Origin: Clostridiales bacterium
GTDB taxonomy: Bacteria; Bacillota; Clostridia; Lachnospirales; Lachnospiraceae
Assembly: GCA_012839295.1 (NCBI GenBank)
Contig: DUNO01000009.1
Location: 124,001-188,000 of the forward strand
Reading direction: 5' to 3'
DNA: 64,000 nt
The translations under genes and the position numbers were made by a program. Every line of letters begins with the position of its first letter. Position 1 is the stretch's first letter. Below, in pieces: positions 1-64,000 of the stretch. The notes beneath the pieces are model-generated. The model did no database searches. It saw only the letters and a program-made list of their open reading frames with translations, and was not told the DNA's origin.

Positions 1-2
1 CC

Positions 3-401
3 TTTATCCTGCCTGCCAAGAATCCAGAGTACAATAATGTTTCCGTAGGCTCCGTAGATACATGCTTTGCAGTTTCTGCAAATTGTAAGAACAAGGATGC
101 AGCTGTTGCCTTTTTGAAATTCTGGACCTCCCAGGTCAATGAAGAGAAGCTGCTATATGACCAGGGAAGAATGCCAGCAGGAAATTTTGAAATTGACAGC
201 TCCAAGCTAAACAGCTTATTTGCCGAGGTTGTTAACCTGTCCAAGCAGCAGAAGGGGCTGACCCCCTGGTGGGATAGAGCCTTTGGCGCCGGGGAAGGAG
301 TGGAATTTAATAATACCTGTGTAGCTGTCTGCGGCGGAGAGGAGCCCCAGAAGGCCTTTGATTCCTTACAGCAGTTTGCTGAGGATAATGCAGACCGATA
401 A
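3..401 (+). CDS. Sugar ABC transporter substrate-binding protein, C-terminal part
   Basis: The gene enters from the left edge; only the last 132 codons are present, open from base 3 to the stop at 399-401. The visible part reads FILPAKNPEYNN, then a segment ending FLKFWTSQVNEEKL, which is the usual end of a family 1 extracellular solute-binding protein, where a helix with 'A..FLKF' closes the second lobe. Two sugar permease genes follow on the same strand, which supports the assignment. The protein would be a membrane-anchored lipoprotein delivering a sugar to the permeases. The GH42 beta-galactosidase at the end of the operon suggests a galactoside ligand, which is inference. The N-terminus and lipobox lie outside the window. 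Confidence 0.85.
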   Translation, partial: FILPAKNPEYNNVSVGSVDTCFAVSANCKNKDAAVAFLKFWTSQVNEEKLLYDQGRMPAGNFEIDSSKLNSLFAEVVNLSKQQKGLTPWWDRAFGAGEGVEFNNTCVAVCGGEEPQKAFDSLQQFAEDNADR

Positions 402-431
402 AAATATGCCTATGCCAGGCTTATAGGAAAG

Positions 432-468
432 GATTCTCCCCCGGAACCGGATGTTCTGGGGGAGAATC
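432..468 (+). terminator. Intercistronic hairpin after the binding-protein gene
   Basis: An 11-bp perfect inverted repeat, GATTCTCCCCC at 432-442 and its complement at 458-468, lies 30 bases after the binding-protein stop and 85 bases before the permease start. It is followed by only a short TTTA, so it is a weak terminator or an mRNA-stabilising hairpin. Such hairpins are common after binding-protein genes, which need more protein than the permeases. Confidence 0.6.
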
Positions 469-553
469 TTTACCAGGATGGTTCCCTGTACAATAAAATC
501 CGTCCTGATAAAAGGGGAGTACCCCAAGAGGGGGAATTAAAAGGAGGAATTGG

Positions 554-1435
554 ATGAAGAAGGTTTTTGGCAATAAGATAAATATCGCGGTTTTTGTGCT
601 TCCTGCATTTTTGCTTTACGCGGTTTTTGCACTGGTTCCAATAGGCTATAATGTGTATTTGAGCTTTTTCCAGACGGATATGATGAGCCCGGCAAAATTC
701 GTGGGCCTAAAGAATTACATTAATTTATTTAATGATGGAACCTTTACCAGAGCTTTAAGAAACAATATTTTTATGGTAATGGGTTCTCTTATTGCCCATT
801 TGCCCCTGGCATTGCTCTTTGGCAATATCCTGTTCCAGAAGATAAAGGGCAGCCATTTCTTCCAGACCGTATTTTTCCTGCCCTGTGTCATCTGCGGGGT
901 GGCGGTGGGTCTGACCTGGTCCTTTGTATATAATTCAGAGTTTGGCCTGTTAAATAAGCTGCTGGAAATCATCGGTCTTGGAAGCTTGAAGCAGGCCTGG
1001 CTGGCGAACAAAAACCTGGCGTTGTTCTGCGTTATTATCGTAGTTATGTGGCAGTTTGTGGGATACCATATGATTATCCAGATTGCCGCCATGAAGAATA
1101 TACCGGGCTCCCTTTATGAGGCTGCAGGCCTTGACGGAGCCAGCAAATGGAAGCAGTTCACCGCCATAACCTTCCCCCTGATTAAGCCCATTTTAAAGGT
1201 GGATGCGGTTTTAATCATCACCGGCTCATTAAAATACTACGATCTGGTAGCGGTTATGACGGGCGGGGGACCAAACCACGCTACGGAGTTAATGTCAACC
1301 TATATGTTTTATCAGGGCTTCCGTACCCTGAAATACGGTTATTCCTCTGCTATCGGTGTGATTTTACTGCTGCTTTGCATTTGTTCCGTGTTGCTGTCCA
1401 ATCTGGTTTTCCGCTCGGAAGCCGTTGAATATTAG
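554..1435 (+). CDS. Sugar ABC transporter permease (MalF/UgpA type)
   Basis: A 293-residue membrane protein with six predicted membrane segments, the first at about residues 10-32 (VFVLPAFLLYAVFALVPIGY). It carries the binding-protein-dependent transport EAA loop EAAGLDGASKWKQF starting at E189, where the ATPase docks. Length and motif match the MalF/UgpA branch of sugar permeases. The start is set by AAGGAGG at 541-547, six bases before the ATG. It overlaps the region of the next permease start by a few bases, so the two are translated together. No ATPase gene is present in the operon, so a shared MsmX-type ATPase encoded elsewhere is likely (inference from the family). Confidence 0.93.
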   Translation: MKKVFGNKINIAVFVLPAFLLYAVFALVPIGYNVYLSFFQTDMMSPAKFVGLKNYINLFNDGTFTRALRNNIFMVMGSLIAHLPLALLFGNILFQKIKGSHFFQTVFFLPCVICGVAVGLTWSFVYNSEFGLLNKLLEIIGLGSLKQAWLANKNLALFCVIIVVMWQFVGYHMIIQIAAMKNIPGSLYEAAGLDGASKWKQFTAITFPLIKPILKVDAVLIITGSLKYYDLVAVMTGGGPNHATELMSTYMFYQGFRTLKYGYSSAIGVILLLLCICSVLLSNLVFRSEAVEY

Positions 1436-1448
1436 GGGGGTGGAGTTC

Positions 1449-2285
1449 ATGAAGACATCATTAAAAGACAGGCTCCTGCTGGTCATTAAATATGTGATCC
1501 TGGCTGCGTTCACCCTGCTGTGCCTCTATCCCATCTTCTGGCTGATTTTAAGCTCCTTTAAAACGAATGAGGAGCTTTACACCAATCCCTGGGGCCTGCC
1601 GGCAGTTTTTCGGATCGCCAATTACGCCCAGGCCATTGTGCAGGGACATATACTAAGGTATTTTGGAAATTCAGTTATTATTGCCTTAAGTGCCGTGGTA
1701 ATCAGTGTGATTTTAAGCAGTATGGTTTCCTATGCCATCACCAGAATGGACTGGAAATTATCCAAGCTGACCTTAAACATTTTTATTATCGGAATGATGA
1801 TCCCTGTATATGCCATGATTATTCCTCTTTTTTCCATGTTCAATAAAATGGGGCTTCTCAACTCCTATCTTTCGGTCATCATTCCCCAGATTGCCATCAG
1901 CTTCCCCATGTCGATTTTTATTATGACGGGGTTTATGGGATCCATACCAAGGGAATTGGAGGAGGCAGCCGTTATGGACGGATGCAATATTTACCAGATC
2001 TTCTGGAGAATCATAACTCCCATATCCAAGTCTTCAATTGTCACCGTGGGTGTGGTATCATTTATTAATGTATGGAATGACCTTCTTCTGCCGCAGATTT
2101 TCCTGACAGATTCCTCCAAGATGACCCTGCCGGTGGGTTTGACGGAATTTCAGGGCCAGTATTCCACGGATTATGTTACTATGATTGCCGCAGTCATTAT
2201 AACTATTATCCCGAGCGTTGTTGTATACATACTGCTGCACAGGAATATCATGGAGGGCATGGTGGCGGGAGCTGTGAAAGGATGA
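1449..2285 (+). CDS. Sugar ABC transporter permease (MalG/UgpE type)
   Basis: A 278-residue permease with six predicted membrane segments and the EAA loop EEAAVMDGCN beginning near E171, followed by the typical MalG C-terminal end VAGAVKG. The start at ATG 1449 is preceded by a G-rich Shine-Dalgarno stretch at about 1434-1445. An in-frame TTG at 1425 would lie inside the preceding gene and has no ribosome site. It pairs with the upstream MalF-type permease to form the membrane channel. The stop codon overlaps an ATG of the downstream reading frame (ATGA at 2282-2285), consistent with one transcript. Confidence 0.93.
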   Translation: MKTSLKDRLLLVIKYVILAAFTLLCLYPIFWLILSSFKTNEELYTNPWGLPAVFRIANYAQAIVQGHILRYFGNSVIIALSAVVISVILSSMVSYAITRMDWKLSKLTLNIFIIGMMIPVYAMIIPLFSMFNKMGLLNSYLSVIIPQIAISFPMSIFIMTGFMGSIPRELEEAAVMDGCNIYQIFWRIITPISKSSIVTVGVVSFINVWNDLLLPQIFLTDSSKMTLPVGLTEFQGQYSTDYVTMIAAVIITIIPSVVVYILLHRNIMEGMVAGAVKG

Positions 2286-2341
2286 GCGGGGAAGCGCCTT
2301 CAACCTATGCGCATAGGATATGCGCAGAAACGGGGGAAAAA

Positions 2342-3154
2342 ATGAAGCTGTTGATCGCAGACGATGAAATATTGATCCGAAAGGGTCTATTGTCCCTTCC
2401 CTGGGACAGTATCGGCATTACGGAGGTGTACTTTGCTGAAAATGGACTGGAAGCAAAAAATATTCTTTTGCAAGATCATGTGGACATCCTGTTGAGCGAT
2501 ATCCGGATGCCGGGGATGACGGGGCTGGAGGTGGCCAGCTTTGTATGCCAGTATTCCCTGGATACGGCGGTGATTCTCCTGACAGGCTTTTCGGAATTTG
2601 AATATGCCAGGGAGGCCATCAAATGCAGTGTTTATGATTATATTTTAAAGCCCTTAAGGCCAAAGGATATTCTGGCCACGGTGGCGAGGACCAGGGAAAG
2701 GCTGGAGCGTCAGCGTTACCAGAACCAGGTAGTGCGCAAGCATGAAGAAAAGATGGGGATTTTTGATACCCTGACCCAGATCCAGAATTGCTTTGAGGAC
2801 TGCAACCCACAGGTAAAGGAAATGCTGGATTACATCGGAAATAATTTTGACCAGGACATCACCTTAAACTGCCTGGCAGAACGGTACCATTTTTCTGTTA
2901 CCTATGTTTCCAAGCTTTTTAAGAAGGAAACCGGCTATGCCTTCAGTGACATCCTGACGGGAATCCGCCTGATGAATGCGGTGGAAATGCTGCTTATGGA
3001 CCGGGTAAAGATCTGCATTATCTGTGATAAGATAGGCTTTAAGGACCAGAGGTACTTCAGCCAGGTATTCCGTAAGGTGTTTGGATGCACACCGGGAGAA
3101 TACAAGAAGAATCCAAAGCGCACCAAGCTAAAGGAAATATTGGAGTTTATGTAA
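2342..3154 (+). CDS. Response regulator, REC plus AraC-type DNA-binding domain (YesN-like)
   Basis: The protein begins MKLLIADDE, a typical receiver-domain opening with the acidic pair D7-D8. The phospho-acceptor is D53 in LLSDIRMPG, and the conserved lysine is in YILKPLRP near residue 104. The C-terminal 100 residues hold two helix-turn-helix units of the AraC type (LAERYHFSVTYVSKLFKK and IGFKDQRYFSQVFRK). At 270 residues it is about half the length of classical YesN because the middle region is missing. I chose ATG 2342 over the in-frame ATG 2282, since receiver domains start at this point. It lies directly before the matching YesM-type kinase and probably activates the sugar operon. Confidence 0.9.
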   Translation: MKLLIADDEILIRKGLLSLPWDSIGITEVYFAENGLEAKNILLQDHVDILLSDIRMPGMTGLEVASFVCQYSLDTAVILLTGFSEFEYAREAIKCSVYDYILKPLRPKDILATVARTRERLERQRYQNQVVRKHEEKMGIFDTLTQIQNCFEDCNPQVKEMLDYIGNNFDQDITLNCLAERYHFSVTYVSKLFKKETGYAFSDILTGIRLMNAVEMLLMDRVKICIICDKIGFKDQRYFSQVFRKVFGCTPGEYKKNPKRTKLKEILEFM

Positions 3155-3177
3155 TCTAGGGAAGGGACAGGGCGGTC

Positions 3178-4926
3178 ATGGGAAAGCTATTTAAGGTTTT
3201 TTTTACAAGCATCAGACAAAAGATAATAGTTCTGTGTGCGGTACTCATCATCTTATCGGCAGTGGGAATTGCCCTCTCCTCAGTCCTTGTATATAAGCGT
3301 TCATTTTATAACAGGTTTGAAAGCTATGTTGGGGATATCACCAAGCAGACTACCTATAATATGGAGGTCAATATTGATTATATTGAGCGGTTGAGCCGGG
3401 ATATGCTGGTGAATACGGTGGTCCAGTCCAACCTGCAGGAGGTAAACCGGAAAAGGCTGACAGGCTATGAGCTCCGACGGATCCATAAGCAGGTGGAAAA
3501 GGAGCTGGAGCCGGATGCCCTATATGATTCATACGTCATCTCCTTTAGCGTGATAGCGGATAAGGGAGAGGAATTTACGGTGCAAAAAGTGGTGGGAAGC
3601 AAGCTCCGGCAGGCCTACAGCAAGGAGGAAATTTATGCTGCCAACGGAAGCACGGTGTGGGGGCTGCTGGAGGGGAATGACATCTGTATCTCCCGGGCCA
3701 TCTTAAATTTAAAAACCATGAAGCCCATCGGCTATATCAATATCGTCCTGGAAGGTGAATATTTCGGGGATATTATCGCTGACACCTCTACTTCTTATAC
3801 CAGCGGCTCCTATGTGGTGGATGGGGAGGGGATCATTGTATGCAGCAATAACCTCAAATATATCGGAAGTAGATTTCCTGTGGACATAGGGACCATAAGA
3901 ACCTCGAGGAATACTTATTATAATGCCATTGATTCGGAAAAAGCCTACTATTATAAGGGGAAGGTCATGAGCAACGGCTGGCAGATGGTCACAACCATAC
4001 CGGTGAATGAATTTGACAGGGATATCCGCCAGTTTACCCATATCACCCTGATTATCTGCGTGACAGCTATTTTGCTGGCCTTTATGGGAAGCGTTATTTT
4101 TGCGGACCGGATTACCAAGCCCACAAAACGGCTGCTGGAGAGCATGAAGCTCTTTGGCCGGGGGGATTTCTCACAGCGGGTGGAAATAACCTCGAGGGAT
4201 GAGATCGGCCAGATCAGCAGGGAATATAATTCTATGGCCGGCAATATTGAAGAGCTGGTGGAGCGGATACTGAATATGGAGATCAGCCAAAAGCAGGCAG
4301 AGATCGAATTTTTAAAGATGCAGATTAACCCACATTTTTTATATAACACACTGGATACCATAAGCTGGCTGGGAACCATGGCAGGCAACCAGGATGTTTC
4401 AGAGATAGCTATTGCCCTTGGGAACCTGCTCCGTGCCATGATTAAGAGTGAAAGCATTATTACGGTACGGCAGGAGCTGGAAAGCGTAAGAAATTATCTT
4501 TTCATCCAGGGCTACCGGTTTGGGGATAAGATGCAGGTGACCTACCAGGTGGACGAGGCTGCCCTGGATTACGTCCTGCCTAATTTTATCCTCCAGCCCC
4601 TCATTGAAAATTCCATTATCCATGGCCTGGAGCCCAAGATTGGGGCGGGGCATCTGCTCATACGGATTCAGACCCTTTCCGGGATGCTGAGCTTTTGCAT
4701 TTTGGATGACGGTATCGGCATGGATGAGAAGGAAGTACAGCTCCTGTACCGGCAATGCCAGGTAGAAAAAGACAGGAGCTCCATTGGGATAAAAAATGTG
4801 TACCGCAGGCTGCTCCTCTACTACGGGGATATCTGCGGATTTTCCATAGAGAGCCGGAAGAACCAGGGAATGAAGGTGAGCTTTTGCATTCCCCTGGAGC
4901 TGGAGCATAAAAACAATCAGAAGTAG
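3178..4926 (+). CDS. Sensor histidine kinase (YesM-like)
   Basis: A 582-residue membrane kinase. A first membrane segment at about 14-38 and a second at about 286-308 bracket an extracellular sensor of about 245 residues. A HAMP linker (RITKPTKRLLESM) follows, then the His_kinase domain with QINPHFLYNTLD, where H386 is the likely phosphorylated histidine. The ATP-binding domain shows LQPLIENSIIHG (N box) and DDGIGMD (G1 box). The gene begins 23 bases after its response regulator and ends 14 bases before the beta-galactosidase. The pair probably senses an external sugar or a loaded binding protein, as known for YesM/YesN systems; the ligand cannot be read from sequence. Confidence 0.93.
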   Translation: MGKLFKVFFTSIRQKIIVLCAVLIILSAVGIALSSVLVYKRSFYNRFESYVGDITKQTTYNMEVNIDYIERLSRDMLVNTVVQSNLQEVNRKRLTGYELRRIHKQVEKELEPDALYDSYVISFSVIADKGEEFTVQKVVGSKLRQAYSKEEIYAANGSTVWGLLEGNDICISRAILNLKTMKPIGYINIVLEGEYFGDIIADTSTSYTSGSYVVDGEGIIVCSNNLKYIGSRFPVDIGTIRTSRNTYYNAIDSEKAYYYKGKVMSNGWQMVTTIPVNEFDRDIRQFTHITLIICVTAILLAFMGSVIFADRITKPTKRLLESMKLFGRGDFSQRVEITSRDEIGQISREYNSMAGNIEELVERILNMEISQKQAEIEFLKMQINPHFLYNTLDTISWLGTMAGNQDVSEIAIALGNLLRAMIKSESIITVRQELESVRNYLFIQGYRFGDKMQVTYQVDEAALDYVLPNFILQPLIENSIIHGLEPKIGAGHLLIRIQTLSGMLSFCILDDGIGMDEKEVQLLYRQCQVEKDRSSIGIKNVYRRLLLYYGDICGFSIESRKNQGMKVSFCIPLELEHKNNQK

Positions 4927-4940
4927 AAGGGAGAAGGAAC

Positions 4941-6995
4941 ATGAACAGGAAACAAAATTATCAATGGGAGAAGCTGTCCCTGGGTGTCTGTTATTATCCG
5001 GAGCACTGGAGCCGGGAGCTGTGGAAGGAGGATTTAAACCGGATGCTTTCTGCCGGTATTAAGACCGTCCGGATTGCGGAATTTGCCTGGAGCAAGTTTG
5101 AGCCTACGGAAGGGGAGTTTACCTTTGAATTCTTTGACAGCTTTCTGGAGACGGTGAAGGAAGCGGGAATGAAGGTGATCTTCGGGACTCCTACGGCAAC
5201 ACCTCCTGCCTGGCTGACGGAAAAATATCCCGAGGTGCTCAATCAGACAAAGGATGGGGTGATCCTGCGCCATGGAGCCAGAAGGCACTATAACTACAAT
5301 TCACCGAAATACCAGGAGCTGTGCGCCCGGATTGTAGAGAAGCTGGGTGAACATTATGGGATGCATCCAAGCATATGTGGCTGGCAGATCGACAATGAGC
5401 TCAACTGTGAGGTGGCAGAGTTTTATTCTGAAAGCGATACTCTGGCCTTCCGGAAATTCCTGCAGGAGAAATATAAGACCCTGGAGGAATTAAACAGAGC
5501 CTGGGGCACCGTCTTCTGGAACCAGACCTATACCGCCTGGGAAGAGGTGTATGTGCCAAGGCATACCATCAGCGATTCCACCAATCCCCATGAGGTGCTG
5601 GATTATACCCGGTTTATCTCGGAGAGCGCTATCCGCTTCTGCAAGATGCAGAGCGACATTTTAAGGAAATACATAGCCCCGGGAGTATTTATCACTACTA
5701 ACGGCATGTTCCCCAACCTGGACAACCACCGGATGGAAAAGGAATGCCTGGATGTCTATACCTACGATTCTTACCCTAATTTTGCCTATTGCCTGAGTGA
5801 GGATCCGAAAAACAACAGGGAATTAAATGACCGGAAGTGGAGTGACAAGCTTACGGAGGTACGTTCCATCTGCCCCCATTTCGGAATCATGGAGCAGCAA
5901 TCAGGAGCCAACGGTTGGAACACCAGAATGGAGGCGCCGGCACCAAAGCCTGGGCAGATGGCTCTTTGGGCAATGCAAAGCATAGCGCACGGGGCGGACT
6001 ACGTCAGCTTTTTCCGCTGGAGGACCTGTACCATGGGTACGGAGATTTACTGGCACGGTATTCTGGATTATGATAACCGGGATAACAGGAAGCTGGCAGA
6101 GGTAAGGGAAATCCACGAATGGACAAGGAAGCTGAAGCCCGTCACAGGAGCAGAATATGTGGCAAAGGTGGGCGTGTTAAAGGATTACAGCAATGTATTT
6201 GACGCACAGCTGGATAAATGGCATGGGAGGCTGGATAAAAGCAGCTATAAGGAGCTTTTCATCGCTTCCCAGCTGACCCATACACCCATGGATTATGTTT
6301 ATTTGCAGGAGGATAGTGAAGTGGAGGAGCTGGCGGCATATCCGGTGCTGTTCTATCCCCATCCCCTGATTTTATCGGAGGGGAAGATGGAGCTTTTGAC
6401 GGCCTATGTAGAGCAGGGAGGCTGTCTGGTACTGGGCTGTAGGACAGGGCAGAAGGATGAGAACGGCCAGTGCCCCATGACGGCAATGCCGGGACTGGCG
6501 GCGGAGCTGGTGGGAGCTACCGTATCGGATTTTACCTTTGTGGGGCCGGGGGATGAGGATATGTTCATTGTTTTTGGCGGGAAGAAAATCGAAGCCCCCG
6601 TTTTTAACGACATCCTGGAGGTAGTGAAGGAGGATGTGAAGGTACTTGGTACCTACGAAGGAAATTATTATGACGGAAAGCCTGCCTTTGTGGAGCGCGC
6701 CTGTGGAAAAGGAAAGGTATTATACTTTGGCGCCACCTTTACCAGGGAGAATGCGAAAGTAATCCTGGAATATGTCAATGCGCTCTCCCCTTATGAGGCT
6801 GTGGTCCATTTGCCGGAGGAATGTGAGTTAAGTGTACGTAGGAAGGAGGGAAAAACCTACCTCTTCGTATTAAATTTTGCACATAAGGCTGTGGGGATTT
6901 CCTTAAAGCAGCCTGTGACGGACTTAAAGACCGGGCAACAGGTCAAGGGAGAGCTGGAATTAAAGGCCTATGAGCCCAGGGTATTTTTGCTGTAG
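4941..6995 (+). CDS. Beta-galactosidase, glycoside hydrolase family 42
   Basis: A 684-residue enzyme of the usual GH42 length, starting with the family signature GVCYYPEHW. The acid/base residue is E153 in WQIDNELN and the nucleophile is E318 in FGIMEQQSG. A trimerisation domain (about residues 400-610) and a C-terminal beta domain (SVRRKEGKTYLFVLNF) follow. No signal peptide is visible, so it acts on galactosides imported by the upstream transporter. An AAGGGAGAAGG ribosome site ends three bases before the start. The gene ends three bases before the convergent GH3 gene and there is no obvious terminator between them. Confidence 0.95.
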   Translation: MNRKQNYQWEKLSLGVCYYPEHWSRELWKEDLNRMLSAGIKTVRIAEFAWSKFEPTEGEFTFEFFDSFLETVKEAGMKVIFGTPTATPPAWLTEKYPEVLNQTKDGVILRHGARRHYNYNSPKYQELCARIVEKLGEHYGMHPSICGWQIDNELNCEVAEFYSESDTLAFRKFLQEKYKTLEELNRAWGTVFWNQTYTAWEEVYVPRHTISDSTNPHEVLDYTRFISESAIRFCKMQSDILRKYIAPGVFITTNGMFPNLDNHRMEKECLDVYTYDSYPNFAYCLSEDPKNNRELNDRKWSDKLTEVRSICPHFGIMEQQSGANGWNTRMEAPAPKPGQMALWAMQSIAHGADYVSFFRWRTCTMGTEIYWHGILDYDNRDNRKLAEVREIHEWTRKLKPVTGAEYVAKVGVLKDYSNVFDAQLDKWHGRLDKSSYKELFIASQLTHTPMDYVYLQEDSEVEELAAYPVLFYPHPLILSEGKMELLTAYVEQGGCLVLGCRTGQKDENGQCPMTAMPGLAAELVGATVSDFTFVGPGDEDMFIVFGGKKIEAPVFNDILEVVKEDVKVLGTYEGNYYDGKPAFVERACGKGKVLYFGATFTRENAKVILEYVNALSPYEAVVHLPEECELSVRRKEGKTYLFVLNFAHKAVGISLKQPVTDLKTGQQVKGELELKAYEPRVFLL

Positions 6996-6998
6996 CAG

Positions 6999-8240
6999 CT
7001 ATTGATCCATTAATCCCAGGCTGAATTTCCATTCAAGAATCCGCAGTACGGCTGCATCAATGTTTTCTGGTGGGAGTGTTTTGTCCTCTACGGCCGCAAT
7101 TACTGCAGGGATTTGGATCCCATAGTCAGAAGCGATGAGCAGGTCATTTCCTGCCAGCACTGCCAATACGGCGGCATTTTCATTGTTGGTATATTTTTTT
7201 ATGGCGTCCATGCTAAGATCATCCGTCATGATTACACCGGTGAATTCAAGGTCATTTCTTAAGATATTGTGAACCTTTGGCGATAGGGAAGCAGGATACC
7301 CTTCGTCAAAGGCTTTCACAATATTATGCGATACGAGGATACTCCCTGCCCCGGCGTGAATGCCTGCTTCAAAGGGCAGGAAATCGTTGGCATAAAATTG
7401 TCCGCTGCTTCGCTCATCAATAGCAATTCCGGTATGGGTGTCTATATTATTTCCATAGCCAGGGAAATGCTTCAGGGTACATCCGATCCCTTGCTCATTC
7501 ATTGTGGTAACGACTGTTTTCACATACTCAGAGGTCGCCCCTGCATCCTGCCCAAAGGAACGTTGGTTGATAAAATCCTTTGAATTTGTAGAAACATCGC
7601 ATACGGGAGCGAGATTTATATTAATACCCAAGCTTTTCAGGAGCTTGGCTTTTTCTATTGTATCACTTACAATAAGGTCAAAGCCGCCCAATTGATACAG
7701 CTCCTGGGGGGCCTTAAAGGGTACCTTGCGGAAAGCAGTATATTTACTGACTCTGTTAACGGTACCGCCTTCCTCATCAACCCCAATTAGTAAGGGGATG
7801 CCAGAAGCGGACTGATAGCCTGCCAAGGCGTCTTTTATGCCTGACTTGGTTTGCTGGGAAAAAGCATCCGAGAACAGGATAAAGCCACCCAAATGGTATT
7901 TTTCCAGGTCATCAAGGGCAGTCTCCCTATTATAGCGTACAAAAAACATTTGCCCGACCTTTTCCTCCAGGCTCATCTGGTTTAATAATTGTAATGCTGC
8001 TTGTCCATATTCGGAGCTGGGAGTAATGCTTCCGGTAATGGAAGGCTCTGTTGGAGCAGGAGTGGTTGTCAGTGACGGCAGCCTTGTTGGTATGTCTGTC
8101 GGGGAATTGGTGGAAGGGGAGGCTCCAATTGAGGGCTCCGGTTCTTGCGTAGGAGGGGAATTATTATCTTTCCGGCTGCTACAGCCACTTATGAAAAGAG
8201 CAATAATTACTAAAAATAATAAAAAATTTAAATGTTTCAT
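6999..8240 (-). CDS. GH3 beta-N-acetylhexosaminidase-like lipoprotein (NagZ type)
   Basis: A 413-residue exported protein. The N-terminus MKHLNFLLFLVIIALFISGC is a lipoprotein signal with the lipid-modified cysteine at 20, followed by a Ser/Thr/Pro linker to about residue 75. The catalytic domain has the NagZ-type KHFPGYG and IDTHTG segment and the nucleophile in VIMTDDLSMDAI (Asp at about 340). Members hydrolyse N-acetylglucosaminides from cell wall or chitin-like material. ATG 8240 is chosen over the preceding TTG because GAGGTGAG sits at the correct distance upstream. It converges on the beta-galactosidase gene and is transcribed alone. Confidence 0.9.
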   Translation of the reverse strand: MKHLNFLLFLVIIALFISGCSSRKDNNSPPTQEPEPSIGASPSTNSPTDIPTRLPSLTTTPAPTEPSITGSITPSSEYGQAALQLLNQMSLEEKVGQMFFVRYNRETALDDLEKYHLGGFILFSDAFSQQTKSGIKDALAGYQSASGIPLLIGVDEEGGTVNRVSKYTAFRKVPFKAPQELYQLGGFDLIVSDTIEKAKLLKSLGININLAPVCDVSTNSKDFINQRSFGQDAGATSEYVKTVVTTMNEQGIGCTLKHFPGYGNNIDTHTGIAIDERSSGQFYANDFLPFEAGIHAGAGSILVSHNIVKAFDEGYPASLSPKVHNILRNDLEFTGVIMTDDLSMDAIKKYTNNENAAVLAVLAGNDLLIASDYGIQIPAVIAAVEDKTLPPENIDAAVLRILEWKFSLGLMDQ

Positions 8241-8331
8241 CAAAGGCTCACCTCGCTAAAGCAGTTTAATATTCGATCTGTCCTTATAGTTATCGTCAGA
8301 TTTCTATTAAGTATACCAAAAAATTTTTATA

Positions 8332-8360
8332 TTGAAAATGTATATAGGGATTAATATAAT
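8332..8360 (+). promoter_or_regulatory. Sigma-A type promoter for the diguanylate cyclase gene
   Basis: TTGAAA at 8332-8337 and TATAAT at 8355-8360 are separated by 17 bases, close to consensus. Transcription should start near 8367, about 150 bases before the GGDEF protein. Confidence 0.75.
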
Positions 8361-8516
8361 GTTATTAGGATACGATATGGTTTTATTACGAGGAGGTATC
8401 CCTCTTTTTATTAAAAGGGGACTTAAATTTACCTAATGGCGGAAATATGGTCTACAGCAGGAGAAAAAGGTGTGATATATCCAGTGTTAAAGACAAATAA
8501 AGAGGACATAAAAGAT

Positions 8517-9626
8517 ATGCATATTGATGAGATAGAGAGGGAATATATAAGGATTGACGCAAATTGGCTGCAGCTGCATTATAAAACATCAATTATGCTG
8601 GCTGTATTTGCGTTCCTTGTGGAATGTGCCATGGGGATTTATCTGGTAAACTCCGATATGCTGTCAACTACTCCGGGAAGATTTTTCTGGAAGTTCATGG
8701 TTGTTCCCGGAAGCCTTAATCTCCTGCTCATTATAGCTGATACAATCATCATGAAGTCAAAGCACTGTTCGCAGAAGGTGAAGATTTATTCTATCTCCCT
8801 TATCTTTGTCGGCAGCTGTTTCATAGTTTTTACCGTACATAGTGCATTCGAGGCCACTTACTATATTTTTGCGATAGCGATTATGCTGACGACGGTATAT
8901 GCAAACTACCGGGTGACCGGTACCACTGCATTGGCAGGTATCCTGGCTATGGTTTTTTCGGAGCTATTTATTGTATGGGATCTGGATAAGGTCAGCATTT
9001 TTCAGAGTACCCATCGGTTCAGCGAGTTTATAATTGCTCTTTTTGTATTGATTGCTTTTTCTGTGACCTGTATGATTACAATCCGATTTGAGAAGGAGAA
9101 AAATGCAGCCAGCATCCAGAAGGAAATAGAGCGGCAGCAGCTTCAGCACAGCCTTCACATAGATGAGTTGACCGGTATATATAACCGTAGGGCGCTGCAT
9201 GCCGCGTTGAAGGATGTGGATGAGGATAATGTATCAGACGGGAAATACATATTGGCAATCGTGGACATTGATAAATTCAAGGATATCAATGACACCTGGG
9301 GACATCATGTCGGAGATCTCTGCCTGGCAGAGTTTGCAAAAATCCTGAAGCGGGAAAGTAAGAGGTTTATACCGTTCCGTTATGGAGGCGATGAATTCTG
9401 CATATTATTCAGGAACCTGGATATGGAGGAGGCAGAAGCTGTTTGCAGGCAGATTCTGATGAAGCTGAATGCCGTTACCTTTCCGGAATATCCAACACTG
9501 AGACTGACAGCCAGCTTTGGATTGGCGGCATGCAGGGGGCAGATTGACGCGGTAAGGCTTTTTATCAATGCGGACCATGCTTTGTACGAGGCGAAGAAGG
9601 GACGTAATACGGTGTATATTTTCTAA
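8517..9626 (+). CDS. Membrane diguanylate cyclase (GGDEF)
   Basis: An N-terminal membrane region with about six hydrophobic segments (residues about 20-205) is followed by a short coiled stretch and a GGDEF domain. The signature RYGGDEF is intact (G290-F294), as are DELTGIYNRRAL and the metal-binding DIDKFKDIND, so it should make cyclic di-GMP. No RxxD inhibitory site is visible just before GGDEF. I prefer ATG 8517, which has AGAGGA ten bases upstream; an in-frame ATG at 8436 would add 27 residues but lacks a ribosome site at useful spacing. The gene is monocistronic with its own promoter at 8332-8360. Confidence 0.88.
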   Translation: MHIDEIEREYIRIDANWLQLHYKTSIMLAVFAFLVECAMGIYLVNSDMLSTTPGRFFWKFMVVPGSLNLLLIIADTIIMKSKHCSQKVKIYSISLIFVGSCFIVFTVHSAFEATYYIFAIAIMLTTVYANYRVTGTTALAGILAMVFSELFIVWDLDKVSIFQSTHRFSEFIIALFVLIAFSVTCMITIRFEKEKNAASIQKEIERQQLQHSLHIDELTGIYNRRALHAALKDVDEDNVSDGKYILAIVDIDKFKDINDTWGHHVGDLCLAEFAKILKRESKRFIPFRYGGDEFCILFRNLDMEEAEAVCRQILMKLNAVTFPEYPTLRLTASFGLAACRGQIDAVRLFINADHALYEAKKGRNTVYIF

Positions 9627-9683
9627 ACCAAGAAATAAGAAAAGACATGAAAAATAAAACGAGAAAAAATATGAAAAATATAG

Positions 9684-9712
9684 TTGACTTTTTTGCTCTT
9701 TTATTAGATAAT
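9684..9712 (+). promoter_or_regulatory. Promoter of the tRNA-Pro gene
   Basis: TTGACT at 9684-9689 and GATAAT at 9707-9712 with a 17-base spacer, followed after about 60 bases by the tRNA. This is a strong consensus-like sigma-A promoter. Confidence 0.75.
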
Positions 9713-9778
9713 ATCTAATGCAGTGCTTGGCTGACAGGCATTGTATTAAGGTGAAGAACCGTAATATAATATGTTTAT

Positions 9779-9852
9779 CGAGGCGTGGCTCAGTTTGGTA
9801 GAGCGCTGCGTTCGGGACGCAGAGGCCGTGGGTTCGAGTCCCGTCGCCTCGA
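9779..9852 (+). tRNA. tRNA-Pro (anticodon CGG)
   Basis: A 74-base cloverleaf: acceptor CGAGGCG pairs with CGCCTCG, the D arm is GCTC..GAGC, and the anticodon stem CTGCG/CGCAG encloses TTCGGGA with anticodon CGG. The T arm contains TTCGAGT. The 3' CCA is not encoded. It reads the codon CCG. Confidence 0.95.
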
Positions 9853-9857
9853 CTATA

Positions 9858-9884
9858 AGAGCCTTGATTTATCAGGGCTCTTTT
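9858..9884 (+). terminator. Terminator of tRNA-Pro
   Basis: Ten-base stem AGAGCCTTGA (9858-9867) with TCAGGGCTCT (9872-9881), containing one G-U pair, followed by TTTT. It begins six bases after the tRNA. Confidence 0.85.
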
Positions 9885-9885
9885 G

Positions 9886-10349
9886 AATTGTGTTGTTTTT
9901 CGTGTTGTATAAAAGCCTTGAATTTTTTCGTTGATTCTTCATTTTCAGTTTTTTCATATAGCGTTAACCTAATAGTTTCCCCATGCTTGCACGGCAGTTG
10001 GCATCGTAAAAACGGTCATTTATATCCCTCATGGTATGGAGGGAGAATGCATTTTTCACGGCGGGACCGGCTTCATGGATACTTGACTAAGACTAAAAAT
10101 TCCGTTATAATAATTTTTTGAAAGGATGGTGTACTTGTAGTGGATGATTCTTCCGGCCCTGAGGCAGAGCCGCCTAATCGACGATGTAAAAAAATAGATT
10201 CTAATAAATCCCCAAGCAAGTTTTTAATACACATAGCAGAGGGCAATCTTGTATTGTCCCTATTTCTATGTGTTTTTTTATTGCGGTAGCCTAATACCTT
10301 AGAGTCACTGCAAACATTTTATTGAACAAAATTTTAGGAGGTTATTATT
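9886..10349. other. Long gene-free stretch before the CNNM/CorC-type gene
   Basis: About 460 bases with no credible coding frame. It contains a small hairpin TCCCTC/GAGGGA at 10025-10044 and a terminator-like hairpin at 10229-10279. A Mg-responsive leader would fit the downstream transporter family, but the conserved M-box segments were not found, so no riboswitch is assigned. Confidence 0.5.
10229..10279 (+). terminator. Terminator-like hairpin 70 bases before the CNNM/CorC-type gene
   Basis: ACACATAG (10229-10236) pairs with CTATGTGT (10266-10273). An inner helix AGGGCAAT/ATTGTCCCT extends the stem, and a run of eight T follows at 10272-10279. It could end a leader RNA upstream of the transporter (attenuation) or an unidentified transcript. 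Confidence 0.7.
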
Positions 10350-11687
10350 TTGTCGGATAGTCCTTTATTCTGGTTGCTTTTGCTCCAACTCATATTTATA
10401 TGTCTCAATGCAATTTTCGCCTGTGCAGAAATTGCCGTTATCACTATGAATGATAACAAGCTGGCAAAACTCTCTGCTGCCGGGGATAAGCGTGCCTTAC
10501 GCCTTACCAAGCTCACGGAACAGCCCGCAGGTTTTCTTGCAACCATTCAGGTTGGTATTACTTTGGTCAATCTTTTAAGCAGTGCCGTCGCTACGGAAAA
10601 CTTTTCTGACCGATTGGTAGGATGGTTTGCCAGTATAGGAGTTAATATACCTGTGTCCATAATTAACATTATATCAGTGGCTATTATTACAGTTGTGCTA
10701 ACATATTTCACCGTACTCCTGGGTGAACTGATTCCTAAACGACTTGCCATGAAAAAGGCTGAACAAATCGCGCTTGGTATGTCTGGACTTATCTACACAG
10801 TTTCAAAAATATTCACTCCGGCAGTTTGGCTTTTCACCGTATCCACCAACGGCCTTTTGCGGCTATTAGGTGTTGATCCAAACAGTGAGGATGAAGAAAA
10901 TGCGGAAGAAGAAATCCGCATGATATTGGACGCCGGTAAGCAAAAAGGAACCATACAGTCTGACGAACGGGATATGATTCAAAACATATTCGAGTTTGAT
11001 GATACTTTCGCAGGGGAAATCATGACCCATCGTACAGAGGTTTCTCTTTTATGGCTCGATGAAACCGATGAAGAATGGGAGCAGACTATTAACGAAAGCA
11101 GGCATTCTATCTATCCGGTCTGCTCGGATAATACGGATGATATCGTTGGGGTATTATATGCAAAGGACTACCTCAGGCTTAAAAACAAAGCCCGCGACGA
11201 GGTAATGAAAAGCGCTGTAAAACCCGCCTACTTTGTCCCGGAATCTGTTCGGGCAGATGTCTTGTTCCGTAATATGAAAAAGTACAGGAACCATTTTGCG
11301 GTTGTTGTAGACGAATACGGTGGCATGAGCGGGATCATCACCATGAATGATCTGCTGGAAGAATTAGTTGGCGACCTTGAAGATGACATTTCAATCCCTG
11401 CGGAATCACCACTCATTGAACGTACAGATTCAAAGACTTGGCGCATACAGGGCACTGCACCACTGGACGAGGTATCAAAGCAGCTTGGTGTACTGCTTCC
11501 CGATGAAGATTACGATACCTTTGGCGGCTTGGTCTTTGGGCTTTTAGGAACTGTTCCAAATGACGGAAGCACGCCGGAGCTTGAAGAATATGGGCTGACA
11601 ATAAAGGTAAAAAAGATTAAGGAACGCAGGCTGGAAAGTGCGGTGGTTTGCTTGTCAGATGTTAAACCAGGCGATATTATCTGTTAA
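10350..11687 (+). CDS. CNNM/CorC/HlyC-family membrane protein (DUF21, two CBS, CorC_HlyC)
   Basis: A 445-residue protein with the standard order: DUF21 membrane domain with four hydrophobic segments (about 1-190, with CAEIAVITMND near the start), a CBS pair (about 215-335, MTHRTEVSLLW and VVDEYGGMSGIITMNDLLEELVG), and the C-terminal CorC_HlyC domain (about 350-435). Family members are linked to magnesium or cobalt efflux; older names call them haemolysins. The start is TTG at 10350, fixed by AGGAGG at 10336-10341. Codon use looks somewhat richer in C-ending codons than its neighbours, which may mean a different history, but this was not measured. Confidence 0.92.
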   Translation: MSDSPLFWLLLLQLIFICLNAIFACAEIAVITMNDNKLAKLSAAGDKRALRLTKLTEQPAGFLATIQVGITLVNLLSSAVATENFSDRLVGWFASIGVNIPVSIINIISVAIITVVLTYFTVLLGELIPKRLAMKKAEQIALGMSGLIYTVSKIFTPAVWLFTVSTNGLLRLLGVDPNSEDEENAEEEIRMILDAGKQKGTIQSDERDMIQNIFEFDDTFAGEIMTHRTEVSLLWLDETDEEWEQTINESRHSIYPVCSDNTDDIVGVLYAKDYLRLKNKARDEVMKSAVKPAYFVPESVRADVLFRNMKKYRNHFAVVVDEYGGMSGIITMNDLLEELVGDLEDDISIPAESPLIERTDSKTWRIQGTAPLDEVSKQLGVLLPDEDYDTFGGLVFGLLGTVPNDGSTPELEEYGLTIKVKKIKERRLESAVVCLSDVKPGDIIC

Positions 11688-11879
11688 GCGAAAAGGGGAA
11701 TGGCTCTAAAACAAATATACTGTCAATATACCCCAACCTGAATTGGACTTTTGAGCTATTAATCCGATAGGTTTTGCTTGGTGACCCATGACATTCATCA
11801 CTATTGCGACGGAAAGACTCTGGATATAATATAAGTATGTATTGGGCAAACACATACTCTTATTAACGGAGGTGTCTAT

Positions 11880-12351
11880 ATGACAGTAGCAAATATGAAG
11901 GATGTGATCAAGCGTTTCGGGAATGTGCAGGCGCTGGATCATGTGAGCTTTGAAATTCAAGAAGGAGAAGTCTTGGGACTGTTGGGTCCGAATGGTGCTG
12001 GTAAAACCACCGCGATTCGGGCGCTGGCAGGGCTGATCGGCTCGGATTCCGGAGAAATTATGCTCTTTGGAGAAAAGCAGGAGGTGAACAACATCCGGCT
12101 GAAACAGCACTTGGGGTTGATAACTCAGGAAGTGACTGTATTTGAGGAACTGACCGCCGAGGAGAATTTACGCTTTTTCGGCGGATTGTATGGCGTTAAA
12201 GGAGATAAACTGCGCCAGCGCGTAAAGGAAACCTTGGAATTTGTAGGATTATCCGAGCACTCAAAAAAAGCGCCGGGCAAATTCTCGGGCGGCATGCAGC
12301 GCAGGCTCAACATCGCCTGTGCGCTGGTGCATTCCCCGAAACTCCTCTTTG
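11880..12351 (+). pseudogene. ABC transporter ATPase, truncated before Walker B
   Basis: The frame opens with ATG after GGAGGTG and encodes a typical ABC-2/CcmA-like ATPase: Walker A GPNGAGKT, Q-loop LITQEV and signature FSGGMQRR are all present. It then breaks at PKLLF, just where the Walker B aspartates (LxDEP) should follow, and stops at 12369-12371 after the foreign residues GAVDAS. Without Walker B and the switch histidine it cannot hydrolyse ATP. A TATAAT at 11825-11830 and an inverted repeat AGTATGT/ACATACT at about 11834-11858 precede it. The matching permease gene is absent. Confidence 0.85.
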
Positions 12352-12459
12352 GAGCCGTTGACGCCTCGTGAGAAAGATGTTTTGGATCTTGTGACATGTC
12401 TTAGAAAAGAAAACCGAATGAAAGCGGACAGCCGCAGCTGTCCGCTTAAAATTATTTAA
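12352..12459 (+). pseudogene. Fragment resembling a LuxR-type DNA-binding domain
   Basis: Read in the frame beginning GAG at 12352, one base shifted from the truncated ATPase, the sequence gives EPLTPREKDVLDLV and continues to RKENRM. LTPRE..VL.L. is the hallmark first helix of the LuxR/GerE helix-turn-helix. The similarity ends at about 12420, before the recognition helix, and the frame ends at 12457-12459. It looks like a remnant joined to the ATPase gene by a deletion. Confidence 0.6.
12422..12447 (-). terminator. Perfect 11-bp hairpin, probable terminator of the small secreted protein
   Basis: AAGCGGACAGC (12422-12432) and its exact complement (12437-12447) with a four-base loop. It lies immediately downstream of the minus-strand gene ending at 12452. 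On the minus strand it is followed by TTCATTCGGTTTTC, a weak T tract, so it may also act on the plus strand. Confidence 0.6.
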
Positions 12460-12706
12460 AGCATTTTTTACATGGTGTCAGACCCAAGGACTCCGCTTTC
12501 TTTAGGGTGACCTTGTAATAGGTTCCGTTACCGCACTTTTTAATGTGGTACTTTTTGCCCGTCTTTGTCATTAAAACATTTTTTGTCTTGGCCTGGACCT
12601 GAGTAACGGCGGGCATATGGAGCTGTAGAGTAATGAAGTCAGGTGCTACTGTAGTCAATGACAGGGAGAGAAGAAGAGTTATAAACAATTTTTTTGCTCG
12701 TTTCAT
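12452..12706 (-). CDS. Small secreted cysteine-containing protein
   Basis: An 84-residue protein with a signal peptide (MKRAKKLFITLLLSLSLTTV, cleavage probably after VQA near residue 38). The mature part is about 45 residues and contains TKTGKKYHIKKCGN and GLTPCKKC, that is, a YHxxxC and a CxxC spaced about 25 residues apart. This arrangement resembles small Ada-like metal-binding modules found in many clostridial exported proteins, often attached to nucleases or repeats. Its role alone is unknown. ATG 12706 is chosen because GGAGGT sits six bases upstream; an ATG four codons earlier overlaps that site. Confidence 0.75.
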   Translation of the reverse strand: MKRAKKLFITLLLSLSLTTVAPDFITLQLHMPAVTQVQAKTKNVLMTKTGKKYHIKKCGNGTYYKVTLKKAESLGLTPCKKCFK

Positions 12707-12849
12707 ATTGACCTCCATCCAGCCGCTCCCGGCGGCATGTAATACAGAATGAAATGGTTCTGCATATAACTTAATTGCCTCTTAAAAACAGTATACCATA
12801 ATATGGTGGATTATCCAGCGTTTATTTAAAAGAGTAGGAAGACAGGGGA

Positions 12850-12874
12850 AAAGCCAGCTTCATCAGCTGGCTTT
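12850..12874. terminator. Hairpin AAAGCCAGC / GCTGGCTTT
   Basis: A perfect 9-bp stem (12850-12858 and 12866-12874) with a seven-base loop, in the 390-base gene-free stretch between the small secreted protein and tRNA-Thr. On the minus strand it is followed by TTCCCC. No transcript that it would end is evident. Confidence 0.4.
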
Positions 12875-13024
12875 ATAGGGGGAGAATTATGAAAAAAATC
12901 TATGTTAATTTTCTTGTACGCTTTATTTAACTTCATGAGTACATTATAAATCTAAAATGTGAAGAAATTATTTTCAAATCGTGAAAGAAATATGAACTTA
13001 TGGTTAAGAAGAAGTGAATCATAC

Positions 13025-13048
13025 AAAAAACCACCCAAAATGAGTGGT
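13025..13048 (-). terminator. Terminator of tRNA-Thr
   Basis: On the minus strand CCACTC and GGGTGG form a stem (one G-U pair) followed by six T (complement of 13025-13030). It lies about 50 bases downstream of the tRNA. Confidence 0.75.
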
Positions 13049-13099
13049 TAAATTCGCTTAAGGTTACTGCAAATATTGATTTTACAATATTTCTGTAAA

Positions 13100-13172
13100 A
13101 GCTGGAAATGGGATTTGAACCCACGACTTCCTCATTACGAGTGAGGTACTCTACCGGCTGAGTTATTCCAGC
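13100..13172 (-). tRNA. tRNA-Thr (anticodon CGT)
   Basis: A 73-base cloverleaf on the minus strand: acceptor GCTGGAA pairs with TTCCAGC, the D arm is ACTCAGCCGGTAGAGT, the anticodon stem CCTCA/TGAGG encloses CTCGTAA with anticodon CGT, and the T arm contains GGTTCAAATCC. CCA is not encoded. It reads ACG. Confidence 0.95.
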
Positions 13173-13294
13173 ATATATTGTGTCTGTGTCCCCCATCGGG
13201 AGAAGCTACTCAACTATTCTATTATAAATGCTTTTAAATTTCAAGGCTTTTTTATAAGTAAAATGAAATTTTTTTGTCCTATTATGTAAACAAG

Positions 13295-13338
13295 GGCGAC
13301 AGCAAAGGCGGGTAAGGCATTTACTGTCGCCGATTTTT
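13295..13338. terminator. Hairpin downstream of the DegV gene
   Basis: GGCGACAG (13295-13302) pairs with CTGTCGCC (13324-13331) across a 21-base loop. The T run (13334-13338) follows on the plus strand, whereas DegV lies on the minus strand and ends at 13372, so the hairpin may be bidirectional. Confidence 0.55.
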
Positions 13339-13371
13339 AATCTGGCAATCTGTCAATAAGTCATAGACAGC

Positions 13372-14241
13372 CTATTTCTTTTCTCCCAAATAGCAAATTC
13401 CCAATGCACCAGGGCCGGAGTGGGCACCGATGCTTGGACTTACATAATTAACAATAACCGGCTTGTTTGGCAGCTTTTCTTTAATCAGTCCTTCCACATA
13501 TCGTGCATCCTCGGGACTATCGCCATGTACGACGCAGATGGGATCATCCGTGTCCGCATATTTTCCGAGGCTGTCCAGCATGTTGTTGAAGATGGTATGT
13601 AGGGATTTCTTGCGTCCTCTTGCAGAAGAATGTGCCACCAGCTGACCCTCGTCGTTTACCGTAAGAATGGGCTTGATGTTAATCATGGTACCCAGGATGG
13701 CGGTTGTCTTGGAGATCCTGCCGCCGCGGTGCAGATGGTTAAGATCATCCACCGTGAAAAAGACACAGAAATCCTGCTTGTGCTCCTCCAGCCAGGTTAC
13801 GATTTCATCAAAGGTTTTTCCTTCTTCCTTCATTTGGACGGCCTTCATGATAAATAAACCTTCCCCCATGGATGCATTCAGGGTATCGATTACGACAATC
13901 CGGGCACCGGGATTCTCTTCACAGATTTCCTGGGCACCTGTAACGACATTGCTGCAGCCGCCGCTAAGCGCGGAAGAAAAACTGATATGCAGTACATCCA
14001 GACCCTGGCCGACATAGTCTCCAAAGGTTTTTCGGATCACTTCAGGATTGCTTGCCATGGTTGTCGGCATCAGGCCGGAACGCATTTTATCATAGAAATC
14101 CTTTGGGGTGAGGTTGATTTCATCACCATAGGTAATTCCCTCAAGGTCGTAGTAATGTGGTATGATGCCGATATGCTTTTCTTTGATGTAGCTTTCCAAT
14201 AAGTCGGAATTGGAGTCGGCAGTGATAACAAAATCTTTCAT
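13372..14241 (-). CDS. DegV family fatty-acid-binding protein
   Basis: A 289-residue protein with the DegV opening FVITADSNSDL, the TTMASNP segment that contacts the ligand carboxylate, HISFSSALSGGCSN, and the C-terminal HSGPGALGICYLG. In Firmicutes, DegV/FakB proteins bind a fatty acid and present it to the kinase FakA; no FakA is nearby. Length matches the family. GGGAGGA lies eight bases before the ATG. The 5' flank is an unusual array of hairpins (14271-14482), which would be in its leader if transcription starts upstream of them. Confidence 0.92.
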   Translation of the reverse strand: MKDFVITADSNSDLLESYIKEKHIGIIPHYYDLEGITYGDEINLTPKDFYDKMRSGLMPTTMASNPEVIRKTFGDYVGQGLDVLHISFSSALSGGCSNVVTGAQEICEENPGARIVVIDTLNASMGEGLFIMKAVQMKEEGKTFDEIVTWLEEHKQDFCVFFTVDDLNHLHRGGRISKTTAILGTMINIKPILTVNDEGQLVAHSSARGRKKSLHTIFNNMLDSLGKYADTDDPICVVHGDSPEDARYVEGLIKEKLPNKPVIVNYVSPSIGAHSGPGALGICYLGEKK

Positions 14242-14270
14242 CCCTTGTATCCTCCCAGATATTATTTGTC

Positions 14271-14431
14271 ATATAAGTTATGAGAAGTTGTACTTTAACT
14301 TCTCATAAAAGGTGCGGTCTTTTCGCACCGTGCATCGCGATTATTGAATCATGGTTTTGATTCAATAATATAAGTTATGAGAAGTTGTACTTTAACTTCT
14401 CATAAAAGGTGCGGTCTTTTCGCACCGTGCA
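14271..14431. repeat. Two identical 64-base palindromic repeats around a third palindrome
   Basis: Copies at 14271-14334 and 14368-14431 are identical over 64 bases (offset 97). Each holds a 12-bp hairpin TTATGAGAAGTT/AACTTCTCATAA (14278-14289 with 14297-14308 in copy one) and a 6-bp hairpin GGTGCG/CGCACC (14311-14316 with 14324-14329). The spacer contains another perfect 12-bp hairpin, ATTATTGAATCA (14340-14351) with its complement (14358-14369). A bare palindrome GGTGCGCACC follows at 14445-14454, equal to the short arms joined without a loop. TAGGAAG/CTTCCTA at 14460-14482 forms a last hairpin. No gene is present between 14242 and 14652. Confidence 0.9.
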
Positions 14432-14520
14432 AAGTGTACCCCAAGGTGCGCACCGATTATAGGAAGATGAATTTGCTTCCTACAATATGATTTTACTAAA
14501 CAAAACAGCATTTAGCAATA

Positions 14521-14538
14521 AAAGAATAGATATTCTTT
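14521..14538. terminator. Bidirectional terminator-like hairpin
   Basis: AAAGAATA-GA-TATTCTTT at 14521-14538 is a perfect inverted repeat, with ATTTTT on the plus-strand side and TTATT on the minus-strand side. A second palindrome, TTATAAAAATTTTATAA, follows at about 14548-14564. Both lie downstream of the minus-strand ABC ATPase gene and could end its transcript. Confidence 0.5.
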
Positions 14539-14652
14539 ATTTTTGGGTTATAAAAATTTTATAATTAGGAACAAATAAGCTGGATCTTTGGGTATTTCAT
14601 TTTGATATATTTTACGCAGTGACTGCGTATCTTACGCAGGACGTGGACTATC

Positions 14653-15312
14653 TTACATAGGGATGTGGCAGGCCTTGATGGAATCCAGGGGGATAATGCG
14701 GTCGGACAGCCGTCTGGCTTCCTCCATATTGCCGGTTGCAAGGAGTACCGTTTTCTTCTCCTTGCGGAGTAATTGGAACATATCCTCCGAAACCTCTGCC
14801 CGGGTTTTCTCATCCAGGTTAGCAAAGGGTTCGTCCAGAAGAAGGAGGTCGGGCTCAGTCAGCAGGGAACGCAGAAAGGTGATCCTCTGCCTTGCGCAGG
14901 TAGCCTCTTTGTTTGGATAAGTACCGATAAAGGTTATCATGCCATAGGTCTTGGCATATCCATTGATCTGGACATAGGTGTTTCCTGGGGACTCTGGCTG
15001 CTCCTGGGGACAGTCACTGTTCCCAGATCCATTTTTGCAGGAATCGCAAACATTGTCCTTTTGCATCATATACCCAATGCTTTTCCCGGAGGCTTTAAGA
15101 TCCTTGCCGCATATATGGATGGAGCCGCTGTCCGGGGTGTGTATGCCCGCAATCAATGATAAGAGAGTTGATTTGCCGCAGCCGCTTTTACCTACAATGG
15201 ATACAATCTCGCCCTCCATTACGTGAAAAGAAACATCGAGTAATACCGGTGTTTCCCTTCCATTATTATGACAGGTATAGCTTAGGTGATCTATTTTCAG
15301 CAATTCGCTCAT
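14653..15312 (-). CDS. Orphan ABC transporter ATPase, degenerate (SsuB/TauB/NrtD-like)
   Basis: The 219-residue protein has Walker A GKSGCGKST (about residue 38), a Q-loop GYMMQKDN, and a good Walker B LLLLDEPFANLDEKTR with a following ATGNMEEA. Between them, the helical domain is abnormal: a Cys/Gly/Pro-rich stretch (CDSCKNGSGNSDCPQEQPES) replaces the usual helices, and the signature LSGGMRQR is replaced by EATCARQR. In the final part the switch histidine of the ATH motif reads ATG. It therefore probably cannot work as a normal transporter ATPase, and no permease or binding protein is adjacent. AGGAGG precedes the start. It may be a decaying gene; an alternative is a divergent non-transport role. 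Confidence 0.7.
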   Translation of the reverse strand: MSELLKIDHLSYTCHNNGRETPVLLDVSFHVMEGEIVSIVGKSGCGKSTLLSLIAGIHTPDSGSIHICGKDLKASGKSIGYMMQKDNVCDSCKNGSGNSDCPQEQPESPGNTYVQINGYAKTYGMITFIGTYPNKEATCARQRITFLRSLLTEPDLLLLDEPFANLDEKTRAEVSEDMFQLLRKEKKTVLLATGNMEEARRLSDRIIPLDSIKACHIPM

Positions 15313-15467
15313 ATTAGCCCCTCCTATTACTGTTGAGCACTCTCAGGGTTTCAATAATATTATATGACCGGAAATCCCAGAAGTTACATAAATAAGACAA
15401 AACCAGGAAATCATGGACGGACCTAAATTCAGGCTTTAAAATTATCCGCTCCCGCACATTCCTTTGG

Positions 15468-15496
15468 TTGACTTTCCGGGATCCGGTGAATATAAT
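15468..15496 (+). promoter_or_regulatory. gcvT: Promoter of the glycine cleavage operon
   Basis: TTGACT at 15468-15473 and TATAAT at 15491-15496 with a 17-base spacer; the transcript would start near 15503, just before the first glycine aptamer. Confidence 0.85.
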
Positions 15497-15514
15497 AGAG
15501 ATATGATCGGATGA

Positions 15515-15756
15515 AGAATCTGGGAGAGACCTCACCAGTGTGCTGACCCTTGATACCCAGGAGGGCAGGACACCGAACAGAAGGAGGCGCCGAAGGGGAA
15601 TGCGGAAACTCTCAGGCAAAAGGACCAGGTTTGGACGATACTCTGGAAAGCGATTTGTCACCGAAGAAGCAATTCCTTGGAGCTGCTAAAGCATCAGGGG
15701 AGAATCTTTCAGGTAAACATACAGAGGCGTATTGATTTTTTCAGTACGTCTTTTTT
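15515..15756 (+). ncRNA. Tandem glycine riboswitch with overlapping terminator
   Basis: Two glycine aptamers lie in series. The first (about 15515-15630) shows GGGAGAGACCTCACC, GCGCCGAAGGGG and CTCTCAGGCAAAAGGACC. The second (about 15637-15727) shows CTCTGGAAAG, CACCGAAGAAGCAA and TCTTTCAGGTAAAC, closed by CTCTG (15641-15645) with CAGAG (15722-15726). Downstream, AGAGGCGTA (15723-15731) can pair with TACGTCTTT (15745-15753) and is followed by T to 15756, giving an intrinsic terminator. The AGAG shared by aptamer helix P1 and terminator makes them exclusive, so bound glycine should block termination and turn the operon on, as known for gcvT riboswitches in Bacillus. Confidence 0.92.
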
Positions 15757-15820
15757 GCGTGCAAAAATATGGGAAATGCATATATTTCGTTAAAAAGGCG
15801 TACTTCTAAATTATAGCCAT

Positions 15821-15879
15821 CCAGGATATGCCGGAAAACTCATTGGGCCCGGCGCAGGCAGTTTTCCGGCACATCCTGG
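15821..15879 (+). promoter_or_regulatory. 20-bp leader hairpin upstream of gcvT
   Basis: CCAGGATATGCCGGAAAACT (15821-15840) pairs with the segment 15860-15879 with one A-C mismatch across a 19-base loop. No T run follows, so it is not a terminator. It stands between the riboswitch and the gcvT ribosome site and may stabilise the mRNA. Confidence 0.7.
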
Positions 15880-15894
15880 AAGTGGTTAATGAAT

Positions 15895-15923
15895 GAGGAG
15901 GTAAAAAACTCCTCAGAAGGAGG
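15895..15923 (+). promoter_or_regulatory. Competing helices around the gcvT ribosome-binding site
   Basis: CTCCTC (15909-15914) can pair with GAGGAG upstream (15895-15900) or, as CTCCT, with AGGAG of the Shine-Dalgarno AGGAGG (15918-15923). The two helices exclude each other: the first frees and the second hides the ribosome site nine bases before ATG 15933. GAGGAG can also act as a decoy ribosome site. Confidence 0.5.
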
Positions 15924-15932
15924 TCTGGGAAG

Positions 15933-17060
15933 ATGGATAAGAAAACTCCGCTTTATGAATGCCATGTGAAAGCAGGAGGAAAGCTGGTTTCCTTCGCGGG
16001 CTATCTGTTGCCCGTACAGTATGAAACCGGGGTGATTAAGGAGCATATGGCTGTCCGTACCGCAGCCGGCTTATTTGATGTATCCCATATGGGAGAGGTA
16101 ATGCTCAAAGGAAGGGATGCGTTGGAGAATATCCAAAGGCTGGTCACCAATGACTGCAGCCGTATGTATGACGGACAGGTAAAATACAGCCCCATGTGCA
16201 ATGAAAAAGGGGGCGTGGTGGACGACCTGCTGGTATACAGAAAAAAAGAGGATGAGTATCTGATTGTTGTCAATGCTTCCAACCGGTCAAAGGATGTTGC
16301 CTGGATACAGCAGCATCTGGAGGGTGAGGTGGAGCTGCAGGATATTTCCGATGACATTGCCCAGCTGGCCCTCCAGGGACCTGGGGCGAAGGAAATCCTA
16401 TGCAAGCTTTCCGAAGAGGCAAAGCTCCCCATAAAATACTATAGCTTTTCTGAAAATGTACCCGTGGCTGGAATTTCCTGCCTGGTATCAAGAACCGGAT
16501 ATACGGGTGAGGATGGATATGAGATATATTGCAGCAGCGGGGAAGGCCCTAAGCTATGGAAAGCGATCCTGGAGGCCGGGAATTATACCGGAAGTCCCGC
16601 CGGGGATCCTGCGGAGGGAGAGAACCTGGTCATACCCTGTGGACTGGGGGCAAGGGATACCCTCCGCCTGGAAGCAGCCATGCCCTTATATGGGCATGAG
16701 ATGGATGAGGAGATATCACCGCTGGAGACCGGACTTGGCTTTGCCGTTAAGCTGGAGAAGCCGGATTTCATAGGCAAGGACGGAATTTTATCCAGAGGAA
16801 CACCGGAGGTATCAAGGGCCGGGCTTCATGTCACAGGCAGGGGAATTGCCCGGGAGGCTTGTCCGGTATATTTCGGTGATGAGCTGGTAGGAAGGACCAC
16901 CTCAGGTACACATTGTCCCTTCCTTGGCCGCCCTTTGGCAATGGCACTGCTGTCCACCACCCATAGCGAAGCCGGTACCAAGGTCGAGGTTGAGGTGAGG
17001 GGAAGAAGGATTGAAGCTGAAATTGTGCCCCTGCCCTTCTATAAAAGAAATACAAAGTAA
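15933..17060 (+). CDS. gcvT: Aminomethyltransferase, T protein of the glycine cleavage system
   Basis: The 375-residue enzyme moves the methylene group from aminomethyl-lipoyl GcvH to tetrahydrofolate and releases ammonia. It begins with KTPLYECHVKAGGKLVSFAGY, and shows the folate site around FDVSHMGE and the family stretches SRTGYTGEDGYEI and LGARDTLRLEA. Length is normal. It is the first gene of the operon; AGGAGG at 15918-15923 sets the start. Expression is expected to rise with glycine through the upstream riboswitch. Confidence 0.97.
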   Translation: MDKKTPLYECHVKAGGKLVSFAGYLLPVQYETGVIKEHMAVRTAAGLFDVSHMGEVMLKGRDALENIQRLVTNDCSRMYDGQVKYSPMCNEKGGVVDDLLVYRKKEDEYLIVVNASNRSKDVAWIQQHLEGEVELQDISDDIAQLALQGPGAKEILCKLSEEAKLPIKYYSFSENVPVAGISCLVSRTGYTGEDGYEIYCSSGEGPKLWKAILEAGNYTGSPAGDPAEGENLVIPCGLGARDTLRLEAAMPLYGHEMDEEISPLETGLGFAVKLEKPDFIGKDGILSRGTPEVSRAGLHVTGRGIAREACPVYFGDELVGRTTSGTHCPFLGRPLAMALLSTTHSEAGTKVEVEVRGRRIEAEIVPLPFYKRNTK

Positions 17061-17127
17061 GTTGTCAATGGAAAGATCTGATATGAATAAACTTAATGAA
17101 TAATCAAAATCAGGAGGAAATTATACT

Positions 17128-17487
17128 ATGAAGGAATATTTGTATACCAAATCACATGAATGGGTTCAGTTTTTAGATGAGAAGACGGCGAGAATCGGCA
17201 TTTCCGATTATGCACAGGGGGAGCTTGGTGACCTGGTATTCATCAACCTGCCGGAAGTAGGGGACGAATTAGTGGCAGGGGAGGAATTTGCAGACGTGGA
17301 ATCCGTTAAGGCAGTTTCTAATATATACAGCCCGGTCACCGGTACCGTAAGGGCAATTAATGAGGAGCTGCTGGATCATCCTGAGCTGGTAAATGCGGAT
17401 GCGGCAGAGGCGTGGTTTGTGGAAGTCGGTGATATTGTGGGTCAGGTGGATTTACTGACAGAAGACCAGTATAAGGCCGAACTGTAG
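17128..17487 (+). CDS. gcvH: Glycine cleavage system H protein
   Basis: A 119-residue lipoyl carrier with the classical start YTKSHEWV and the lipoylation site DVESVKAVS, where K61 takes the lipoyl group. The C-terminal ends DQYKAEL, slightly shorter than the usual 125-130. It shuttles aminomethyl and reducing equivalents between the P, T and L proteins. AGGAGGAAA precedes the ATG. It lies 67 bases after gcvT and 11 bases before gcvPA. LplA further down the operon is the likely source of its lipoyl group. Confidence 0.97.
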   Translation: MKEYLYTKSHEWVQFLDEKTARIGISDYAQGELGDLVFINLPEVGDELVAGEEFADVESVKAVSNIYSPVTGTVRAINEELLDHPELVNADAAEAWFVEVGDIVGQVDLLTEDQYKAEL

Positions 17488-17498
17488 GAGGGCAGACT

Positions 17499-18830
17499 AT
17501 GGGAACCTATGTACCAAATACCAGGGAGGAGCAGCAGGAGATGCTAAGAGAGATCGGCGTCCATGACCTGCAGGAGCTGTTTCATGCAATTCCAAGGGAG
17601 GTCTGCCTGGATGGACCCTTAAAGCTTCCCTCTGGCCTGCCTGAGCTGTCCGTGTATCGGAAAATGTCCGGGCTTGCCGGGAGGAATAAAGTGTTTCAGA
17701 GTATTTTCCGGGGAGCAGGGGCTTACCGCCACTACATTCCCTCCATTGTAAAGCAGATTACCTCCAAGGAGGAGTTTGTGACGGCTTATACCCCCTATCA
17801 GGCGGAGATCAGCCAGGGAATTTTGCAATCTATTTTTGAATATCAGACGATGATCTGTGAACTGACGGGGATGGATGTATCGAATGCTTCTGTCTATGAT
17901 GGTGCGACTGCGGCAGCGGAAGCAGTGATTATGTGCAAGGAGAGAAAGAGGACGAAGGCACTCGTATCAGAAACTGTCCACCCGGAGACGATCCAAACAA
18001 TCCAGACCTACTGCAGCGGAACGGATATGGAAGTAATCCTTGTTCCGGCGAAGGAAGGGCATACGGATATGGAGGCGCTGCAGCAGTTATTGGATGAGGA
18101 AACCGCCTCTGTCCTCCTACAACAGCCCAATTATTACGGAATTTTAGAGGATGCGGAACCTGCCGGCATCCTGACCCATGAAAAGGATGCAAAATTTATA
18201 ATGGCCTGTAACCCCATATCTTTAGGGCTCCTAAAGGCTCCCTCCGAGTATGGTGCGGATATTGCCGTGGGAGAAGGACAGCCACTGGGCATACCACTGT
18301 CCTACGGCGGACCCTACCTGGGCTTTATGGCATCCACGGAGAAGCTGATGCGAAGGCTACCGGGACGTATTGTGGGCGAGACAAAGGACACCAGGGGAGA
18401 GAGGGCGTTTGTACTGACCTTGCAGGCAAGGGAGCAGCATATTCGCCGGGAAAAGGCTTCCAGTAACATATGCTCCAACCAGGCTCTTTGTGCAATGACG
18501 GCAGCAGTATACCTGGATGCAATGGGGGCACGGGGCTTAAGGCAGGCGGCGGAAAGCTCCATGTCAAAGGCCCACTATCTTGCGGGAGAGCTTTGCAAGC
18601 TTCCGGGCTTTGCATTGGTTTATCCCGGTGAGTTCTTCCACGAATTCGTGACTACCTGTAGGGGAAATGTGGATAAGGTGTTAAGAGCCTTGGAGGACCG
18701 TGGAATTCTTGGCGGATATCCTCTATCCGGGAAGGATGCGGGGCATCTGCTCTGGTGCGCTACGGAAATGAATACGAAGGAAGAGATGGATACCCTGGTC
18801 AGTATCTTGGAAGAGGTAACAAGAGCTTGA
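17499..18830 (+). CDS. gcvPA: Glycine dehydrogenase (decarboxylating) subunit 1
   Basis: The 443-residue N-terminal half of P protein. It opens YVPNTREEQQEMLREIG and shows the family segments YTPYQAEISQG, ASVYDGATAAAEA and the glycine-rich PLSYGGPYLG. With GcvPB it forms the PLP enzyme that decarboxylates glycine and loads the aminomethyl group onto GcvH. This subunit lacks the PLP lysine, as expected. A GGAGG sits ahead of the ATG. It is followed not by gcvPB directly but by an inserted repeat of about 80 bases. Confidence 0.96.
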   Translation: MGTYVPNTREEQQEMLREIGVHDLQELFHAIPREVCLDGPLKLPSGLPELSVYRKMSGLAGRNKVFQSIFRGAGAYRHYIPSIVKQITSKEEFVTAYTPYQAEISQGILQSIFEYQTMICELTGMDVSNASVYDGATAAAEAVIMCKERKRTKALVSETVHPETIQTIQTYCSGTDMEVILVPAKEGHTDMEALQQLLDEETASVLLQQPNYYGILEDAEPAGILTHEKDAKFIMACNPISLGLLKAPSEYGADIAVGEGQPLGIPLSYGGPYLGFMASTEKLMRRLPGRIVGETKDTRGERAFVLTLQAREQHIRREKASSNICSNQALCAMTAAVYLDAMGARGLRQAAESSMSKAHYLAGELCKLPGFALVYPGEFFHEFVTTCRGNVDKVLRALEDRGILGGYPLSGKDAGHLLWCATEMNTKEEMDTLVSILEEVTRA

Positions 18831-18852
18831 GAGAAATGTCAAAAATAGATGA

Positions 18853-18935
18853 GAGGGGGACCGGATCCATGCTGGCACTTTCATGGCGATTTGTGCAGGA
18901 TAGGGGCAATACCCGAAGTGACGGGCATGGACATG
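18853..18935 (+). repeat. Repeat element, copy A, between gcvPA and gcvPB
   Basis: This stretch matches 43540-43600 in the core CCGGRTCCATGCYGGCAC, then TTTYATGGC and TTTGTG, and in the 3' end GGCATGGACAT. Both copies can form a helix between TCCATGC and GCATGGA (18866-18872 with 18925-18931 here). In one frame the two copies encode nearly the same peptide, HAGTFMA (see the findings). Here that frame has a TGA at 18850-18852 and no start codon, so copy A looks like a remnant. It ends exactly at the start region of gcvPB. Confidence 0.7.
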
Positions 18936-18938
18936 AGC

Positions 18939-20372
18939 ATGAAATTAATTTTTGAAAAAAGTATAGCAGGAAGAGGCTGTGACCTTCTCCCGGAATGCGA
19001 TGTTCCCGTCGCAGCCGTAGGGAATAAATTTATCAGAAACAGTGAAATCCATCTCCCGGAGGTTTCCGAAACGGAGCTTAGCAGGCATTATACAGAGCTG
19101 ATGAAGCGGACCTTTGGTGTAAATGACGGCTTCTATCCCTTGGGCTCCTGTACGATGAAATATAACCCGAAGGTGAATGATGAGGTAGCAGGGCTCCCTG
19201 GCTTTGCGGAAATTCATCCTTTGCAGCCCGTCGGAACGGTCCAGGGCTGCCTGGAGGTAATGAAACTGGCGGAGGAGTATCTATGCGAGATTACAGGCAT
19301 GGAGGCCATGGATTTCCAACCGGCGGCGGGAGCACACGGGGAATTCACCGGATTAAAATTAATTGCGGCATATCATAAAGAACGCAAGGATACTAAAAGG
19401 ACGAAGATTATTGTCCCTGATTCAGCGCATGGGACGAATCCGGCAAGTGCTGCAATGTCAGGATTTTCGGTAGTTAATGTGGCCTCCACCAAGGAAGGGT
19501 ATGTAGACCCGGAGGAATTAAGGAAGGTGGTTGGGGAGGATACGGCCGGCTTTATGCTGACGAATCCCAATACCGTAGGGATGTTTGATGAGAATATCCT
19601 GGAGCTTACCAAGATCATCCATGACGCCGGCGGCTTAAATTACTATGACGGTGCTAATTTAAATGCCATCATGGGCTTGGTGCGCCCGGGTGATATGGGC
19701 TTTGACGTGGTCCACCTGAACCTGCATAAGACCTTTTCGACTCCCCATGGAGGCGGCGGACCTGGAAGCGGGCCTGTGGGCTGCAAGGAAAGGCTGGTCA
19801 GATACCTGCCAACACCAAGGATTATTTTAAAGGACGGACGGTATGAATTTGCAGAGAAGCCCCTAGAAAGTATTGGCCGGGTAAAAGCCTTTTATGGGAA
19901 CTTCCGGGTAGTTGTACGTGCATTGGCCTATATCCTTACCTTAGGAGGGGAAGGATTAAGGAATGCGTCAGAAAATGCGGTATTGAATGCAAACTATATG
20001 ATGCAGAAGCTCCAGGGGATTTTTGATATGCCATTCTCAGGGCATTGCATGCATGAATTTGTCATATCCCTTGAGCAGCTGAAGCAGGAGAAGGGGGTTA
20101 GCGCCCTGGATTTTGCAAAAACCCTGCTGGATTATGGCATGCATCCGCCGACAATGTATTTCCCCTTAATTGTCCATGAAGCGCTGATGGTGGAACCGAC
20201 GGAGACAGAGACGAAGGAAAACTTAGAGCTTGCAGTTGAAGTATATAAAGCGGTATTGGAACAGGCAAGGAAGGAGCCGGAGATGCTTCACCAGTCGCCT
20301 GCCAAGACGGTAATCGGGCGCCCGGATGAGGTTATGGCAGCAAGGAATCCGGTATTACGTTATCAATTTTGA
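18939..20372 (+). CDS. gcvPB: Glycine dehydrogenase (decarboxylating) subunit 2
   Basis: The 477-residue catalytic half of P protein, starting MKLIFEKSIAGRGCDLLPEC as in its relatives. The PLP lysine is K264 in LNLHKTFSTPHGGGG; LGSCTMKYNPK and AAGAHGEFTGL are also diagnostic. The frame stays open upstream to ATG 18849, but those 30 codons lie in the inserted repeat and do not match the family. ATG 18927 (MDMSMKL) is a second option. None of the three has a clear Shine-Dalgarno, so translation may depend on coupling with gcvPA or on the repeat. It is followed after 22 bases by lplA. Confidence 0.94.
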   Translation: MKLIFEKSIAGRGCDLLPECDVPVAAVGNKFIRNSEIHLPEVSETELSRHYTELMKRTFGVNDGFYPLGSCTMKYNPKVNDEVAGLPGFAEIHPLQPVGTVQGCLEVMKLAEEYLCEITGMEAMDFQPAAGAHGEFTGLKLIAAYHKERKDTKRTKIIVPDSAHGTNPASAAMSGFSVVNVASTKEGYVDPEELRKVVGEDTAGFMLTNPNTVGMFDENILELTKIIHDAGGLNYYDGANLNAIMGLVRPGDMGFDVVHLNLHKTFSTPHGGGGPGSGPVGCKERLVRYLPTPRIILKDGRYEFAEKPLESIGRVKAFYGNFRVVVRALAYILTLGGEGLRNASENAVLNANYMMQKLQGIFDMPFSGHCMHEFVISLEQLKQEKGVSALDFAKTLLDYGMHPPTMYFPLIVHEALMVEPTETETKENLELAVEVYKAVLEQARKEPEMLHQSPAKTVIGRPDEVMAARNPVLRYQF

Positions 20373-20394
20373 GAATGTGAATGGAGAATAACTG

Positions 20395-21390
20395 TTGATA
20401 AGAAAGATAAAGTATGTCATCACAAAAGAGACGAATCCATACAAGAATCTTGCCCTGGAAGCATATTTGCTGAATACGGTAGAGGAGGATGAATGCATTC
20501 TCTACCTGTGGCAGAATGAACGGACTGTTGTTATCGGGAAAAATCAAAATCCCTGGAGGGAATGTAAGGTAGCCGAGCTGGAGGAGGCCGGCGGCAACCT
20601 GGTGCGCCGGCTGTCAGGAGGAGGGGCTGTATTCCATGATCTGGGCAATTTGAATTTCACCTTTTTAGTGACAAAGAATAATTATGATGTGGAACGGCAA
20701 TTGCAGGTAATCCTGGAGGCCGTGAGGCAGAGGGGAATTCCGGCAGAGAAGACGGGAAGAAATGACATCTCCGTAGAAGGAAAGAAGTTCTCCGGAAATG
20801 CGTATTTCTCAGACGGGCTCCACTGCTACCACCATGGCACCATACTGGTGAAGGCGGATATGGAGATGCTGTCCCATTACCTCAATGTATCCAGGGAGAA
20901 GCTGGTATCAAAAGGGGTGGAATCAGTCCGTTCCAGAGTTACTAATCTTACAGAGTACTGTCCGGATTTAAGCATTGATATGGTAAGGGGAGATTTGGTT
21001 AAAGCATTTCAGGAAGTTTACGGCTTGGTGCCGGAGCAGGTTGGGCCATCGGAATTGCCAATACAGGAGCTGAACAAGCTTGAGGATAAGTTTTCCTCCT
21101 GGGTATGGATTTATGGAAAGAAGATAAATTTCAACTACTGTGCCGGCAGAAGGTTCCCTTGGGGTGGTGTGGAGCTGGCATTTGAGGTGGAGTCAGGGAT
21201 TGTTAAGGATTGCCTGGTATTTTCCGATTCCCTGGAGACGGAGATCTTTGAACGGATAGCGGACAGGCTATGCGGGCTTAAATTTTCCTCCCATGAGATG
21301 GCGGAAGACTTAAGCCAGGTTCCGGTACAGGAAGGAACTGCCGGCATCTTAACGGATATCATCGGCTTCCTCCGGGAAGAGAAGCTGTAG
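20395..21390 (+). CDS. lplA: Lipoate-protein ligase A
   Basis: A 331-residue ligase with the LplA signature LVRRLSGGGAVFHDLGNLNF, the catalytic lysine segment GRNDISVEGKKFSGNA, and the C-terminal accessory domain (about 245-331). It activates lipoate with ATP and attaches it to GcvH. Its place in the gcv operon supports this partner. The start is TTG at 20395, with GGAGA eight bases upstream. The gene is spaced 22 bases from gcvPB and 31 from lpd. Confidence 0.95.
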   Translation: MIRKIKYVITKETNPYKNLALEAYLLNTVEEDECILYLWQNERTVVIGKNQNPWRECKVAELEEAGGNLVRRLSGGGAVFHDLGNLNFTFLVTKNNYDVERQLQVILEAVRQRGIPAEKTGRNDISVEGKKFSGNAYFSDGLHCYHHGTILVKADMEMLSHYLNVSREKLVSKGVESVRSRVTNLTEYCPDLSIDMVRGDLVKAFQEVYGLVPEQVGPSELPIQELNKLEDKFSSWVWIYGKKINFNYCAGRRFPWGGVELAFEVESGIVKDCLVFSDSLETEIFERIADRLCGLKFSSHEMAEDLSQVPVQEGTAGILTDIIGFLREEKL

Positions 21391-21421
21391 TTTATTTGGA
21401 TGAAATGCAATGGAGGTCAAT

Positions 21422-22834
21422 GTGGATAATAGATATGATTTAATCGTGATTGGTTCAGGGCCGGGGGGATATGTTGCTGCCATCAGGGCAGCAAAGCTGG
21501 GAATGAAGACGGCTATTGTGGAACAGGGAGAGATTGGCGGCACATGCCTTAACCGGGGATGTATTCCCACAAAGACATTAATGCACAGCTCCCACCTGTT
21601 TTATGAAGCGAAGCATCTTCATGCGGCAGGGCTGCATTTCGAGGGGCTGTCCTTTGATATGGAGGAGATCCAGGCAAGAAAGGACGAAATCATCTTAAAG
21701 GTAAGACAGGGCATTGTCTCCCTTCTTGAGGCAAATGGAGTGACGATTCTTCAAGGAACAGCAACCATACAGAAAGAGAACCGGGTTGTGCTCAGAAGGG
21801 CAGCAACTGCGGAGGAGCTGGAGCTTTCGGCAAAGAATATACTGGTTGCTACGGGATCCGTCCCGCTGGTTCCAGAGATAGAAGGCTCCACGTTACCCAA
21901 TGTGGTTACCAGTGATGATCTTCTATCCAAAAGCACCCTATACCCTAAGCTGTTAATTATTGGCGGAGGGGTTATTGGAGTCGAATTCGCATCAATTTAT
22001 AGTGAATTAGGCTGTGAGGTTGAGATAGTAGAAGCGATGGACCGAATTCTTCCTGCCATGGATAAGGAAATCTCCCAAAGTGTAGCTATGAGCCTTAAGA
22101 AAAAGGGAGTAGCTATCCACACTAAGGCCAGGGTTATAAGAATTCTCCAGGGAGAGGCCGGTGGACTGGTTTGCGAATATGAGGAGAAGGATAATGTAAA
22201 GCAGGCAAATGCATCCGGTATTTTGATTGCAGTTGGCCGGAGAGCGAATACAAAGGATTTATTTGCTCCTGGGGTAGAGGTCGAATATGACGGGGCTAAT
22301 TTAAAAGTGAACGATGCCTTTGAAACCAGTACTCCGAACCTTTATGCCATCGGGGATGTGATCCGCGGAAAGCAGCTGGCACATGCAGCCTCCGCACAGG
22401 GAGTTGCAGCTGTGGAACAGATGTGTGGGGAGAAGATGAGTATTGATCTTACTGTAATTCCTTCCTGTGTTTATACTTCGCCGGAGATTGCTGCTGTCGG
22501 CATGAGCGAGGAAGAGGCCCTCCGGGAAGGACACTCCGTAAGAACAGGCAAATACCCGATGTTAGGTAACTGCAAGACCATGATCTCCATGGGTGAGCGG
22601 GGCTTCATTAAAGTGATAGCCGATGCTGATACGGATAAGATATTAGGAGCACAATTAATGTGCGAAAGGGCAACAGATATTGTCGGTGAATTTTCAACGG
22701 CAATTGTTAATGGACTTACGGTAAAGGATTTAGCCTCAGTGGTCCGCCCCCATCCAACCTACGGTGAGGCAGTCACCGAAGCGGTAGAGGATACTCTGGG
22801 AATGGCAATCCATTTGATGCCGAAGAGAAAATAA
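21422..22834 (+). CDS. lpd: Dihydrolipoyl dehydrogenase, L protein of glycine cleavage
   Basis: A 470-residue flavoprotein: FAD site IVIGSGPGGYVAA, redox-active disulfide in GGTCLNRGCIPTK, NAD site IIGGGVIGVEFA, and the C-terminal active-site pair HPTYGE. It reoxidises dihydrolipoyl-GcvH with NAD+. GTG 21422 is preferred over ATG 21410 because GGAGGT (21412-21417) lies five bases before it. It is the last gene of the operon, followed by a terminator at 22845. Confidence 0.95.
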   Translation: MDNRYDLIVIGSGPGGYVAAIRAAKLGMKTAIVEQGEIGGTCLNRGCIPTKTLMHSSHLFYEAKHLHAAGLHFEGLSFDMEEIQARKDEIILKVRQGIVSLLEANGVTILQGTATIQKENRVVLRRAATAEELELSAKNILVATGSVPLVPEIEGSTLPNVVTSDDLLSKSTLYPKLLIIGGGVIGVEFASIYSELGCEVEIVEAMDRILPAMDKEISQSVAMSLKKKGVAIHTKARVIRILQGEAGGLVCEYEEKDNVKQANASGILIAVGRRANTKDLFAPGVEVEYDGANLKVNDAFETSTPNLYAIGDVIRGKQLAHAASAQGVAAVEQMCGEKMSIDLTVIPSCVYTSPEIAAVGMSEEEALREGHSVRTGKYPMLGNCKTMISMGERGFIKVIADADTDKILGAQLMCERATDIVGEFSTAIVNGLTVKDLASVVRPHPTYGEAVTEAVEDTLGMAIHLMPKRK

Positions 22835-22844
22835 TAAGCTTTCC

Positions 22845-22891
22845 AGCATAGGCCCACACATTTGATTCCTTATGTGGCCCTATGCTGTTTT
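22845..22891 (+). terminator. Terminator of the glycine cleavage operon
   Basis: AGCATAGG (22845-22852) pairs with CCTATGCT (22879-22886), the stem is extended inward by a CCACA/TGTGG helix, and TTTT follows at 22888-22891. Confidence 0.85.
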
Positions 22892-22893
22892 CC

Positions 22894-22922
22894 TTGAAAG
22901 CCCAGGCCTTGGATGCTATAAT
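22894..22922 (+). promoter_or_regulatory. Promoter of the isochorismatase-like gene
   Basis: TTGAAA (22894-22899), 17-base spacer, TATAAT (22917-22922) with an extended TGC. It begins three bases after the T run of the preceding terminator. Confidence 0.8.
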
Positions 22923-22983
22923 CTATTTACGCCCAAGGGAAATGGGCAGATAGGATAATCGACCTTGGTAAGGAGGAATAATC

Positions 22984-23529
22984 ATGCGAATTATAGCGGA
23001 GGATACCCTGGCGTTGATCGTAGATTTTCAGGAACGCTTGGTGCCGGCAATCAATAATCAGGAAATGCTTCTCCATAACACGGAAATATTAATAAAGGGT
23101 CTCCGGGCTTTAAAGGTACCTATGCTTGTAACACAGCAATACACAAAGGGAATCGGAATGACAGTTCCGGTTCTGGCGGATGCAATAGGGGAAGAATTCA
23201 ATTACCTGGATAAAATCACCTTCAGCTGTGCAGAAGACAGGGCGATATATCAAAAAATCAAAGAAAGCGGCAAGGGCAACATTATCATATGCGGCATTGA
23301 GGCACATATCTGTGTCCTTCAGACAGTAGTGGATTTAAAGGCCAAGGGCTTTAACGTTATCCTGGTAGAGGACTGTGTAGGCTCCAGGAAAGAGAGCGAC
23401 CGCCAGGTTGGCATCAAAAGGGCTCTTCAGGAAGGAGCAGTTCCAACCTCCTATGAATCCATTTTATTTGAGCTGGCCAGAGTGGCCAGGACGGACGTAT
23501 TCAAGGAAATCTCAAAGCTAATCAAATAA
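22984..23529 (+). CDS. Isochorismatase-family cysteine hydrolase (YcaC-like)
   Basis: A 181-residue hydrolase with the catalytic triad of the family: aspartate in LIVDFQERL (near residue 15), lysine in TQQYTKGIG (near 53) and cysteine in GIEAHICVLQT (near 109). Substrates differ widely in this family (amides, nicotinamide, isochorismate) and cannot be read from sequence. AAGGAGG precedes the ATG. It has its own promoter and faces the EAL/beta-helix gene, with a 13-base gap between the stop codons. Confidence 0.92.
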   Translation: MRIIAEDTLALIVDFQERLVPAINNQEMLLHNTEILIKGLRALKVPMLVTQQYTKGIGMTVPVLADAIGEEFNYLDKITFSCAEDRAIYQKIKESGKGNIIICGIEAHICVLQTVVDLKAKGFNVILVEDCVGSRKESDRQVGIKRALQEGAVPTSYESILFELARVARTDVFKEISKLIK

Positions 23530-23542
23530 TTCACCCACCCAC

Positions 23543-25798
23543 CTAGTCAATAAAATAATTCTCAGGTAAATACACCTTAATAAAAGGATAGTGCTCCGAA
23601 TAAACAGCCCTGTATTCGTATTGGTAGGCTATGGTCTCGATTGACTGGATAAACTCATCCGTGTTTGTGATAATATGTGCCGTCAGAGGGGTACCATAGG
23701 AATTTACAGGAACGATGCCCTTCGGGAAATCGCATTGGATGTTACCGCCGTCAATTGTGATGTGCTGTGGCATGTTTGTGGCGGGACAGCTTGGGGAGGA
23801 GACAAGCTTGATGGCTAATAACCCTCCCTTGATCCGTATGGAACTCATATTGAAATGGTCACCTAGGCCCATAAGCTCACTGCCTTCGCCTGAAATTACA
23901 AGCTCACCGTCCTCCAGGCAAATAGTATACTTTCCCTGGGGTGCCCCGACCCCGGTTCCTATAGGGGCGTTGACCATTAAGTCCAGGGTTCCTCCCTTGA
24001 TATGGACCAGGCCGGTGGATTCTTCAATGGAACCGATGGCTGTGGAGATTTTGCCCTCACATTTAATGTTAATATCCCCAAAGCTGGTTATCTCTGCGGA
24101 GCCGATGATGGAGCCGATACCGGCTGTGGTGGTTCCCTCTGCCTGTATATTAATATTGGCAGCACCGATATAGATCTTGGCATTGCCCATAAAGCTGCCG
24201 ATACCAAGAGCCTGGTAACCGCCTGCATTTACGATAATCCTTCCGGAGAGCAGGCGGATTGTAGAATTTGCCGGATTACGGCCGCCACCGATACCGACAG
24301 ATAAATTGGAGCCGGTGACAACCTTGATTGTCCCCTCCCCGGCAAAGGTTATATTGCCGTAGGATTGGGAAGCCGACCCTCCGATTCCTATCCTTCTGTT
24401 CCGGTTTGCATGGACCGTCAAATTTCCGTCACCTATAATCTGTAAGTCAGCTTTTTCAACAACGCGGATCCCGCTGTTTAAGAAATCATTATCACCTTCC
24501 AGCTGTAAAACAACAGAGCTGCCCACGCCGAGAATCAGACCCGGACGGTCACTTCCGCAGATCAGCAGGTTGTTTAAGGTGATTTCACATTTATGGTTAT
24601 CGGGAACTACCAGGGATATTTTGGCATGCTTGTCCGAGGAACCGGTAAGGGTAATCTTATCTTCCCTGATTAAAATGGTTGAGTAGGCCTTTGCGGCAAG
24701 GCTGCAGGGATCCAATACGGAATCGCCCCTTGTTTCATAAATTTTCTGGGCCGGCATCTCCAACGGCTTGCTATAGTTTAATTTCTGGATGGTTTCGAAC
24801 ATTTCCCTGGAAATGGCAGTTATTAAGGAGGCCTCCGGTTTTGCTATTAAATTCCCCTGGATATAATCTATATCCAGGTTGATTATATACTCCAGCTCTT
24901 CATAGCGCTCGATTCCCGTGACGATTATCTTAATATTTTTTAATCTGGCAAAGCTTATGATATTTGATAAGAGCTGCTGCTTCTTTGGATTAAGCTCAAT
25001 AAAACGGGTGATTGAACGGTCTATTTTTATATAATCGGCACAGGAATTAATCAGTTCAATGATATGGGTTTCATCAGTGCCATAATCGGAATAAGCAAAC
25101 TGGAAATTTGCTTTCTGCAGTCTTACCTTCAATACCTCCGTAAGGGTTTCATTCATATAAGAAATATCGTTAAGCTGAATTACAGCCTTTTCCAACAGGC
25201 TGCCATAGCGGGCGAGCAGAGCCGAGAAATCCTCCTCTGTCAGATGGTGGTTTAAAATACAATTAATAAACAGCTTTTTTGTCAGGAATTTATCCGGTTG
25301 CCGCCGGATAAATTCCATGCTGTTTTGGAGGGTTAATTTTTCAATGTCATAGAGACGGTTTTCTTTGGCGGCAAGCTCCAGAATCTCCCCATGGGATAAT
25401 TCCAGCAGGTTGGATTTATAACTCATTAGGGTTTCATATGCAAAGATTTCACCGGTCCTGGCATTTAAGATGGGCCGAAAATGGTATTCAAGCTGGTTTT
25501 TGTCCAATAATTTATGGAATTGCTGTAACCGCAGCTTGTCAGTTCCATGGTAGGCATTAAACAGAGAGTCTTCCAGGTCATCTATGATTAATGAATTTTT
25601 ATAGGCGGATATTGCAGTAAACATGATGGATACAACATTAATAGATAGAATAACTATGAGCAGTGGGCGGAGGGAAGGGTCATCGGCCAGCACAAGAACG
25701 AAAGAAAGGATTAATAAAAAAATGTCAAAGCAAAATAACAGGACCAGTGGCAGATTCTGCCTCTTATAATCTTGAAATTGGTAATGGCCTTTGTGCAT
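23543..25798 (-). CDS. Membrane protein with degenerate EAL domain fused to a beta-helix domain
   Basis: A 751-residue protein of three parts. Two membrane segments lie at about 14-63. An EAL-like domain covers about 80-330: the EAL triplet reads ETL (YETLMSYK), the phosphodiesterase LEITE segment reads IQLNDIS, and DDFGTG reads SDYGTDE. The lysine of YIKIDRS and QGN of the final motif remain. So metal binding is lost and phosphodiesterase activity is unlikely, though ligand binding is possible. From about 370 to 740 is a parallel beta-helix with repeated GIG turns (RRIGIGGS, SVGIGGG, ALGIGSF, AGIGSI, TAIGS, TGVGAP, MGLGDH), like the Cthe_2159 carbohydrate-binding family. AGGAG precedes the ATG. 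Confidence 0.85.
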   Translation of the reverse strand: MHKGHYQFQDYKRQNLPLVLLFCFDIFLLILSFVLVLADDPSLRPLLIVILSINVVSIMFTAISAYKNSLIIDDLEDSLFNAYHGTDKLRLQQFHKLLDKNQLEYHFRPILNARTGEIFAYETLMSYKSNLLELSHGEILELAAKENRLYDIEKLTLQNSMEFIRRQPDKFLTKKLFINCILNHHLTEEDFSALLARYGSLLEKAVIQLNDISYMNETLTEVLKVRLQKANFQFAYSDYGTDETHIIELINSCADYIKIDRSITRFIELNPKKQQLLSNIISFARLKNIKIIVTGIERYEELEYIINLDIDYIQGNLIAKPEASLITAISREMFETIQKLNYSKPLEMPAQKIYETRGDSVLDPCSLAAKAYSTILIREDKITLTGSSDKHAKISLVVPDNHKCEITLNNLLICGSDRPGLILGVGSSVVLQLEGDNDFLNSGIRVVEKADLQIIGDGNLTVHANRNRRIGIGGSASQSYGNITFAGEGTIKVVTGSNLSVGIGGGRNPANSTIRLLSGRIIVNAGGYQALGIGSFMGNAKIYIGAANINIQAEGTTTAGIGSIIGSAEITSFGDINIKCEGKISTAIGSIEESTGLVHIKGGTLDLMVNAPIGTGVGAPQGKYTICLEDGELVISGEGSELMGLGDHFNMSSIRIKGGLLAIKLVSSPSCPATNMPQHITIDGGNIQCDFPKGIVPVNSYGTPLTAHIITNTDEFIQSIETIAYQYEYRAVYSEHYPFIKVYLPENYFID

Positions 25799-26105
25799 AA
25801 TAACTCCTAAATTGTATGTAAAATAATACTCAGGTGTGGAATGTTAAAATAATTAAAGTTTTAAATGTATATGCTCTTTTGTAGTATACGATCACATGCA
25901 AAATATGTCAATCATGTATTAGGACTTTTTTACTATTGAATTATGGAGTCTGGGATCTTTTTACTATGTATTGGGTGGATAAGCCTTTGGATGCCTGTTA
26001 AAAACAGAACAAATGTTTGAATATGACATTGACAAGGGAAAGAGAATTTGTTACTATAGATATAACAAGAACAGGTGTTTGTATTTTGGGAAAAAGGAGC
26101 TTTGT
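25799..26105. other. Divergent intergenic region
   Basis: About 300 bases between the minus-strand EAL/beta-helix gene and the plus-strand radical-SAM gene. It holds the promoter at 26029-26057 for the latter. The part next to 25800 is A/T-rich; no gene or RNA was recognised. Confidence 0.5.
26029..26057 (+). promoter_or_regulatory. Promoter of the radical-SAM gene
   Basis: Perfect TTGACA (26029-26034), 17-base spacer, TACTAT (26052-26057). A further -10-like TATAGATATAAC follows, so the start site is approximate. Confidence 0.65.
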
Positions 26106-27548
26106 ATGGTTGTCCAGGAAAGTATGTCAGTACAGAAAAAGCTTGAGATACTGTCAGATGCGGCAAAATATGATGTTGCATGTACTTCAAGCGGTATAAA
26201 CAGGAAGGGGAACGGAAAAGGAATGGGCAACAGCATTGCTGCCGGGATTTGCCATACCTTCTCGGCGGATGGCAGATGTGTTTCACTGCTCAAGGTTCTA
26301 TACACGAATGAGTGTATTTTTGATTGTAAATATTGCATTAACCGTTCTTCCAATGATATCGTGAGAGCCTCCTTTACACCTCAGGAAATCGCAGAATTGA
26401 CGATGGAGTTTTACCGCCGTAATTATATTGAAGGATTATTCTTAAGCTCAGGGATTATAATAAGCCCGAACCACACCATGGAGCTGCTTCTGGAGGCACT
26501 GAGGCTGCTGCGCGAGGTACACCATTTTAATGGATACATCCACTGCAAAGCAATCCCGGGAGCCGATCCTGTGCTGATTGAGCTGTTAGGCTGGTATACG
26601 GACAGGATGAGCGTCAACCTTGAATTGCCTACGGCAGAGAGCCTGAAGGATCTGGCACCCCATAAGAACCGTAAGAATATTTTAAAGCCGATCCGCCAGA
26701 TCCAGCTTGGCAGAAGGGGACACCGCGAATTCCTGGGTCTGCCTGATTACAAGATACAGCAGCCCAGGCTGTCCGGACCGGAGGCAGGGGACAGTGACAT
26801 TACGGAGATCATAGCCTCGGACGGGAGGATGATACCCTTTAGGAACCGGTCACCGGTTAAGAGGAACTTTGTCCCTGCAGGGCAAAGCACGCAGATGATT
26901 ATCGGAGCCACCAAGGAAAGTGATTACCAGATCATGAGTGTGGCGGAGGCGCTCTATGATAATTTTGATTTAAAGAGGGTATTTTATTCCGCATTTACAA
27001 ATGTTAACCGGGATGAGAGGCTGCCGTCCACGGAAGCGGGGCCGCCGCTGCTGCGTGAACACCGGTTATACCAGGCGGATTGGCTGATCCGTTTTTATGG
27101 CTTTAAAACCATGGAATTATTGGACGAGCAGAGGCCGAATTTTAATGTAGTGCTGGATCCAAAGTGTGATTGGGCACTTCGTCACCTGGAGCTGTTTCCC
27201 GTTGAGGTTAACCGTGCAGATTACTATACCTTACTCCGTGTCCCGGGAATCGGGACTAATTCGGCCGGGAGGATTATTATGGCGAGAAAAAGTGCGGTGA
27301 TTGATTTTAACGATTTAAAGCGGCTGGGAGTTGTACTAAAGAGGGCGGTCTATTTTATTACCTGCAGTGGCAGGACCATGTATCCAATCAGGCTGGAGGA
27401 GGATTTTATTACAAGGCAGCTGGTGGCCTTGAAGGATCAGGTTCCTCAGGGGATCGACAGAGGAGTTACTTACCGGCAGCTGTCCCTGTTTGACGATGTG
27501 AATTTTCAGCCGGACAGCAGGATTAAGATGCAGCAGGCTTTTGTATAG
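26106..27548 (+). CDS. Radical-SAM protein linked to DNA modification or repair (TIGR03916 type)
   Basis: A 480-residue protein. The iron-sulfur motif CxxxCxxC is at C70, C74 and C77 (ECIFDCKYCINR). The N-terminal KLEILSDAAKYDVACTSSG is the typical family opening. The C-terminal third has a helix-hairpin-helix DNA-binding motif, LLRVPGIGTNSAGRII. The family, named putative DNA modification/repair radical SAM protein, occurs next to a DUF4130 protein, and that partner follows here. The reaction is not known. ATG 26106 with AAGGAG upstream is chosen; the frame extends to 26013, but the extra residues lie in the promoter. Confidence 0.9.
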   Translation: MVVQESMSVQKKLEILSDAAKYDVACTSSGINRKGNGKGMGNSIAAGICHTFSADGRCVSLLKVLYTNECIFDCKYCINRSSNDIVRASFTPQEIAELTMEFYRRNYIEGLFLSSGIIISPNHTMELLLEALRLLREVHHFNGYIHCKAIPGADPVLIELLGWYTDRMSVNLELPTAESLKDLAPHKNRKNILKPIRQIQLGRRGHREFLGLPDYKIQQPRLSGPEAGDSDITEIIASDGRMIPFRNRSPVKRNFVPAGQSTQMIIGATKESDYQIMSVAEALYDNFDLKRVFYSAFTNVNRDERLPSTEAGPPLLREHRLYQADWLIRFYGFKTMELLDEQRPNFNVVLDPKCDWALRHLELFPVEVNRADYYTLLRVPGIGTNSAGRIIMARKSAVIDFNDLKRLGVVLKRAVYFITCSGRTMYPIRLEEDFITRQLVALKDQVPQGIDRGVTYRQLSLFDDVNFQPDSRIKMQQAFV

Positions 27549-27569
27549 CTGTCTTATGCGGGAAAGGAT

Positions 27570-27596
27570 CCTTTGAAAAAAATTTATTTTCAAAGG
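27570..27596 (+). promoter_or_regulatory. Intercistronic hairpin between the radical-SAM and DUF4130 genes
   Basis: CCTTTGAAAA (27570-27579) pairs with TTTTCAAAGG (27587-27596), a perfect 10-bp stem. GGCAG rather than T follows, so it is not a good terminator; it may adjust the relative mRNA levels of the pair. Confidence 0.55.
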
Positions 27597-27649
27597 GCAG
27601 ATTGTGCAGCTGCCGGAATCCAAGCAGCGGCTGCATGGAGGGTTAAATA

Positions 27650-28429
27650 ATGAAGCATATTTATCTTTGCGATAATAGTATTGATGGAATTTTTACCGCG
27701 ATTTATCAGGCTTGGGCTTCAAGATATGGGCATACTAATATAAAAATTGAAGAAAAAAGCGAAGGCAGCAGCTATTCGAATATGGAACTGTTTGCGGAGT
27801 ATATCCCTGTCATCACGGAGCCTTCCCTTGCAAAAAAGGTGGCAAAATCAATTAAGGAAAAGATATCCGCGGAAACCTTTGAAATGGTCTGCAGAGTGGC
27901 TCTGTCAGATTTTGAGGGAAAGGCGGACCTGATCTACCGGTTTTTAATTTTGGGCTTTGCAGCAGGATGCGGCATTACGGAGCAGATCAGTAATGTGGTA
28001 GTGAACCGGATGTTTAGGATCAATAAGAATGTGAATAATGAGGCGCACCATTTGCTGGGCTTTATCAGGTTCTCGGAACAAAGCAATGGGCTATTGATTT
28101 CCGTAATCCATCCCAGGAATAATGTGCTTACCATAGTTACGCCCCATTTTGCCGACCGCCTGCCAAATGAAAAATTTATGATTTATGATGAGAACCGTAA
28201 GCTGGCAGCTTTTCACATTCCGGGGAATTCCTGGGTCATTGCCCAGGTACCTGAGCTGGAACGGAAAACTCTAGAGGAATTCCCAGCTTATGAGGATGAA
28301 TACCGGGCTTTGTGGCAAACCTTTTTTGAACACATTGCAATCAAGGAAAGGATAAATCCCAGATTGCAGCGAGGTAACCTGCCTTTGAGGTTTCGGGGCG
28401 ATATGACAGAATTTCATAATGTCAGGTGA
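27650..28429 (+). CDS. DUF4130 / TIGR03915 probable DNA metabolism protein
   Basis: A 259-residue protein beginning HIYLCDNSIDGIFTAIYQAW, with a middle FIRFSEQSNGLLISVIHPRNNVL and the conserved late segment ERINPRLQRGNLP. This family (SAM_link_UDG) is always the partner of the radical-SAM protein above; in some species it is fused to a uracil-DNA-glycosylase domain, which is absent here. The pair is thought to act on DNA bases, without biochemical proof. It starts about 100 bases after the radical-SAM gene, after GGAGGG, and is very probably in the same transcript. Confidence 0.88.
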   Translation: MKHIYLCDNSIDGIFTAIYQAWASRYGHTNIKIEEKSEGSSYSNMELFAEYIPVITEPSLAKKVAKSIKEKISAETFEMVCRVALSDFEGKADLIYRFLILGFAAGCGITEQISNVVVNRMFRINKNVNNEAHHLLGFIRFSEQSNGLLISVIHPRNNVLTIVTPHFADRLPNEKFMIYDENRKLAAFHIPGNSWVIAQVPELERKTLEEFPAYEDEYRALWQTFFEHIAIKERINPRLQRGNLPLRFRGDMTEFHNVR

Positions 28430-28498
28430 CGTATAATTGGCTTAAATGGAGAGATACTAACCTTGTAATTGTAATAAAACTATATAGGAGGAGTATCG

Positions 28499-28822
28499 AT
28501 GAAAAGAAGATTGGCTGTTTTGATAAGTATATGCGCAGTATCCATGTTTGTTTTCAGTGCTTGTGCCGCCGGAACAAACAATGGTAAGGGTACCGGAACC
28601 GGAACAGGAACAGGTGTCACAAATGGCGCTACAAACAATAATGTTGATGATAACTTAGGAGACATTACTTCACCGGTAACGAATGGTACAGGAACTACAG
28701 GTACTGGAACAGGTACAGGAACCGGGACTACAGGTACTGGAACAAATGGAACAGCAGGCACAGGAACCGGAACAGGAACAACAGGTGCTGGTACGGGAAC
28801 AGGTGCTGGAACAGCGCAGTAG
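28499..28822 (+). CDS. Small lipoprotein with Thr-Gly repeats
   Basis: A 107-residue protein with a lipoprotein signal (VSMFVFSAC, cysteine at 21) and a mature part made mainly of Gly-Thr dipeptide runs, interrupted by a short acidic segment [12 protein letters not shown] near the middle. No fold is expected; it may be a surface or wall-spanning spacer. The DNA repeats GGAACAGGAACAGGT-like units, which can expand and contract. AGGAGG lies before the ATG. A strong terminator follows at 28834-28880. Confidence 0.8.
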
Positions 28823-28833
28823 CCTGATCAAGT

Positions 28834-28880
28834 AAGGTCTGTTTCAAGCCGTAGGGTATGGCTTAGAAACAGACCTTTTT
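28834..28880 (+). terminator. Terminator after the TG-repeat lipoprotein
   Basis: AAGGTCTGTTTC (28834-28845) pairs with GAAACAGACCTT (28866-28877), with an inner AGCC/GGCT helix, and is followed by a T run to 28880. It may also end the convergent fur-like gene. Confidence 0.9.
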
Positions 28881-28888
28881 GTTTGATT

Positions 28889-29299
28889 TCATTTATGGTT
28901 TTTACTGCCTGATTTTGCACAGTCCTTACATATTCCGCTGATTTGTATTTGATGGTCTTTAATAATAAAGCCCTCTTCGCCCATGGCATCCTCAAGGGCA
29001 TGGATCGGACAGGCGGGAAGGTCGAAGATCCGTTTGCAATCATCACAGATAACGAAGTGCTTATGATCATGGCGGTCTGCCCTGATCCGATAAAAAATCT
29101 CGTTGTCATTAAAATGATATTTATCAATAAGATTCTGGTCAAGAAGGGAATCGATATTCCTGTATATGGTAGATTTTGCTATTTTAGGTAGTTGCTGTAC
29201 CATCAGGGAATATATTTCATTGATGGACAAGGGACGGCCCGCTTCCTTCATAATAGCTAATAATACCTGTTTTTGTTTTGTGTTTCTTTGGACTTCCAT
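28889..29299 (-). CDS. Fur-family transcriptional regulator
   Basis: A 136-residue metalloregulator. The winged helix covers about 1-80 (NTKQKQVLLAIMKEAGRP, STIYRNIDSLLDQNLI). The metal region HDHKHFVICDDCKR and the C-terminal GICKDC supply the two CxxC pairs for structural zinc. The upper metal-site histidines are present, but the subfamily (Fur, PerR or Zur) cannot be decided. ATG 29299, with AAAGGAGT six bases upstream, is chosen; the frame is open farther upstream but overlaps the HAD-GNAT gene. The two genes are 19 bases apart and likely co-transcribed. Confidence 0.92.
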   Translation of the reverse strand: MEVQRNTKQKQVLLAIMKEAGRPLSINEIYSLMVQQLPKIAKSTIYRNIDSLLDQNLIDKYHFNDNEIFYRIRADRHDHKHFVICDDCKRIFDLPACPIHALEDAMGEEGFIIKDHQIQISGICKDCAKSGSKNHK

Positions 29300-29318
29300 A
29301 CCAGACTCCTTTCGTAGC

Positions 29319-30242
29319 TTACCCGCATAGCAGCGAACCTGTGATTTCATATTTATAACAAGCACGCCGGTTTCTTAAGCAGGCTCCGGCCCGCTGCATT
29401 CCTACCTGTTCTGCGAGATGAATGGAACGTATATTTTCTTTATCGATGACGGCAACGATCCGGGGAAGCCTTAGTTCACGGAAGCCATAGTTTAATACCC
29501 CGGTAACAAATTCTCTTGCATAGCCGAGACCCTGGTAAGGCTTTGCAAGCAGATAGCCTATTTCATATATTTCCTCGGAACCAAGCTGCTTATATTCAAT
29601 TCCACAGCGGCCGACCAGCTGGTTGGTTTCTTTCAGGAAGACACCCCACAGGCCAAACCCATAGAAATGATATACATTTCTTATATAGGCTTCCTGCTTT
29701 TCCATCTCGACGGCAAGGGAATCATTGAAATCATCTACGTATGGCCGTACCGAGGGTTCATTGCAAATAAGATATAGTTCCCGGACGTCATCTACGGATA
29801 ACTCCCGGATGATGAAGTTATGGGTGGTTGCTATAGTCACAGGATGCATATGGTCATATTGGTATACCCTGTCTATAAAAGAAAAATCAACTTCCTCAAA
29901 GCCTTCTACAAGGAAAGAGGCTTTATAAAGATCCTGTGGGGTGATATCCGGGTTATGATAACCGATACAGGTTACGCTGGCGTTCCTGGCGGATAACAAT
30001 CCCCAATATGTATCGGTAATAGCTACACATTCCCCGGGATGGACCTGAAGCTGCTTCTGCAAAGCAGAGTAGGAAGAAGCTCTGTCACAGGAATTACCGG
30101 CTATGGAGGCTATATCAGCTATTTGGAGACCATTCTTTTGCAAATCAGCCTTTAACTGGTCAAGGTACGGGATCGGCACTTTTGGCTGTGGGGTATTGTT
30201 ACAAGAAATTCCATTTAAATCAAAGATAACCGCCTTTAACAA
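29319..30242 (-). CDS. HAD-like domain fused to GNAT acetyltransferase
   Basis: A 307-residue protein. Residues 1-130 resemble a small HAD/beta-phosphoglucomutase-like region: VIFDLNGIS at the start and ECVAITDTYWGLLSARNA as motif III, but the second catalytic aspartate of DxD is Asn, so phosphatase activity is doubtful. Residues 140-305 are a RimJ/RimL-type GNAT domain, with IRELSVDDVRELYLI, IGYLLAKPYQGLGYA (acetyl-CoA loop) and ENIRSIHLAEQVGM. The start is TTG 30242 behind GGGAGGT. It is the upstream gene of the fur-like regulator. Confidence 0.82.
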   Translation of the reverse strand: MLKAVIFDLNGISCNNTPQPKVPIPYLDQLKADLQKNGLQIADIASIAGNSCDRASSYSALQKQLQVHPGECVAITDTYWGLLSARNASVTCIGYHNPDITPQDLYKASFLVEGFEEVDFSFIDRVYQYDHMHPVTIATTHNFIIRELSVDDVRELYLICNEPSVRPYVDDFNDSLAVEMEKQEAYIRNVYHFYGFGLWGVFLKETNQLVGRCGIEYKQLGSEEIYEIGYLLAKPYQGLGYAREFVTGVLNYGFRELRLPRIVAVIDKENIRSIHLAEQVGMQRAGACLRNRRACYKYEITGSLLCG

Positions 30243-30574
30243 AAATCATACCTCCCTGCCCCAGATACTCTATCATGATATTCCTTAAAATCTTTCTGCT
30301 GCCCATGGAACAGTATACAACTTTTTGGCTGTCCTTTCAAGCGGACAAGGGCTTAGGTTTATTAGTTTTGTCAGGGGGCAAAAGCATTCTTGCTTCCTTG
30401 ATAAAGAGGATTGCAGAGGAGGTTGGATATTGCTATAATTACGGTTGGATATTGCTATAAATAAGGATGATATTGATATAATTAAGATTGGATATTGATA
30501 TAATTTACAAAGAAGGGAAAAGGTTTTGGTAAAGTCCCTGACATAAGAAAAAAGCGGAAGAAAGAACCTCTCCG
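30243..30574. other. Divergent/intergenic region with tandem -10-like repeats
   Basis: 330 bases between two minus-strand genes. The middle is unremarkable; the part at 30421-30508 is a tandem repeat described separately, and 30547-30576 holds a minus-strand terminator. Confidence 0.5.
30421..30508 (+). repeat. Four tandem 22-base repeats carrying TATAAT-like boxes
   Basis: Units at 30421-30442, 30443-30464, 30465-30485 and 30486-30508 share GGTTGGATATTGCTATAATTA with few changes. Each contains TG-x-TATAA, an extended -10 promoter box, on the plus strand. No plus-strand gene follows until 31160. Confidence 0.8.
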
Positions 30575-30576
30575 CT
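30553..30576 (-). terminator. Terminator of the CmpB-like gene
   Basis: On the minus strand AGCGG pairs with CCGCT over a 14-base loop and is followed by six T and C (complement of 30547-30552). The stem overlaps the stop codon at 30575. Confidence 0.65.
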
Positions 30577-30976
30577 ATTTTCTGCTTAATATCCGTTCGA
30601 AAAAGAGCCCTGCTAAGAACCAGGCAGGAGCATAATCTAACCGGATAACACCTTTGTAATTATATTTTGCTTTGCTATAATCCCAGGGACATGCATTATA
30701 TTTTTTTAAGAGAACACCGGTAGTGTACTCGGTCACATAAATTAAAAGGGCATAGACACCTCCTCGAAGCAATGCATTTCTGTTCTTTAGCTTATTGCAA
30801 ATAGGATTTAAGCAAGCGGCCATCCCGTAGATCGGAAACATCCATATGGAGGTATGGCAGGATAAGGTTTTGTCTGTACGTGAACGCAGGGAACCAAGTC
30901 CCGTCCACAGACATTCCATACACCAGCCACAAAGGCCGCAGATTAAGAAATTGTTAAAAAAGCATTTTTTTTTCAT
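30575..30976 (-). CDS. Putative ABC-transporter type IV (CmpB/DUF1113) membrane protein
   Basis: A 133-residue membrane protein starting MKKKCFFNNFLICGLCGWCM, with four predicted membrane segments. NFLICGLCGWCMECL, the tryptophan-rich middle, LYVTEYTTG-like LIYVTEYTTGVLL and the end CPWDYSKAKYNYKGVIRLDY are family-like. Function is unknown. The frame remains open upstream to 31252, but those residues look non-coding, so ATG 30976 is chosen although no good ribosome site is visible. Confidence 0.75.
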   Translation of the reverse strand: MKKKCFFNNFLICGLCGWCMECLWTGLGSLRSRTDKTLSCHTSIWMFPIYGMAACLNPICNKLKNRNALLRGGVYALLIYVTEYTTGVLLKKYNACPWDYSKAKYNYKGVIRLDYAPAWFLAGLFFERILSRK

Positions 30977-31088
30977 GGCGTTAGTATGTGCAGAAGCAGG
31001 CTTAGTATGCAGAGCGGGCAGAAAAGTATTTCTTATTAATATGTTGGAAACATTTGATATGCAGGAAATATTTAATTGTGAAAAACAC

Positions 31089-31116
31089 TTAACATGCAGG
31101 CAACATGTCAGATAAT
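31089..31116 (+). promoter_or_regulatory. Possible promoter of the CYTH gene
   Basis: TTAACA (31089-31094), 16-base spacer, GATAAT (31111-31116), about 44 bases before ATG 31160. Confidence 0.5.
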
Positions 31117-31159
31117 TGTAGAAAAATATTTTTATTATATTTAAGAGAGGAAGAAGATA

Positions 31160-31654
31160 ATGGAAATAGAGAGAAAGTATAAGATTATTAAGATCCCTGG
31201 TGAACTGTCCGGTTACCAGCATAAAAAAATTGAGCAGGGATATCTGTGCCATAATCCAACGGTCAGGATCCGTAAATCGAATGAGGATTACATCCTAACC
31301 TATAAATCGAAATTTGGTATTGAAAAAAAGAGTGGGAGCAGCGCATTAATTAATAATGAGGTTGAGCTGCCCTTAACGGAGGAAGCGTATCAGGTTTTAA
31401 GGGTGAAGACAGAGGGAAGAATGATCTATAAAACAAGATATCTGATTCCCCTTCAGGAAGGCCTTATAGCAGAGCTGGATATATTTGAGCAGCAGCTTGA
31501 GGGACTTATATTTGTTGAAGTGGAATTTCCGGACGAGAAGTCCGCAGATGAATTCATTATTCCAGACTGGTTTGGGGAGGAATTATCCCAGGATAAGAGA
31601 TTTTCAAATTATAACCTGTCAAAGCTTGCCGGATTGGAAGAGCTTGGCATTTGA
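31160..31654 (+). CDS. CYTH domain protein, putative inorganic triphosphatase
   Basis: A 164-residue single-domain CYTH protein. The diagnostic ExExK motif is at the N-terminus (MEIERKY), followed by RIRKSNEDYILTYKSK, NEVELPLTEEAY, KTRYLIP and the acidic ELDIFEQQLEGLIFVEVEFP. Such proteins form a tunnel fold that binds triphosphates with divalent metal and usually cleave inorganic triphosphate. An AGAGGAAG site precedes the ATG. It stands alone between the CmpB-like gene and the second sugar cluster. Confidence 0.92.
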   Translation: MEIERKYKIIKIPGELSGYQHKKIEQGYLCHNPTVRIRKSNEDYILTYKSKFGIEKKSGSSALINNEVELPLTEEAYQVLRVKTEGRMIYKTRYLIPLQEGLIAELDIFEQQLEGLIFVEVEFPDEKSADEFIIPDWFGEELSQDKRFSNYNLSKLAGLEELGI

Positions 31655-31763
31655 GAGGGCGAAAAGGAAAACTCCATAATGATGGAAGTATTTATCCCAA
31701 GAACTGGGACTAAGCCTTACAAAGGAAGGAATTAGATACTTCAAGATGGAGCCACATACTGTA

Positions 31764-31795
31764 AAAATAGCACTGTTTATTGACAGTGCTATTTT
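31764..31795 (+). terminator. Hairpin upstream of the membrane AraC regulator
   Basis: AAAATAGCACTGT pairs with ACAGTGCTATTTT (31783-31795). On the plus strand the stem ends in TTTT and is followed by ACG, so it can end the CYTH transcript; the A-rich left flank would let it work in the other direction as well. It is preceded by ACATACTGTAAAA, a motif seen twice more in this cluster. Confidence 0.7.
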
Positions 31796-31873
31796 ACGTT
31801 GTTACACTTGTTATACTCAGAAGAATGATAGAATTTTATATAAATACGACTCTGTAAAAAGGAATGATAAGAG

Positions 31874-34228
31874 ATGAAAAAAATGTTTTCAAAAGTGCAT
31901 AAATCTTATTATAGGAAAATTGTATTGCTGATGCTGATGTTTGTGCTGGTAGTGGTATTGCCCTTTACTGCCTTGCTGTACCGGAATGCCCAGGCAAACA
32001 TGATTGACAATATTAATCAGTCCAACGAGCAGGTGTTGAATCAGATGAAGTTTAATTATACTTATTTCTCTGAAAATATATCAGCACTCTGCCTGTCTAC
32101 CTATTTCCGCTATGATGTAAATGCCCTAATGTACAATGGGGATATTGACTATAATGAACTTTATCTGACAATTAAAAACCTGAAGGATAATGTTCTGCAG
32201 TCCCAGCCTTCCCTCACTTCTATTGATATTTACAATGCCAAACAAAAAGTTTGGTATTCTACGGATAATTCAGATACATCTGCCGGGGAGGATTTGAATC
32301 TGTATTTGAATCTATATATGAAAGAACAGGAGGCAATACCAAAACTAAGCCCGGTGCTTAGAAAGATACAGGCAAAGAATGGCCAGGTGGATAGTAGCCA
32401 GTACGTATTTTCTTATTTTATGTATGAATATGCCAATCCCGCTGACGGGCAGAACAGCTGTATCGTCCTTAACCAGAGTGCAAACTGGTTTTTAGACAAC
32501 CTGACAGGAGCGGTGTCCCGGAAAGTACCGGCATCCGTCTACCTGGCAGGGAAATCAGGGGAAATTTACAGCTATAAAAAAGAAAAGAATTCCAAAATGG
32601 AAGAAACCCTGGTAAAGAACTGCATCTGGAATTACACCGGTAAAGATACGGAGGGTTCGGGGCAGGGATATTACATCGATCATTATAAGGGGAAAAAATA
32701 TCTGGTTACCTATATTGATTTGGAGGACAGGGGTAACTGCATCATTATGATACAGGAATATGAAAAAATCTTTGATAATCTCATCAAGTTGAAAAATAAT
32801 TTCTTAATGCTGTCTGCAACCTTTGGTATTATTGGTACTTTCACGCTCATACAGCTTTCCAGAAAAATCTACCGGCCGGTAAACACTCTGGTGGATTATG
32901 TATCCGAGCTGGATGGAGAAGATAGGAACAGGCCGGAAGAGCATGGTGTGGATGAATTTGAGCACCTGCGGGTCATTTATCAGAAAGTAAATGACGTAAA
33001 TAAAGAGCTTCTTTACGAAAAACAGTCCACAGAGGAAACCCTCAGGAAGTTCCTGCTTTTGAACATGTTAGAAGACAGTACCGAAGAAAATTGGGAAAAG
33101 TATTACAAAAGTATGCCGGATGCACCCCTGTCCCGGATTGAGGAATATAATTTGATGGTAGTAAACCTCCACCTGAACAGCTTCCGGGTAAACCGTTACG
33201 GATTTGTGGAAGAGGATAGTGATCTGCTGCTTGCCAGCATCTCCAATGTAATCAGTGAGCTTATGGAAGGCTATATTACGGAGGCAGTAAAGAAAGAGGG
33301 CAATGAGCTGGTAGTGATTATAGATTGCCCGGAAAAGGGTACGGATCAGGAACAGGTGAAAATGCGAATACGGAAAATGCAGGAATTTATCAAAGAACAT
33401 TTTGATATTACGGTTTCTGCGGCCTACAGCCGTTTCAGCCGGGAGGCTAAAAACCTTGCAGAATTATATGAGGAAACGGTTAAGCTTGCCAGGTACCGGA
33501 TCGTATATGGGGGAAATACCTTACTGGGAGAAGCAGAATGCCGGGATAATGTCTGTAATTTGGAAACTTCTTATTCCAGGGAATTAAAGAAACGTCTGGA
33601 AGAGAAGCTAAAACTGGGCAACCTTGAGCAAATCCAGGAGACGCTCTCCAGAATCCAGGAGGCTGTCAGCGGCTTATCCTATGAAAATATAATAATCAGC
33701 ATGATGTCCCTGGTGACAGAGGTTAATATGATCATGAATGAAATTAACATGGCGAAAAATAATCCCGTTACTATCAATTTCAGCGATATGTATAAAAAAG
33801 TAATTGAGGTTGATTATATTGATCAAGTTTTTAAGGAATTGTCCGAATATATCAGTTCTATCCTGTCAGATACCTATCAGGAGAAAGAAAAGGAAAATGA
33901 CAGGGAGAAGCTGTTTGTACAGACAGTCCTTGAGTTTGTGAATAAGAATTATACGGATGTAAACCTTTCTTCCCAGTCTATTGCAGACTACATGAATATG
34001 TCGGGACGTTATATAATGAAGAAATTCAAACAGTGCACCGGGATATCCCTCAATGAGTATATTCTGGATATACGAATGAAACAGGCGGTATATCTTTTGA
34101 CCCATTCTGACCTGCCTATTAATAAAGTGGCGGAAAATATAGGAATAGAAAATGAAAACTACTTTTACCGGCTTTTTAAAAAAGTTTATGGGTGTACGCC
34201 CAGGAATTTTTGTAACAGGAACTGGTAG
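31874..34228 (+). CDS. Membrane-anchored AraC-family regulator
   Basis: A 784-residue regulator of the kind found beside LplB/YtcP transporters. A membrane segment at about 15-37 and another at about 310-328 enclose an extracellular sensor of about 270 residues. A HAMP-like/coiled region and a long middle domain follow. The C-terminal 100 residues hold two AraC helix-turn-helix units (QSIADYMNMSGRYIMKKFKQ and VAENIGIENENYFYRLFKKVYG). It probably senses an extracellular sugar or the loaded binding protein and controls the genes that follow. No good Shine-Dalgarno is present beyond AAAAAGGAATGATAAGAG. Confidence 0.92.
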   Translation: MKKMFSKVHKSYYRKIVLLMLMFVLVVVLPFTALLYRNAQANMIDNINQSNEQVLNQMKFNYTYFSENISALCLSTYFRYDVNALMYNGDIDYNELYLTIKNLKDNVLQSQPSLTSIDIYNAKQKVWYSTDNSDTSAGEDLNLYLNLYMKEQEAIPKLSPVLRKIQAKNGQVDSSQYVFSYFMYEYANPADGQNSCIVLNQSANWFLDNLTGAVSRKVPASVYLAGKSGEIYSYKKEKNSKMEETLVKNCIWNYTGKDTEGSGQGYYIDHYKGKKYLVTYIDLEDRGNCIIMIQEYEKIFDNLIKLKNNFLMLSATFGIIGTFTLIQLSRKIYRPVNTLVDYVSELDGEDRNRPEEHGVDEFEHLRVIYQKVNDVNKELLYEKQSTEETLRKFLLLNMLEDSTEENWEKYYKSMPDAPLSRIEEYNLMVVNLHLNSFRVNRYGFVEEDSDLLLASISNVISELMEGYITEAVKKEGNELVVIIDCPEKGTDQEQVKMRIRKMQEFIKEHFDITVSAAYSRFSREAKNLAELYEETVKLARYRIVYGGNTLLGEAECRDNVCNLETSYSRELKKRLEEKLKLGNLEQIQETLSRIQEAVSGLSYENIIISMMSLVTEVNMIMNEINMAKNNPVTINFSDMYKKVIEVDYIDQVFKELSEYISSILSDTYQEKEKENDREKLFVQTVLEFVNKNYTDVNLSSQSIADYMNMSGRYIMKKFKQCTGISLNEYILDIRMKQAVYLLTHSDLPINKVAENIGIENENYFYRLFKKVYGCTPRNFCNRNW

Positions 34229-34389
34229 ATGCAGTTTGAAACCACACTGTAAAATAGGCACATTACCACTTTTTATGCAGTGAATGTCCATATCCTTCAG
34301 TAGCCAGAACCTCTGAAAACCTGCTAGAATCCTGATATCAGCCAGGGAGGCTGGTGAAAATATATAGAGGAGAAAGTGAGGATTTCAGA

Positions 34390-35952
34390 ATGAAGCTTTT
34401 AAAGAAAGTGGCGGTATTAGGGCTAGCAGGTGTGTTGGCAGCCAGCACTATGATAGGCTGTAGCAAATCATCAACAGAAAATGGCGGGAACAAAGAAACA
34501 AATGTGACAAACGGTACATCCTCCGGGGATACATCTTCAAAAGAAACAGATCCCGGAGAAACCATTCCGATCAGATGGTATCTGGCAGGTTCGGGTCCGC
34601 AGGCGGATGTAGAGGCAGTACAGAAGGAAATTGATAAGTATCTGCTGGATACATATAACATGAATATTGACTTGCAGATTATTGCATCAGATTATGCAAG
34701 CTATACTCAGAAAATGCAGATGGTTATTTCTTCTGGTGAGGAGTATGATATCTGTTGGACTGCCAGCTGGAATAACAATTACTATGACAATGTAAATAAA
34801 AATGCATTTATGGAGTTGGACGAGCTTCTCGTTTCTGATGCACCAGAATTATTAGAATCCATGGATACAAGCATTTGGGAGGGCACCAGGGTTAATGGGA
34901 AGATCTATGGAGTACCATCACAGCAAATTTTCCCGAAACAGAATTATATAGTGATTGATAAGGCTTACGTAGACAAGTATAAGCTGGATACGAATAAAGT
35001 TAAGAAGCTGAGTGATTTAGAAGATTTCTTTTTGCAGGTGAAAGCAGATAATCCGGACATTTATCCATTTGCAGCTTCCAGTAACGGTTTAATGGGAAAA
35101 TTGAATCTGGCTATTGGCTATGAGCCTATTGCAGGTGTAAAGCTTCCCGGAGTTATTGCTACGGACGGAACAGATTACAAGGTTTTGAATCAGTATACGG
35201 ATTTACCTTCCCTGAAGGAATTCTATGATTTAATGTACAAATGGCAAAAGGAGGGGCTTGTCCGCCAGGATGCTGCAACAGTTTCTGACAATGCAGTTCC
35301 GGATATAAAGGCAGGAAAACATATTGCGGCAGTTAATGCAACATTTAAGCCGGGTATAGAAGCAACAGAGCAGAGTAATTTCGGAGGACGTGAAGTGGTA
35401 TTCATTATGCTTTCGGATTCCTATATGGCCACAGACAGCCTTGTATCCAGCCTTAATGCAATCAGCAGAACGTCAAAGCACCCGGAAGTGGCTATGAAGT
35501 TCCTGAACCTGGTGAATACAGATAAAACATTATATAATTTACTATGCTTTGGTGTGGAAGGAGTTCACTATACACTCAATGATGAAGGCAAAGTAATATC
35601 CGATAACAACAAAGGCTATAATCCGAATATTGACTGGATGTTGGGCAATCAATTCAATGGGCTGCTTCGGGAAGGGCAGGCGGATGATGTTTGGGAGGAG
35701 ACAAAGGAAATCAATGCATCTGCGACAAAATCCAGAGTCTTAGGATTTGCATTTGATTCCACCAAGGTCACAAATGAAATAGCAGCTGTAAATGCTGCAA
35801 TTGACCAATATGCACTTCCGCTGGAAACGGGTGCAGTGGATCCGGATACCGTATTGTCTGAATTTACCGATAAGCTTAAGGCCGCAGGAAGTGATAAAAT
35901 TATCGCAGAGATGCAGACACAGCTAGATGCCTGGGTAGCCGCAAATAAATAA
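34390..35952 (+). CDS. Extracellular sugar-binding lipoprotein (LipO/YtcQ-like), first paralog
   Basis: A 520-residue lipoprotein: signal peptide MKLLKKVAVLGLAGVLAAST ending in the lipobox MIGC (C24), a Ser/Thr linker to about 55, then a two-lobe binding fold opening IPIRWYLAGSGPQADVEAV. The end carries a DUF3502-type domain (VLGFAFDSTKVTNEIAAVNA). ATG 34390 with GAGGA upstream is preferred over GTG 34354. It is a close relative of the protein at 38028, and both flank the same permease pair. The ligand is unknown; the GH2 enzyme downstream suggests a beta-linked oligosaccharide. Confidence 0.93.
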   Translation: MKLLKKVAVLGLAGVLAASTMIGCSKSSTENGGNKETNVTNGTSSGDTSSKETDPGETIPIRWYLAGSGPQADVEAVQKEIDKYLLDTYNMNIDLQIIASDYASYTQKMQMVISSGEEYDICWTASWNNNYYDNVNKNAFMELDELLVSDAPELLESMDTSIWEGTRVNGKIYGVPSQQIFPKQNYIVIDKAYVDKYKLDTNKVKKLSDLEDFFLQVKADNPDIYPFAASSNGLMGKLNLAIGYEPIAGVKLPGVIATDGTDYKVLNQYTDLPSLKEFYDLMYKWQKEGLVRQDAATVSDNAVPDIKAGKHIAAVNATFKPGIEATEQSNFGGREVVFIMLSDSYMATDSLVSSLNAISRTSKHPEVAMKFLNLVNTDKTLYNLLCFGVEGVHYTLNDEGKVISDNNKGYNPNIDWMLGNQFNGLLREGQADDVWEETKEINASATKSRVLGFAFDSTKVTNEIAAVNAAIDQYALPLETGAVDPDTVLSEFTDKLKAAGSDKIIAEMQTQLDAWVAANK

Positions 35953-35982
35953 ACCGATTGCTGTTATGCAAGGGTAAATATT

Positions 35983-36013
35983 GCAGGATATCCGGTGTTA
36001 TCGGATATCCTGC
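35983..36013 (+). terminator. Intercistronic hairpin between binding protein and permease
   Basis: GCAGGATATCCG (35983-35994) pairs perfectly with CGGATATCCTGC (36002-36013) across a seven-base loop. No T run follows. Its place matches the hairpin at 432-468 in the first sugar operon, so it probably protects the binding-protein mRNA. Confidence 0.75.
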
Positions 36014-36038
36014 CTTAGGATTAAGAGAGGAGAATATA

Positions 36039-36980
36039 ATGGCATCTAAGATAAAAAAACCAGTATTGGCTAGCAAGGGCAGGAAAAAGAATCGGATGAA
36101 TTGGGGGTTGTTTCTGTTGGCGATTCCAGGTCTCTTCTTTTTAGTAGGTTACTATTACATTCCGTTATTTGGGCTTATTATCCCCTTTAAAAAGATGGAT
36201 GTTGCAAAAGGGATTTTTAGAAGTGATTGGTGTGGATTTGATAATTTTAAATTTTTCTTCCAATCTCCGGATGTGTGGACTGTTACACGTAATACGATTG
36301 GATTAAATGTCCTGTTTATTGTAATAACCTTGACTGTATCCGTATTGGTGGCACTTGGACTTTATGAAATGTCGAAAAAGAAAGTGAAATTATTTCAAAC
36401 CTGTTTTTTTGTACCGTATTTTATTTCCTGGGTTGTAGCCAGCTATATTGTATATGCCTTGCTAAGTCCGGATCTGGGAGTAATTCCAAACATTCTGGAA
36501 AAGCTGGGGATGTCTGTTCCGAATTTTTATAATGAACCAAAGTATTGGACAGCTATTTTAATACTGTCCTACATATGGAAGCATGTGGGATATAATGCAT
36601 TGATTTTTTATGCAACGTTAGTTGGTATGGATTCTGCGCTTCACGAGGCGGCGGCAATTGACGGTGCTTCAAAATTCCAAAGAATTAAATATATTTGCCT
36701 GCCATATCTGATGCCTATTATTGTGTTAATGGGCGTACTAATGATTGGAAAGATATTCTATGCAGACTTTGGAATGTTCTACTTCCTTCCAAGAAATTCA
36801 GGAACTTTGTATCCGGTAACGGATGTTATTGATACCTATGTCTTCCGTATGCTTCGCGTTATGGGTAATATTGGTATGTCTTCTGCAGTTGGATTATATC
36901 AGTCTGCAGTCGGCTTCATATTGGTGCTGATTACAAACATGATTGTGAAGAAGCGCAATGAAGATTATGCGTTATTTTAG
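36039..36980 (+). CDS. Sugar ABC transporter permease (LplB type)
   Basis: A 313-residue permease with six membrane segments after a basic N-terminus. The EAA loop is EAAAIDGASKFQRIKYICLP, and the end is NMIVKKRNEDYALF, the usual close of LplB proteins. AGAGGAG lies before ATG 36039; the frame is open upstream to 35958 but runs through the hairpin. It pairs with the YtcP-type permease that follows after 14 bases. No ATPase gene is present, so a shared ATPase is expected. Confidence 0.94.
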   Translation: MASKIKKPVLASKGRKKNRMNWGLFLLAIPGLFFLVGYYYIPLFGLIIPFKKMDVAKGIFRSDWCGFDNFKFFFQSPDVWTVTRNTIGLNVLFIVITLTVSVLVALGLYEMSKKKVKLFQTCFFVPYFISWVVASYIVYALLSPDLGVIPNILEKLGMSVPNFYNEPKYWTAILILSYIWKHVGYNALIFYATLVGMDSALHEAAAIDGASKFQRIKYICLPYLMPIIVLMGVLMIGKIFYADFGMFYFLPRNSGTLYPVTDVIDTYVFRMLRVMGNIGMSSAVGLYQSAVGFILVLITNMIVKKRNEDYALF

Positions 36981-36994
36981 AAGGGAGAATGGAT

Positions 36995-37882
36995 ATGATT
37001 CAAAGCAGAAAAGAAAAAATAGCCAGCAATATCATTACGTTGATTTTTATTATTCTCGCGTTATTCTGTGTGGTTCCGATTTTTTATATTCTTGCGGCTT
37101 CATTATCAGATGAGATTACTTTGTCTAGGGAAGGTTACTCCTTGCTGCCGAGAGGATTTTCATTGGAAGCTTTCCGATTTGTCCTGGAAAGTCCCAAAGC
37201 AATCTTAAATGCCTATGCTGTGACGATCTTTGTTACTATTGTAGGTACAGTAGTGAGTCTGCTGTTTACAGCAATGTTTGCTTATGTAATTGCGAGAAAA
37301 GATTTTAGTTTGAGTCGGATATTTTCGTTCATGGTGTTTTTTTCCATGCTATTTAATGGGGGACTTGTACCGACTTATATCATGATGACACAATATTATA
37401 ATGTGAAAGATACGGTTTTGGCTCTGATTATACCTTATATTATAATGCCTTGGCATGTATTTCTGATGAAAGGGTTTCTGGCAGATATTCCGGTTTCTTT
37501 GATTGAGGCTGCTAAAATTGACGGTGCCAGTGAAATCAAGACGTTCTTTAAAATTGTGCTTCCGATTACCAAGCCGGCACTGGCAACTGTCGGATTGTTT
37601 ATTGCATTTACGTATTGGAATGATTGGTATCAGTCCATGCTGTATATAGATAAGGCATTATTGAATTCACTTCAATTTTATTTGTACCGAATTATGAATA
37701 ATATCCAGTATCTAAGCTCCTCAATGATGGCTGGTAATATATCAATTGACACGTCAAGTATGCCAAGTGAGACAGCGCGTATGGTATTGTGCGTCCTGGC
37801 TGCGGGCCCGATGCTGGTAATATTCCCGTTCTTCCAAAAATATTTTGTAAAGGGTCTTACGGTCGGAGCGGTTAAAGGATAA
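36995..37882 (+). CDS. Sugar ABC transporter permease (YtcP type)
   Basis: A 295-residue permease, six membrane segments, EAA loop IEAAKIDGASEIKTF, ending KYFVKGLTVGAVKG as is usual for YtcP. ATG 36995 is chosen because AAGGGAG (36981-36987) is seven bases upstream; ATG 36989 is only two bases from it. It forms the channel with the LplB-type partner. Confidence 0.94.
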   Translation: MIQSRKEKIASNIITLIFIILALFCVVPIFYILAASLSDEITLSREGYSLLPRGFSLEAFRFVLESPKAILNAYAVTIFVTIVGTVVSLLFTAMFAYVIARKDFSLSRIFSFMVFFSMLFNGGLVPTYIMMTQYYNVKDTVLALIIPYIIMPWHVFLMKGFLADIPVSLIEAAKIDGASEIKTFFKIVLPITKPALATVGLFIAFTYWNDWYQSMLYIDKALLNSLQFYLYRIMNNIQYLSSSMMAGNISIDTSSMPSETARMVLCVLAAGPMLVIFPFFQKYFVKGLTVGAVKG

Positions 37883-37944
37883 GTGCGCCTAAATATGTAA
37901 GGGAATTGTGGGTAGTAAAGGTATAATTCTATATGTTGCGGTGG

Positions 37945-37993
37945 CACCTGTTTTCAATTATAATAATTATAATTGAAAACAGGTGATTTTATT
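37945..37993 (+). terminator. 19-bp hairpin between the permease and second binding protein
   Basis: CACCTGTTTTCAATTATAA (37945-37963) pairs perfectly with 37967-37985 and is followed by ATTTTATT. It is a likely (partial) terminator that separates expression of the first transporter block from the second binding protein. Confidence 0.8.
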
Positions 37994-38027
37994 ATGTAAC
38001 AGGACATTGGGGAAGCAGGAAGATAGT

Positions 38028-39542
38028 ATGAAAAAAATGGGGTTTAGGAGTAGGGTACGTCAGAGTATATTGCTTAGCGCCTGGATTTTGCTTTTGGGCT
38101 GTACGGCATGTCAGAAAACAGCCGGAAAAGAAACTGGCCCGGAAGAGAATGCCATACCGATTAAGTGGTATCTGTGCAGTACCGGGGTACAGGCGGATGT
38201 GAAAAGGGTAGAAGAGGCAGTGGAGAAATACCTGGCGGATACTTATGGCATGAATATTTCACTGGATCTGGTGATGTATGATTTTGCCAAATATGGGGAC
38301 AAGATGAGGATGATACTTGCTTCGGATGCGGATTATGATATCTGCTATACTTCCAGTTGGAGCAATAACTACTTTTATTATGCGGGTATAGGAGAATTTC
38401 TCCCGTTAAACGAATGGCTTTTGGGTGAAGAGAAATTAAAGGACAGTATCCTGCCGGAAGTATGGGAAGGAATTAAGGTAAAGGGGGAGATTTACGGGAT
38501 ACCATCCAATCAGATTTACTCCAAACAGAATTATGTGACTATTGTAAAGGAATATGCGGATGCCTATGGCCTGGATGTGGCCAAAGTCCATCAATTGAAG
38601 GATCTGGATGATTTCTTCCACCGGGTGAAGGCAGATCATCCGGGTATCTATCCATTGGCACTTTCTGAAGCAGGTGCCATGGGAAAGATTCAGTTTTCAA
38701 TCGGATTTGAGAATCTCACTGGAGAATACCTGCCGGGAGCAATACGCCTTGGGGATGAAAGCCTTACGGTAGTCAACCAATATGAGATGGAGGAAGTGAA
38801 GGAGTACTACGAGATGATGCACCGGTGGTCAGAGGACGGCATCGTCAGGCTGGATGCAGCGTTGACTCCCAATAATGGTCTGGCAGGGATGAAGTCGGGG
38901 GAAAATATTGCATGTGTAAATCCTACCTTTAAACCTGGGGCTGATGTTACGGAAAGATCAAATTTCGGAGGAAAAGAAGTGGTATTTGCCATGCTTTCGG
39001 ATGCCTGGATGACCACGGAAAGCATTAGCTCCAGTCAGAATGCCATTAACAGGAATACGGATCATCCTGAAACGGCATTTCAGCTGCTGAAACTTGTTAA
39101 TACGGATCCGGTATTATATAATTTGCTATGCTTTGGAATCGAAGGAAAACATTATGAGAGGAATCCGGATGGTACTGTACATCTATTGGAGGCGGGAGGG
39201 TATAACCCCCAGGCGGACTGGGCATTTGGGAGCCAGTTTCTGGCAATGCCGAGAGAAGGACAGGATAAGGATATCTGGGAACAAACCAGGAGAGAAAATC
39301 AGAGGGCACAAAGGTCTCCTGTTCTGGGATTTTCCTTTGATACAAATGGGGTCATCAGGCAGATAGCGGCGGTGAACGCCGTTCTGGATCAGTACAGAAT
39401 CCTTTTGGACACCGGAACCGCAGATCCGAAGAAAGAATATCCCTTGTTTCTTAAGAAATTAAAAGAAGCAGGAAGTGAAGATATTGTACAGGAGATGGAA
39501 AGACAGCTGAAAGTATGGGCAAGGGATACCGGAAGCCCATAG
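38028..39542 (+). CDS. Extracellular sugar-binding lipoprotein (LipO/YtcQ-like), second paralog
   Basis: A 504-residue lipoprotein with a signal ending LLLGCTAC; the modified cysteine is C25 or C28. The mature part opens IPIKWYLCSTGVQADVKRV and keeps the same order of conserved blocks as the protein at 34390 (SNQIYSKQNYV against SQQIFPKQNYI; PTFKPGADVTERSNFGG against ATFKPGIEATEQSNFGG). This indicates a duplication within the cluster. No second permease pair is present, so both probably feed the same channel. ATG 38028 has an AGGAAG site. A very strong terminator follows. Confidence 0.92.
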   Translation: MKKMGFRSRVRQSILLSAWILLLGCTACQKTAGKETGPEENAIPIKWYLCSTGVQADVKRVEEAVEKYLADTYGMNISLDLVMYDFAKYGDKMRMILASDADYDICYTSSWSNNYFYYAGIGEFLPLNEWLLGEEKLKDSILPEVWEGIKVKGEIYGIPSNQIYSKQNYVTIVKEYADAYGLDVAKVHQLKDLDDFFHRVKADHPGIYPLALSEAGAMGKIQFSIGFENLTGEYLPGAIRLGDESLTVVNQYEMEEVKEYYEMMHRWSEDGIVRLDAALTPNNGLAGMKSGENIACVNPTFKPGADVTERSNFGGKEVVFAMLSDAWMTTESISSSQNAINRNTDHPETAFQLLKLVNTDPVLYNLLCFGIEGKHYERNPDGTVHLLEAGGYNPQADWAFGSQFLAMPREGQDKDIWEQTRRENQRAQRSPVLGFSFDTNGVIRQIAAVNAVLDQYRILLDTGTADPKKEYPLFLKKLKEAGSEDIVQEMERQLKVWARDTGSP

Positions 39543-39568
39543 TCAGAATTTGCACCATACTGTAAAAA

Positions 39569-39617
39569 AGACATCCGTTTACTTTTTAATACCAAAGTAA
39601 ACGGATGTCTTTTTTTT
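39569..39617 (+). terminator. Strong terminator after the second binding protein
   Basis: An 18-bp perfect stem, AAGACATCCGTTTACTTT (39569-39586) with 39594-39611, followed by eight T. It separates the transport genes from the GH2 gene. Confidence 0.95.
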
Positions 39618-39674
39618 GGAGTAGAAAACGGGCTGTACTTTGGATAAGATTGAATTAAATCATAGGTAATTGTA

Positions 39675-39688
39675 AAACTATATAGTTT
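39675..39688. promoter_or_regulatory. 14-base palindrome upstream of the GH2 gene
   Basis: AAACTATATAGTTT is a perfect palindrome 27 bases before a TATAAT (39715-39720). Its place fits an operator or upstream activator site for the GH2 gene, for example for the AraC regulator of the cluster; this is inference. Confidence 0.35.
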
Positions 39689-39748
39689 CTGGATATATAT
39701 ACAAATTAATTGCCTATAATTTAATCAAACAGAGAGGTGAAAGATTGG

Positions 39749-42700
39749 ATGAAAAATGACCAATTTGCAAACATAGCGGCGGGAGGTGTTCTGACTGCAG
39801 GAAAAGGGCTTAAGGCACCGGTTCCGGAAAATGTAGATAAGCAGGTGTGGCATTCCGATAATTATGGAAAGAAAATGATATTTCCTCCTAAGATGTGCAC
39901 AAAAGAAGAGCTATATAAAGAACTGGACGAATGGAAATTAAGATACGGCCCATTTCTTCAAAGGTTGGCACCGGAACTTAATAAAACGGGAAAAAGCCAG
40001 GAACTTAAGGAATTTTTCTGGAGGATAGAAACGTCACAGGACCGGCAGGACTATAGGGAGGTTATGGAAGGCAGGGGGGAATGGGAGAAAGTGACGATTC
40101 CCCATTACGGTGGCCCTCTGGGAAATGCGGTAACCTGCTACCGGACGGAATTCACGGCTTTTTGGGGAGAAGAAGAGGCAGTATTCCTAAATTTTGAAGG
40201 TGTTGATTATATTGCGCGGATCTTTGTTAACGGGTCCTATGCCGGTGGGCATGAAGGATTTTTTGCTCCTTTTCATCTGGATGTGACCGGATATGCAAAA
40301 CAGGGAAAGAATACCCTTGTGGTGCGGGTGGAAAATGACTTTGTACATAAAAGGAATGAGAGGGAACTTCGCGGTACCATGTATGGAGGGGATAAGATCT
40401 ATGCTGCTACAGGACCCGGATTTGATGATCCGGAGCTGGGGTGGCACCACTGCCCTCCGGGAATGGGTATCTGGCAGAGTGTTTTCGTGGAAGTAAAAAA
40501 CAGGTGCTTTATTCATGATGTGTATGTGAGACCGCTTACAGAGGAAAACAGGGCGGAGGCCTGGCTGGAGATTTATAAATGCGATCCGGGATATGAGGAT
40601 GTACATGTCAATCTTTCTCTCTTTGGGCGTAATTTTAAAGAGACGGTATTTGAAGACCTGGAGTATATACCGGTTACAGGGTGTGCCATCGGATTAGGCG
40701 ACAGTTTTACCGAAGCTGTTCTCACCGCCTCAGGGGCTAAAGAAAGACCGGTACCTCTGTTCATGGAAAAAGGAATGAATTATCTGAAAATTCCTTTTTC
40801 CATGGAAGCCTTCCGATGGTGGACCCAGGAAGCCCCTTATCTGTATGAACTTCAGGTATCTCTGATGGATCAAAGTGGCCAGATTTTGCACCAAAAAGCC
40901 CAGAGCTTTGGTATGCGTAGCTTTCGGATGGACACGGAGGGTGTTCCTAAAGGAAGTTTTTATCTGAACGGACATCAGATCCGCCTGCGGGGCGCAAATA
41001 CCATGGGACATGAACAGCAGTGTGTTATGAAAGGGGATATGGAAAAGCTTCTGGAGGATATTTTACTGGCACGTATCTGCAATATGAATTTTCTCCGGCT
41101 GACACAGCGCCCGGTGCAGGAAAAGGTATATGAATACTGTGATATGCTGGGAATGCTCACCCAGACGGATCTGCCTTTATTCGGAGTGCTGCGTATCAAT
41201 CAATTTACCGAGGCACTCCGCCAGACAGAGGAAATGGAAAAGCTGGTGAGGAAACACCCCTGTAATATACTGGTATCCTACATCAACGAGCCCTTCCCCA
41301 ACGCCTATAATCAGCCCCACAGGCACCTTTTAAGGGAGGATTTAATGAAGTTCTTTGACTGCGCGGATGCGGTGGTGAAGATGAATAATCCGGAAAGAGT
41401 AACCAAGCACGTGGACGGGGATTATGATCCGCCGAGTAAGACCTTGCCGGATAATCACTGCTATACCCTCTGGTATAATGGATGCGGTGTGGATGCCGGG
41501 GCTCTGCACAAAGGATATTGGCTGCCAGTGAAAGAGGGCTGGAACTACGGATGCGGAGAGTTTGGAGCGGAGGGTCTGGACTGTCTGGAAACCATGGAAA
41601 AGTATTATCCGAAGGAATGGCTGCCGGCGGATAAAAAAGAAGAGGAGAGCTGGTCTCCGGCAAATATTATTGCTTCCCAGACCGGGAATTTCCATTATTT
41701 CTTTTATGACACCGGAGAAAGTGTGGAAGAGTGGATACAGTATTCCCAGGAGCATCAGGCATGGGCAACCAAATGGATGACGGAGGCATTCCGCCGAAAT
41801 AAACGTATGGTTTCCACAGCGATACACCTGTTTATCGACGCTTTCCCAGCCGGATGGATGAAGACTATCATGGATGTGGACCGGAATCCAAAGCCCGCTT
41901 ATTTTGCTTATCGGGATGCGCTGACTCCGGTTATGGTCAGCTTGCGTACGGACCGTTTTTGCTATCATCCCGGGGAGACAGCCTCCGTCGAAGTATGGGG
42001 CTGTAATGATGAGGACCGTTACTATGATAAAATAAGGGCGGAATATCAGATAGAGGGCTGTAATGAAAAAGGAATATATGAGCTGATTGGCCAGGGAGAG
42101 CAGTGGGTAGCTCTGGACAAGTGCAGCTCCAGGTATCTGGGGAATGTGGAATTTTCTATTCCGGAAAGGCGGCAGAGTATTAGGATAACCGTTGGTATAC
42201 GGAAAGAGGATGGGGAACTTCTCCATTATAATGAGATGGTATTGGACGTGAAGGCAGACGCCGCCCTGCCTGATTTTATACGGGGATGCATCATCGGAGG
42301 GAAAGGGCCGGGCAGAAGCCTGGCAGAGGAGCTGCACTTAAAAACAAGGACTATTCCTGCGATGGAACCGGGAGATGTATTCCTGATTGATGACTGGAAA
42401 GCTTATGAGGAAAGCAGGGAAGAGATAGAAAACGCAGTACGCGGGGGAGCAAAAGCCATTTTTCTGGAGTTGAATGCAGGTGACTACCGGATTGGAGAGA
42501 CAGAATTAACAATAAAAGAGAGCAGTATGCTGCCTATGATTTTTGTTTCCAGGAAGACCGGGCATCCTTTGGTTAGGGGTTTTAAAGAATTTGATTTCAG
42601 AAATTGGTATGATAAGGAGGCTGACAGAATTACACCGATTCTTGAGAGTACCTTTACCGGCAAGAATTTTACTCCAGTGCTGTTAAGCGGGAATACGGAT

Positions 42701-42862
42701 GCGGGTGGTAACTGGGGGCCGGCGGCAGCAGTCGGAGAGTGCCGCCTTGGAAAAGGTCTGGTATATATTTGCCAGTTAAAGCTTGCCAGGAGGTTAAATG
42801 AGAATCCGGCAGCAAAGGAATTTGCAGTAAGAATGCTTATAAGAGAAGCAGAAGGAATTTAG
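39749..42862 (+). CDS. Glycoside hydrolase family 2 enzyme
   Basis: A 1037-residue intracellular enzyme without signal peptide. The N-terminal jelly-roll sugar-binding domain contains FLNFEGVDYIARIFVNG and GHEGFFAPFHLDVTG. A beta-sandwich and the TIM barrel follow. The acid/base residue is E514 in SYINEPFPN and the nucleophile is E604 in CGEFGAEGLD. A long C-terminal extension (about 720-1037) contains a further beta domain and a ThuA-like sugar-binding stretch. Specificity (galactosidase, mannosidase or glucuronidase) cannot be assigned. ATG 39749 with AGAGGTG is preferred over GTG 39737. It lies downstream of the second transporter and is probably co-regulated with it. Confidence 0.9.
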   Translation: MKNDQFANIAAGGVLTAGKGLKAPVPENVDKQVWHSDNYGKKMIFPPKMCTKEELYKELDEWKLRYGPFLQRLAPELNKTGKSQELKEFFWRIETSQDRQDYREVMEGRGEWEKVTIPHYGGPLGNAVTCYRTEFTAFWGEEEAVFLNFEGVDYIARIFVNGSYAGGHEGFFAPFHLDVTGYAKQGKNTLVVRVENDFVHKRNERELRGTMYGGDKIYAATGPGFDDPELGWHHCPPGMGIWQSVFVEVKNRCFIHDVYVRPLTEENRAEAWLEIYKCDPGYEDVHVNLSLFGRNFKETVFEDLEYIPVTGCAIGLGDSFTEAVLTASGAKERPVPLFMEKGMNYLKIPFSMEAFRWWTQEAPYLYELQVSLMDQSGQILHQKAQSFGMRSFRMDTEGVPKGSFYLNGHQIRLRGANTMGHEQQCVMKGDMEKLLEDILLARICNMNFLRLTQRPVQEKVYEYCDMLGMLTQTDLPLFGVLRINQFTEALRQTEEMEKLVRKHPCNILVSYINEPFPNAYNQPHRHLLREDLMKFFDCADAVVKMNNPERVTKHVDGDYDPPSKTLPDNHCYTLWYNGCGVDAGALHKGYWLPVKEGWNYGCGEFGAEGLDCLETMEKYYPKEWLPADKKEEESWSPANIIASQTGNFHYFFYDTGESVEEWIQYSQEHQAWATKWMTEAFRRNKRMVSTAIHLFIDAFPAGWMKTIMDVDRNPKPAYFAYRDALTPVMVSLRTDRFCYHPGETASVEVWGCNDEDRYYDKIRAEYQIEGCNEKGIYELIGQGEQWVALDKCSSRYLGNVEFSIPERRQSIRITVGIRKEDGELLHYNEMVLDVKADAALPDFIRGCIIGGKGPGRSLAEELHLKTRTIPAMEPGDVFLIDDWKAYEESREEIENAVRGGAKAIFLELNAGDYRIGETELTIKESSMLPMIFVSRKTGHPLVRGFKEFDFRNWYDKEADRITPILESTFTGKNFTPVLLSGNTDAGGNWGPAAAVGECRLGKGLVYICQLKLARRLNENPAAKEFAVRMLIREAEGI

Positions 42863-42876
42863 ATGGTTACAAAATA

Positions 42877-42925
42877 AAAAGGAGTTATTTCAATGATGGG
42901 ATGATTATTGAAATAACTCCTTTTT
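42877..42925 (+). terminator. Terminator of the GH2 gene
   Basis: AAAAGGAGTTATTTCAAT (42877-42894) pairs perfectly with 42907-42924, an 18-bp stem running into TTTTT. Confidence 0.92.
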
Positions 42926-43137
42926 GATCGGATATAAAGGATATCCATGGCAAATCTCTGGTTTGGCGAATCAAATCATTTAAGGAAGGAATAGGACGCA
43001 ATATATTTTGAAACAGCACATCAAATGGAATGGATCAGAAAAATGAGGTTAAAATATATATTGCGAATAATCTTTTAATAATATTAAGAAGATATTTTTA
43101 ATGATTTGCGGTATTATGGAAAGGAGGCTCGAATACG

Positions 43138-43275
43138 GTGCCAAAGGACAGTCAGCCTGATAATAAGCGGGCAAGAGTAAAAAAATCTAATGGACAGACA
43201 ACCATCACGGATGAAGAGGCAAAGAATAAAAACAGGACCGCCAAGAAGCAATCCATAAAGCATAATGATGTATGA
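43138..43275 (+). CDS. Small basic protein, 45 residues
   Basis: GTG 43138 lies nine bases after AAGGAGG (43122-43128) and opens a 45-codon frame: MPKDSQPDNKRARVKKSNGQ and on to KQSIKHNDV. The product is highly charged (many Lys and Arg), lacks cysteine and hydrophobic segments, and is probably disordered. The frame contains TITDEEAKNKN, which is compatible with a short helix. It is the first of three small frames that are 16 and 12 bases apart and run into the HD-domain gene. Function unknown. Confidence 0.65.
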   Translation: MPKDSQPDNKRARVKKSNGQTTITDEEAKNKNRTAKKQSIKHNDV

Positions 43276-43291
43276 ACAGGAGGGACAGTAA

Positions 43292-43471
43292 ATGGCTAAG
43301 GCTGGTATGAGAAGACCGGATGTGGAGGCGCCTCATGGAACGGAAGGGTCGCAGCGGCTGAATTTGCAGAAAAATGACGCACCACCGGTGCCGGAGATCC
43401 AGGGAAAGGCAAAGGCAGGGCATGAGAAGGCCAATCCCTATGAAAAGCCCACCCATAAGCCAAAGGGCTGA
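43292..43471 (+). CDS. Small protein, 59 residues (MAKAGMRRPD type)
   Basis: ATG 43292 follows AGGAGGG by eight bases. The product begins MAKAGMRRPDVEAPHGTEGS and contains KNDAPPVPEIQGKAKAG before a Lys/Pro-rich end. I recall short clostridial proteins with the same MAKAGMRRP..HGT and PPVPEIQGKAK blocks, often wrongly called multidrug transporters; no membrane segment is present here. This memory is not verified by a search. Function unknown. Confidence 0.7.
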   Translation: MAKAGMRRPDVEAPHGTEGSQRLNLQKNDAPPVPEIQGKAKAGHEKANPYEKPTHKPKG

Positions 43472-43483
43472 CATAAGGGAAAT

Positions 43484-43600
43484 ATGTCTGGGAGAAAGCT
43501 AAGGAATAAGGTTGAAAGAAATAAAGCAGATAAACGAAGGGAGGGCCGGGTCCATGCCGGCACTTTTATGGCATTTTGTGAGGTAAAGGCATGGACATAA
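43484..43600 (+). CDS. Possible 38-residue protein overlapping the HD gene start; repeat copy B
   Basis: ATG 43484, just after AAGGGA, opens a frame encoding MSGRKLRNKVERNKADKR and ending RVHAGTFMAFCEVKAWT. The last third matches copy A at 18853-18935: in this frame, three of the differences between the copies are third-position synonymous changes and one is Val/Ile, while the other two frames show mostly amino-acid changes. That supports this frame as the coding one. The DNA also forms a 9-bp helix GTCCATGCC (43550-43558) with GGCATGGAC (43588-43596), which covers the ATG of the next gene. Confidence 0.5.
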   Translation: MSGRKLRNKVERNKADKRREGRVHAGTFMAFCEVKAWT

Positions 43601-44238
43601 TTATGGAAATAGGATCTGAATTATTTAATACCATAACAGAATACCTGACGTTTAATGAAAAGCCTTCTGATGACCTAAACCAGTTATTTGATTCAGAGGC
43701 TTTCAAGCAATGGCCTTTTTCCATGCTAAGGAGGCTGAAGGAGACAAAGCAATCAAAAATCCACCATCCTGAGGGTGATGTCTGGAACCATACCATGCTG
43801 GTATTGGATGAAGCCGCGGCAGTGAGAAAAGACAGCAGTGATCCAAGGGCATTTATGTGGGCTGCCTTGCTGCATGATATAGGGAAGCCGGATACCACCA
43901 GAATAAAAGGAGAAAAGATAACTGCCTACAATCACGATAATGTTGGGGCGGATTTATCAAAAGAATTTTTGGAGGCGGTTACCTCTGAACAGGATTTCAT
44001 CGAAAGGGTATACCTGCTGGTTAAATATCACATGCATATGCTGTATATTTTGAAGAATCTTCCTTTTAGTGATAAGAAGGGATTGATTTCAAGCGTTGAC
44101 ATTAAGGATATAGCCTTATTGGGGCTATGTGACCGGTTAGGCCGGAAGGCGGTTAACCGTGATGAGGTCACGGAGGAATACCGGAGATTTTATTCCTTGC
44201 TGGAAACTATGGGAAAAAAATATGGAAATAAGGTGTAA
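43591..44238 (+). CDS. HD-domain (HDIG) phosphohydrolase
   Basis: A 215-residue protein with one HD domain: histidine in DVWNHTMLVLDEA, the HD pair in ALLHDIGKPDTT, and a further histidine in YNHDNVGADLS. These are the metal ligands expected of a phosphohydrolase; the layout resembles the HD part of tRNA nucleotidyltransferases without the transferase. ATG 43591 (MDIIMEIG) has GAGGT seven bases upstream but lies inside a potential hairpin; ATG 43603 is a second start. It is the last gene of the small-gene run. Confidence 0.88.
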   Translation: MDIIMEIGSELFNTITEYLTFNEKPSDDLNQLFDSEAFKQWPFSMLRRLKETKQSKIHHPEGDVWNHTMLVLDEAAAVRKDSSDPRAFMWAALLHDIGKPDTTRIKGEKITAYNHDNVGADLSKEFLEAVTSEQDFIERVYLLVKYHMHMLYILKNLPFSDKKGLISSVDIKDIALLGLCDRLGRKAVNRDEVTEEYRRFYSLLETMGKKYGNKV

Positions 44239-44272
44239 AAAAAGGTGAGATGATACATCCTTAAGAACTGGA

Positions 44273-44370
44273 GGGGCGTATCCAATGGCGGTTGTAGGCT
44301 TGTACATCCAAAATGTGAGTGAAAAGCATTTTGGATATAATTCTACAATAATTTCATTGGTATACGCCCC
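44273..44370. repeat. 98-base nested palindrome
   Basis: Three stacked helices are visible: GGGGCGTA..CCAATG (44273-44287) with CATTGG..TACGCCCC (44355-44370), TTGTAG (44292-44297) with CTACAA (44343-44348), and ATCCAAAATG (about 44306-44315) with CATTTTGGAT (44327-44336). It lies between the HD gene and nfnA and holds no coding frame. It has no T run, so it may be a miniature transposable element or a structured RNA. Confidence 0.75.
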
Positions 44371-44409
44371 TTAACAAAAAATTAACTGGATTTTTTGGAG
44401 TATGTACCG

Positions 44410-44415
44410 TATAAT
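44410..44415 (+). promoter_or_regulatory. -10 box of the nfnAB promoter
   Basis: Perfect TATAAT, 59 bases before nfnA. The -35 region (TGGATT near 44387) is poor, so this promoter may need an activator. Confidence 0.45.
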
Positions 44416-44473
44416 GAGAAGAAATATTTAAAGTTTTATCAGTGATTTTATCAAAAGAAAGAGGTTTAGTCGA

Positions 44474-45388
44474 ATGGCAGGAAATTATAGTTACACTATT
44501 ACGAAAAAGGAAAAGCTTTCAAATGCTATTTATCTGATGGACGTAAAAGCGCCAAGAGTAGCTAAAAATTGCTACCCTGGACAATTCGTCATTGTTAAGA
44601 TGGACGAAAAGGGCGAAAGAATTCCTTTGACGATATGTGATTACGACAGAGAAGCTGGGACTGTAACGATTGTATTCCAGGCGCTTGGGGCATCAACACA
44701 ATTAATGGCCGGATATGAAGAAGGAGAGGCCTTCCGTGATTTTACGGGACCTTTGGGGCATAAGTCTGAATTAATTGACATGCCAAGGGAAGAATTATCC
44801 AAGCTGAAGATTTTATTCGTTGCAGGTGGTGTAGGGGCTGCTCCCGTATATCCCCAGGTAAAATGGATGAAGGAAAACGGCTACGATGTAGATTGTATCA
44901 TTGGTGCAAGAAATAAAGACCTGATCATCCTGGAAGATAGAATGAAAGAGATGGTAGAAAACCTTTACATAACCACAGACGATGGTTCTTATGGTTTTAA
45001 AGGGAATGTTAATGACTGCATCAAGGATTTAGTAAATAATCAAGGGAAGCAGTATGACCTGGTCATTGCCATCGGTCCAATGATCATGATGAAATTCGTA
45101 TGCATCCTTACAAAGGAATTGGGAATTAGAACCATTGTAAGCATGAATCCGGTTATGGTTGATGGTACAGGAATGTGCGGCGCCTGTCGGTTGACCATAG
45201 GTAATGAAGTTAAATTTGCTTGCGTGGATGGGCCTGAGTTCGACGGACATCTGGTTAATTTTGACGAAGCGATGAAGAGACTCCAGATGTATAAGACGGA
45301 AGAGGGTAAAGTGACCCTGCGCCAGAGGGAAGGGGCTACCCACCACCATCCTGGCTGTGGATGCCATGATGAAAATGAAGAGAAATAG
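44474..45388 (+). CDS. nfnA: NfnA: ferredoxin-NADP+ reductase subunit alpha
   Basis: A 304-residue FAD/NAD-binding protein of the dihydroorotate-dehydrogenase electron-transfer type. FAD-binding residues are in GQFVIVKMDEKGERIPLT, the NAD site is FVAGGVGAAPVYPQ, and the [2Fe-2S] cysteines are in GTGMCGACRLTIG and KFACVDGPEFDGH. The tail HHHPGCGCHDENEEK is unusually rich in His and Cys. With NfnB it forms the bifurcating complex that couples NADH and reduced ferredoxin to NADPH formation. GAAAGAGGT precedes the start. Confidence 0.93.
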   Translation: MAGNYSYTITKKEKLSNAIYLMDVKAPRVAKNCYPGQFVIVKMDEKGERIPLTICDYDREAGTVTIVFQALGASTQLMAGYEEGEAFRDFTGPLGHKSELIDMPREELSKLKILFVAGGVGAAPVYPQVKWMKENGYDVDCIIGARNKDLIILEDRMKEMVENLYITTDDGSYGFKGNVNDCIKDLVNNQGKQYDLVIAIGPMIMMKFVCILTKELGIRTIVSMNPVMVDGTGMCGACRLTIGNEVKFACVDGPEFDGHLVNFDEAMKRLQMYKTEEGKVTLRQREGATHHHPGCGCHDENEEK

Positions 45389-45470
45389 CAAAGATATCCG
45401 GTTTTATAGGGGATCCGTGCAATTAGAGAGATGATTTCAGGGTTTTTGATATAGTTTAGGAGGAACAGAA

Positions 45471-46856
45471 ATGGACGTTTTAAAGAAGGTTCCCGTTAGG
45501 GAGCAGGAGCCAAAGGTTCGTGCGACTAACTTTGAGGAAGTTTGTTATGGTTATAATTTAGAGGAGGCGATGGAGGAGGCTACCCGCTGTATCCAGTGTA
45601 AGAATCCAAAATGTGTTCAGGGATGTCCGGTATCCATTGATATCCCGGGCTTTATTAAAGCAGTCACTGACAATGATATAGAAGCAGCATTCCAGGTGAT
45701 CAGCAAATATTCAGCATTACCGGCTGTTTGCGGAAGGGTATGCCCCCAGGAAACCCAGTGTGAGGAAAGATGTATCCGGGGAATCAAGGGCGATCCGGTT
45801 TCTATCGGTAAATTGGAGCGCTTTGTAGCTGATTGGGCAAGGGAGCATAATATTAAGCCGGAGCCTCCGAAGGAAAGAAACGGCAAGAAGGTTGCCGTAA
45901 TCGGAGCTGGCCCTGCAGGACTTACCTGTGCCGGGGATCTGGCAAAAATGGGCTATGATGTGACGATCTTTGAGGCACTTCATGAACCGGGCGGCGTACT
46001 GGTATACGGTATTCCGGAATTCAGGCTTCCGAAAGAGACTGTAGTAAAAAAAGAGATTGAGAATGTTATCTCCCTTGGAGTTAAAATTGAAACAAATGTC
46101 GTAATCGGAAAATCCACCACAATCGATGAACTGATGGATGAGGAAGGCTTTGATGCAGTATTTATCGGCTCAGGAGCAGGGCTTCCCAAGTTCATGGGTA
46201 TTCCGGGAGAAAACGCCAACGGCGTATTTTCAGCCAATGAGTACCTGACACGCAGCAATCTGATGAAGGCCTTTGATAAGGACTATGATACGCCGATCAT
46301 TGCCGGAAAGAAGGTTGGTGTTGTCGGCGGCGGCAATGTTGCCATGGATGCGGCAAGAACAGCCTTAAGGCTGGGAGCTGAGGTTTACATCGTATACCGC
46401 CGTGGTGAAGAGGAATTACCGGCCCGTGTGGAAGAAGTGCACCATGCAAAAGAGGAAGGCATCATCTTTAAGCTGCTGACCAACCCCAAGGAAATTCTTG
46501 TGAATGAGAACGGATGGGTATCCGGTATGCGCTGCGTAGAGATGGAGCTCGGGGAGCCGGATCAGTCAGGCAGGAGAAGACCTGTAGAAAAGCCGGATTC
46601 AGAGTTTGTTTTGGAACTGGATACGGTTATCATGTCGCTTGGTACAAGCCCTAATCCATTGATTTCATCAACGACCAATGGGCTTGAAACGAACAAGTAT
46701 AAATGTATTGTTGCGGATGAAGAGACTGGCTTAACCTCAAGGGAAGGCGTATTTGCCGGTGGAGATGCGGTAACAGGGGCAGCAACCGTAATTCTTGCGA
46801 TGGGGGCAGGAAAAGCTGCAGCTGCGGGAATTGATAAATATTTAAAATCAAAATAA
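45471..46856 (+). CDS. nfnB: NfnB: NADPH-binding flavoprotein subunit (GltA/GltB-like)
   Basis: The 461-residue large subunit. Two [4Fe-4S] clusters are bound by CIQCKNPKCVQGCPVS and CGRVCPQETQCEERC. FAD sits at VIGAGPAGLTCAG and NADPH at VVGGGNVAMDAARTALR, followed by the C-terminal VFAGGDAVTGAATV. The sequence also resembles the small subunit of glutamate synthase, but no large subunit is nearby and NfnA precedes it by 82 bases, so NfnB is the better call. AGGAGG lies ten bases before the ATG. Confidence 0.94.
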   Translation: MDVLKKVPVREQEPKVRATNFEEVCYGYNLEEAMEEATRCIQCKNPKCVQGCPVSIDIPGFIKAVTDNDIEAAFQVISKYSALPAVCGRVCPQETQCEERCIRGIKGDPVSIGKLERFVADWAREHNIKPEPPKERNGKKVAVIGAGPAGLTCAGDLAKMGYDVTIFEALHEPGGVLVYGIPEFRLPKETVVKKEIENVISLGVKIETNVVIGKSTTIDELMDEEGFDAVFIGSGAGLPKFMGIPGENANGVFSANEYLTRSNLMKAFDKDYDTPIIAGKKVGVVGGGNVAMDAARTALRLGAEVYIVYRRGEEELPARVEEVHHAKEEGIIFKLLTNPKEILVNENGWVSGMRCVEMELGEPDQSGRRRPVEKPDSEFVLELDTVIMSLGTSPNPLISSTTNGLETNKYKCIVADEETGLTSREGVFAGGDAVTGAATVILAMGAGKAAAAGIDKYLKSK

Positions 46857-46895
46857 CGAAAGAGATACGTAAGGGGGAAACGTATTGGAGGATTT

Positions 46896-48446
46896 ATGGG
46901 ATATTTTGTGATTGACCGATCAATCGGAATTGCCATGATTGCAGCCTTAGTAATTGTTACAGTATTATTCGTTATATACGCCATCCGGTTCAAAAGGGCG
47001 AAAACCCTGCAAAAAAAAGCCTTCCAGGAAAATATGCAATGGAAGGAAAGGGTTAAGGCCTTGGAGGAAAGCTACCATTCATCGCTGTCCTCCCTGAACG
47101 AACTGACCGGCAAATATGAGGAACTGAGTAAAAACAGGGAAAGCATGAAAAAGCTGGCATATACGGACTATTTGACAGAATTGCCCAACCGAACTGCATT
47201 TACGGAAATGCTGGATAATATAATGTTAACCCTGCGCAGTGAAGAAACCATCGCATTAATGGACATTGATATTGATAATTTTAAGAATATCAACGATTCC
47301 CTTGGGCATTCCTATGGTGATGAGCTGTTGATTGACGTAACCTACCGTTTAAAGCAGGTACTTGATGAAAATGATTATCTGGCCCGGATTGGCGGGGATG
47401 AATTTATCGTTCTGACCCAAAACCTGCAGGATACCTTAGTTTTTGAGGATAAGATAAAAAAGATAAAGAATGTCTTTAGTTACCCTTTTATACTTTCAAC
47501 AAAGGAATACTTTGTAACAGTGAGCATAGGTATCGCCCTGGCACCGAAGGACGGCAAGACCTCCCAGACATTGATTAAAAACGCGGACTCCGCAATGTAT
47601 GTGGCAAAGGAAAACGGAAAAAATACCCATGCGTATTTTGATTATTCCTTTAACCAGAAGCTCACGGAAAAAATTGAGATACAATCCCAGCTGCGCAAGG
47701 CTTTGGAACGCAATGAGTTTGTCCTTTATTATCAGGCGCAGATGAACCTTGAAACGAAGAAGACGGTGGGTTTTGAAGCATTGATCCGCTGGAACCATCC
47801 GACGAGGGGAATTGTCTATCCGGACGAATTCATTTACCTGGCGGAAGAGACGGGGCTCATTGTCCCAATCGGGCAGTGGGTTTTGAAGACGGCCTGCCAG
47901 CAGTTAAAGCTATGGTCGGAGGAATATCCCGACATTACAATGGCGGTCAATCTTTCTGCAAGGCAATTTAAGGACCGGGATTTCGTGAAGCAGGTTTATG
48001 ATGCAATTGACGAGACAGGTATTAATCCGAAGAATCTGGAATTGGAGATTACGGAGACCATTGCCCTGGATGACATTGAGTATACGATTGCGACGATCCA
48101 GGAGCTGAAAAAAATCGGCGTGAATTTCTCGCTGGACGATTTTGGCACCGGCTATTCCTCCATGAATTATCTTAAGAGGCTGCCGGTGAGCAACCTAAAG
48201 ATTGATAAGAGCTTTTTGGATACCGTAATGGAGGATAAAAGCGACCAGAAGATTATCCAGACAATCATCACCCTGGCGAGGAACCTGGATCTATTTGTCA
48301 TCGCGGAGGGCGTGGAAAATTTTGACCAGGAGCTGTTCTTAAAGGAATCCAACTGTGATAAGGCACAGGGCTTCTTATATAGTAAGCCTGTCCCAAAAGA
48401 AATGGCAGCTGATTTTTTGAAAAACACAGATATTCAGATTGATTAG
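46896..48446 (+). CDS. GGDEF-EAL cyclic di-GMP protein
   Basis: A 516-residue protein: one membrane segment (about 10-30), a coiled coil (about 33-90), a GGDEF domain with RIGGDEF at 166-170, and an EAL domain starting near 265. The EAL triplet is at E294 (GFEALIRW), with [38 protein letters not shown] and QGFLYSKP all intact. Both activities are therefore possible, with the balance set by unknown signals. GGAGGA precedes the ATG. It starts 40 bases after nfnB and may be co-transcribed with it. Confidence 0.94.
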
Positions 48447-48461
48447 CAGGGAGATTGTGGC

Positions 48462-49217
48462 ATGGAATTGCAACCAGGCAAAGGGAGAATGGTATTTATA
48501 ATCCTTCAGGTCATGATGTACGCGGCATTTCTTGTCCTGGACCTTACCGGTGGCAATGCTGCTATATCCAGCTATATTAAATTTGCAATAATAATATTAT
48601 GCTTTTGCTATGCGCTCCCTGCAAAAAGGAGCGCTGGCAAAGGCATTCTTTTTTTGATGAAAACAGCACTATTCTTCACGGTAGTATCCGACCTGCTGAT
48701 ATTAATATTGGACTATTATTTCTATGGGGTGCTAACCTTCCTTGTAGTTCAGCAGGCATACGGCATGCGCATCAGCATGGAGAAGCATTTCCTCCGGCAG
48801 GAGGATAAAAGAAGAAGTTGTCTAGGCAACCTTTTTAGGGGCTTCCTGCCCAGGCTGCTTTTGCAGACGGCGGCAGCCGGCACAGTCTGTGGCATTTTGG
48901 CTTATTCCGGCATTGAGCTGGAACCTTTGCTGGTAGCAAGTATTTTTTATTTTATTAATATTGTCATGAATACCTTTGGGGCAGTAAGAGCCGCAGTATT
49001 GTTTCCCGGCCGCAGGAGCCTGGTAATGTTCGCGGCAGGGCTGGTAATGTTCCTGCTGTGCGATGTTAATGTGGGCTTATTTAACCTCTCAGGGTTTATC
49101 AGCATGCCCCCAGGCATAGATTCAACAATTTACGGAATGTCGTCCATCTTAATGTGGACGTTTTATGCACCATCCCAGGTATTGATAGCGTTGAGCGTAA
49201 AAGCCGGCAATCAGTAG
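48462..49217 (+). CDS. Polytopic membrane protein, possibly YhhN-like
   Basis: A 251-residue protein with about seven membrane segments. Blocks such as ALFFTVVSDLLILILDYY, FLVVQQAYGMRISM and MFLLCDVNVGLF have the placing of the conserved motifs in YhhN (lysoplasmalogenase) proteins, but the similarity is weak and the key acidic residues were not verified. It starts 15 bases after the GGDEF-EAL gene, after AGGGAGA, so the two are probably in one transcript. Confidence 0.6.
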   Translation: MELQPGKGRMVFIILQVMMYAAFLVLDLTGGNAAISSYIKFAIIILCFCYALPAKRSAGKGILFLMKTALFFTVVSDLLILILDYYFYGVLTFLVVQQAYGMRISMEKHFLRQEDKRRSCLGNLFRGFLPRLLLQTAAAGTVCGILAYSGIELEPLLVASIFYFINIVMNTFGAVRAAVLFPGRRSLVMFAAGLVMFLLCDVNVGLFNLSGFISMPPGIDSTIYGMSSILMWTFYAPSQVLIALSVKAGNQ

Positions 49218-49520
49218 AAACACCCGGTTAAAATCAGGCATAAAAATGTAATAAATAACAAAATCTGTCATAATGTACAAAAAAATGAAAAATATTTATG
49301 TAAAAATATGTATTGTAAAAGCTTGCTATTTAAGGGCTTTTTTGTTAATATTTTTCTATCGAACTTATTCTTTTATATCTGAGCATCAATGTAGGATTCT
49401 AGTCTATCGCACAATTATAAATCCATTACTCAAGTTTTACAGATATCTTACTGCCCATAATGATAAGGATCGAGTATACAATTATCGTAAAACACAATTT
49501 TATAAGGAGGAAGTATTTTT
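49218..49520. other. Gene-free stretch with a terminator
   Basis: A/T-rich, about 300 bases. It contains the terminator at 49317-49343; no credible gene is present, and the open frame at 49273-49536 has no ribosome site and overlaps the terminator. Confidence 0.5.
49317..49343 (+). terminator. Terminator after the YhhN-like gene
   Basis: AAAAGCTT (49317-49324) pairs with AAGGGCTTTT over a seven-base loop (two G-U pairs) and is followed by six T in total. Confidence 0.65.
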
Positions 49521-50519
49521 ATGCTGGAGGTACTAAATGAAACTGACTGCAGCTATCAGTCGTTTGTGGCTACTATTGTGGAAATGGTGAAGGCAAAGAT
49601 GGGGGAAGACTATACGGTCCAGGTTTATAAAGTGATCAAGAATAATTCCTTGGAGCTGGATAGCCTGATATTACTTATGGAAGGCAGGAGCTTTGCCCCG
49701 AACATTTATCTGCAGCCCTATTATGAAGCCTATCTTGATGGCATCAGTATGGAAGAAATTGCGGACCGGTTGTGCTGCGTATACCGGGATTGTCCGCCGC
49801 CTGTGACCGGCGGGGATTTTGATTACACCTTTGAGGCAGTCAAGAAAAATATTGTTTACCGGTTAATTAATTATGAGAAGAACCAAAAGCTTCTTGAGAA
49901 AGTCCCGTATCTTCAATTTCTTGATTTTGCAATAACCTTCCATTGCCTGGTTCATTATGGGCAGGATGGTATCGGTACCATAAGAATAACAAATGAGCAT
50001 ATTTCCCATTGGAAGGTGTCACTGGAGGAGCTGAAGGAGCTGGCGGCTGAGAATACAAGGAATCAATTCCCGCCGATGATCCGGAGCATGGATGAGGTCC
50101 TCCGAAGAATGATGGATGACAGTGATGGACAGGATGGAGAAAAAGAGGTTTTCCGGAAAACTTCTTTGGAAGCGCCCCGGGAAGCTTCTATGGATGAAAT
50201 TCTTGATGAATTGGTCAGGAATAAGGAAGGGTCAAAAAAGATGTATATACTGACAAATTCTCAGGGGATCAATGGCGCTACCTGTTTGTTGTATGGCGAT
50301 ATACTTAAGAATTTCTCAAATCATCTAAAATCAGATCTGTTCATTCTTCCCAGCAGTATTCATGAGATAATCCTTGTTCCCGATGATTGTTCGGTTAGTA
50401 AGGAACGATTACGTGATATGGTTATTGACGTGAATCAGAATCAGGTGGCGAAAGAAGAAGTGTTATCGGATCAGGTATATTATTATTCAAGAGAAAAGGA
50501 TGCAATTTCCTTTGCATAA
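49521..50519 (+). CDS. DUF5688 family protein
   Basis: A 332-residue cytosolic protein. Features: LILLMEGRSFAPNIYLQPYYE near residue 50-70, a middle block FAITFHCLVHYGQDGIGTIRITNEH, and the end ILVPDDCSVSKERLRDMV with NQNQVAKEEVLSDQVYYY. This composition matches a family common in Lachnospiraceae that has no known function (DUF5688). No enzyme motif is visible. AGGAGG at 49505-49510 sets the start. It lies upstream of nifJ but is separated by a long leader with its own promoter. Confidence 0.8.
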   Translation: MLEVLNETDCSYQSFVATIVEMVKAKMGEDYTVQVYKVIKNNSLELDSLILLMEGRSFAPNIYLQPYYEAYLDGISMEEIADRLCCVYRDCPPPVTGGDFDYTFEAVKKNIVYRLINYEKNQKLLEKVPYLQFLDFAITFHCLVHYGQDGIGTIRITNEHISHWKVSLEELKELAAENTRNQFPPMIRSMDEVLRRMMDDSDGQDGEKEVFRKTSLEAPREASMDEILDELVRNKEGSKKMYILTNSQGINGATCLLYGDILKNFSNHLKSDLFILPSSIHEIILVPDDCSVSKERLRDMVIDVNQNQVAKEEVLSDQVYYYSREKDAISFA

Positions 50520-50674
50520 GGTATACATATTACTTTTCATGTAATAAAATGTATTTTTTGAGACGGATATTTGTATAATGGGTTGAAAAAATACTTTTAG
50601 GCAGTTTAACTAACAATTTTTTTAAAGTTTTTTATAAGATTAGGCATTTTTTTGTTCCCAAAATTTTTACCATG

Positions 50675-50683
50675 TGTTATAAT
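50675..50683 (+). promoter_or_regulatory. nifJ: Extended -10 promoter of nifJ
   Basis: TGTTATAAT matches the extended -10 TGnTATAAT. The -35 (TTGTTC or TTCCCA near 50652-50660) is weak. A start near 50690 would give a 310-base leader. Confidence 0.6.
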
Positions 50684-50841
50684 AATGAATTGACGAATAA
50701 AAACATATATCGATTCTCATCAATTTGGTTTATTATAACAACCAGTTTCTTACATAGCAGGAAATTTTGTATATAACGTGTGGAGAGGCTTTTTTGTTTT
50801 GCCTTGTGTTTGCAATGTGAGAAATTTTGTTGTTTAGGTGA

Positions 50842-50961
50842 ATAAAGTACCCCACGTACAAGGTGAATACAGCGAGTACTGCTTTACGCAAAGCAGTACT
50901 CGGTATGATAATTTTTTAACATGAACCCTATTGTATTCACTTTGTCCGTGTGATACTTTAT
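50842..50961 (+). promoter_or_regulatory. 120-base palindromic leader element before nifJ
   Basis: Outer arms: ATAAAGTA (50842-50849) with TACTTTAT (50954-50961), ACAA with TTGT, and GTGAATACA (50863-50871) with TGTATTCAC (50932-50940). Inside is a perfect 13-bp hairpin, CGAGTACTGCTTT (50873-50885) with 50890-50902, followed by ATTTTTTAA at 50910-50919. The inner hairpin plus the T run could act as an attenuator. Confidence 0.75.
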
Positions 50962-51000
50962 CACAGAAACCAGGTTAAAATTTTAAGGAGGACATTTCAA

Positions 51001-54000
51001 ATGGCAAGGAAAATGAAAACAATGGATGGTAATAATGCAGCGGCACATGTTTCATATGCATTTACCGATGTTGCAGCTATCTATCCTATCACTCCCAGCT
51101 CCGTTATGGCTGAAGTAACTGACAAGTGGTCAGCTGAAGGCAGAAAGAATATTTTCGGACAGGAAGTTAAGGTAGTTGAGATGCAGTCTGAAGCAGGAGC
51201 AGCAGGTACGGTTCACGGCTCTTTGGCAGCAGGTGCTTTGACAACTACTTTTACAGCATCACAAGGTTTATTACTCATGATTCCAAATATGTATAAGATC
51301 GCAGGCGAGTTGCTTCCGGGCGTTATCAACGTATCTGCCCGTGCATTGGCAAGCCATGCATTATCCATCTTTGGTGATCACTCTGATATTTATGCATGTC
51401 GTCAAACTGGTTTTGCTTTCCTGGCAAGCAGTAATCCCCAGGAGGTTATGGACTTAGGTGCAGTAGCCCATCTGGCAGCAATTAAGGGCAGGGTTCCTTT
51501 CCTGCATTTCTTCGATGGTTTTAGGACCTCCCATGAAATCCAGAAGATAGAAACATGGGATTACGAGGATCTTAAGGAAATGGTTGATATGGATGCAGTT
51601 GACGCATTCCGCCGCAACGCATTAAATCCTGAGCATCCGGTACTCAGAGGTTCTGCACAGAACCCTGACGTATTCTTCCAGGCAAGGGAAGCTTGTAATA
51701 CATACTACGATGCAGTTCCGGCTATCGTAGAAGAATACATGGCAAAGGTTAATGCAAAGATTGGTACGAACTACCAGTTATTCAACTACTACGGCGCAGA
51801 TGACGCTGAGCAGATTATCGTAGCTATGGGTTCTGTAAATGATACAATCGAAGAAACTATTGATTTCATGAATGCAAACGGCGCTAAGGTTGGTCTTGTA
51901 AAGGTTCGTTTATACCGTCCTTTCAGTGCAAAGCATTTAATTGATGCAATTCCTGCAACAGTTAAGAAAATCACTGTATTAGACAGAACAAAGGAGCCGG
52001 GAGCACTTGGTGAGCCTTTATACTTAGATGTTGTTGCAGCACTGAAGGATTCCCAGTATGCTAACATTCCGGTATTTAACGGCCGTTATGGTTTAGGCTC
52101 CAAGAATACTACCCCTGCACAGATTATTGCAGTATATAAGAACACAGAAAAGAAGACCTTCACCATCGGTATCAAGGATGACGTTACAAACTTATCCCTT
52201 GAAGTGGAAGCTGCTCCTTCAACCACACCGGAAGGTACAATCAGCTGTAAATTCTGGGGTCTTGGCGCAGATGGTACCGTAGGTGCCAACAAAAACTCCA
52301 TTAAGATCATTGGTGACCATACGAATATGTATGCCCAGGCTTATTTTGATTATGACTCCAAGAAATCCGGCGGTGTTACAATGTCCCACTTAAGATTCGG
52401 TAAGAAGCCTATCAAGTCTACTTACTTAATCACAGAGGCTGACTTCGTAGCTTGCCACAATCCTTCCTATGTAAGAAAGTACAACATGGTTCAGGAAATT
52501 AAGAAGGGCGGTACCTTCCTGCTGAACTGCGGTTGGAACATGGAAGAGATCGAGCAGCATTTACCTGGACAGGTTAAGAGGTACATGGCTGAAAACAACA
52601 TCAAATTCTACACAATTGATGGTATCAGCATTGGTAAGGAAATCGGCTTAGGCGGACGTATTAACACAGTTCTTCAGGCTGCATTCTTCAAATTAGCTAA
52701 CATTATTCCTGTAGAGGAAGCTGTTAAATACATGAAGGACGCTGCTACAGCTTCTTATGGCAAGAAGGGTGAGGCAGTTGTTAAAATGAACCATGACGCA
52801 ATCGACCGTGGTCTCACAGGCCTTAAGGAAATTGCTGTTCCTGAGAGCTGGAAGGATGCACAGGATGAGGACTTCCTTGGCAAGGCTACAGAGGGCAGAA
52901 AGGAAGTTGTTGACTTTGTTAATAACATCTTAACACCTGTGAACGCACAGCAGGGTAATGAGCTTCCTGTATCTGCATTTGTAGAGCAGGCTAACGGTAC
53001 CCTTCCCCAGGGTTCAGCAGCATACGAGAAGCGCGGTATCGCAGTAGACGTTCCGGAATGGAATCCGGAGAACTGTATCCAGTGTAATTTCTGTTCCTAT
53101 GTATGTCCTCATGCTGTAATCCGTCCTGTTGCAATGACAGCAGAAGAATCAGCTAAGGCTCCGGAAGGCATGAAGAAATTACCTATGACAGGTCTTGCCG
53201 GTATGGAATTTGCTATGACCGTATCTGCACTTGACTGTATGGGCTGTGGCTCCTGTGCTAATGTATGCCCTGGTAAGAAGGGTAACAAAGCACTTATAAT
53301 GAAGCCACTTGAGACACAGTTAGCTGAGCAGGAGGTATTCGAATTCGGCCTTAATCTGGAAGAGAAGCCAGAGGTTGCTGAGAAATTCAAGGATATCACA
53401 GTTAAGGGCAGCCAGTTCAATCAGCCATTGCTCGAATTCTCCGGCGCATGTGCTGGTTGTGGCGAGACACCTTACGCTAAATTAGTAACACAGTTATTTG
53501 GTGACAGAATGTACATCGCAAATGCGACAGGCTGTTCCTCTATCTGGGGCGGTTCCATGCCATCCACACCTTACACTGTAAACAAGAAGGGACAGGGTCC
53601 TGCTTGGGCGAACTCCTTATTCGAGGACAATGCAGAGTTCGGTTATGGTATGTCACTGGCACAGGAGGCTTTAAGGGATAGGGCAAAGGCTAAAATTGAA
53701 GCTTTAGCAGCAGGCACTTCGAATGAAGAAGTGAAGGCAGCAGCCCAGAGATACCTTGACACCTATGTAAACGGCCGTGAAAATGCCGGTGCAACTACTG
53801 CACTTGTTAGAGCTTTAGAGGCTTGCGGCTGCACTGAAGGAAAAGAGATCTTAAAGGATAAGGACTTCTTATCTAAGAAATCCCAGTGGATCTTCGGCGG
53901 TGACGGCTGGGCATACGATATAGGTTTCGGCGGCTTAGACCATGTAATCGCTTCCGGCCAGGATGTTAATATCTTAGTATTCGATACTGAGATCTACTCC

Positions 54001-54537
54001 AACACAGGCGGTCAGTCCTCCAAGGCTACACCTACCGGTGCAATCGCACAGTTTGCGGCAGCTGGTAAGGAAGTTAAGAAGAAGGATTTAGCAGCTATCG
54101 CTATGAGCTATGGTTATGTGTATGTTGCCCAGATCGCTATGGGCGCTGATTACAACCAGACCATCAAAGCGCTGATCGAGGCTGAAAGCTACAACGGACC
54201 TTCCATCGTTATTGCTTACGCTCCATGTATCAACCATGGTATCAAGGGCGGTATGGGCGTTTCCCAGACGGAAGAGAAGAACGCCGTATTATCCGGTTAC
54301 TGGAATAACTTCCGCTTCGATCCTCGTCTTGGAGCAGAAGGAAAGAATCCATTCCAGTTAGACAGCAAGGAGCCTACAGCAAGCTATCAGGAATTCTTAA
54401 AGAATGAGGTTCGTTACAGCTCCTTAATCCGTCAGAACCCTGAGAGGGCAGAAGCGTTATTTGCTAATGCAGAGAAGAATGCTAAGGCTAAATATGAGCA
54501 CTTGGTAAAGCTTTCCAACCTCTATGGCAATGAATAA
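51001..54537 (+). CDS. nifJ: Pyruvate:ferredoxin (flavodoxin) oxidoreductase
   Basis: A 1178-residue single-chain enzyme. It starts KMKTMDGNNAAAHVSYAFTD and has the pyruvate-binding region YPITPSSVMAE. The two-cluster ferredoxin domain carries CIQCNFCSYVCPHA and CMGCGSCANVCPG. The TPP domain has GACAGCGETPYAKL, GDGWAYDIGFGGLDH and NTGGQSSKATPTGA. It oxidises pyruvate to acetyl-CoA and CO2 and reduces ferredoxin; the third cluster cysteine in ATGCSS and that in CINHG are present. Codon use is strongly biased, as expected for a highly expressed gene. ATG 51001 follows AGGAGG by 12 bases. Confidence 0.98.
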   Translation: MARKMKTMDGNNAAAHVSYAFTDVAAIYPITPSSVMAEVTDKWSAEGRKNIFGQEVKVVEMQSEAGAAGTVHGSLAAGALTTTFTASQGLLLMIPNMYKIAGELLPGVINVSARALASHALSIFGDHSDIYACRQTGFAFLASSNPQEVMDLGAVAHLAAIKGRVPFLHFFDGFRTSHEIQKIETWDYEDLKEMVDMDAVDAFRRNALNPEHPVLRGSAQNPDVFFQAREACNTYYDAVPAIVEEYMAKVNAKIGTNYQLFNYYGADDAEQIIVAMGSVNDTIEETIDFMNANGAKVGLVKVRLYRPFSAKHLIDAIPATVKKITVLDRTKEPGALGEPLYLDVVAALKDSQYANIPVFNGRYGLGSKNTTPAQIIAVYKNTEKKTFTIGIKDDVTNLSLEVEAAPSTTPEGTISCKFWGLGADGTVGANKNSIKIIGDHTNMYAQAYFDYDSKKSGGVTMSHLRFGKKPIKSTYLITEADFVACHNPSYVRKYNMVQEIKKGGTFLLNCGWNMEEIEQHLPGQVKRYMAENNIKFYTIDGISIGKEIGLGGRINTVLQAAFFKLANIIPVEEAVKYMKDAATASYGKKGEAVVKMNHDAIDRGLTGLKEIAVPESWKDAQDEDFLGKATEGRKEVVDFVNNILTPVNAQQGNELPVSAFVEQANGTLPQGSAAYEKRGIAVDVPEWNPENCIQCNFCSYVCPHAVIRPVAMTAEESAKAPEGMKKLPMTGLAGMEFAMTVSALDCMGCGSCANVCPGKKGNKALIMKPLETQLAEQEVFEFGLNLEEKPEVAEKFKDITVKGSQFNQPLLEFSGACAGCGETPYAKLVTQLFGDRMYIANATGCSSIWGGSMPSTPYTVNKKGQGPAWANSLFEDNAEFGYGMSLAQEALRDRAKAKIEALAAGTSNEEVKAAAQRYLDTYVNGRENAGATTALVRALEACGCTEGKEILKDKDFLSKKSQWIFGGDGWAYDIGFGGLDHVIASGQDVNILVFDTEIYSNTGGQSSKATPTGAIAQFAAAGKEVKKKDLAAIAMSYGYVYVAQIAMGADYNQTIKALIEAESYNGPSIVIAYAPCINHGIKGGMGVSQTEEKNAVLSGYWNNFRFDPRLGAEGKNPFQLDSKEPTASYQEFLKNEVRYSSLIRQNPERAEALFANAEKNAKAKYEHLVKLSNLYGNE

Positions 54538-54564
54538 GTTTGAATAATTGATTTACCAATAGAC

Positions 54565-54614
54565 AGAAAGACAGGTCCGGTACTTAGTAGGTACCGGATC
54601 TGTCTTTCTATTTT
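54565..54614 (+). terminator. Terminator of nifJ
   Basis: AGAAAGACAG-TCCGGTAC pairs with GTACCGGA-CTGTCTTTCT (54565-54583 with 54591-54609) and runs into ATTTT. One unpaired base sits in each arm. Confidence 0.92.
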
Positions 54615-54676
54615 GGGACAGCTGCTAATTTTGGGACAGCTGCTAATTTTGAATGGCGGCTAATATGGCGGCTAAT
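54611..54676. repeat. Two short tandem duplications after the nifJ terminator
   Basis: TTTTGGGACAGCTGCTAA occurs twice head to tail (54611-54628, 54629-54646), followed by ATGGCGGCTAAT twice (54653-54664, 54665-54676). GCTGCTAAT and GCGGCTAAT are related, so the whole stretch is one repeat family. No coding frame crosses it. Confidence 0.85.
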
Positions 54677-54750
54677 ATAAAGCGTATTCAATAAAAAATG
54701 TTGGACGTATGTTTTACATACTCCAACATTAGTGTAGAACCTAAAAAAAC

Positions 54751-54823
54751 TGCACCTAACTGGATTCGAACCAGCGGCCTTTCGCTCCGGAGGCGAACGC
54801 TCTATCCACTGAGCTACAGGTGC
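54751..54823 (-). tRNA. tRNA-Arg (anticodon CCG)
   Basis: A 73-base cloverleaf on the minus strand: acceptor GCACCTG with TAGGTGC, D arm GCTCAGTGGATAGAGC, anticodon stem TTCGC/GCGAA around CTCCGGA (anticodon CCG), and T arm CTGGTTCGAATCCAG. It reads CGG. Confidence 0.95.
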
Positions 54824-54970
54824 AAAAAGTATGCTTTTGGCATACTTCGTACGAAAAACTGTTCCTGCCAGTTTTTTCGGACTATGTTATTATATAATAT
54901 ATAGTTTCTAAAGTAAAGTAAGAAATCATAAAATTTATTAAATCAGGACGATAACCCAGAATGATAACCC

Positions 54971-55765
54971 TCAGGATGATAGTTTTTTACCCAGGTACCT
55001 CTTTTTATATTTTATACGGGCATAGCTGCTGATCTTATTTATGATATTATAATTGACAACTCCGCCGATAGCTCCAACAACGGGGATTCCCTGTATGAAT
55101 TTAGCAGTAAGGAGGGTTTCGGAAAATAGGTCGGAGGTGATGCGCATCTGTTCATCAAAATTAATATCGTCCACGATGTCAAGGTCAATCTGGTTGCCAA
55201 GCTCTTCTACCTTCCGGTTGTATTCCTTCTGTTTTTCCCCTTTGGATATGGCACCGCAGATTAACAGGAGGGTATAGGTTTTTTCCTCCTCCGTCTCATA
55301 ATTGAAGCCATAGCTTAGGGCGATCTCATTCAAGGTTCTTATGATCACTGCAAGAAATAGGGGGATGTCCGGGATTCCCACTCCCAAAAAGCCGAGTATG
55401 CCGCCCTCAGCCACGGAAAAAGAGGTATTGACCAGCCTTGATTGGGTGGAGGCTTTGTCCAGGCGCCGCATATGGCGTTGGTTCAGCTTTTTGTCCAGGG
55501 CGTAATTGTTGACATCAAAATCCAGGGACAGCTTTTCCTTGTCATAGGTTTTTTCGATATAGGCATTGCCTTTTTCAAAGATTAACTGGAAGCCCTTATA
55601 AAAGGCAGCATTTAAGGTGGATTTGAGCTGCTTTGGGATCAGGCCTTCTATTTTTTCTTTCATTGGTGTTATCGTTGTCTTCATCAGACTGCTTTCCGGT
55701 TTATTTAGCAGTTTGTTTTCCTGCCGGTCCAGGTGCTTCATATGCTGCTCAAATGAATTCTTCAT
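54971..55765 (-). CDS. EcsC family protein
   Basis: A 264-residue protein. The N-terminal half is charged and helical; the second half has the EcsC-type core: STQSRLVNTSFSVAEGG, FLGVGIPDIPLFLAVIIRTL, EIALSYGFNYETEEEKTYTLLLICGA, and near the end FIQGIPVVGAIGGVVNYN. The glycine-rich hydrophobic helices suggest membrane contact. In Bacillus the EcsAB transporter operon carries a relative, but no ecsAB is here. ATG 55765 with AAAGGA upstream is chosen; a TTG three codons earlier overlaps that site. Confidence 0.85.
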   Translation of the reverse strand: MKNSFEQHMKHLDRQENKLLNKPESSLMKTTITPMKEKIEGLIPKQLKSTLNAAFYKGFQLIFEKGNAYIEKTYDKEKLSLDFDVNNYALDKKLNQRHMRRLDKASTQSRLVNTSFSVAEGGILGFLGVGIPDIPLFLAVIIRTLNEIALSYGFNYETEEEKTYTLLLICGAISKGEKQKEYNRKVEELGNQIDLDIVDDINFDEQMRITSDLFSETLLTAKFIQGIPVVGAIGGVVNYNIINKISSYARIKYKKRYLGKKLSS

Positions 55766-56128
55766 ACGGCTCAAGTTCCTTTCTAAAGAGATTAATGGTC
55801 AAATATTAATATCTATTATACATTTTACAGAAGGATTTGTATAATTATAATCGTATTAAAAAATTTAATTTAAATCAGGAAGATAAATGTATTTTTATAG
55901 AAAATTCAGGATAAAATATTACAAAAATATTAAATGATATTACAAATTAATTAAAAATAAATAGTTGCATTTCTGTTAAAATTTTGATAGAATAGAAGAA
56001 ACTGATTAATTATTGTTATAGTTTGGCATTAGGCTGGATTATAATAATTAGTTCAAGCATAAAGAAGTTTTATAAAAACCTCCCGGGAAGTTTTTATAAA
56101 AACCTTTTAAGAAATTTGAGGAGATTCA
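55766..56128. other. Divergent intergenic region with promoter and twin palindromes
   Basis: About 360 A/T-rich bases. A promoter TTGCAT (55965-55970), 17 bases, TAGAAT (55988-55993) points to the secreted-protein gene. GAAGTTTTATAAAAACCT (56064-56081) is repeated as GAAGTTTTTATAAAAACCT (56087-56105); each copy is close to self-complementary. They lie 24 bases before the ATG of the next gene and could be operator sites. Confidence 0.65.
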
Positions 56129-56962
56129 ATGAAGCTTAAATATAAAAAAGCTATATTAATAACGACAATGAGCACTATGGGGATTGGAATCCTGACACTT
56201 TCCCTAAGCCAGAGTAAGACGAATGCCGAGGAAAATACGAATAGCAAATTAGCAAAGACTGCCGTAATGGCAATGGATACAACTGTAGAAAAGGGAGGAA
56301 GCGATGCCGCTTCATTGTCAGCCGAACCGTCGGTCTCCCCGGAGCCTACCCTGGCGCCTACGCCAACTCCGCTTCCTGTCTATGCTGTTAAGGAGGACGG
56401 ATATCCTAAGATTCTGAAGATGTTTAAGGAATATTACACGGCAAAGGGCAACTGTGATGTTGCCGGTATCAAAAAGCTTTTAAGTGATCCGTCCAAGGTG
56501 GAAACCCAGGAAGAGCTTCAGGAAAAGACAAAGTACATTGAGAAATATGAAAAGGTGAAGGCATATGTTAAGGATAGCTTTGAAAAAGGAAGCTATGTCG
56601 TATATGTTTATCATGAGATTAAATTTACCAATATCCGCACCACGATTCCGGGACTTTCAAGGTTCTATGTGGTTACGGATGCCGACGGAAATTTAAAGAT
56701 CTTTTCTGGAGATATGGATGCGACCACAAAGGCCTATTATGATGAGAGAATGCAGGATAAGGATGTCCTTGCATTATTTGATATGACAAATGAAAAGAGC
56801 GAAGAGGCCATGAAGAAGGATGAAGACCTGCAGAACTTTGTCAAGAAGATAAAGGAAGCAGCCGGTAAAGCTGAAGCTTCGAAATCAGATTCTTCAAAGA
56901 CCGATTCCTCAAAGACAAAGACACCTACAGCCAAGCCTGAAGCAACAAAAACGGCTTCTTAA
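56129..56962 (+). CDS. Secreted protein with Pro-rich linker
   Basis: A 277-residue exported protein. A signal peptide (about 1-33, ending TNAEE) is followed by a low-complexity segment with SPEPTLAPTPTPLP (about 70-85), typical of wall-spanning linkers. A globular domain of about 150 residues (about 90-240) follows, with VAGIKKLLSDPSKV and RFYVVTDADGNLKIFSGDMD; its placing suggests an NTF2-like fold, but this is uncertain. The tail is a Ser/Lys/Thr-rich repeat (SKTDSSKTKTPT). No LPXTG signal is present. GAGGAG precedes the ATG. Confidence 0.78.
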   Translation: MKLKYKKAILITTMSTMGIGILTLSLSQSKTNAEENTNSKLAKTAVMAMDTTVEKGGSDAASLSAEPSVSPEPTLAPTPTPLPVYAVKEDGYPKILKMFKEYYTAKGNCDVAGIKKLLSDPSKVETQEELQEKTKYIEKYEKVKAYVKDSFEKGSYVVYVYHEIKFTNIRTTIPGLSRFYVVTDADGNLKIFSGDMDATTKAYYDERMQDKDVLALFDMTNEKSEEAMKKDEDLQNFVKKIKEAAGKAEASKSDSSKTDSSKTKTPTAKPEATKTAS

Positions 56963-57015
56963 ATAACAGGCGGCTCAGCTGCACCAGGCAGTATGAACTG
57001 AATAAATTAAAAGGA

Positions 57016-57053
57016 ACTCCTTATACTAAGAAAAAAGTATAAGGAGTATTTTT
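57016..57053 (+). terminator. Terminator whose 3' arm contains the next gene's ribosome site
   Basis: ACTCCTTATACT (57016-57027) pairs perfectly with AGTATAAGGAGT (57036-57047) and runs into ATTTTT, after which ATG 57054 follows at once. AAGGAG (57041-57046) is both the 3' stem and the Shine-Dalgarno of the next gene. Confidence 0.85.
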
Positions 57054-57488
57054 ATGATTGGAAATGTGGATTTGGACTTATTGGAAAAAACCTATCAGAA
57101 TGCGTCTATTGGCATTACTGCAATTAAAGCCGTATTGGATAAGACGGAAAATAAAACGCTGAATAATGAGCTCCATAAGCAATTAAAGGATTATCAGGAG
57201 CTGGCGGATAAATCAAAGGAGCAGCTTTTGAAGAATGGGGCGAAGGTAAAGAAGCAATCCCTGTATGTACGGGCCATGATGAAGGGGAATGTTAAAATGA
57301 ATATTTTGATGAAGCCCTCGGACAGCCGAATCGCCCAGATGGTGATACAGGGAAGTACCATGGGTGTAACACAGATGACAAAGCTGATTCATGCAAAACC
57401 GAATGCGGACGGCACCAGCAAGGAGCTTGCACAGGAGTTTGTTAAAAAGGAAGAAGAAAATATTGAGGTTATGAAGGGCTATTTATAG
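57054..57488 (+). CDS. Helical protein of unknown function (ferritin-like/DUF2383-like)
   Basis: A 144-residue protein that appears all-helical. Blocks: LEKTYQNASIGITAIKAVLD, LHKQLKDYQELADKSKEQL, and RIAQMVIQGSTMGVTQMTKLIH. The pattern resembles a four-helix bundle of the ferritin-like or DUF2383 kind, but the metal-binding Glu/His pairs of ferritins are not evident. No signal peptide. Its ribosome site is inside the terminator stem at 57036-57047. Confidence 0.7.
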   Translation: MIGNVDLDLLEKTYQNASIGITAIKAVLDKTENKTLNNELHKQLKDYQELADKSKEQLLKNGAKVKKQSLYVRAMMKGNVKMNILMKPSDSRIAQMVIQGSTMGVTQMTKLIHAKPNADGTSKELAQEFVKKEEENIEVMKGYL

Positions 57489-57521
57489 AGGCTGGTATAG
57501 AAAAATATGGGACGGTTTAAA

Positions 57522-57586
57522 GATGCCGGATATTGGGCTGCTGTTTAATGACTTTGATTTCTGATAGCAGCCTAATATCCGGCATC
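57522..57586 (+). terminator. Long hairpin after the helical protein gene
   Basis: GATGCCGGATATT-G-GGCTGCT (57522-57542) pairs with AGCAGCC-T-AATATCCGGCATC (57566-57586): 21 positions, one G-T wobble. TTCAGG follows rather than a T run, so termination is uncertain. It may instead be a palindromic repeat. Confidence 0.6.
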
Positions 57587-57751
57587 TTCAGGTTGGTTTG
57601 TCCTACAGTATTTTCCCTGAATAATAACAGGGGGTTATCGTTAAGCAGAGGAGGGAAAACAGTGGACTTAAAGTTATAAATCAAGTATAATTATGTGGTG
57701 GCAGAGACTGGAACTTAAGCCATTTTTATATAGGAAAGGTATAGGTAGCAT

Positions 57752-58963
57752 ATGGCGAAACGAACAAAAAAATTGACGTCCCAAGGGGATGAAAAGGATG
57801 AAATCAGAATAAATAAATTCCTAAGTGATGCGGGAATTTGCTCCAGGCGGGAAGCGGATCGCTATATTACGGAGGGCAAGGTTAAGATAGACGGCGAGAT
57901 TGCACAGATGGGCTCCAAGGTAACAAAGGACAGTGTGGTTACCTTTTTGGATCAGCCGGTCAGGAAGGAAGAGAAGCTGGTCCTGATTGCATTTAATAAG
58001 CCGGAGGGGATTGTATGTACTACGGATCAAAGAGAGCCGGACAACATCATCGATTTTATCAACTATGGCATGCGTATCTATCCGGTCGGGAGGTTGGATA
58101 AGGATTCGGAGGGCCTGATTTTACTGACAAATGACGGAGATATTGTAAATAAAATTTTACGTGCGGAGCACCAGCATGAGAAGGAATACATTGTTCACGT
58201 AAATAAGGAAATTACAGCGGATTTTATTCAGGAGATGTCTGCTGGGGTACCAATCCTTGATACGGTTACGAACCCGTGTAAGGTGACACAATTGGACAAG
58301 TATACCTTTAATATTATCCTTACCCAGGGATTAAACAGGCAGATCAGGCGTATGTGTGAATATTTAGGATACCGGGTAGTGGGCTTGACCAGAATCCGTA
58401 TTATGAATATCCAGCTGGGAAGGCTTAAGGTAGGGGATTACCGCAATGTAACAGAAAAAGAGATTGAAGAGCTGAATCAGGCATTTGAGCAGCAGAAGGA
58501 AAAAAAGGCAGAGAAGGGAACCGAGGCAAAAAGAGAACAGGGCAGAAGAGAGCCAGGTAAGAAGGAACAGGGCAGGAGAGAGCCAGGTAAGAAGGAACAG
58601 GGCAGGAGAGAGCCAGGTAAGAAGGAACAGGGCAGGAGAGAGCCAGGTAAGAAGGAACAGGACAGGGGAGAGCCAGGTAAGAAGGAACAGGACAGAAGAG
58701 AACAAGGGAAAAGTGGAGCCGAAAAGATAAGTGTAAGCTCATTAGGTAAAAGGGATAGGAGTAATCCGCCCAAGGTGATGCATAGCGCGCTGCCAAAAGA
58801 GCACAATGATAGAAGAAATTCTAGGCCTACCGGGAAAAAAAGCGGAGCGGATAAGTTTTCAGACCATGAGAAATTTTCAAATAGTGAAAATAGAAGAACC
58901 CCGGGCAAATATTCAGATAAAGGGAAAAGAAGCCCAGGCAGCAAGAAAGCAAAATTCAGGTAA
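57752..58963 (+). CDS. Pseudouridine synthase (RluF/RluB type) with repeat tail
   Basis: A 403-residue protein. An S4 RNA-binding domain (about 15-75, RINKFLSDAGICSRREADR) is followed by an RsuA-type catalytic domain with D116 in PVGRLDKDSEGL, then QGLNRQIRRMCEYLGYRV. These convert uridine to pseudouridine in 23S rRNA. From about residue 245 a highly basic tail begins: five to six copies of a decapeptide RREPGKKEQG and then a Lys/Arg/Ser/Gly stretch to the end. Family members are about 240 residues, so the tail is an addition. It lies 21 bases before ligA. Confidence 0.92.
   Translation: MAKRTKKLTSQGDEKDEIRINKFLSDAGICSRREADRYITEGKVKIDGEIAQMGSKVTKDSVVTFLDQPVRKEEKLVLIAFNKPEGIVCTTDQREPDNIIDFINYGMRIYPVGRLDKDSEGLILLTNDGDIVNKILRAEHQHEKEYIVHVNKEITADFIQEMSAGVPILDTVTNPCKVTQLDKYTFNIILTQGLNRQIRRMCEYLGYRVVGLTRIRIMNIQLGRLKVGDYRNVTEKEIEELNQAFEQQKEKKAEKGTEAKREQGRREPGKKEQGRREPGKKEQGRREPGKKEQGRREPGKKEQDRGEPGKKEQDRREQGKSGAEKISVSSLGKRDRSNPPKVMHSALPKEHNDRRNSRPTGKKSGADKFSDHEKFSNSENRRTPGKYSDKGKRSPGSKKAKFR
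58531..58710 (+). repeat. 30-base in-frame tandem repeat in the pseudouridine synthase tail
   Basis: Six units (starting at 58531, 58561, 58591, 58621, 58651 and 58681), several identical, each encoding ten residues. The consensus starts GAAGGAACAGGGCAGGAGAG and ends AGCCAGGTAA. Confidence 0.92.
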
Positions 58964-58966
58964 TGA

Positions 58967-60994
<2,028 letters not shown>

Positions 60995-61090
60995 CAGGGG
61001 TAGTAAGCCTTTTTGCGGGGATTGATTGAACGGCAGATTACTGAAAAGGTAGTTTTCTGTAATTTTGTTTTTGCGAAAATTGATTCTTTA

Positions 61091-61119
61091 TTGATTTATC
61101 TGGGAAAGCGTGCTATCAT
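61091..61119 (+). promoter_or_regulatory. metA: Promoter of metA
   Basis: TTGATT (61091-61096), 17-base spacer, TATCAT (61114-61119) with an extended TGC; start near 61126. Confidence 0.6.
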
Positions 61120-61145
61120 AGTCAATAATTAAAAATGTGGAATAC

Positions 61146-61186
61146 TTGGGGTGTCGGAATAAGCAGGTCTTAGAACAACACCCCAA
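61146..61186 (+). promoter_or_regulatory. Leader hairpin of metA
   Basis: TTGGGGTGT (61146-61154) pairs perfectly with ACACCCCAA (61178-61186) across a 23-base loop, 40 bases before the ATG. No SAM-riboswitch core was recognised. A methionine-related control element is possible but not shown. Confidence 0.5.
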
Positions 61187-61225
61187 TAAAATAAATAGAA
61201 ATAATAGAGAAAATGGTGATGAAGA

Positions 61226-62131
61226 ATGCCGATTAAAATTCAAAGTGATTTACCCGCAAAAAAAGTTCTTGAGGATGAGAACATATTCGTAATGGATGAG
61301 ACCAGGGCGATCCACCAGGACATTCGTCCGCTGAGGATAGCAATCCTAAACCTGATGCCGGTCAAAGAGGATACTGAGGTCCAGCTGCTGCGCAGCTTAT
61401 CGAATACGCCCCTTCAGGTGGATGTTACATTTTTAACGACAGGAACCTATGTTGGAACACATACACCGACCAGCCATTTGGATCAGTTCTACCAAACCTT
61501 TGAAGAGGTAAAAAACCGCAGATATGACGGTCTGATCATCACGGGTGCCCCGGTAGAGCAGATGGAATTCGAGGAGGTTACATATTGGGATGAGCTTGCC
61601 AGGATTATGGAATGGTCTAAAACAAATGTAACCTCAACACTGCACATCTGCTGGGGGGCACAAGCCGGTTTATATTATCATTACGGAATCAAGAAGGCGG
61701 CTCTTGACAATAAGATGTTTGGTATCTTTGAACACAAGGTATTGGAAAAAAGGGTACCCTTTGTCAGGGGCTTCGATGACGTATTCTATGCACCCCATTC
61801 CAGATATACCACCGTCTCCAGGGAAGAGATTAAAAAATGCAAGGATCTGACCATACTGGCTGAATCGGATGAGGCTGGCGTATTCATTGTGATGGCGCAG
61901 GATGGAAAGCAGATATTCGTAACGGGGCATCCCGAATATGACCGGGTATCCCTGGATAAGGAATACAAGAGGGACATTGAAAAAGGAATTAAGATTGAGC
62001 TTCCAAAGAACTATTATCCTGACAACCAGCCGGAATATAGGCCGAACCTGGTGTGGAGGGCGCATGCAAACGCCATGTATACGAATTGGCTCAATTATTA
62101 CGTCTATCAGGTCACCCCTTACGAGCTTTAG
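61226..62131 (+). CDS. metA: Homoserine O-acetyltransferase (MetA type)
   Basis: A 301-residue enzyme starting MPIKIQSDLPAKKVLEDENI, as usual for MetA. The acyl-accepting cysteine is C142 in HICWGAQAG; the catalytic histidine and glutamate are in TGHPEYDR. It activates homoserine for methionine synthesis. Members of this family use either succinyl-CoA or acetyl-CoA; clostridial ones usually use acetyl-CoA, so acetyltransferase is the more likely name. It has its own promoter. Confidence 0.95.
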   Translation: MPIKIQSDLPAKKVLEDENIFVMDETRAIHQDIRPLRIAILNLMPVKEDTEVQLLRSLSNTPLQVDVTFLTTGTYVGTHTPTSHLDQFYQTFEEVKNRRYDGLIITGAPVEQMEFEEVTYWDELARIMEWSKTNVTSTLHICWGAQAGLYYHYGIKKAALDNKMFGIFEHKVLEKRVPFVRGFDDVFYAPHSRYTTVSREEIKKCKDLTILAESDEAGVFIVMAQDGKQIFVTGHPEYDRVSLDKEYKRDIEKGIKIELPKNYYPDNQPEYRPNLVWRAHANAMYTNWLNYYVYQVTPYEL

Positions 62132-62251
62132 GAAAAAGCGCGAAAATGCTGGGTTTCAGGGCATTTGCCGTGGTTTAATAACAATAATAGAATTTAAACT
62201 TTAGCATAAGGGCATTACTGTAGCAGGTGGTGTCCTTATTTTAGAAAGGCG

Positions 62252-62727
62252 GTGCATTATTGGATGAATACGAATAGCTCCGTAATGTCATTCAGTTCAA
62301 TACGGGAAATATTTAGTGTATACTGGAGAGATGAGAAAGTGGCAGATGTTGACTATACGCCAAGCAAAACAACGGCAAAAGTGTATACAAAAGATCCAGG
62401 TAAGATTCCCTTTATAGATGGCGCTGATAGTTATCAAATCGCACTGTTTATTGAGTCAAGATGCTGGGGCAAGGACGGGCTGATCTAAAGGAATTACTTT
62501 CTTTTATTGGGCTAGACGAGTATAATATATGGGACATTGTAAAGAAAACGCATAGGACTGATTATGATAATTTATTATGGATAAAATGGGAACTTGACAT
62601 GGGGGGATGTGAGACCAAGATGAAAGAAGTAAATCTAGAAAAAGACTTTATCATGTTTAAAGGCTCAACATCGAAAGGCACACAGGTGAAATATTTTTAT
62701 GATGGCCGTTGGTATAAAAGAGCTTAA
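62252..62727 (+). pseudogene. Frameshifted gene of unknown function
   Basis: Two overlapping frames give one continuous-looking protein. The first (62252-62488) ends IALFIESRCWGKD before a stop. The second contains RADLKELLSFIGLDEYNIWDIVKKTH and runs to 62727. In related clostridial proteins, as I recall them, an ESRC..KTRA.L.ELL..LGL..Y...DIVKKTHG segment is continuous, so a one-base frameshift near 62476-62480 is likely. A sequencing error is the alternative. GTG 62252 and ATG 62264 are possible starts. Function unknown; no membrane segments. Confidence 0.65.
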
Positions 62728-63102
62728 GTTAACAAACTAGTCTGGCAAGTGTCCAAGATGTAATAAATAGTAAATTATTATCTACGGGCTTGCACCAATT
62801 TGAATTGTAATTAAAAACAAAATATACTGTACTATGAAGTGATGCTAATACAAAAGTGGCATCACTTCTTTTTTATGCAGGGAAGGATTGCAGATGTCTT
62901 ATCAAATAAAGAAGCATAGCTAAGAAAAGAAATGTTCATAAATTAGATGTAGTATTCCACGATAAGACCGGCATAGATTAAATATAAGTGATTAAAACAG
63001 AATTGCGGATGAATCACAGAGTAAGGCCGCAAGGCCAGGAGCCTGCAGTGAGGAAGCATAGCAGACAGAAACCGGTATAACCTTTTAAGGAGGAACAGGA
63101 AT
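62728..63102. other. Gene-free stretch before the pectate-lyase-like gene
   Basis: 375 bases with the terminator at 62837-62874 and the ribosome site AAGGAGG at 63087-63093 at its end. A short GGCCAGGAGCCTGCAG at about 63034 recalls part of a cobalamin riboswitch, but the rest is missing. No gene was seen. Confidence 0.5.
62837..62874 (+). terminator. Terminator after the frameshifted gene
   Basis: AAGTGATGC (62837-62845) pairs perfectly with GCATCACTT (62859-62867), followed by CTTTTTT. Confidence 0.88.
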
Positions 63103-64000
63103 ATGTATAGTCTTAAAAACGTCAGGAGAATCATTCTTGGTAGTGTACTATTTATCTGTATCATTATACTGTTCGCTAACTTAGATGTTATACTTGAACA
63201 ATTGACCTCTAAAGAGAGCCAAAGTGATGGAACCCCAACCTCTGAACCAACGGCTACACAAGCTCCCGGACCAGAAGCATCGTATACATCACCCGGTACC
63301 TTCCAAAGGATTGCTTATGTAAAAGAATTTGGTGCATACGGTGATGGCATCAATGATGATACCCAGGCGGTGATTCGGGCGCTTAACAGCGGAGCCGATG
63401 CTGTGGTTTTTGAAAAAGGTGCAGTATATAAGATAAGGGACTACATCATAATGGAGAGAGCTGGAGTTACTGTATTAGGAAGGGGAGCTACTTTATTTAC
63501 GGATAATGATTATAGAGCCAGGGAGGATTATCACGAATTTTTCCTCCATATTATGGCAGATGATATCAGAATTGAAGAATTAAATATAGAAGCAAGAGAA
63601 ACCATACTGGTTGGATATAAAACCCAGGTCGGAATACAGCATGCATCCGACATTACGATTGATAGGTGCAGCTTTACGATTCCCGCAACCGTATTGTCCG
63701 GCGGAGCCACCCATGATATAGAGTACAATAATCTGGACCTTTTCACCGGGTGGCATAATGTAGTAATAAAAAATTCAGTTTTGACCAACCTGGCAGATGC
63801 GAATGCAGGTGTATGTGCAGAATTCCGTGATCTGCATGACAACGGTGCAGGCGGTCTGGTCTTTACGAATAATACCTGCACCTCCAACTGTCACGACGAG
63901 ATCATTGCAATGTTCTCCGGGACAAAGACTACGATTAGAAATGTAAATATTACAAACAACAGCATCAATGCTATCGCCGGCACAGTATCAAAGCCGAGGG
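63103..64000 (+). CDS. Membrane-anchored pectate-lyase-like beta-helix protein (5' part)
   Basis: ATG 63103 follows AAGGAGG by nine bases, and the frame is open to the window end (299 codons). A membrane anchor or uncleaved signal covers about 8-30 (IILGSVLFICIIILFANL), then a Ser/Thr/Pro linker. The domain opening KEFGAYGDGINDDTQAV near residue 75 is the hallmark of the pectate_lyase_3 superfamily (GH28/rhamnogalacturonase-like). Repeated beta-helix turns follow (DDIRIEELNIEA, SDITIDRCSF, NVVIKNSVLTNL, GLVFTNNTCTSN). It probably binds or cleaves an acidic polysaccharide outside the cell. The catalytic region is not fully in the window. Confidence 0.88.
   Translation, partial: MYSLKNVRRIILGSVLFICIIILFANLDVILEQLTSKESQSDGTPTSEPTATQAPGPEASYTSPGTFQRIAYVKEFGAYGDGINDDTQAVIRALNSGADAVVFEKGAVYKIRDYIIMERAGVTVLGRGATLFTDNDYRAREDYHEFFLHIMADDIRIEELNIEARETILVGYKTQVGIQHASDITIDRCSFTIPATVLSGGATHDIEYNNLDLFTGWHNVVIKNSVLTNLADANAGVCAEFRDLHDNGAGGLVFTNNTCTSNCHDEIIAMFSGTKTTIRNVNITNNSINAIAGTVSKPR

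Follow-up and report, generated by a model that had tools for sequence, protein, structure and literature searches.

The genome studied here contains a real, lineage-specific family of short repeats inserted next to start codons, and the reading preferred for it, with a probability of roughly 0.7, is that the repeat is a mobile element which is placed exactly 4 nt before the start codons of genes and which preserves their translation through bridged or coupled initiation. The copy number of the repeat, its borders, the position of the ATG, the exact empty sites in a sister genome, its narrow distribution and the conserved pairing of its hairpin are direct observations. We infer that the copies have transposed, mobility of the element being very likely; a role in translation is likely judging from the sequence patterns, and would include the restoration of translation at the genes concerned, by whichever of two routes dominates.

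The window is a stretch of 64,000 nt from a host genome of 6.36 Mb (82 contigs, 97.9% complete), and it contains two copies of the repeat, A and B. A preliminary description of this DNA quoted motifs common to the two copies, which are found in the sequence where it placed them; one 13-nt string, TCCATGCYGGCAC, occurs without mismatch at just these two sites in the window. The translations that it gave for one frame, RIHAGTFMAIC and RVHAGTFMAFC, are correct, and the 3' ends of both copies do lie at gene starts, those of gcvPB and of a gene for an HD-domain protein. The two similar stretches are real, but they were drawn too short, since the conserved sequence starts about 30 nt further upstream, so that copy A occupies approximately 18823-18934 and copy B approximately 43508-43598. 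The features of the copies, with the evidence for each in brackets, are as follows.

18823..18934, + strand: copy A, long form, about 112 nt (covariance-model match G000:C7:142821-142941, E 4.8e-12)
18827..18830, + strand: TTGA at the left end of copy A, with TTG at the family's NTG position and TGA as the gcvPA stop
18854..18859, + strand: element-borne SD-like AGGGGG of copy A (sequence)
18866..18873, + strand: P1 stem of copy A, 5' strand, TCCATGCT (covariation over 93 copies; single-sequence fold)
18875..18896, + strand: P2 hairpin GCAC...GTGC of copy A (sequence; pairing over 93 copies)
18924..18931, + strand: P1 stem of copy A, 3' strand, GGCATGGA (sequence; covariation)
18939..18941, + strand: gcvPB start codon, exactly 4 nt past GGACAT (sequence, Pfam, sister junction)
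43508..43598, + strand: copy B, short form, 91 nt, preceding the HD-domain gene (covariance-model match G000:C7:167506-167605, E 9.2e-26)
43512..43514, + strand: TTG at the left end of copy B, the start of the element's short open frame
43539..43544, + strand: element-borne SD (GGGAGG) of copy B
43550..43558, + strand: P1 stem of copy B, 5' strand, GTCCATGCC (sequence; fold; covariation)
43588..43596, + strand: P1 stem of copy B, 3' strand, GGCATGGAC (sequence; fold; covariation)
43603..43605, + strand: start codon of the HD-domain gene, 4 nt past GGACAT (sequence, Pfam)

Copy A is flanked by the native Shine-Dalgarno sequence (SD) of gcvPB (GAGG, 18813-18816, in the end of gcvPA) and by the gcvPB start codon. 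Its own SD, AGGGGG, deviates from GGGAGG, and GAGC flanks its TTG..CAT part on both sides, in this copy alone, a pair that is read here as chance. Each gene has a second in-frame ATG, at 18933 for gcvPB and at 43591, inside P1, for the HD-domain gene. Pfam assigns the window genes to an HD-domain protein and to both halves of the P-protein of the glycine cleavage system. A tandem pair of glycine riboswitch aptamers is also present upstream of the latter genes, at 15511-15726 of the window.

The similarity between the copies is far beyond chance. The 22-nt core TCCATGCNGGCACTTTNATGGC was found with at most 3 mismatches in 51 places in the host genome, against 0 for the reversed control. Because the first alignment (A1) split the P1 stem of the short copies, models were built on near-gapless short copies (A2, A4); R1, a covariance model from 22 short copies, gave 91 places in the host genome at E<=0.1, and R2, a model of the hairpin only, gave 84 at E<=0.01. 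In brief the unit reads AAGG-TTGAAAGAAATAAAATTAAT.AACGAAGGGAGGACCGG, then the hairpin, then GGACAT, and has about 92 nt (short form) or about 112 nt (long form). Its left half is AAGG TTG AAAGAAATAAAATTAAT.AAC GAAGGGAGG ACCGG, followed by the hairpin half, GTCCATGCC. GCAC tttcatggcgattt GTGC ..(optional GGGCAATGCCCGTAATGAT units).. GGCATGGAC AT, and then by NNNN and ATG. In the printed loci it begins at AAGGTTGAAAG and terminates at GGACAT, and one locus (L044) contains three copies in head-to-tail tandem with joints at which GGACAT directly abuts AAGG, which fixes the borders of the element. Lengths and positions refer to 86 copies, namely the 91 covariance-model places minus L117, whose 3' end could not be placed, and L119, L122, L123 and L124, which consist of the leader alone, are truncated or match weakly; 40 of the 86 are 91-92 nt long and 14 are 112 nt long, the maximum is 179 nt, and some copies are decayed. 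The host thus has about 90 copies, and the proposal of a small mobile or duplicated element in the preliminary description is supported. No Rfam match lies over the element, either at gathering score in the window or at E<=1 in five loci, and a known RNA family was ruled out on these searches.

The comparison with the sister genome, G012, used as queries the starts of 71 genes behind copies and of two behind leader-only copies, pooled in two sets. These returned 60 sister loci, of which 46 were used together with gcvPB to give 47 pairs, some of them weak matches (e.g. L096, L029); paralogous or off-target matches and the two leader-only genes were not counted. The element is missing from 46 of the 47 sister loci (a script scored 45 as empty, and L112, which it flagged as occupied, is a chance match on reading), and one locus is occupied in both genomes (L043, equivalent to L083, with protein 90% identical). 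The left flank matches at 8 or more of 12 positions in 25 pairs, among which L016, L047, L048, L096, L105 and L121 are poor by eye. Twelve joins are exact (L001, L002, L008, L010, L015, L026, L027, L039, L090, L101, L102 and L104), and at these the host differs from the sister by a plain insertion, with no target duplication and no loss; ggaggt^aactATG, aggtggg^aactATG, ggaggacac^aaatATG and gaggtga^aattATG are sample joins in the sister. The two genes behind leader-only copies are without the leader in the sister too, and three of the 46 sister loci (L193, L196, L230) have there instead the end of a second repeat, F2, which is described below.

The same comparison bears out the claim that the repeat splits the glycine dehydrogenase genes. 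The gcvPB gene is present in 23 of the 34 genomes of the genus, the host included. In the sister, whose gcvPB is 90% identical, the end of gcvPA and the start of gcvPB share an ATGA, and a GGAGG lies within gcvPA. The junction is without the element in all 11 other genomes, the sister included, in which a motif located it, a count that covers 11 of the 22 other genomes with gcvPB. An overlapping junction has here been pulled apart by an insertion, with both reading frames left whole.

The placement of the element is narrowly defined. Counting from its 3' end, the triplet at +4 is ATG in 66 of the 86 copies, ATA in 5, ACG in 3 and some other triplet in 12; none of the other offsets between 0 and 19 has more than 4 copies with ATG. 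The 4-nt spacer is A-rich (A at the first base in 71/86 and at the second in 67/86). A strong SD 5-mer is present in the 14 nt to the left of the element in 31 of the 86 copies, compared to 13 and 6 in two upstream control windows, and absent there from the other 55. Among the first 53 copies printed, 47 have a same-orientation frame of at least 60 codons that starts within 60 nt; the six without one are L014, L017, L022, L035, L040 and one inner tandem copy. The genes behind the copies look unrelated: Pfam, applied to a few, identified the P-protein half, the HD domain, a family-28 glycosyltransferase (MurG-like), a tRNA-type deaminase and a PP-loop protein, and the remaining downstream genes were judged by eye only. 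Against the preferred reading stand the 20 of 86 copies without ATG at +4, the 55 of 86 without a strong SD 5-mer on the left and the six of 53 without such a frame, as do two of the landing sites. At L104 the copy precedes the native SD and is followed at +4 by ACG, and at L039 the copy lies 9 nt before the ATG, where the sister also has ATA at +4; these two landings suggest that the preference may be for sequence rather than strictly for a working start.

The preliminary description also proposed a TCCATGC/GCATGGA helix by the start codons, and covariation analysis upholds it. The alignment used (A6) comprises 93 matches from 90 chosen loci (84 in the host, 6 in the sister) and, being fitted to the structure, leans towards it. 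P1 (9 bp) and P2 (4 bp) together have 88.9% of their cells paired across the 93 copies, and P2 alone has 82.6%, with all 4 of its pairs changed on both sides. Two-sided changes occur in 9 of the 13 pairs, with 39 compensatory cells compared to 10.7 in shuffled alignments, none of 500 shuffles reaching as high; sliding the partner strand gives at most 19. A smaller unfitted set (A2), whose structure came from its own consensus, agrees, with 3 pairs and 6 cells against shuffled means of 1.0 and 1.1. The outermost G-C pair is frequently A-C (27/92), and at the 12 inner pairs G-U is found 61 times and A-C 30 times, which favours the sense RNA as what matters. The conservation may partly reflect recent descent of the copies rather than selection in place. 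Fold energy was dropped as a line of support, since the values for the window copies are unexceptional and not significant (z -1.05 and -1.27).

The mechanism proposed for the family of this Lachnospirales lineage is that the repeat would insert in gene orientation exactly 4 nt upstream of a start codon, typically with the native SD on its left and the ATG on its right. Through its left end, AAGG-TTGA, a TTG start would come to lie as far from the native SD as the old ATG had been, and an overlapping upstream gene could gain a TGA stop. A second SD (GGGAGG), carried in the body, would precede the 9-bp hairpin by about 6 nt, and about 6 nt more would separate the 3' foot of the hairpin from the ATG. 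The gene would then most likely be translated by one or both of two routes, bridging and coupling. In the former, the folded hairpin would bring the element's SD to an effective distance of about 11-13 nt from the ATG, creating a split ribosome-binding site; in the latter, ribosomes on the element's own frame of about 24 codons would finish near the ATG and restart there.

The pattern of signals in the copies is consistent with bridging in several respects. Of 85 copies, 81 have an SD-like hexamer ahead of P1, scored at 5 or more of 6 positions with G accepted in place of A. In the 64 of these 85 with a good SD and ATG at +4, the gap from SD to P1 is 6 nt in 48, and the linear distance from SD to ATG ranges from 56 to 146 nt. 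The hairpin itself varies between 45 and 136 nt in length, not by threes alone, with almost no change in the spacing to the two sides of P1, and closing P1 would be expected to leave an SD-ATG spacing of about 11-13 nt. The hairpin-less copies L119 and L123 have GGAGG 8 and 6 nt from the ATG, which is an ordinary ribosome-binding site, and this normal spacing, together with the constant spacing flanking P1, fits an SD bridged by the hairpin.

Coupling was evaluated in the 77 copies with both ends found. Bases 5-7 of the element are TTG in 50, CTG in 7, GTG in 5 and TTA in 11, so that NTG stands at the left end in 62/77 and the native SD there faces a start codon at the old spacing; the TGA within TTGA can in addition end an overlapping upstream gene, which is how gcvPA terminates. 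In 55 of the 77 the left-end codon shares its frame with the internal ATG. The short frame reaches its stop no more than 40 nt from the ATG of the gene in 46 of the 77, its end lying at -17 relative to the ATG in 17 copies, at -16 in 3, at -2 in 8 and at scattered positions in the others. Since many copies have a short frame that is interrupted or shifted, coupling cannot be a general or sole route.

An alternative put forward in the preliminary description, that the repeat is a mobile or duplicated coding element under selection for a small HAGTFMA peptide, is extremely improbable on the frame statistics, and the peptide was rejected. These were computed from 64 copies with hairpin lengths of 48, 49, 69 or 70 nt (53 copies with modal spacing for the leader), with expected values obtained by placing the same base changes randomly among like bases, uncorrected for shared descent. 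The core in the HAGTFMA frame does have an excess of synonymous changes (104 compared to 71.8 expected) and stops in only 2/64 copies, but this excess counts for less because the copies are paralogues and not independent. The concentration of changes at third positions that had been reported for the two copies disappears in the larger set, in which codon positions 1, 2 and 3 have 128, 109 and 136 changes; the leader has a deficit of synonymous changes in this frame (68 compared to 91.9), the consensus reads HASTFMA and is not preceded by a start codon, and the hairpin lengths, from 45 to 136 nt, do not differ by threes alone. If a short frame is translated, the TTG frame (consensus LKEIKLINEGGTGSMPALSWRFVR, then a stop) is more likely than the HAGTFMA frame; its synonymous changes number 113 in the leader, compared to 92.3 expected, and 125 in the core, compared to 121.2, with stops in 12/64 copies.

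The element is narrowly distributed. Within the genus, 2 of 34 genomes match, the host and the sister, the latter with 7 places by R1 and 6 by R2. Across 392 genomes of the order, matches at E<=1e-4 were obtained in the host and in one genome of another genus (G290), in a scan with strict filters and few candidates scored per genome which can miss weak copies. In G290 there is one clear, decayed copy, which has lost its SD, retains P1 and is not followed by a long gene; a further match there is doubtful. The exact core gave one match among genome contigs, on a Herbinix MAG contig, in a search from which the host's own records were possibly excluded, and none among viral contigs; a phage origin was ruled out on the latter result.

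Comparison of loci revealed the second repeat, F2, which reads AAGTTTGAAAGAAAGTCACTTTCAAAC..CCTATTCACTTTTTGAATAGG..GAAAGGCACGGGTRT, then NNNN-ATG, and which has both ends in common with the element reported here (F1) and a different interior. The F2 pattern occurs in 75 places in the host (G000), 37 in the sister (G012), 14 in G029, 6 in G021 and 0-3 in each of the others, compared to 0-2 per genome for the reversed control. The loci, with end GAAAGGCACGGGTRT, are L252, L266 and L279-L328 in the host and L257 in the sister. ATG stands at +4 in 50 of 52 F2 copies examined, a rule that is largely built in because the search pattern contained ATG. The 5' end was located in 21 of the 52, of which 19 have TTG after the first four bases and 7 have a strong SD on the left, compared to 2 for the control. 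Species in which F2 is scarce or absent have GAAAGGCAYNGGTRT-NNNN-ATG before a few genes (L239, L242, L244, L258, L264), conserved ones among them (e.g. L242, L258); these are either old insertions or a native start-region motif.

The constant distance to the ATG, the covarying helix and the same-orientation open frame within 60 nt of 47/53 copies would also be expected of a cis-regulatory leader, a riboswitch-like or protein-binding RNA that has spread through a regulon of about 90 genes because it is useful. The genes behind the copies seem unrelated, however, the element is missing at 46/47 sister loci and from 32 of the 34 genomes of the genus, and five loci gave no Rfam match even at E<=1, so that a leader of this kind is an unlikely account of the family. 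A passive repeat of the MITE or REP type, which inserts anywhere and survives only as harmless copies at gene starts, is improbable to a similar degree. Small dispersed repeats are common and some copies here are decayed, but copies at harmless sites elsewhere should have survived too, yet ATG stands exactly at +4 in 66/86. F2, with a different interior, has the same placement (as found with a pattern that held ATG), and the ends are not inverted repeats and the exact joins lack duplications, all of which counts against a repeat of this type.

The preferred reading can be extended, tentatively and with rather less than even probability, to a class of mobile elements whose insertion machinery would recognise the regions where translation begins, an SD with its start codon, whether in the DNA or through the translated mRNA. 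The class would comprise at least two families with ends AAG[GT]TTGAAAGAAA ... GGCAYGGRYRT and the same +4 landing, each insertion would rebuild a structure-bridged or coupled ribosome-binding site, and in one species well over a hundred genes would have had their start regions remodelled. No transposase, circle or movement of the element was seen. The sole candidate enzyme searched for, the Y1 transposase (PF01797), has 0 matches in the host genome, and mobilisation of the Y1 (IS200/IS605) type was ruled out accordingly.

A description of the element was not found in the titles and abstract openings listed from open-licence literature, and it resembles several known systems in part. It is most likely similar in logic to the mycobacterial MIRUs, described as short, apparently mobile repeats that enter at start codons and whose short internal frame is coupled to the gene (PMC12548453). 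Insertion of a short repeat at start codons is found here as well (ATG at +4 in 66/86; empty sites), whereas the frame-end spacing of -4 nt given for MIRUs is not found in the element's TTG frame. A further difference is that the native SD and the ATG are here separated by a conserved 9-bp hairpin together with an internal SD. The element also belongs to another lineage, the two being compared by description. In phage T4, RNA structure between SD and AUG shortens the spacing, from 27 to 11 nt in gene 25 and from 22 to 5 nt in gene 38 (PMC3014915). A hairpin of the gene 25 type lies between SD and AUG here also, unexceptional in stability alone, and would shorten about 59 or 79 nt to about 11-13; the T4 cases, however, are single phage genes whose structure has been experimentally tested, while the present element is dispersed and its structure is predicted. 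The REP2 repeat terminates with a ribosome-binding site near start codons. In Neisseria meningitidis, REP2/CREN is a 150-bp element directly before a gene with a role in induction on host-cell contact (PMC9031163); it differs from the present element in length, sequence and host. MITEs and small interspersed repeats such as BOX, RUP and Correia are dispersed, lineage-bound and thought to be non-autonomous, and MITEs are described as carrying terminal inverted repeats and target duplications (PMC3049150). The present element has neither: its ends, AAGGTTGAAAG and GGCATGGACAT, are not complementary by eye, and no target-site duplication is present at the 12 exact joins.

The family amounts to a natural experiment with dozens of replicates, in which the own SD of a gene is now about 90-110 nt from its start codon. 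The genes that bear the element, some of them probably essential, must presumably still be translated, which makes testable both the efficiency of hairpin-bridged or coupled initiation in cells and the manner in which a mobile element finds start codons.

Other repeats were observed near the element and in the window. A third dispersed repeat (variants of TTCTTCCCA.TTATGTTTGTGCTGCCTACGGCAGCATG) abuts the left end of the element at L023, L030, L032, L047, L050, L051, L095 and L103. Identical 64-nt copies containing an inverted repeat lie at 14271-14334 and 14368-14431 of the window, and a stretch resembling the 14271-14334 repeat is found upstream of the element at L040. A repeat with a period of 30 nt, for which six overlapping register copies are listed, occupies 58505-58740.
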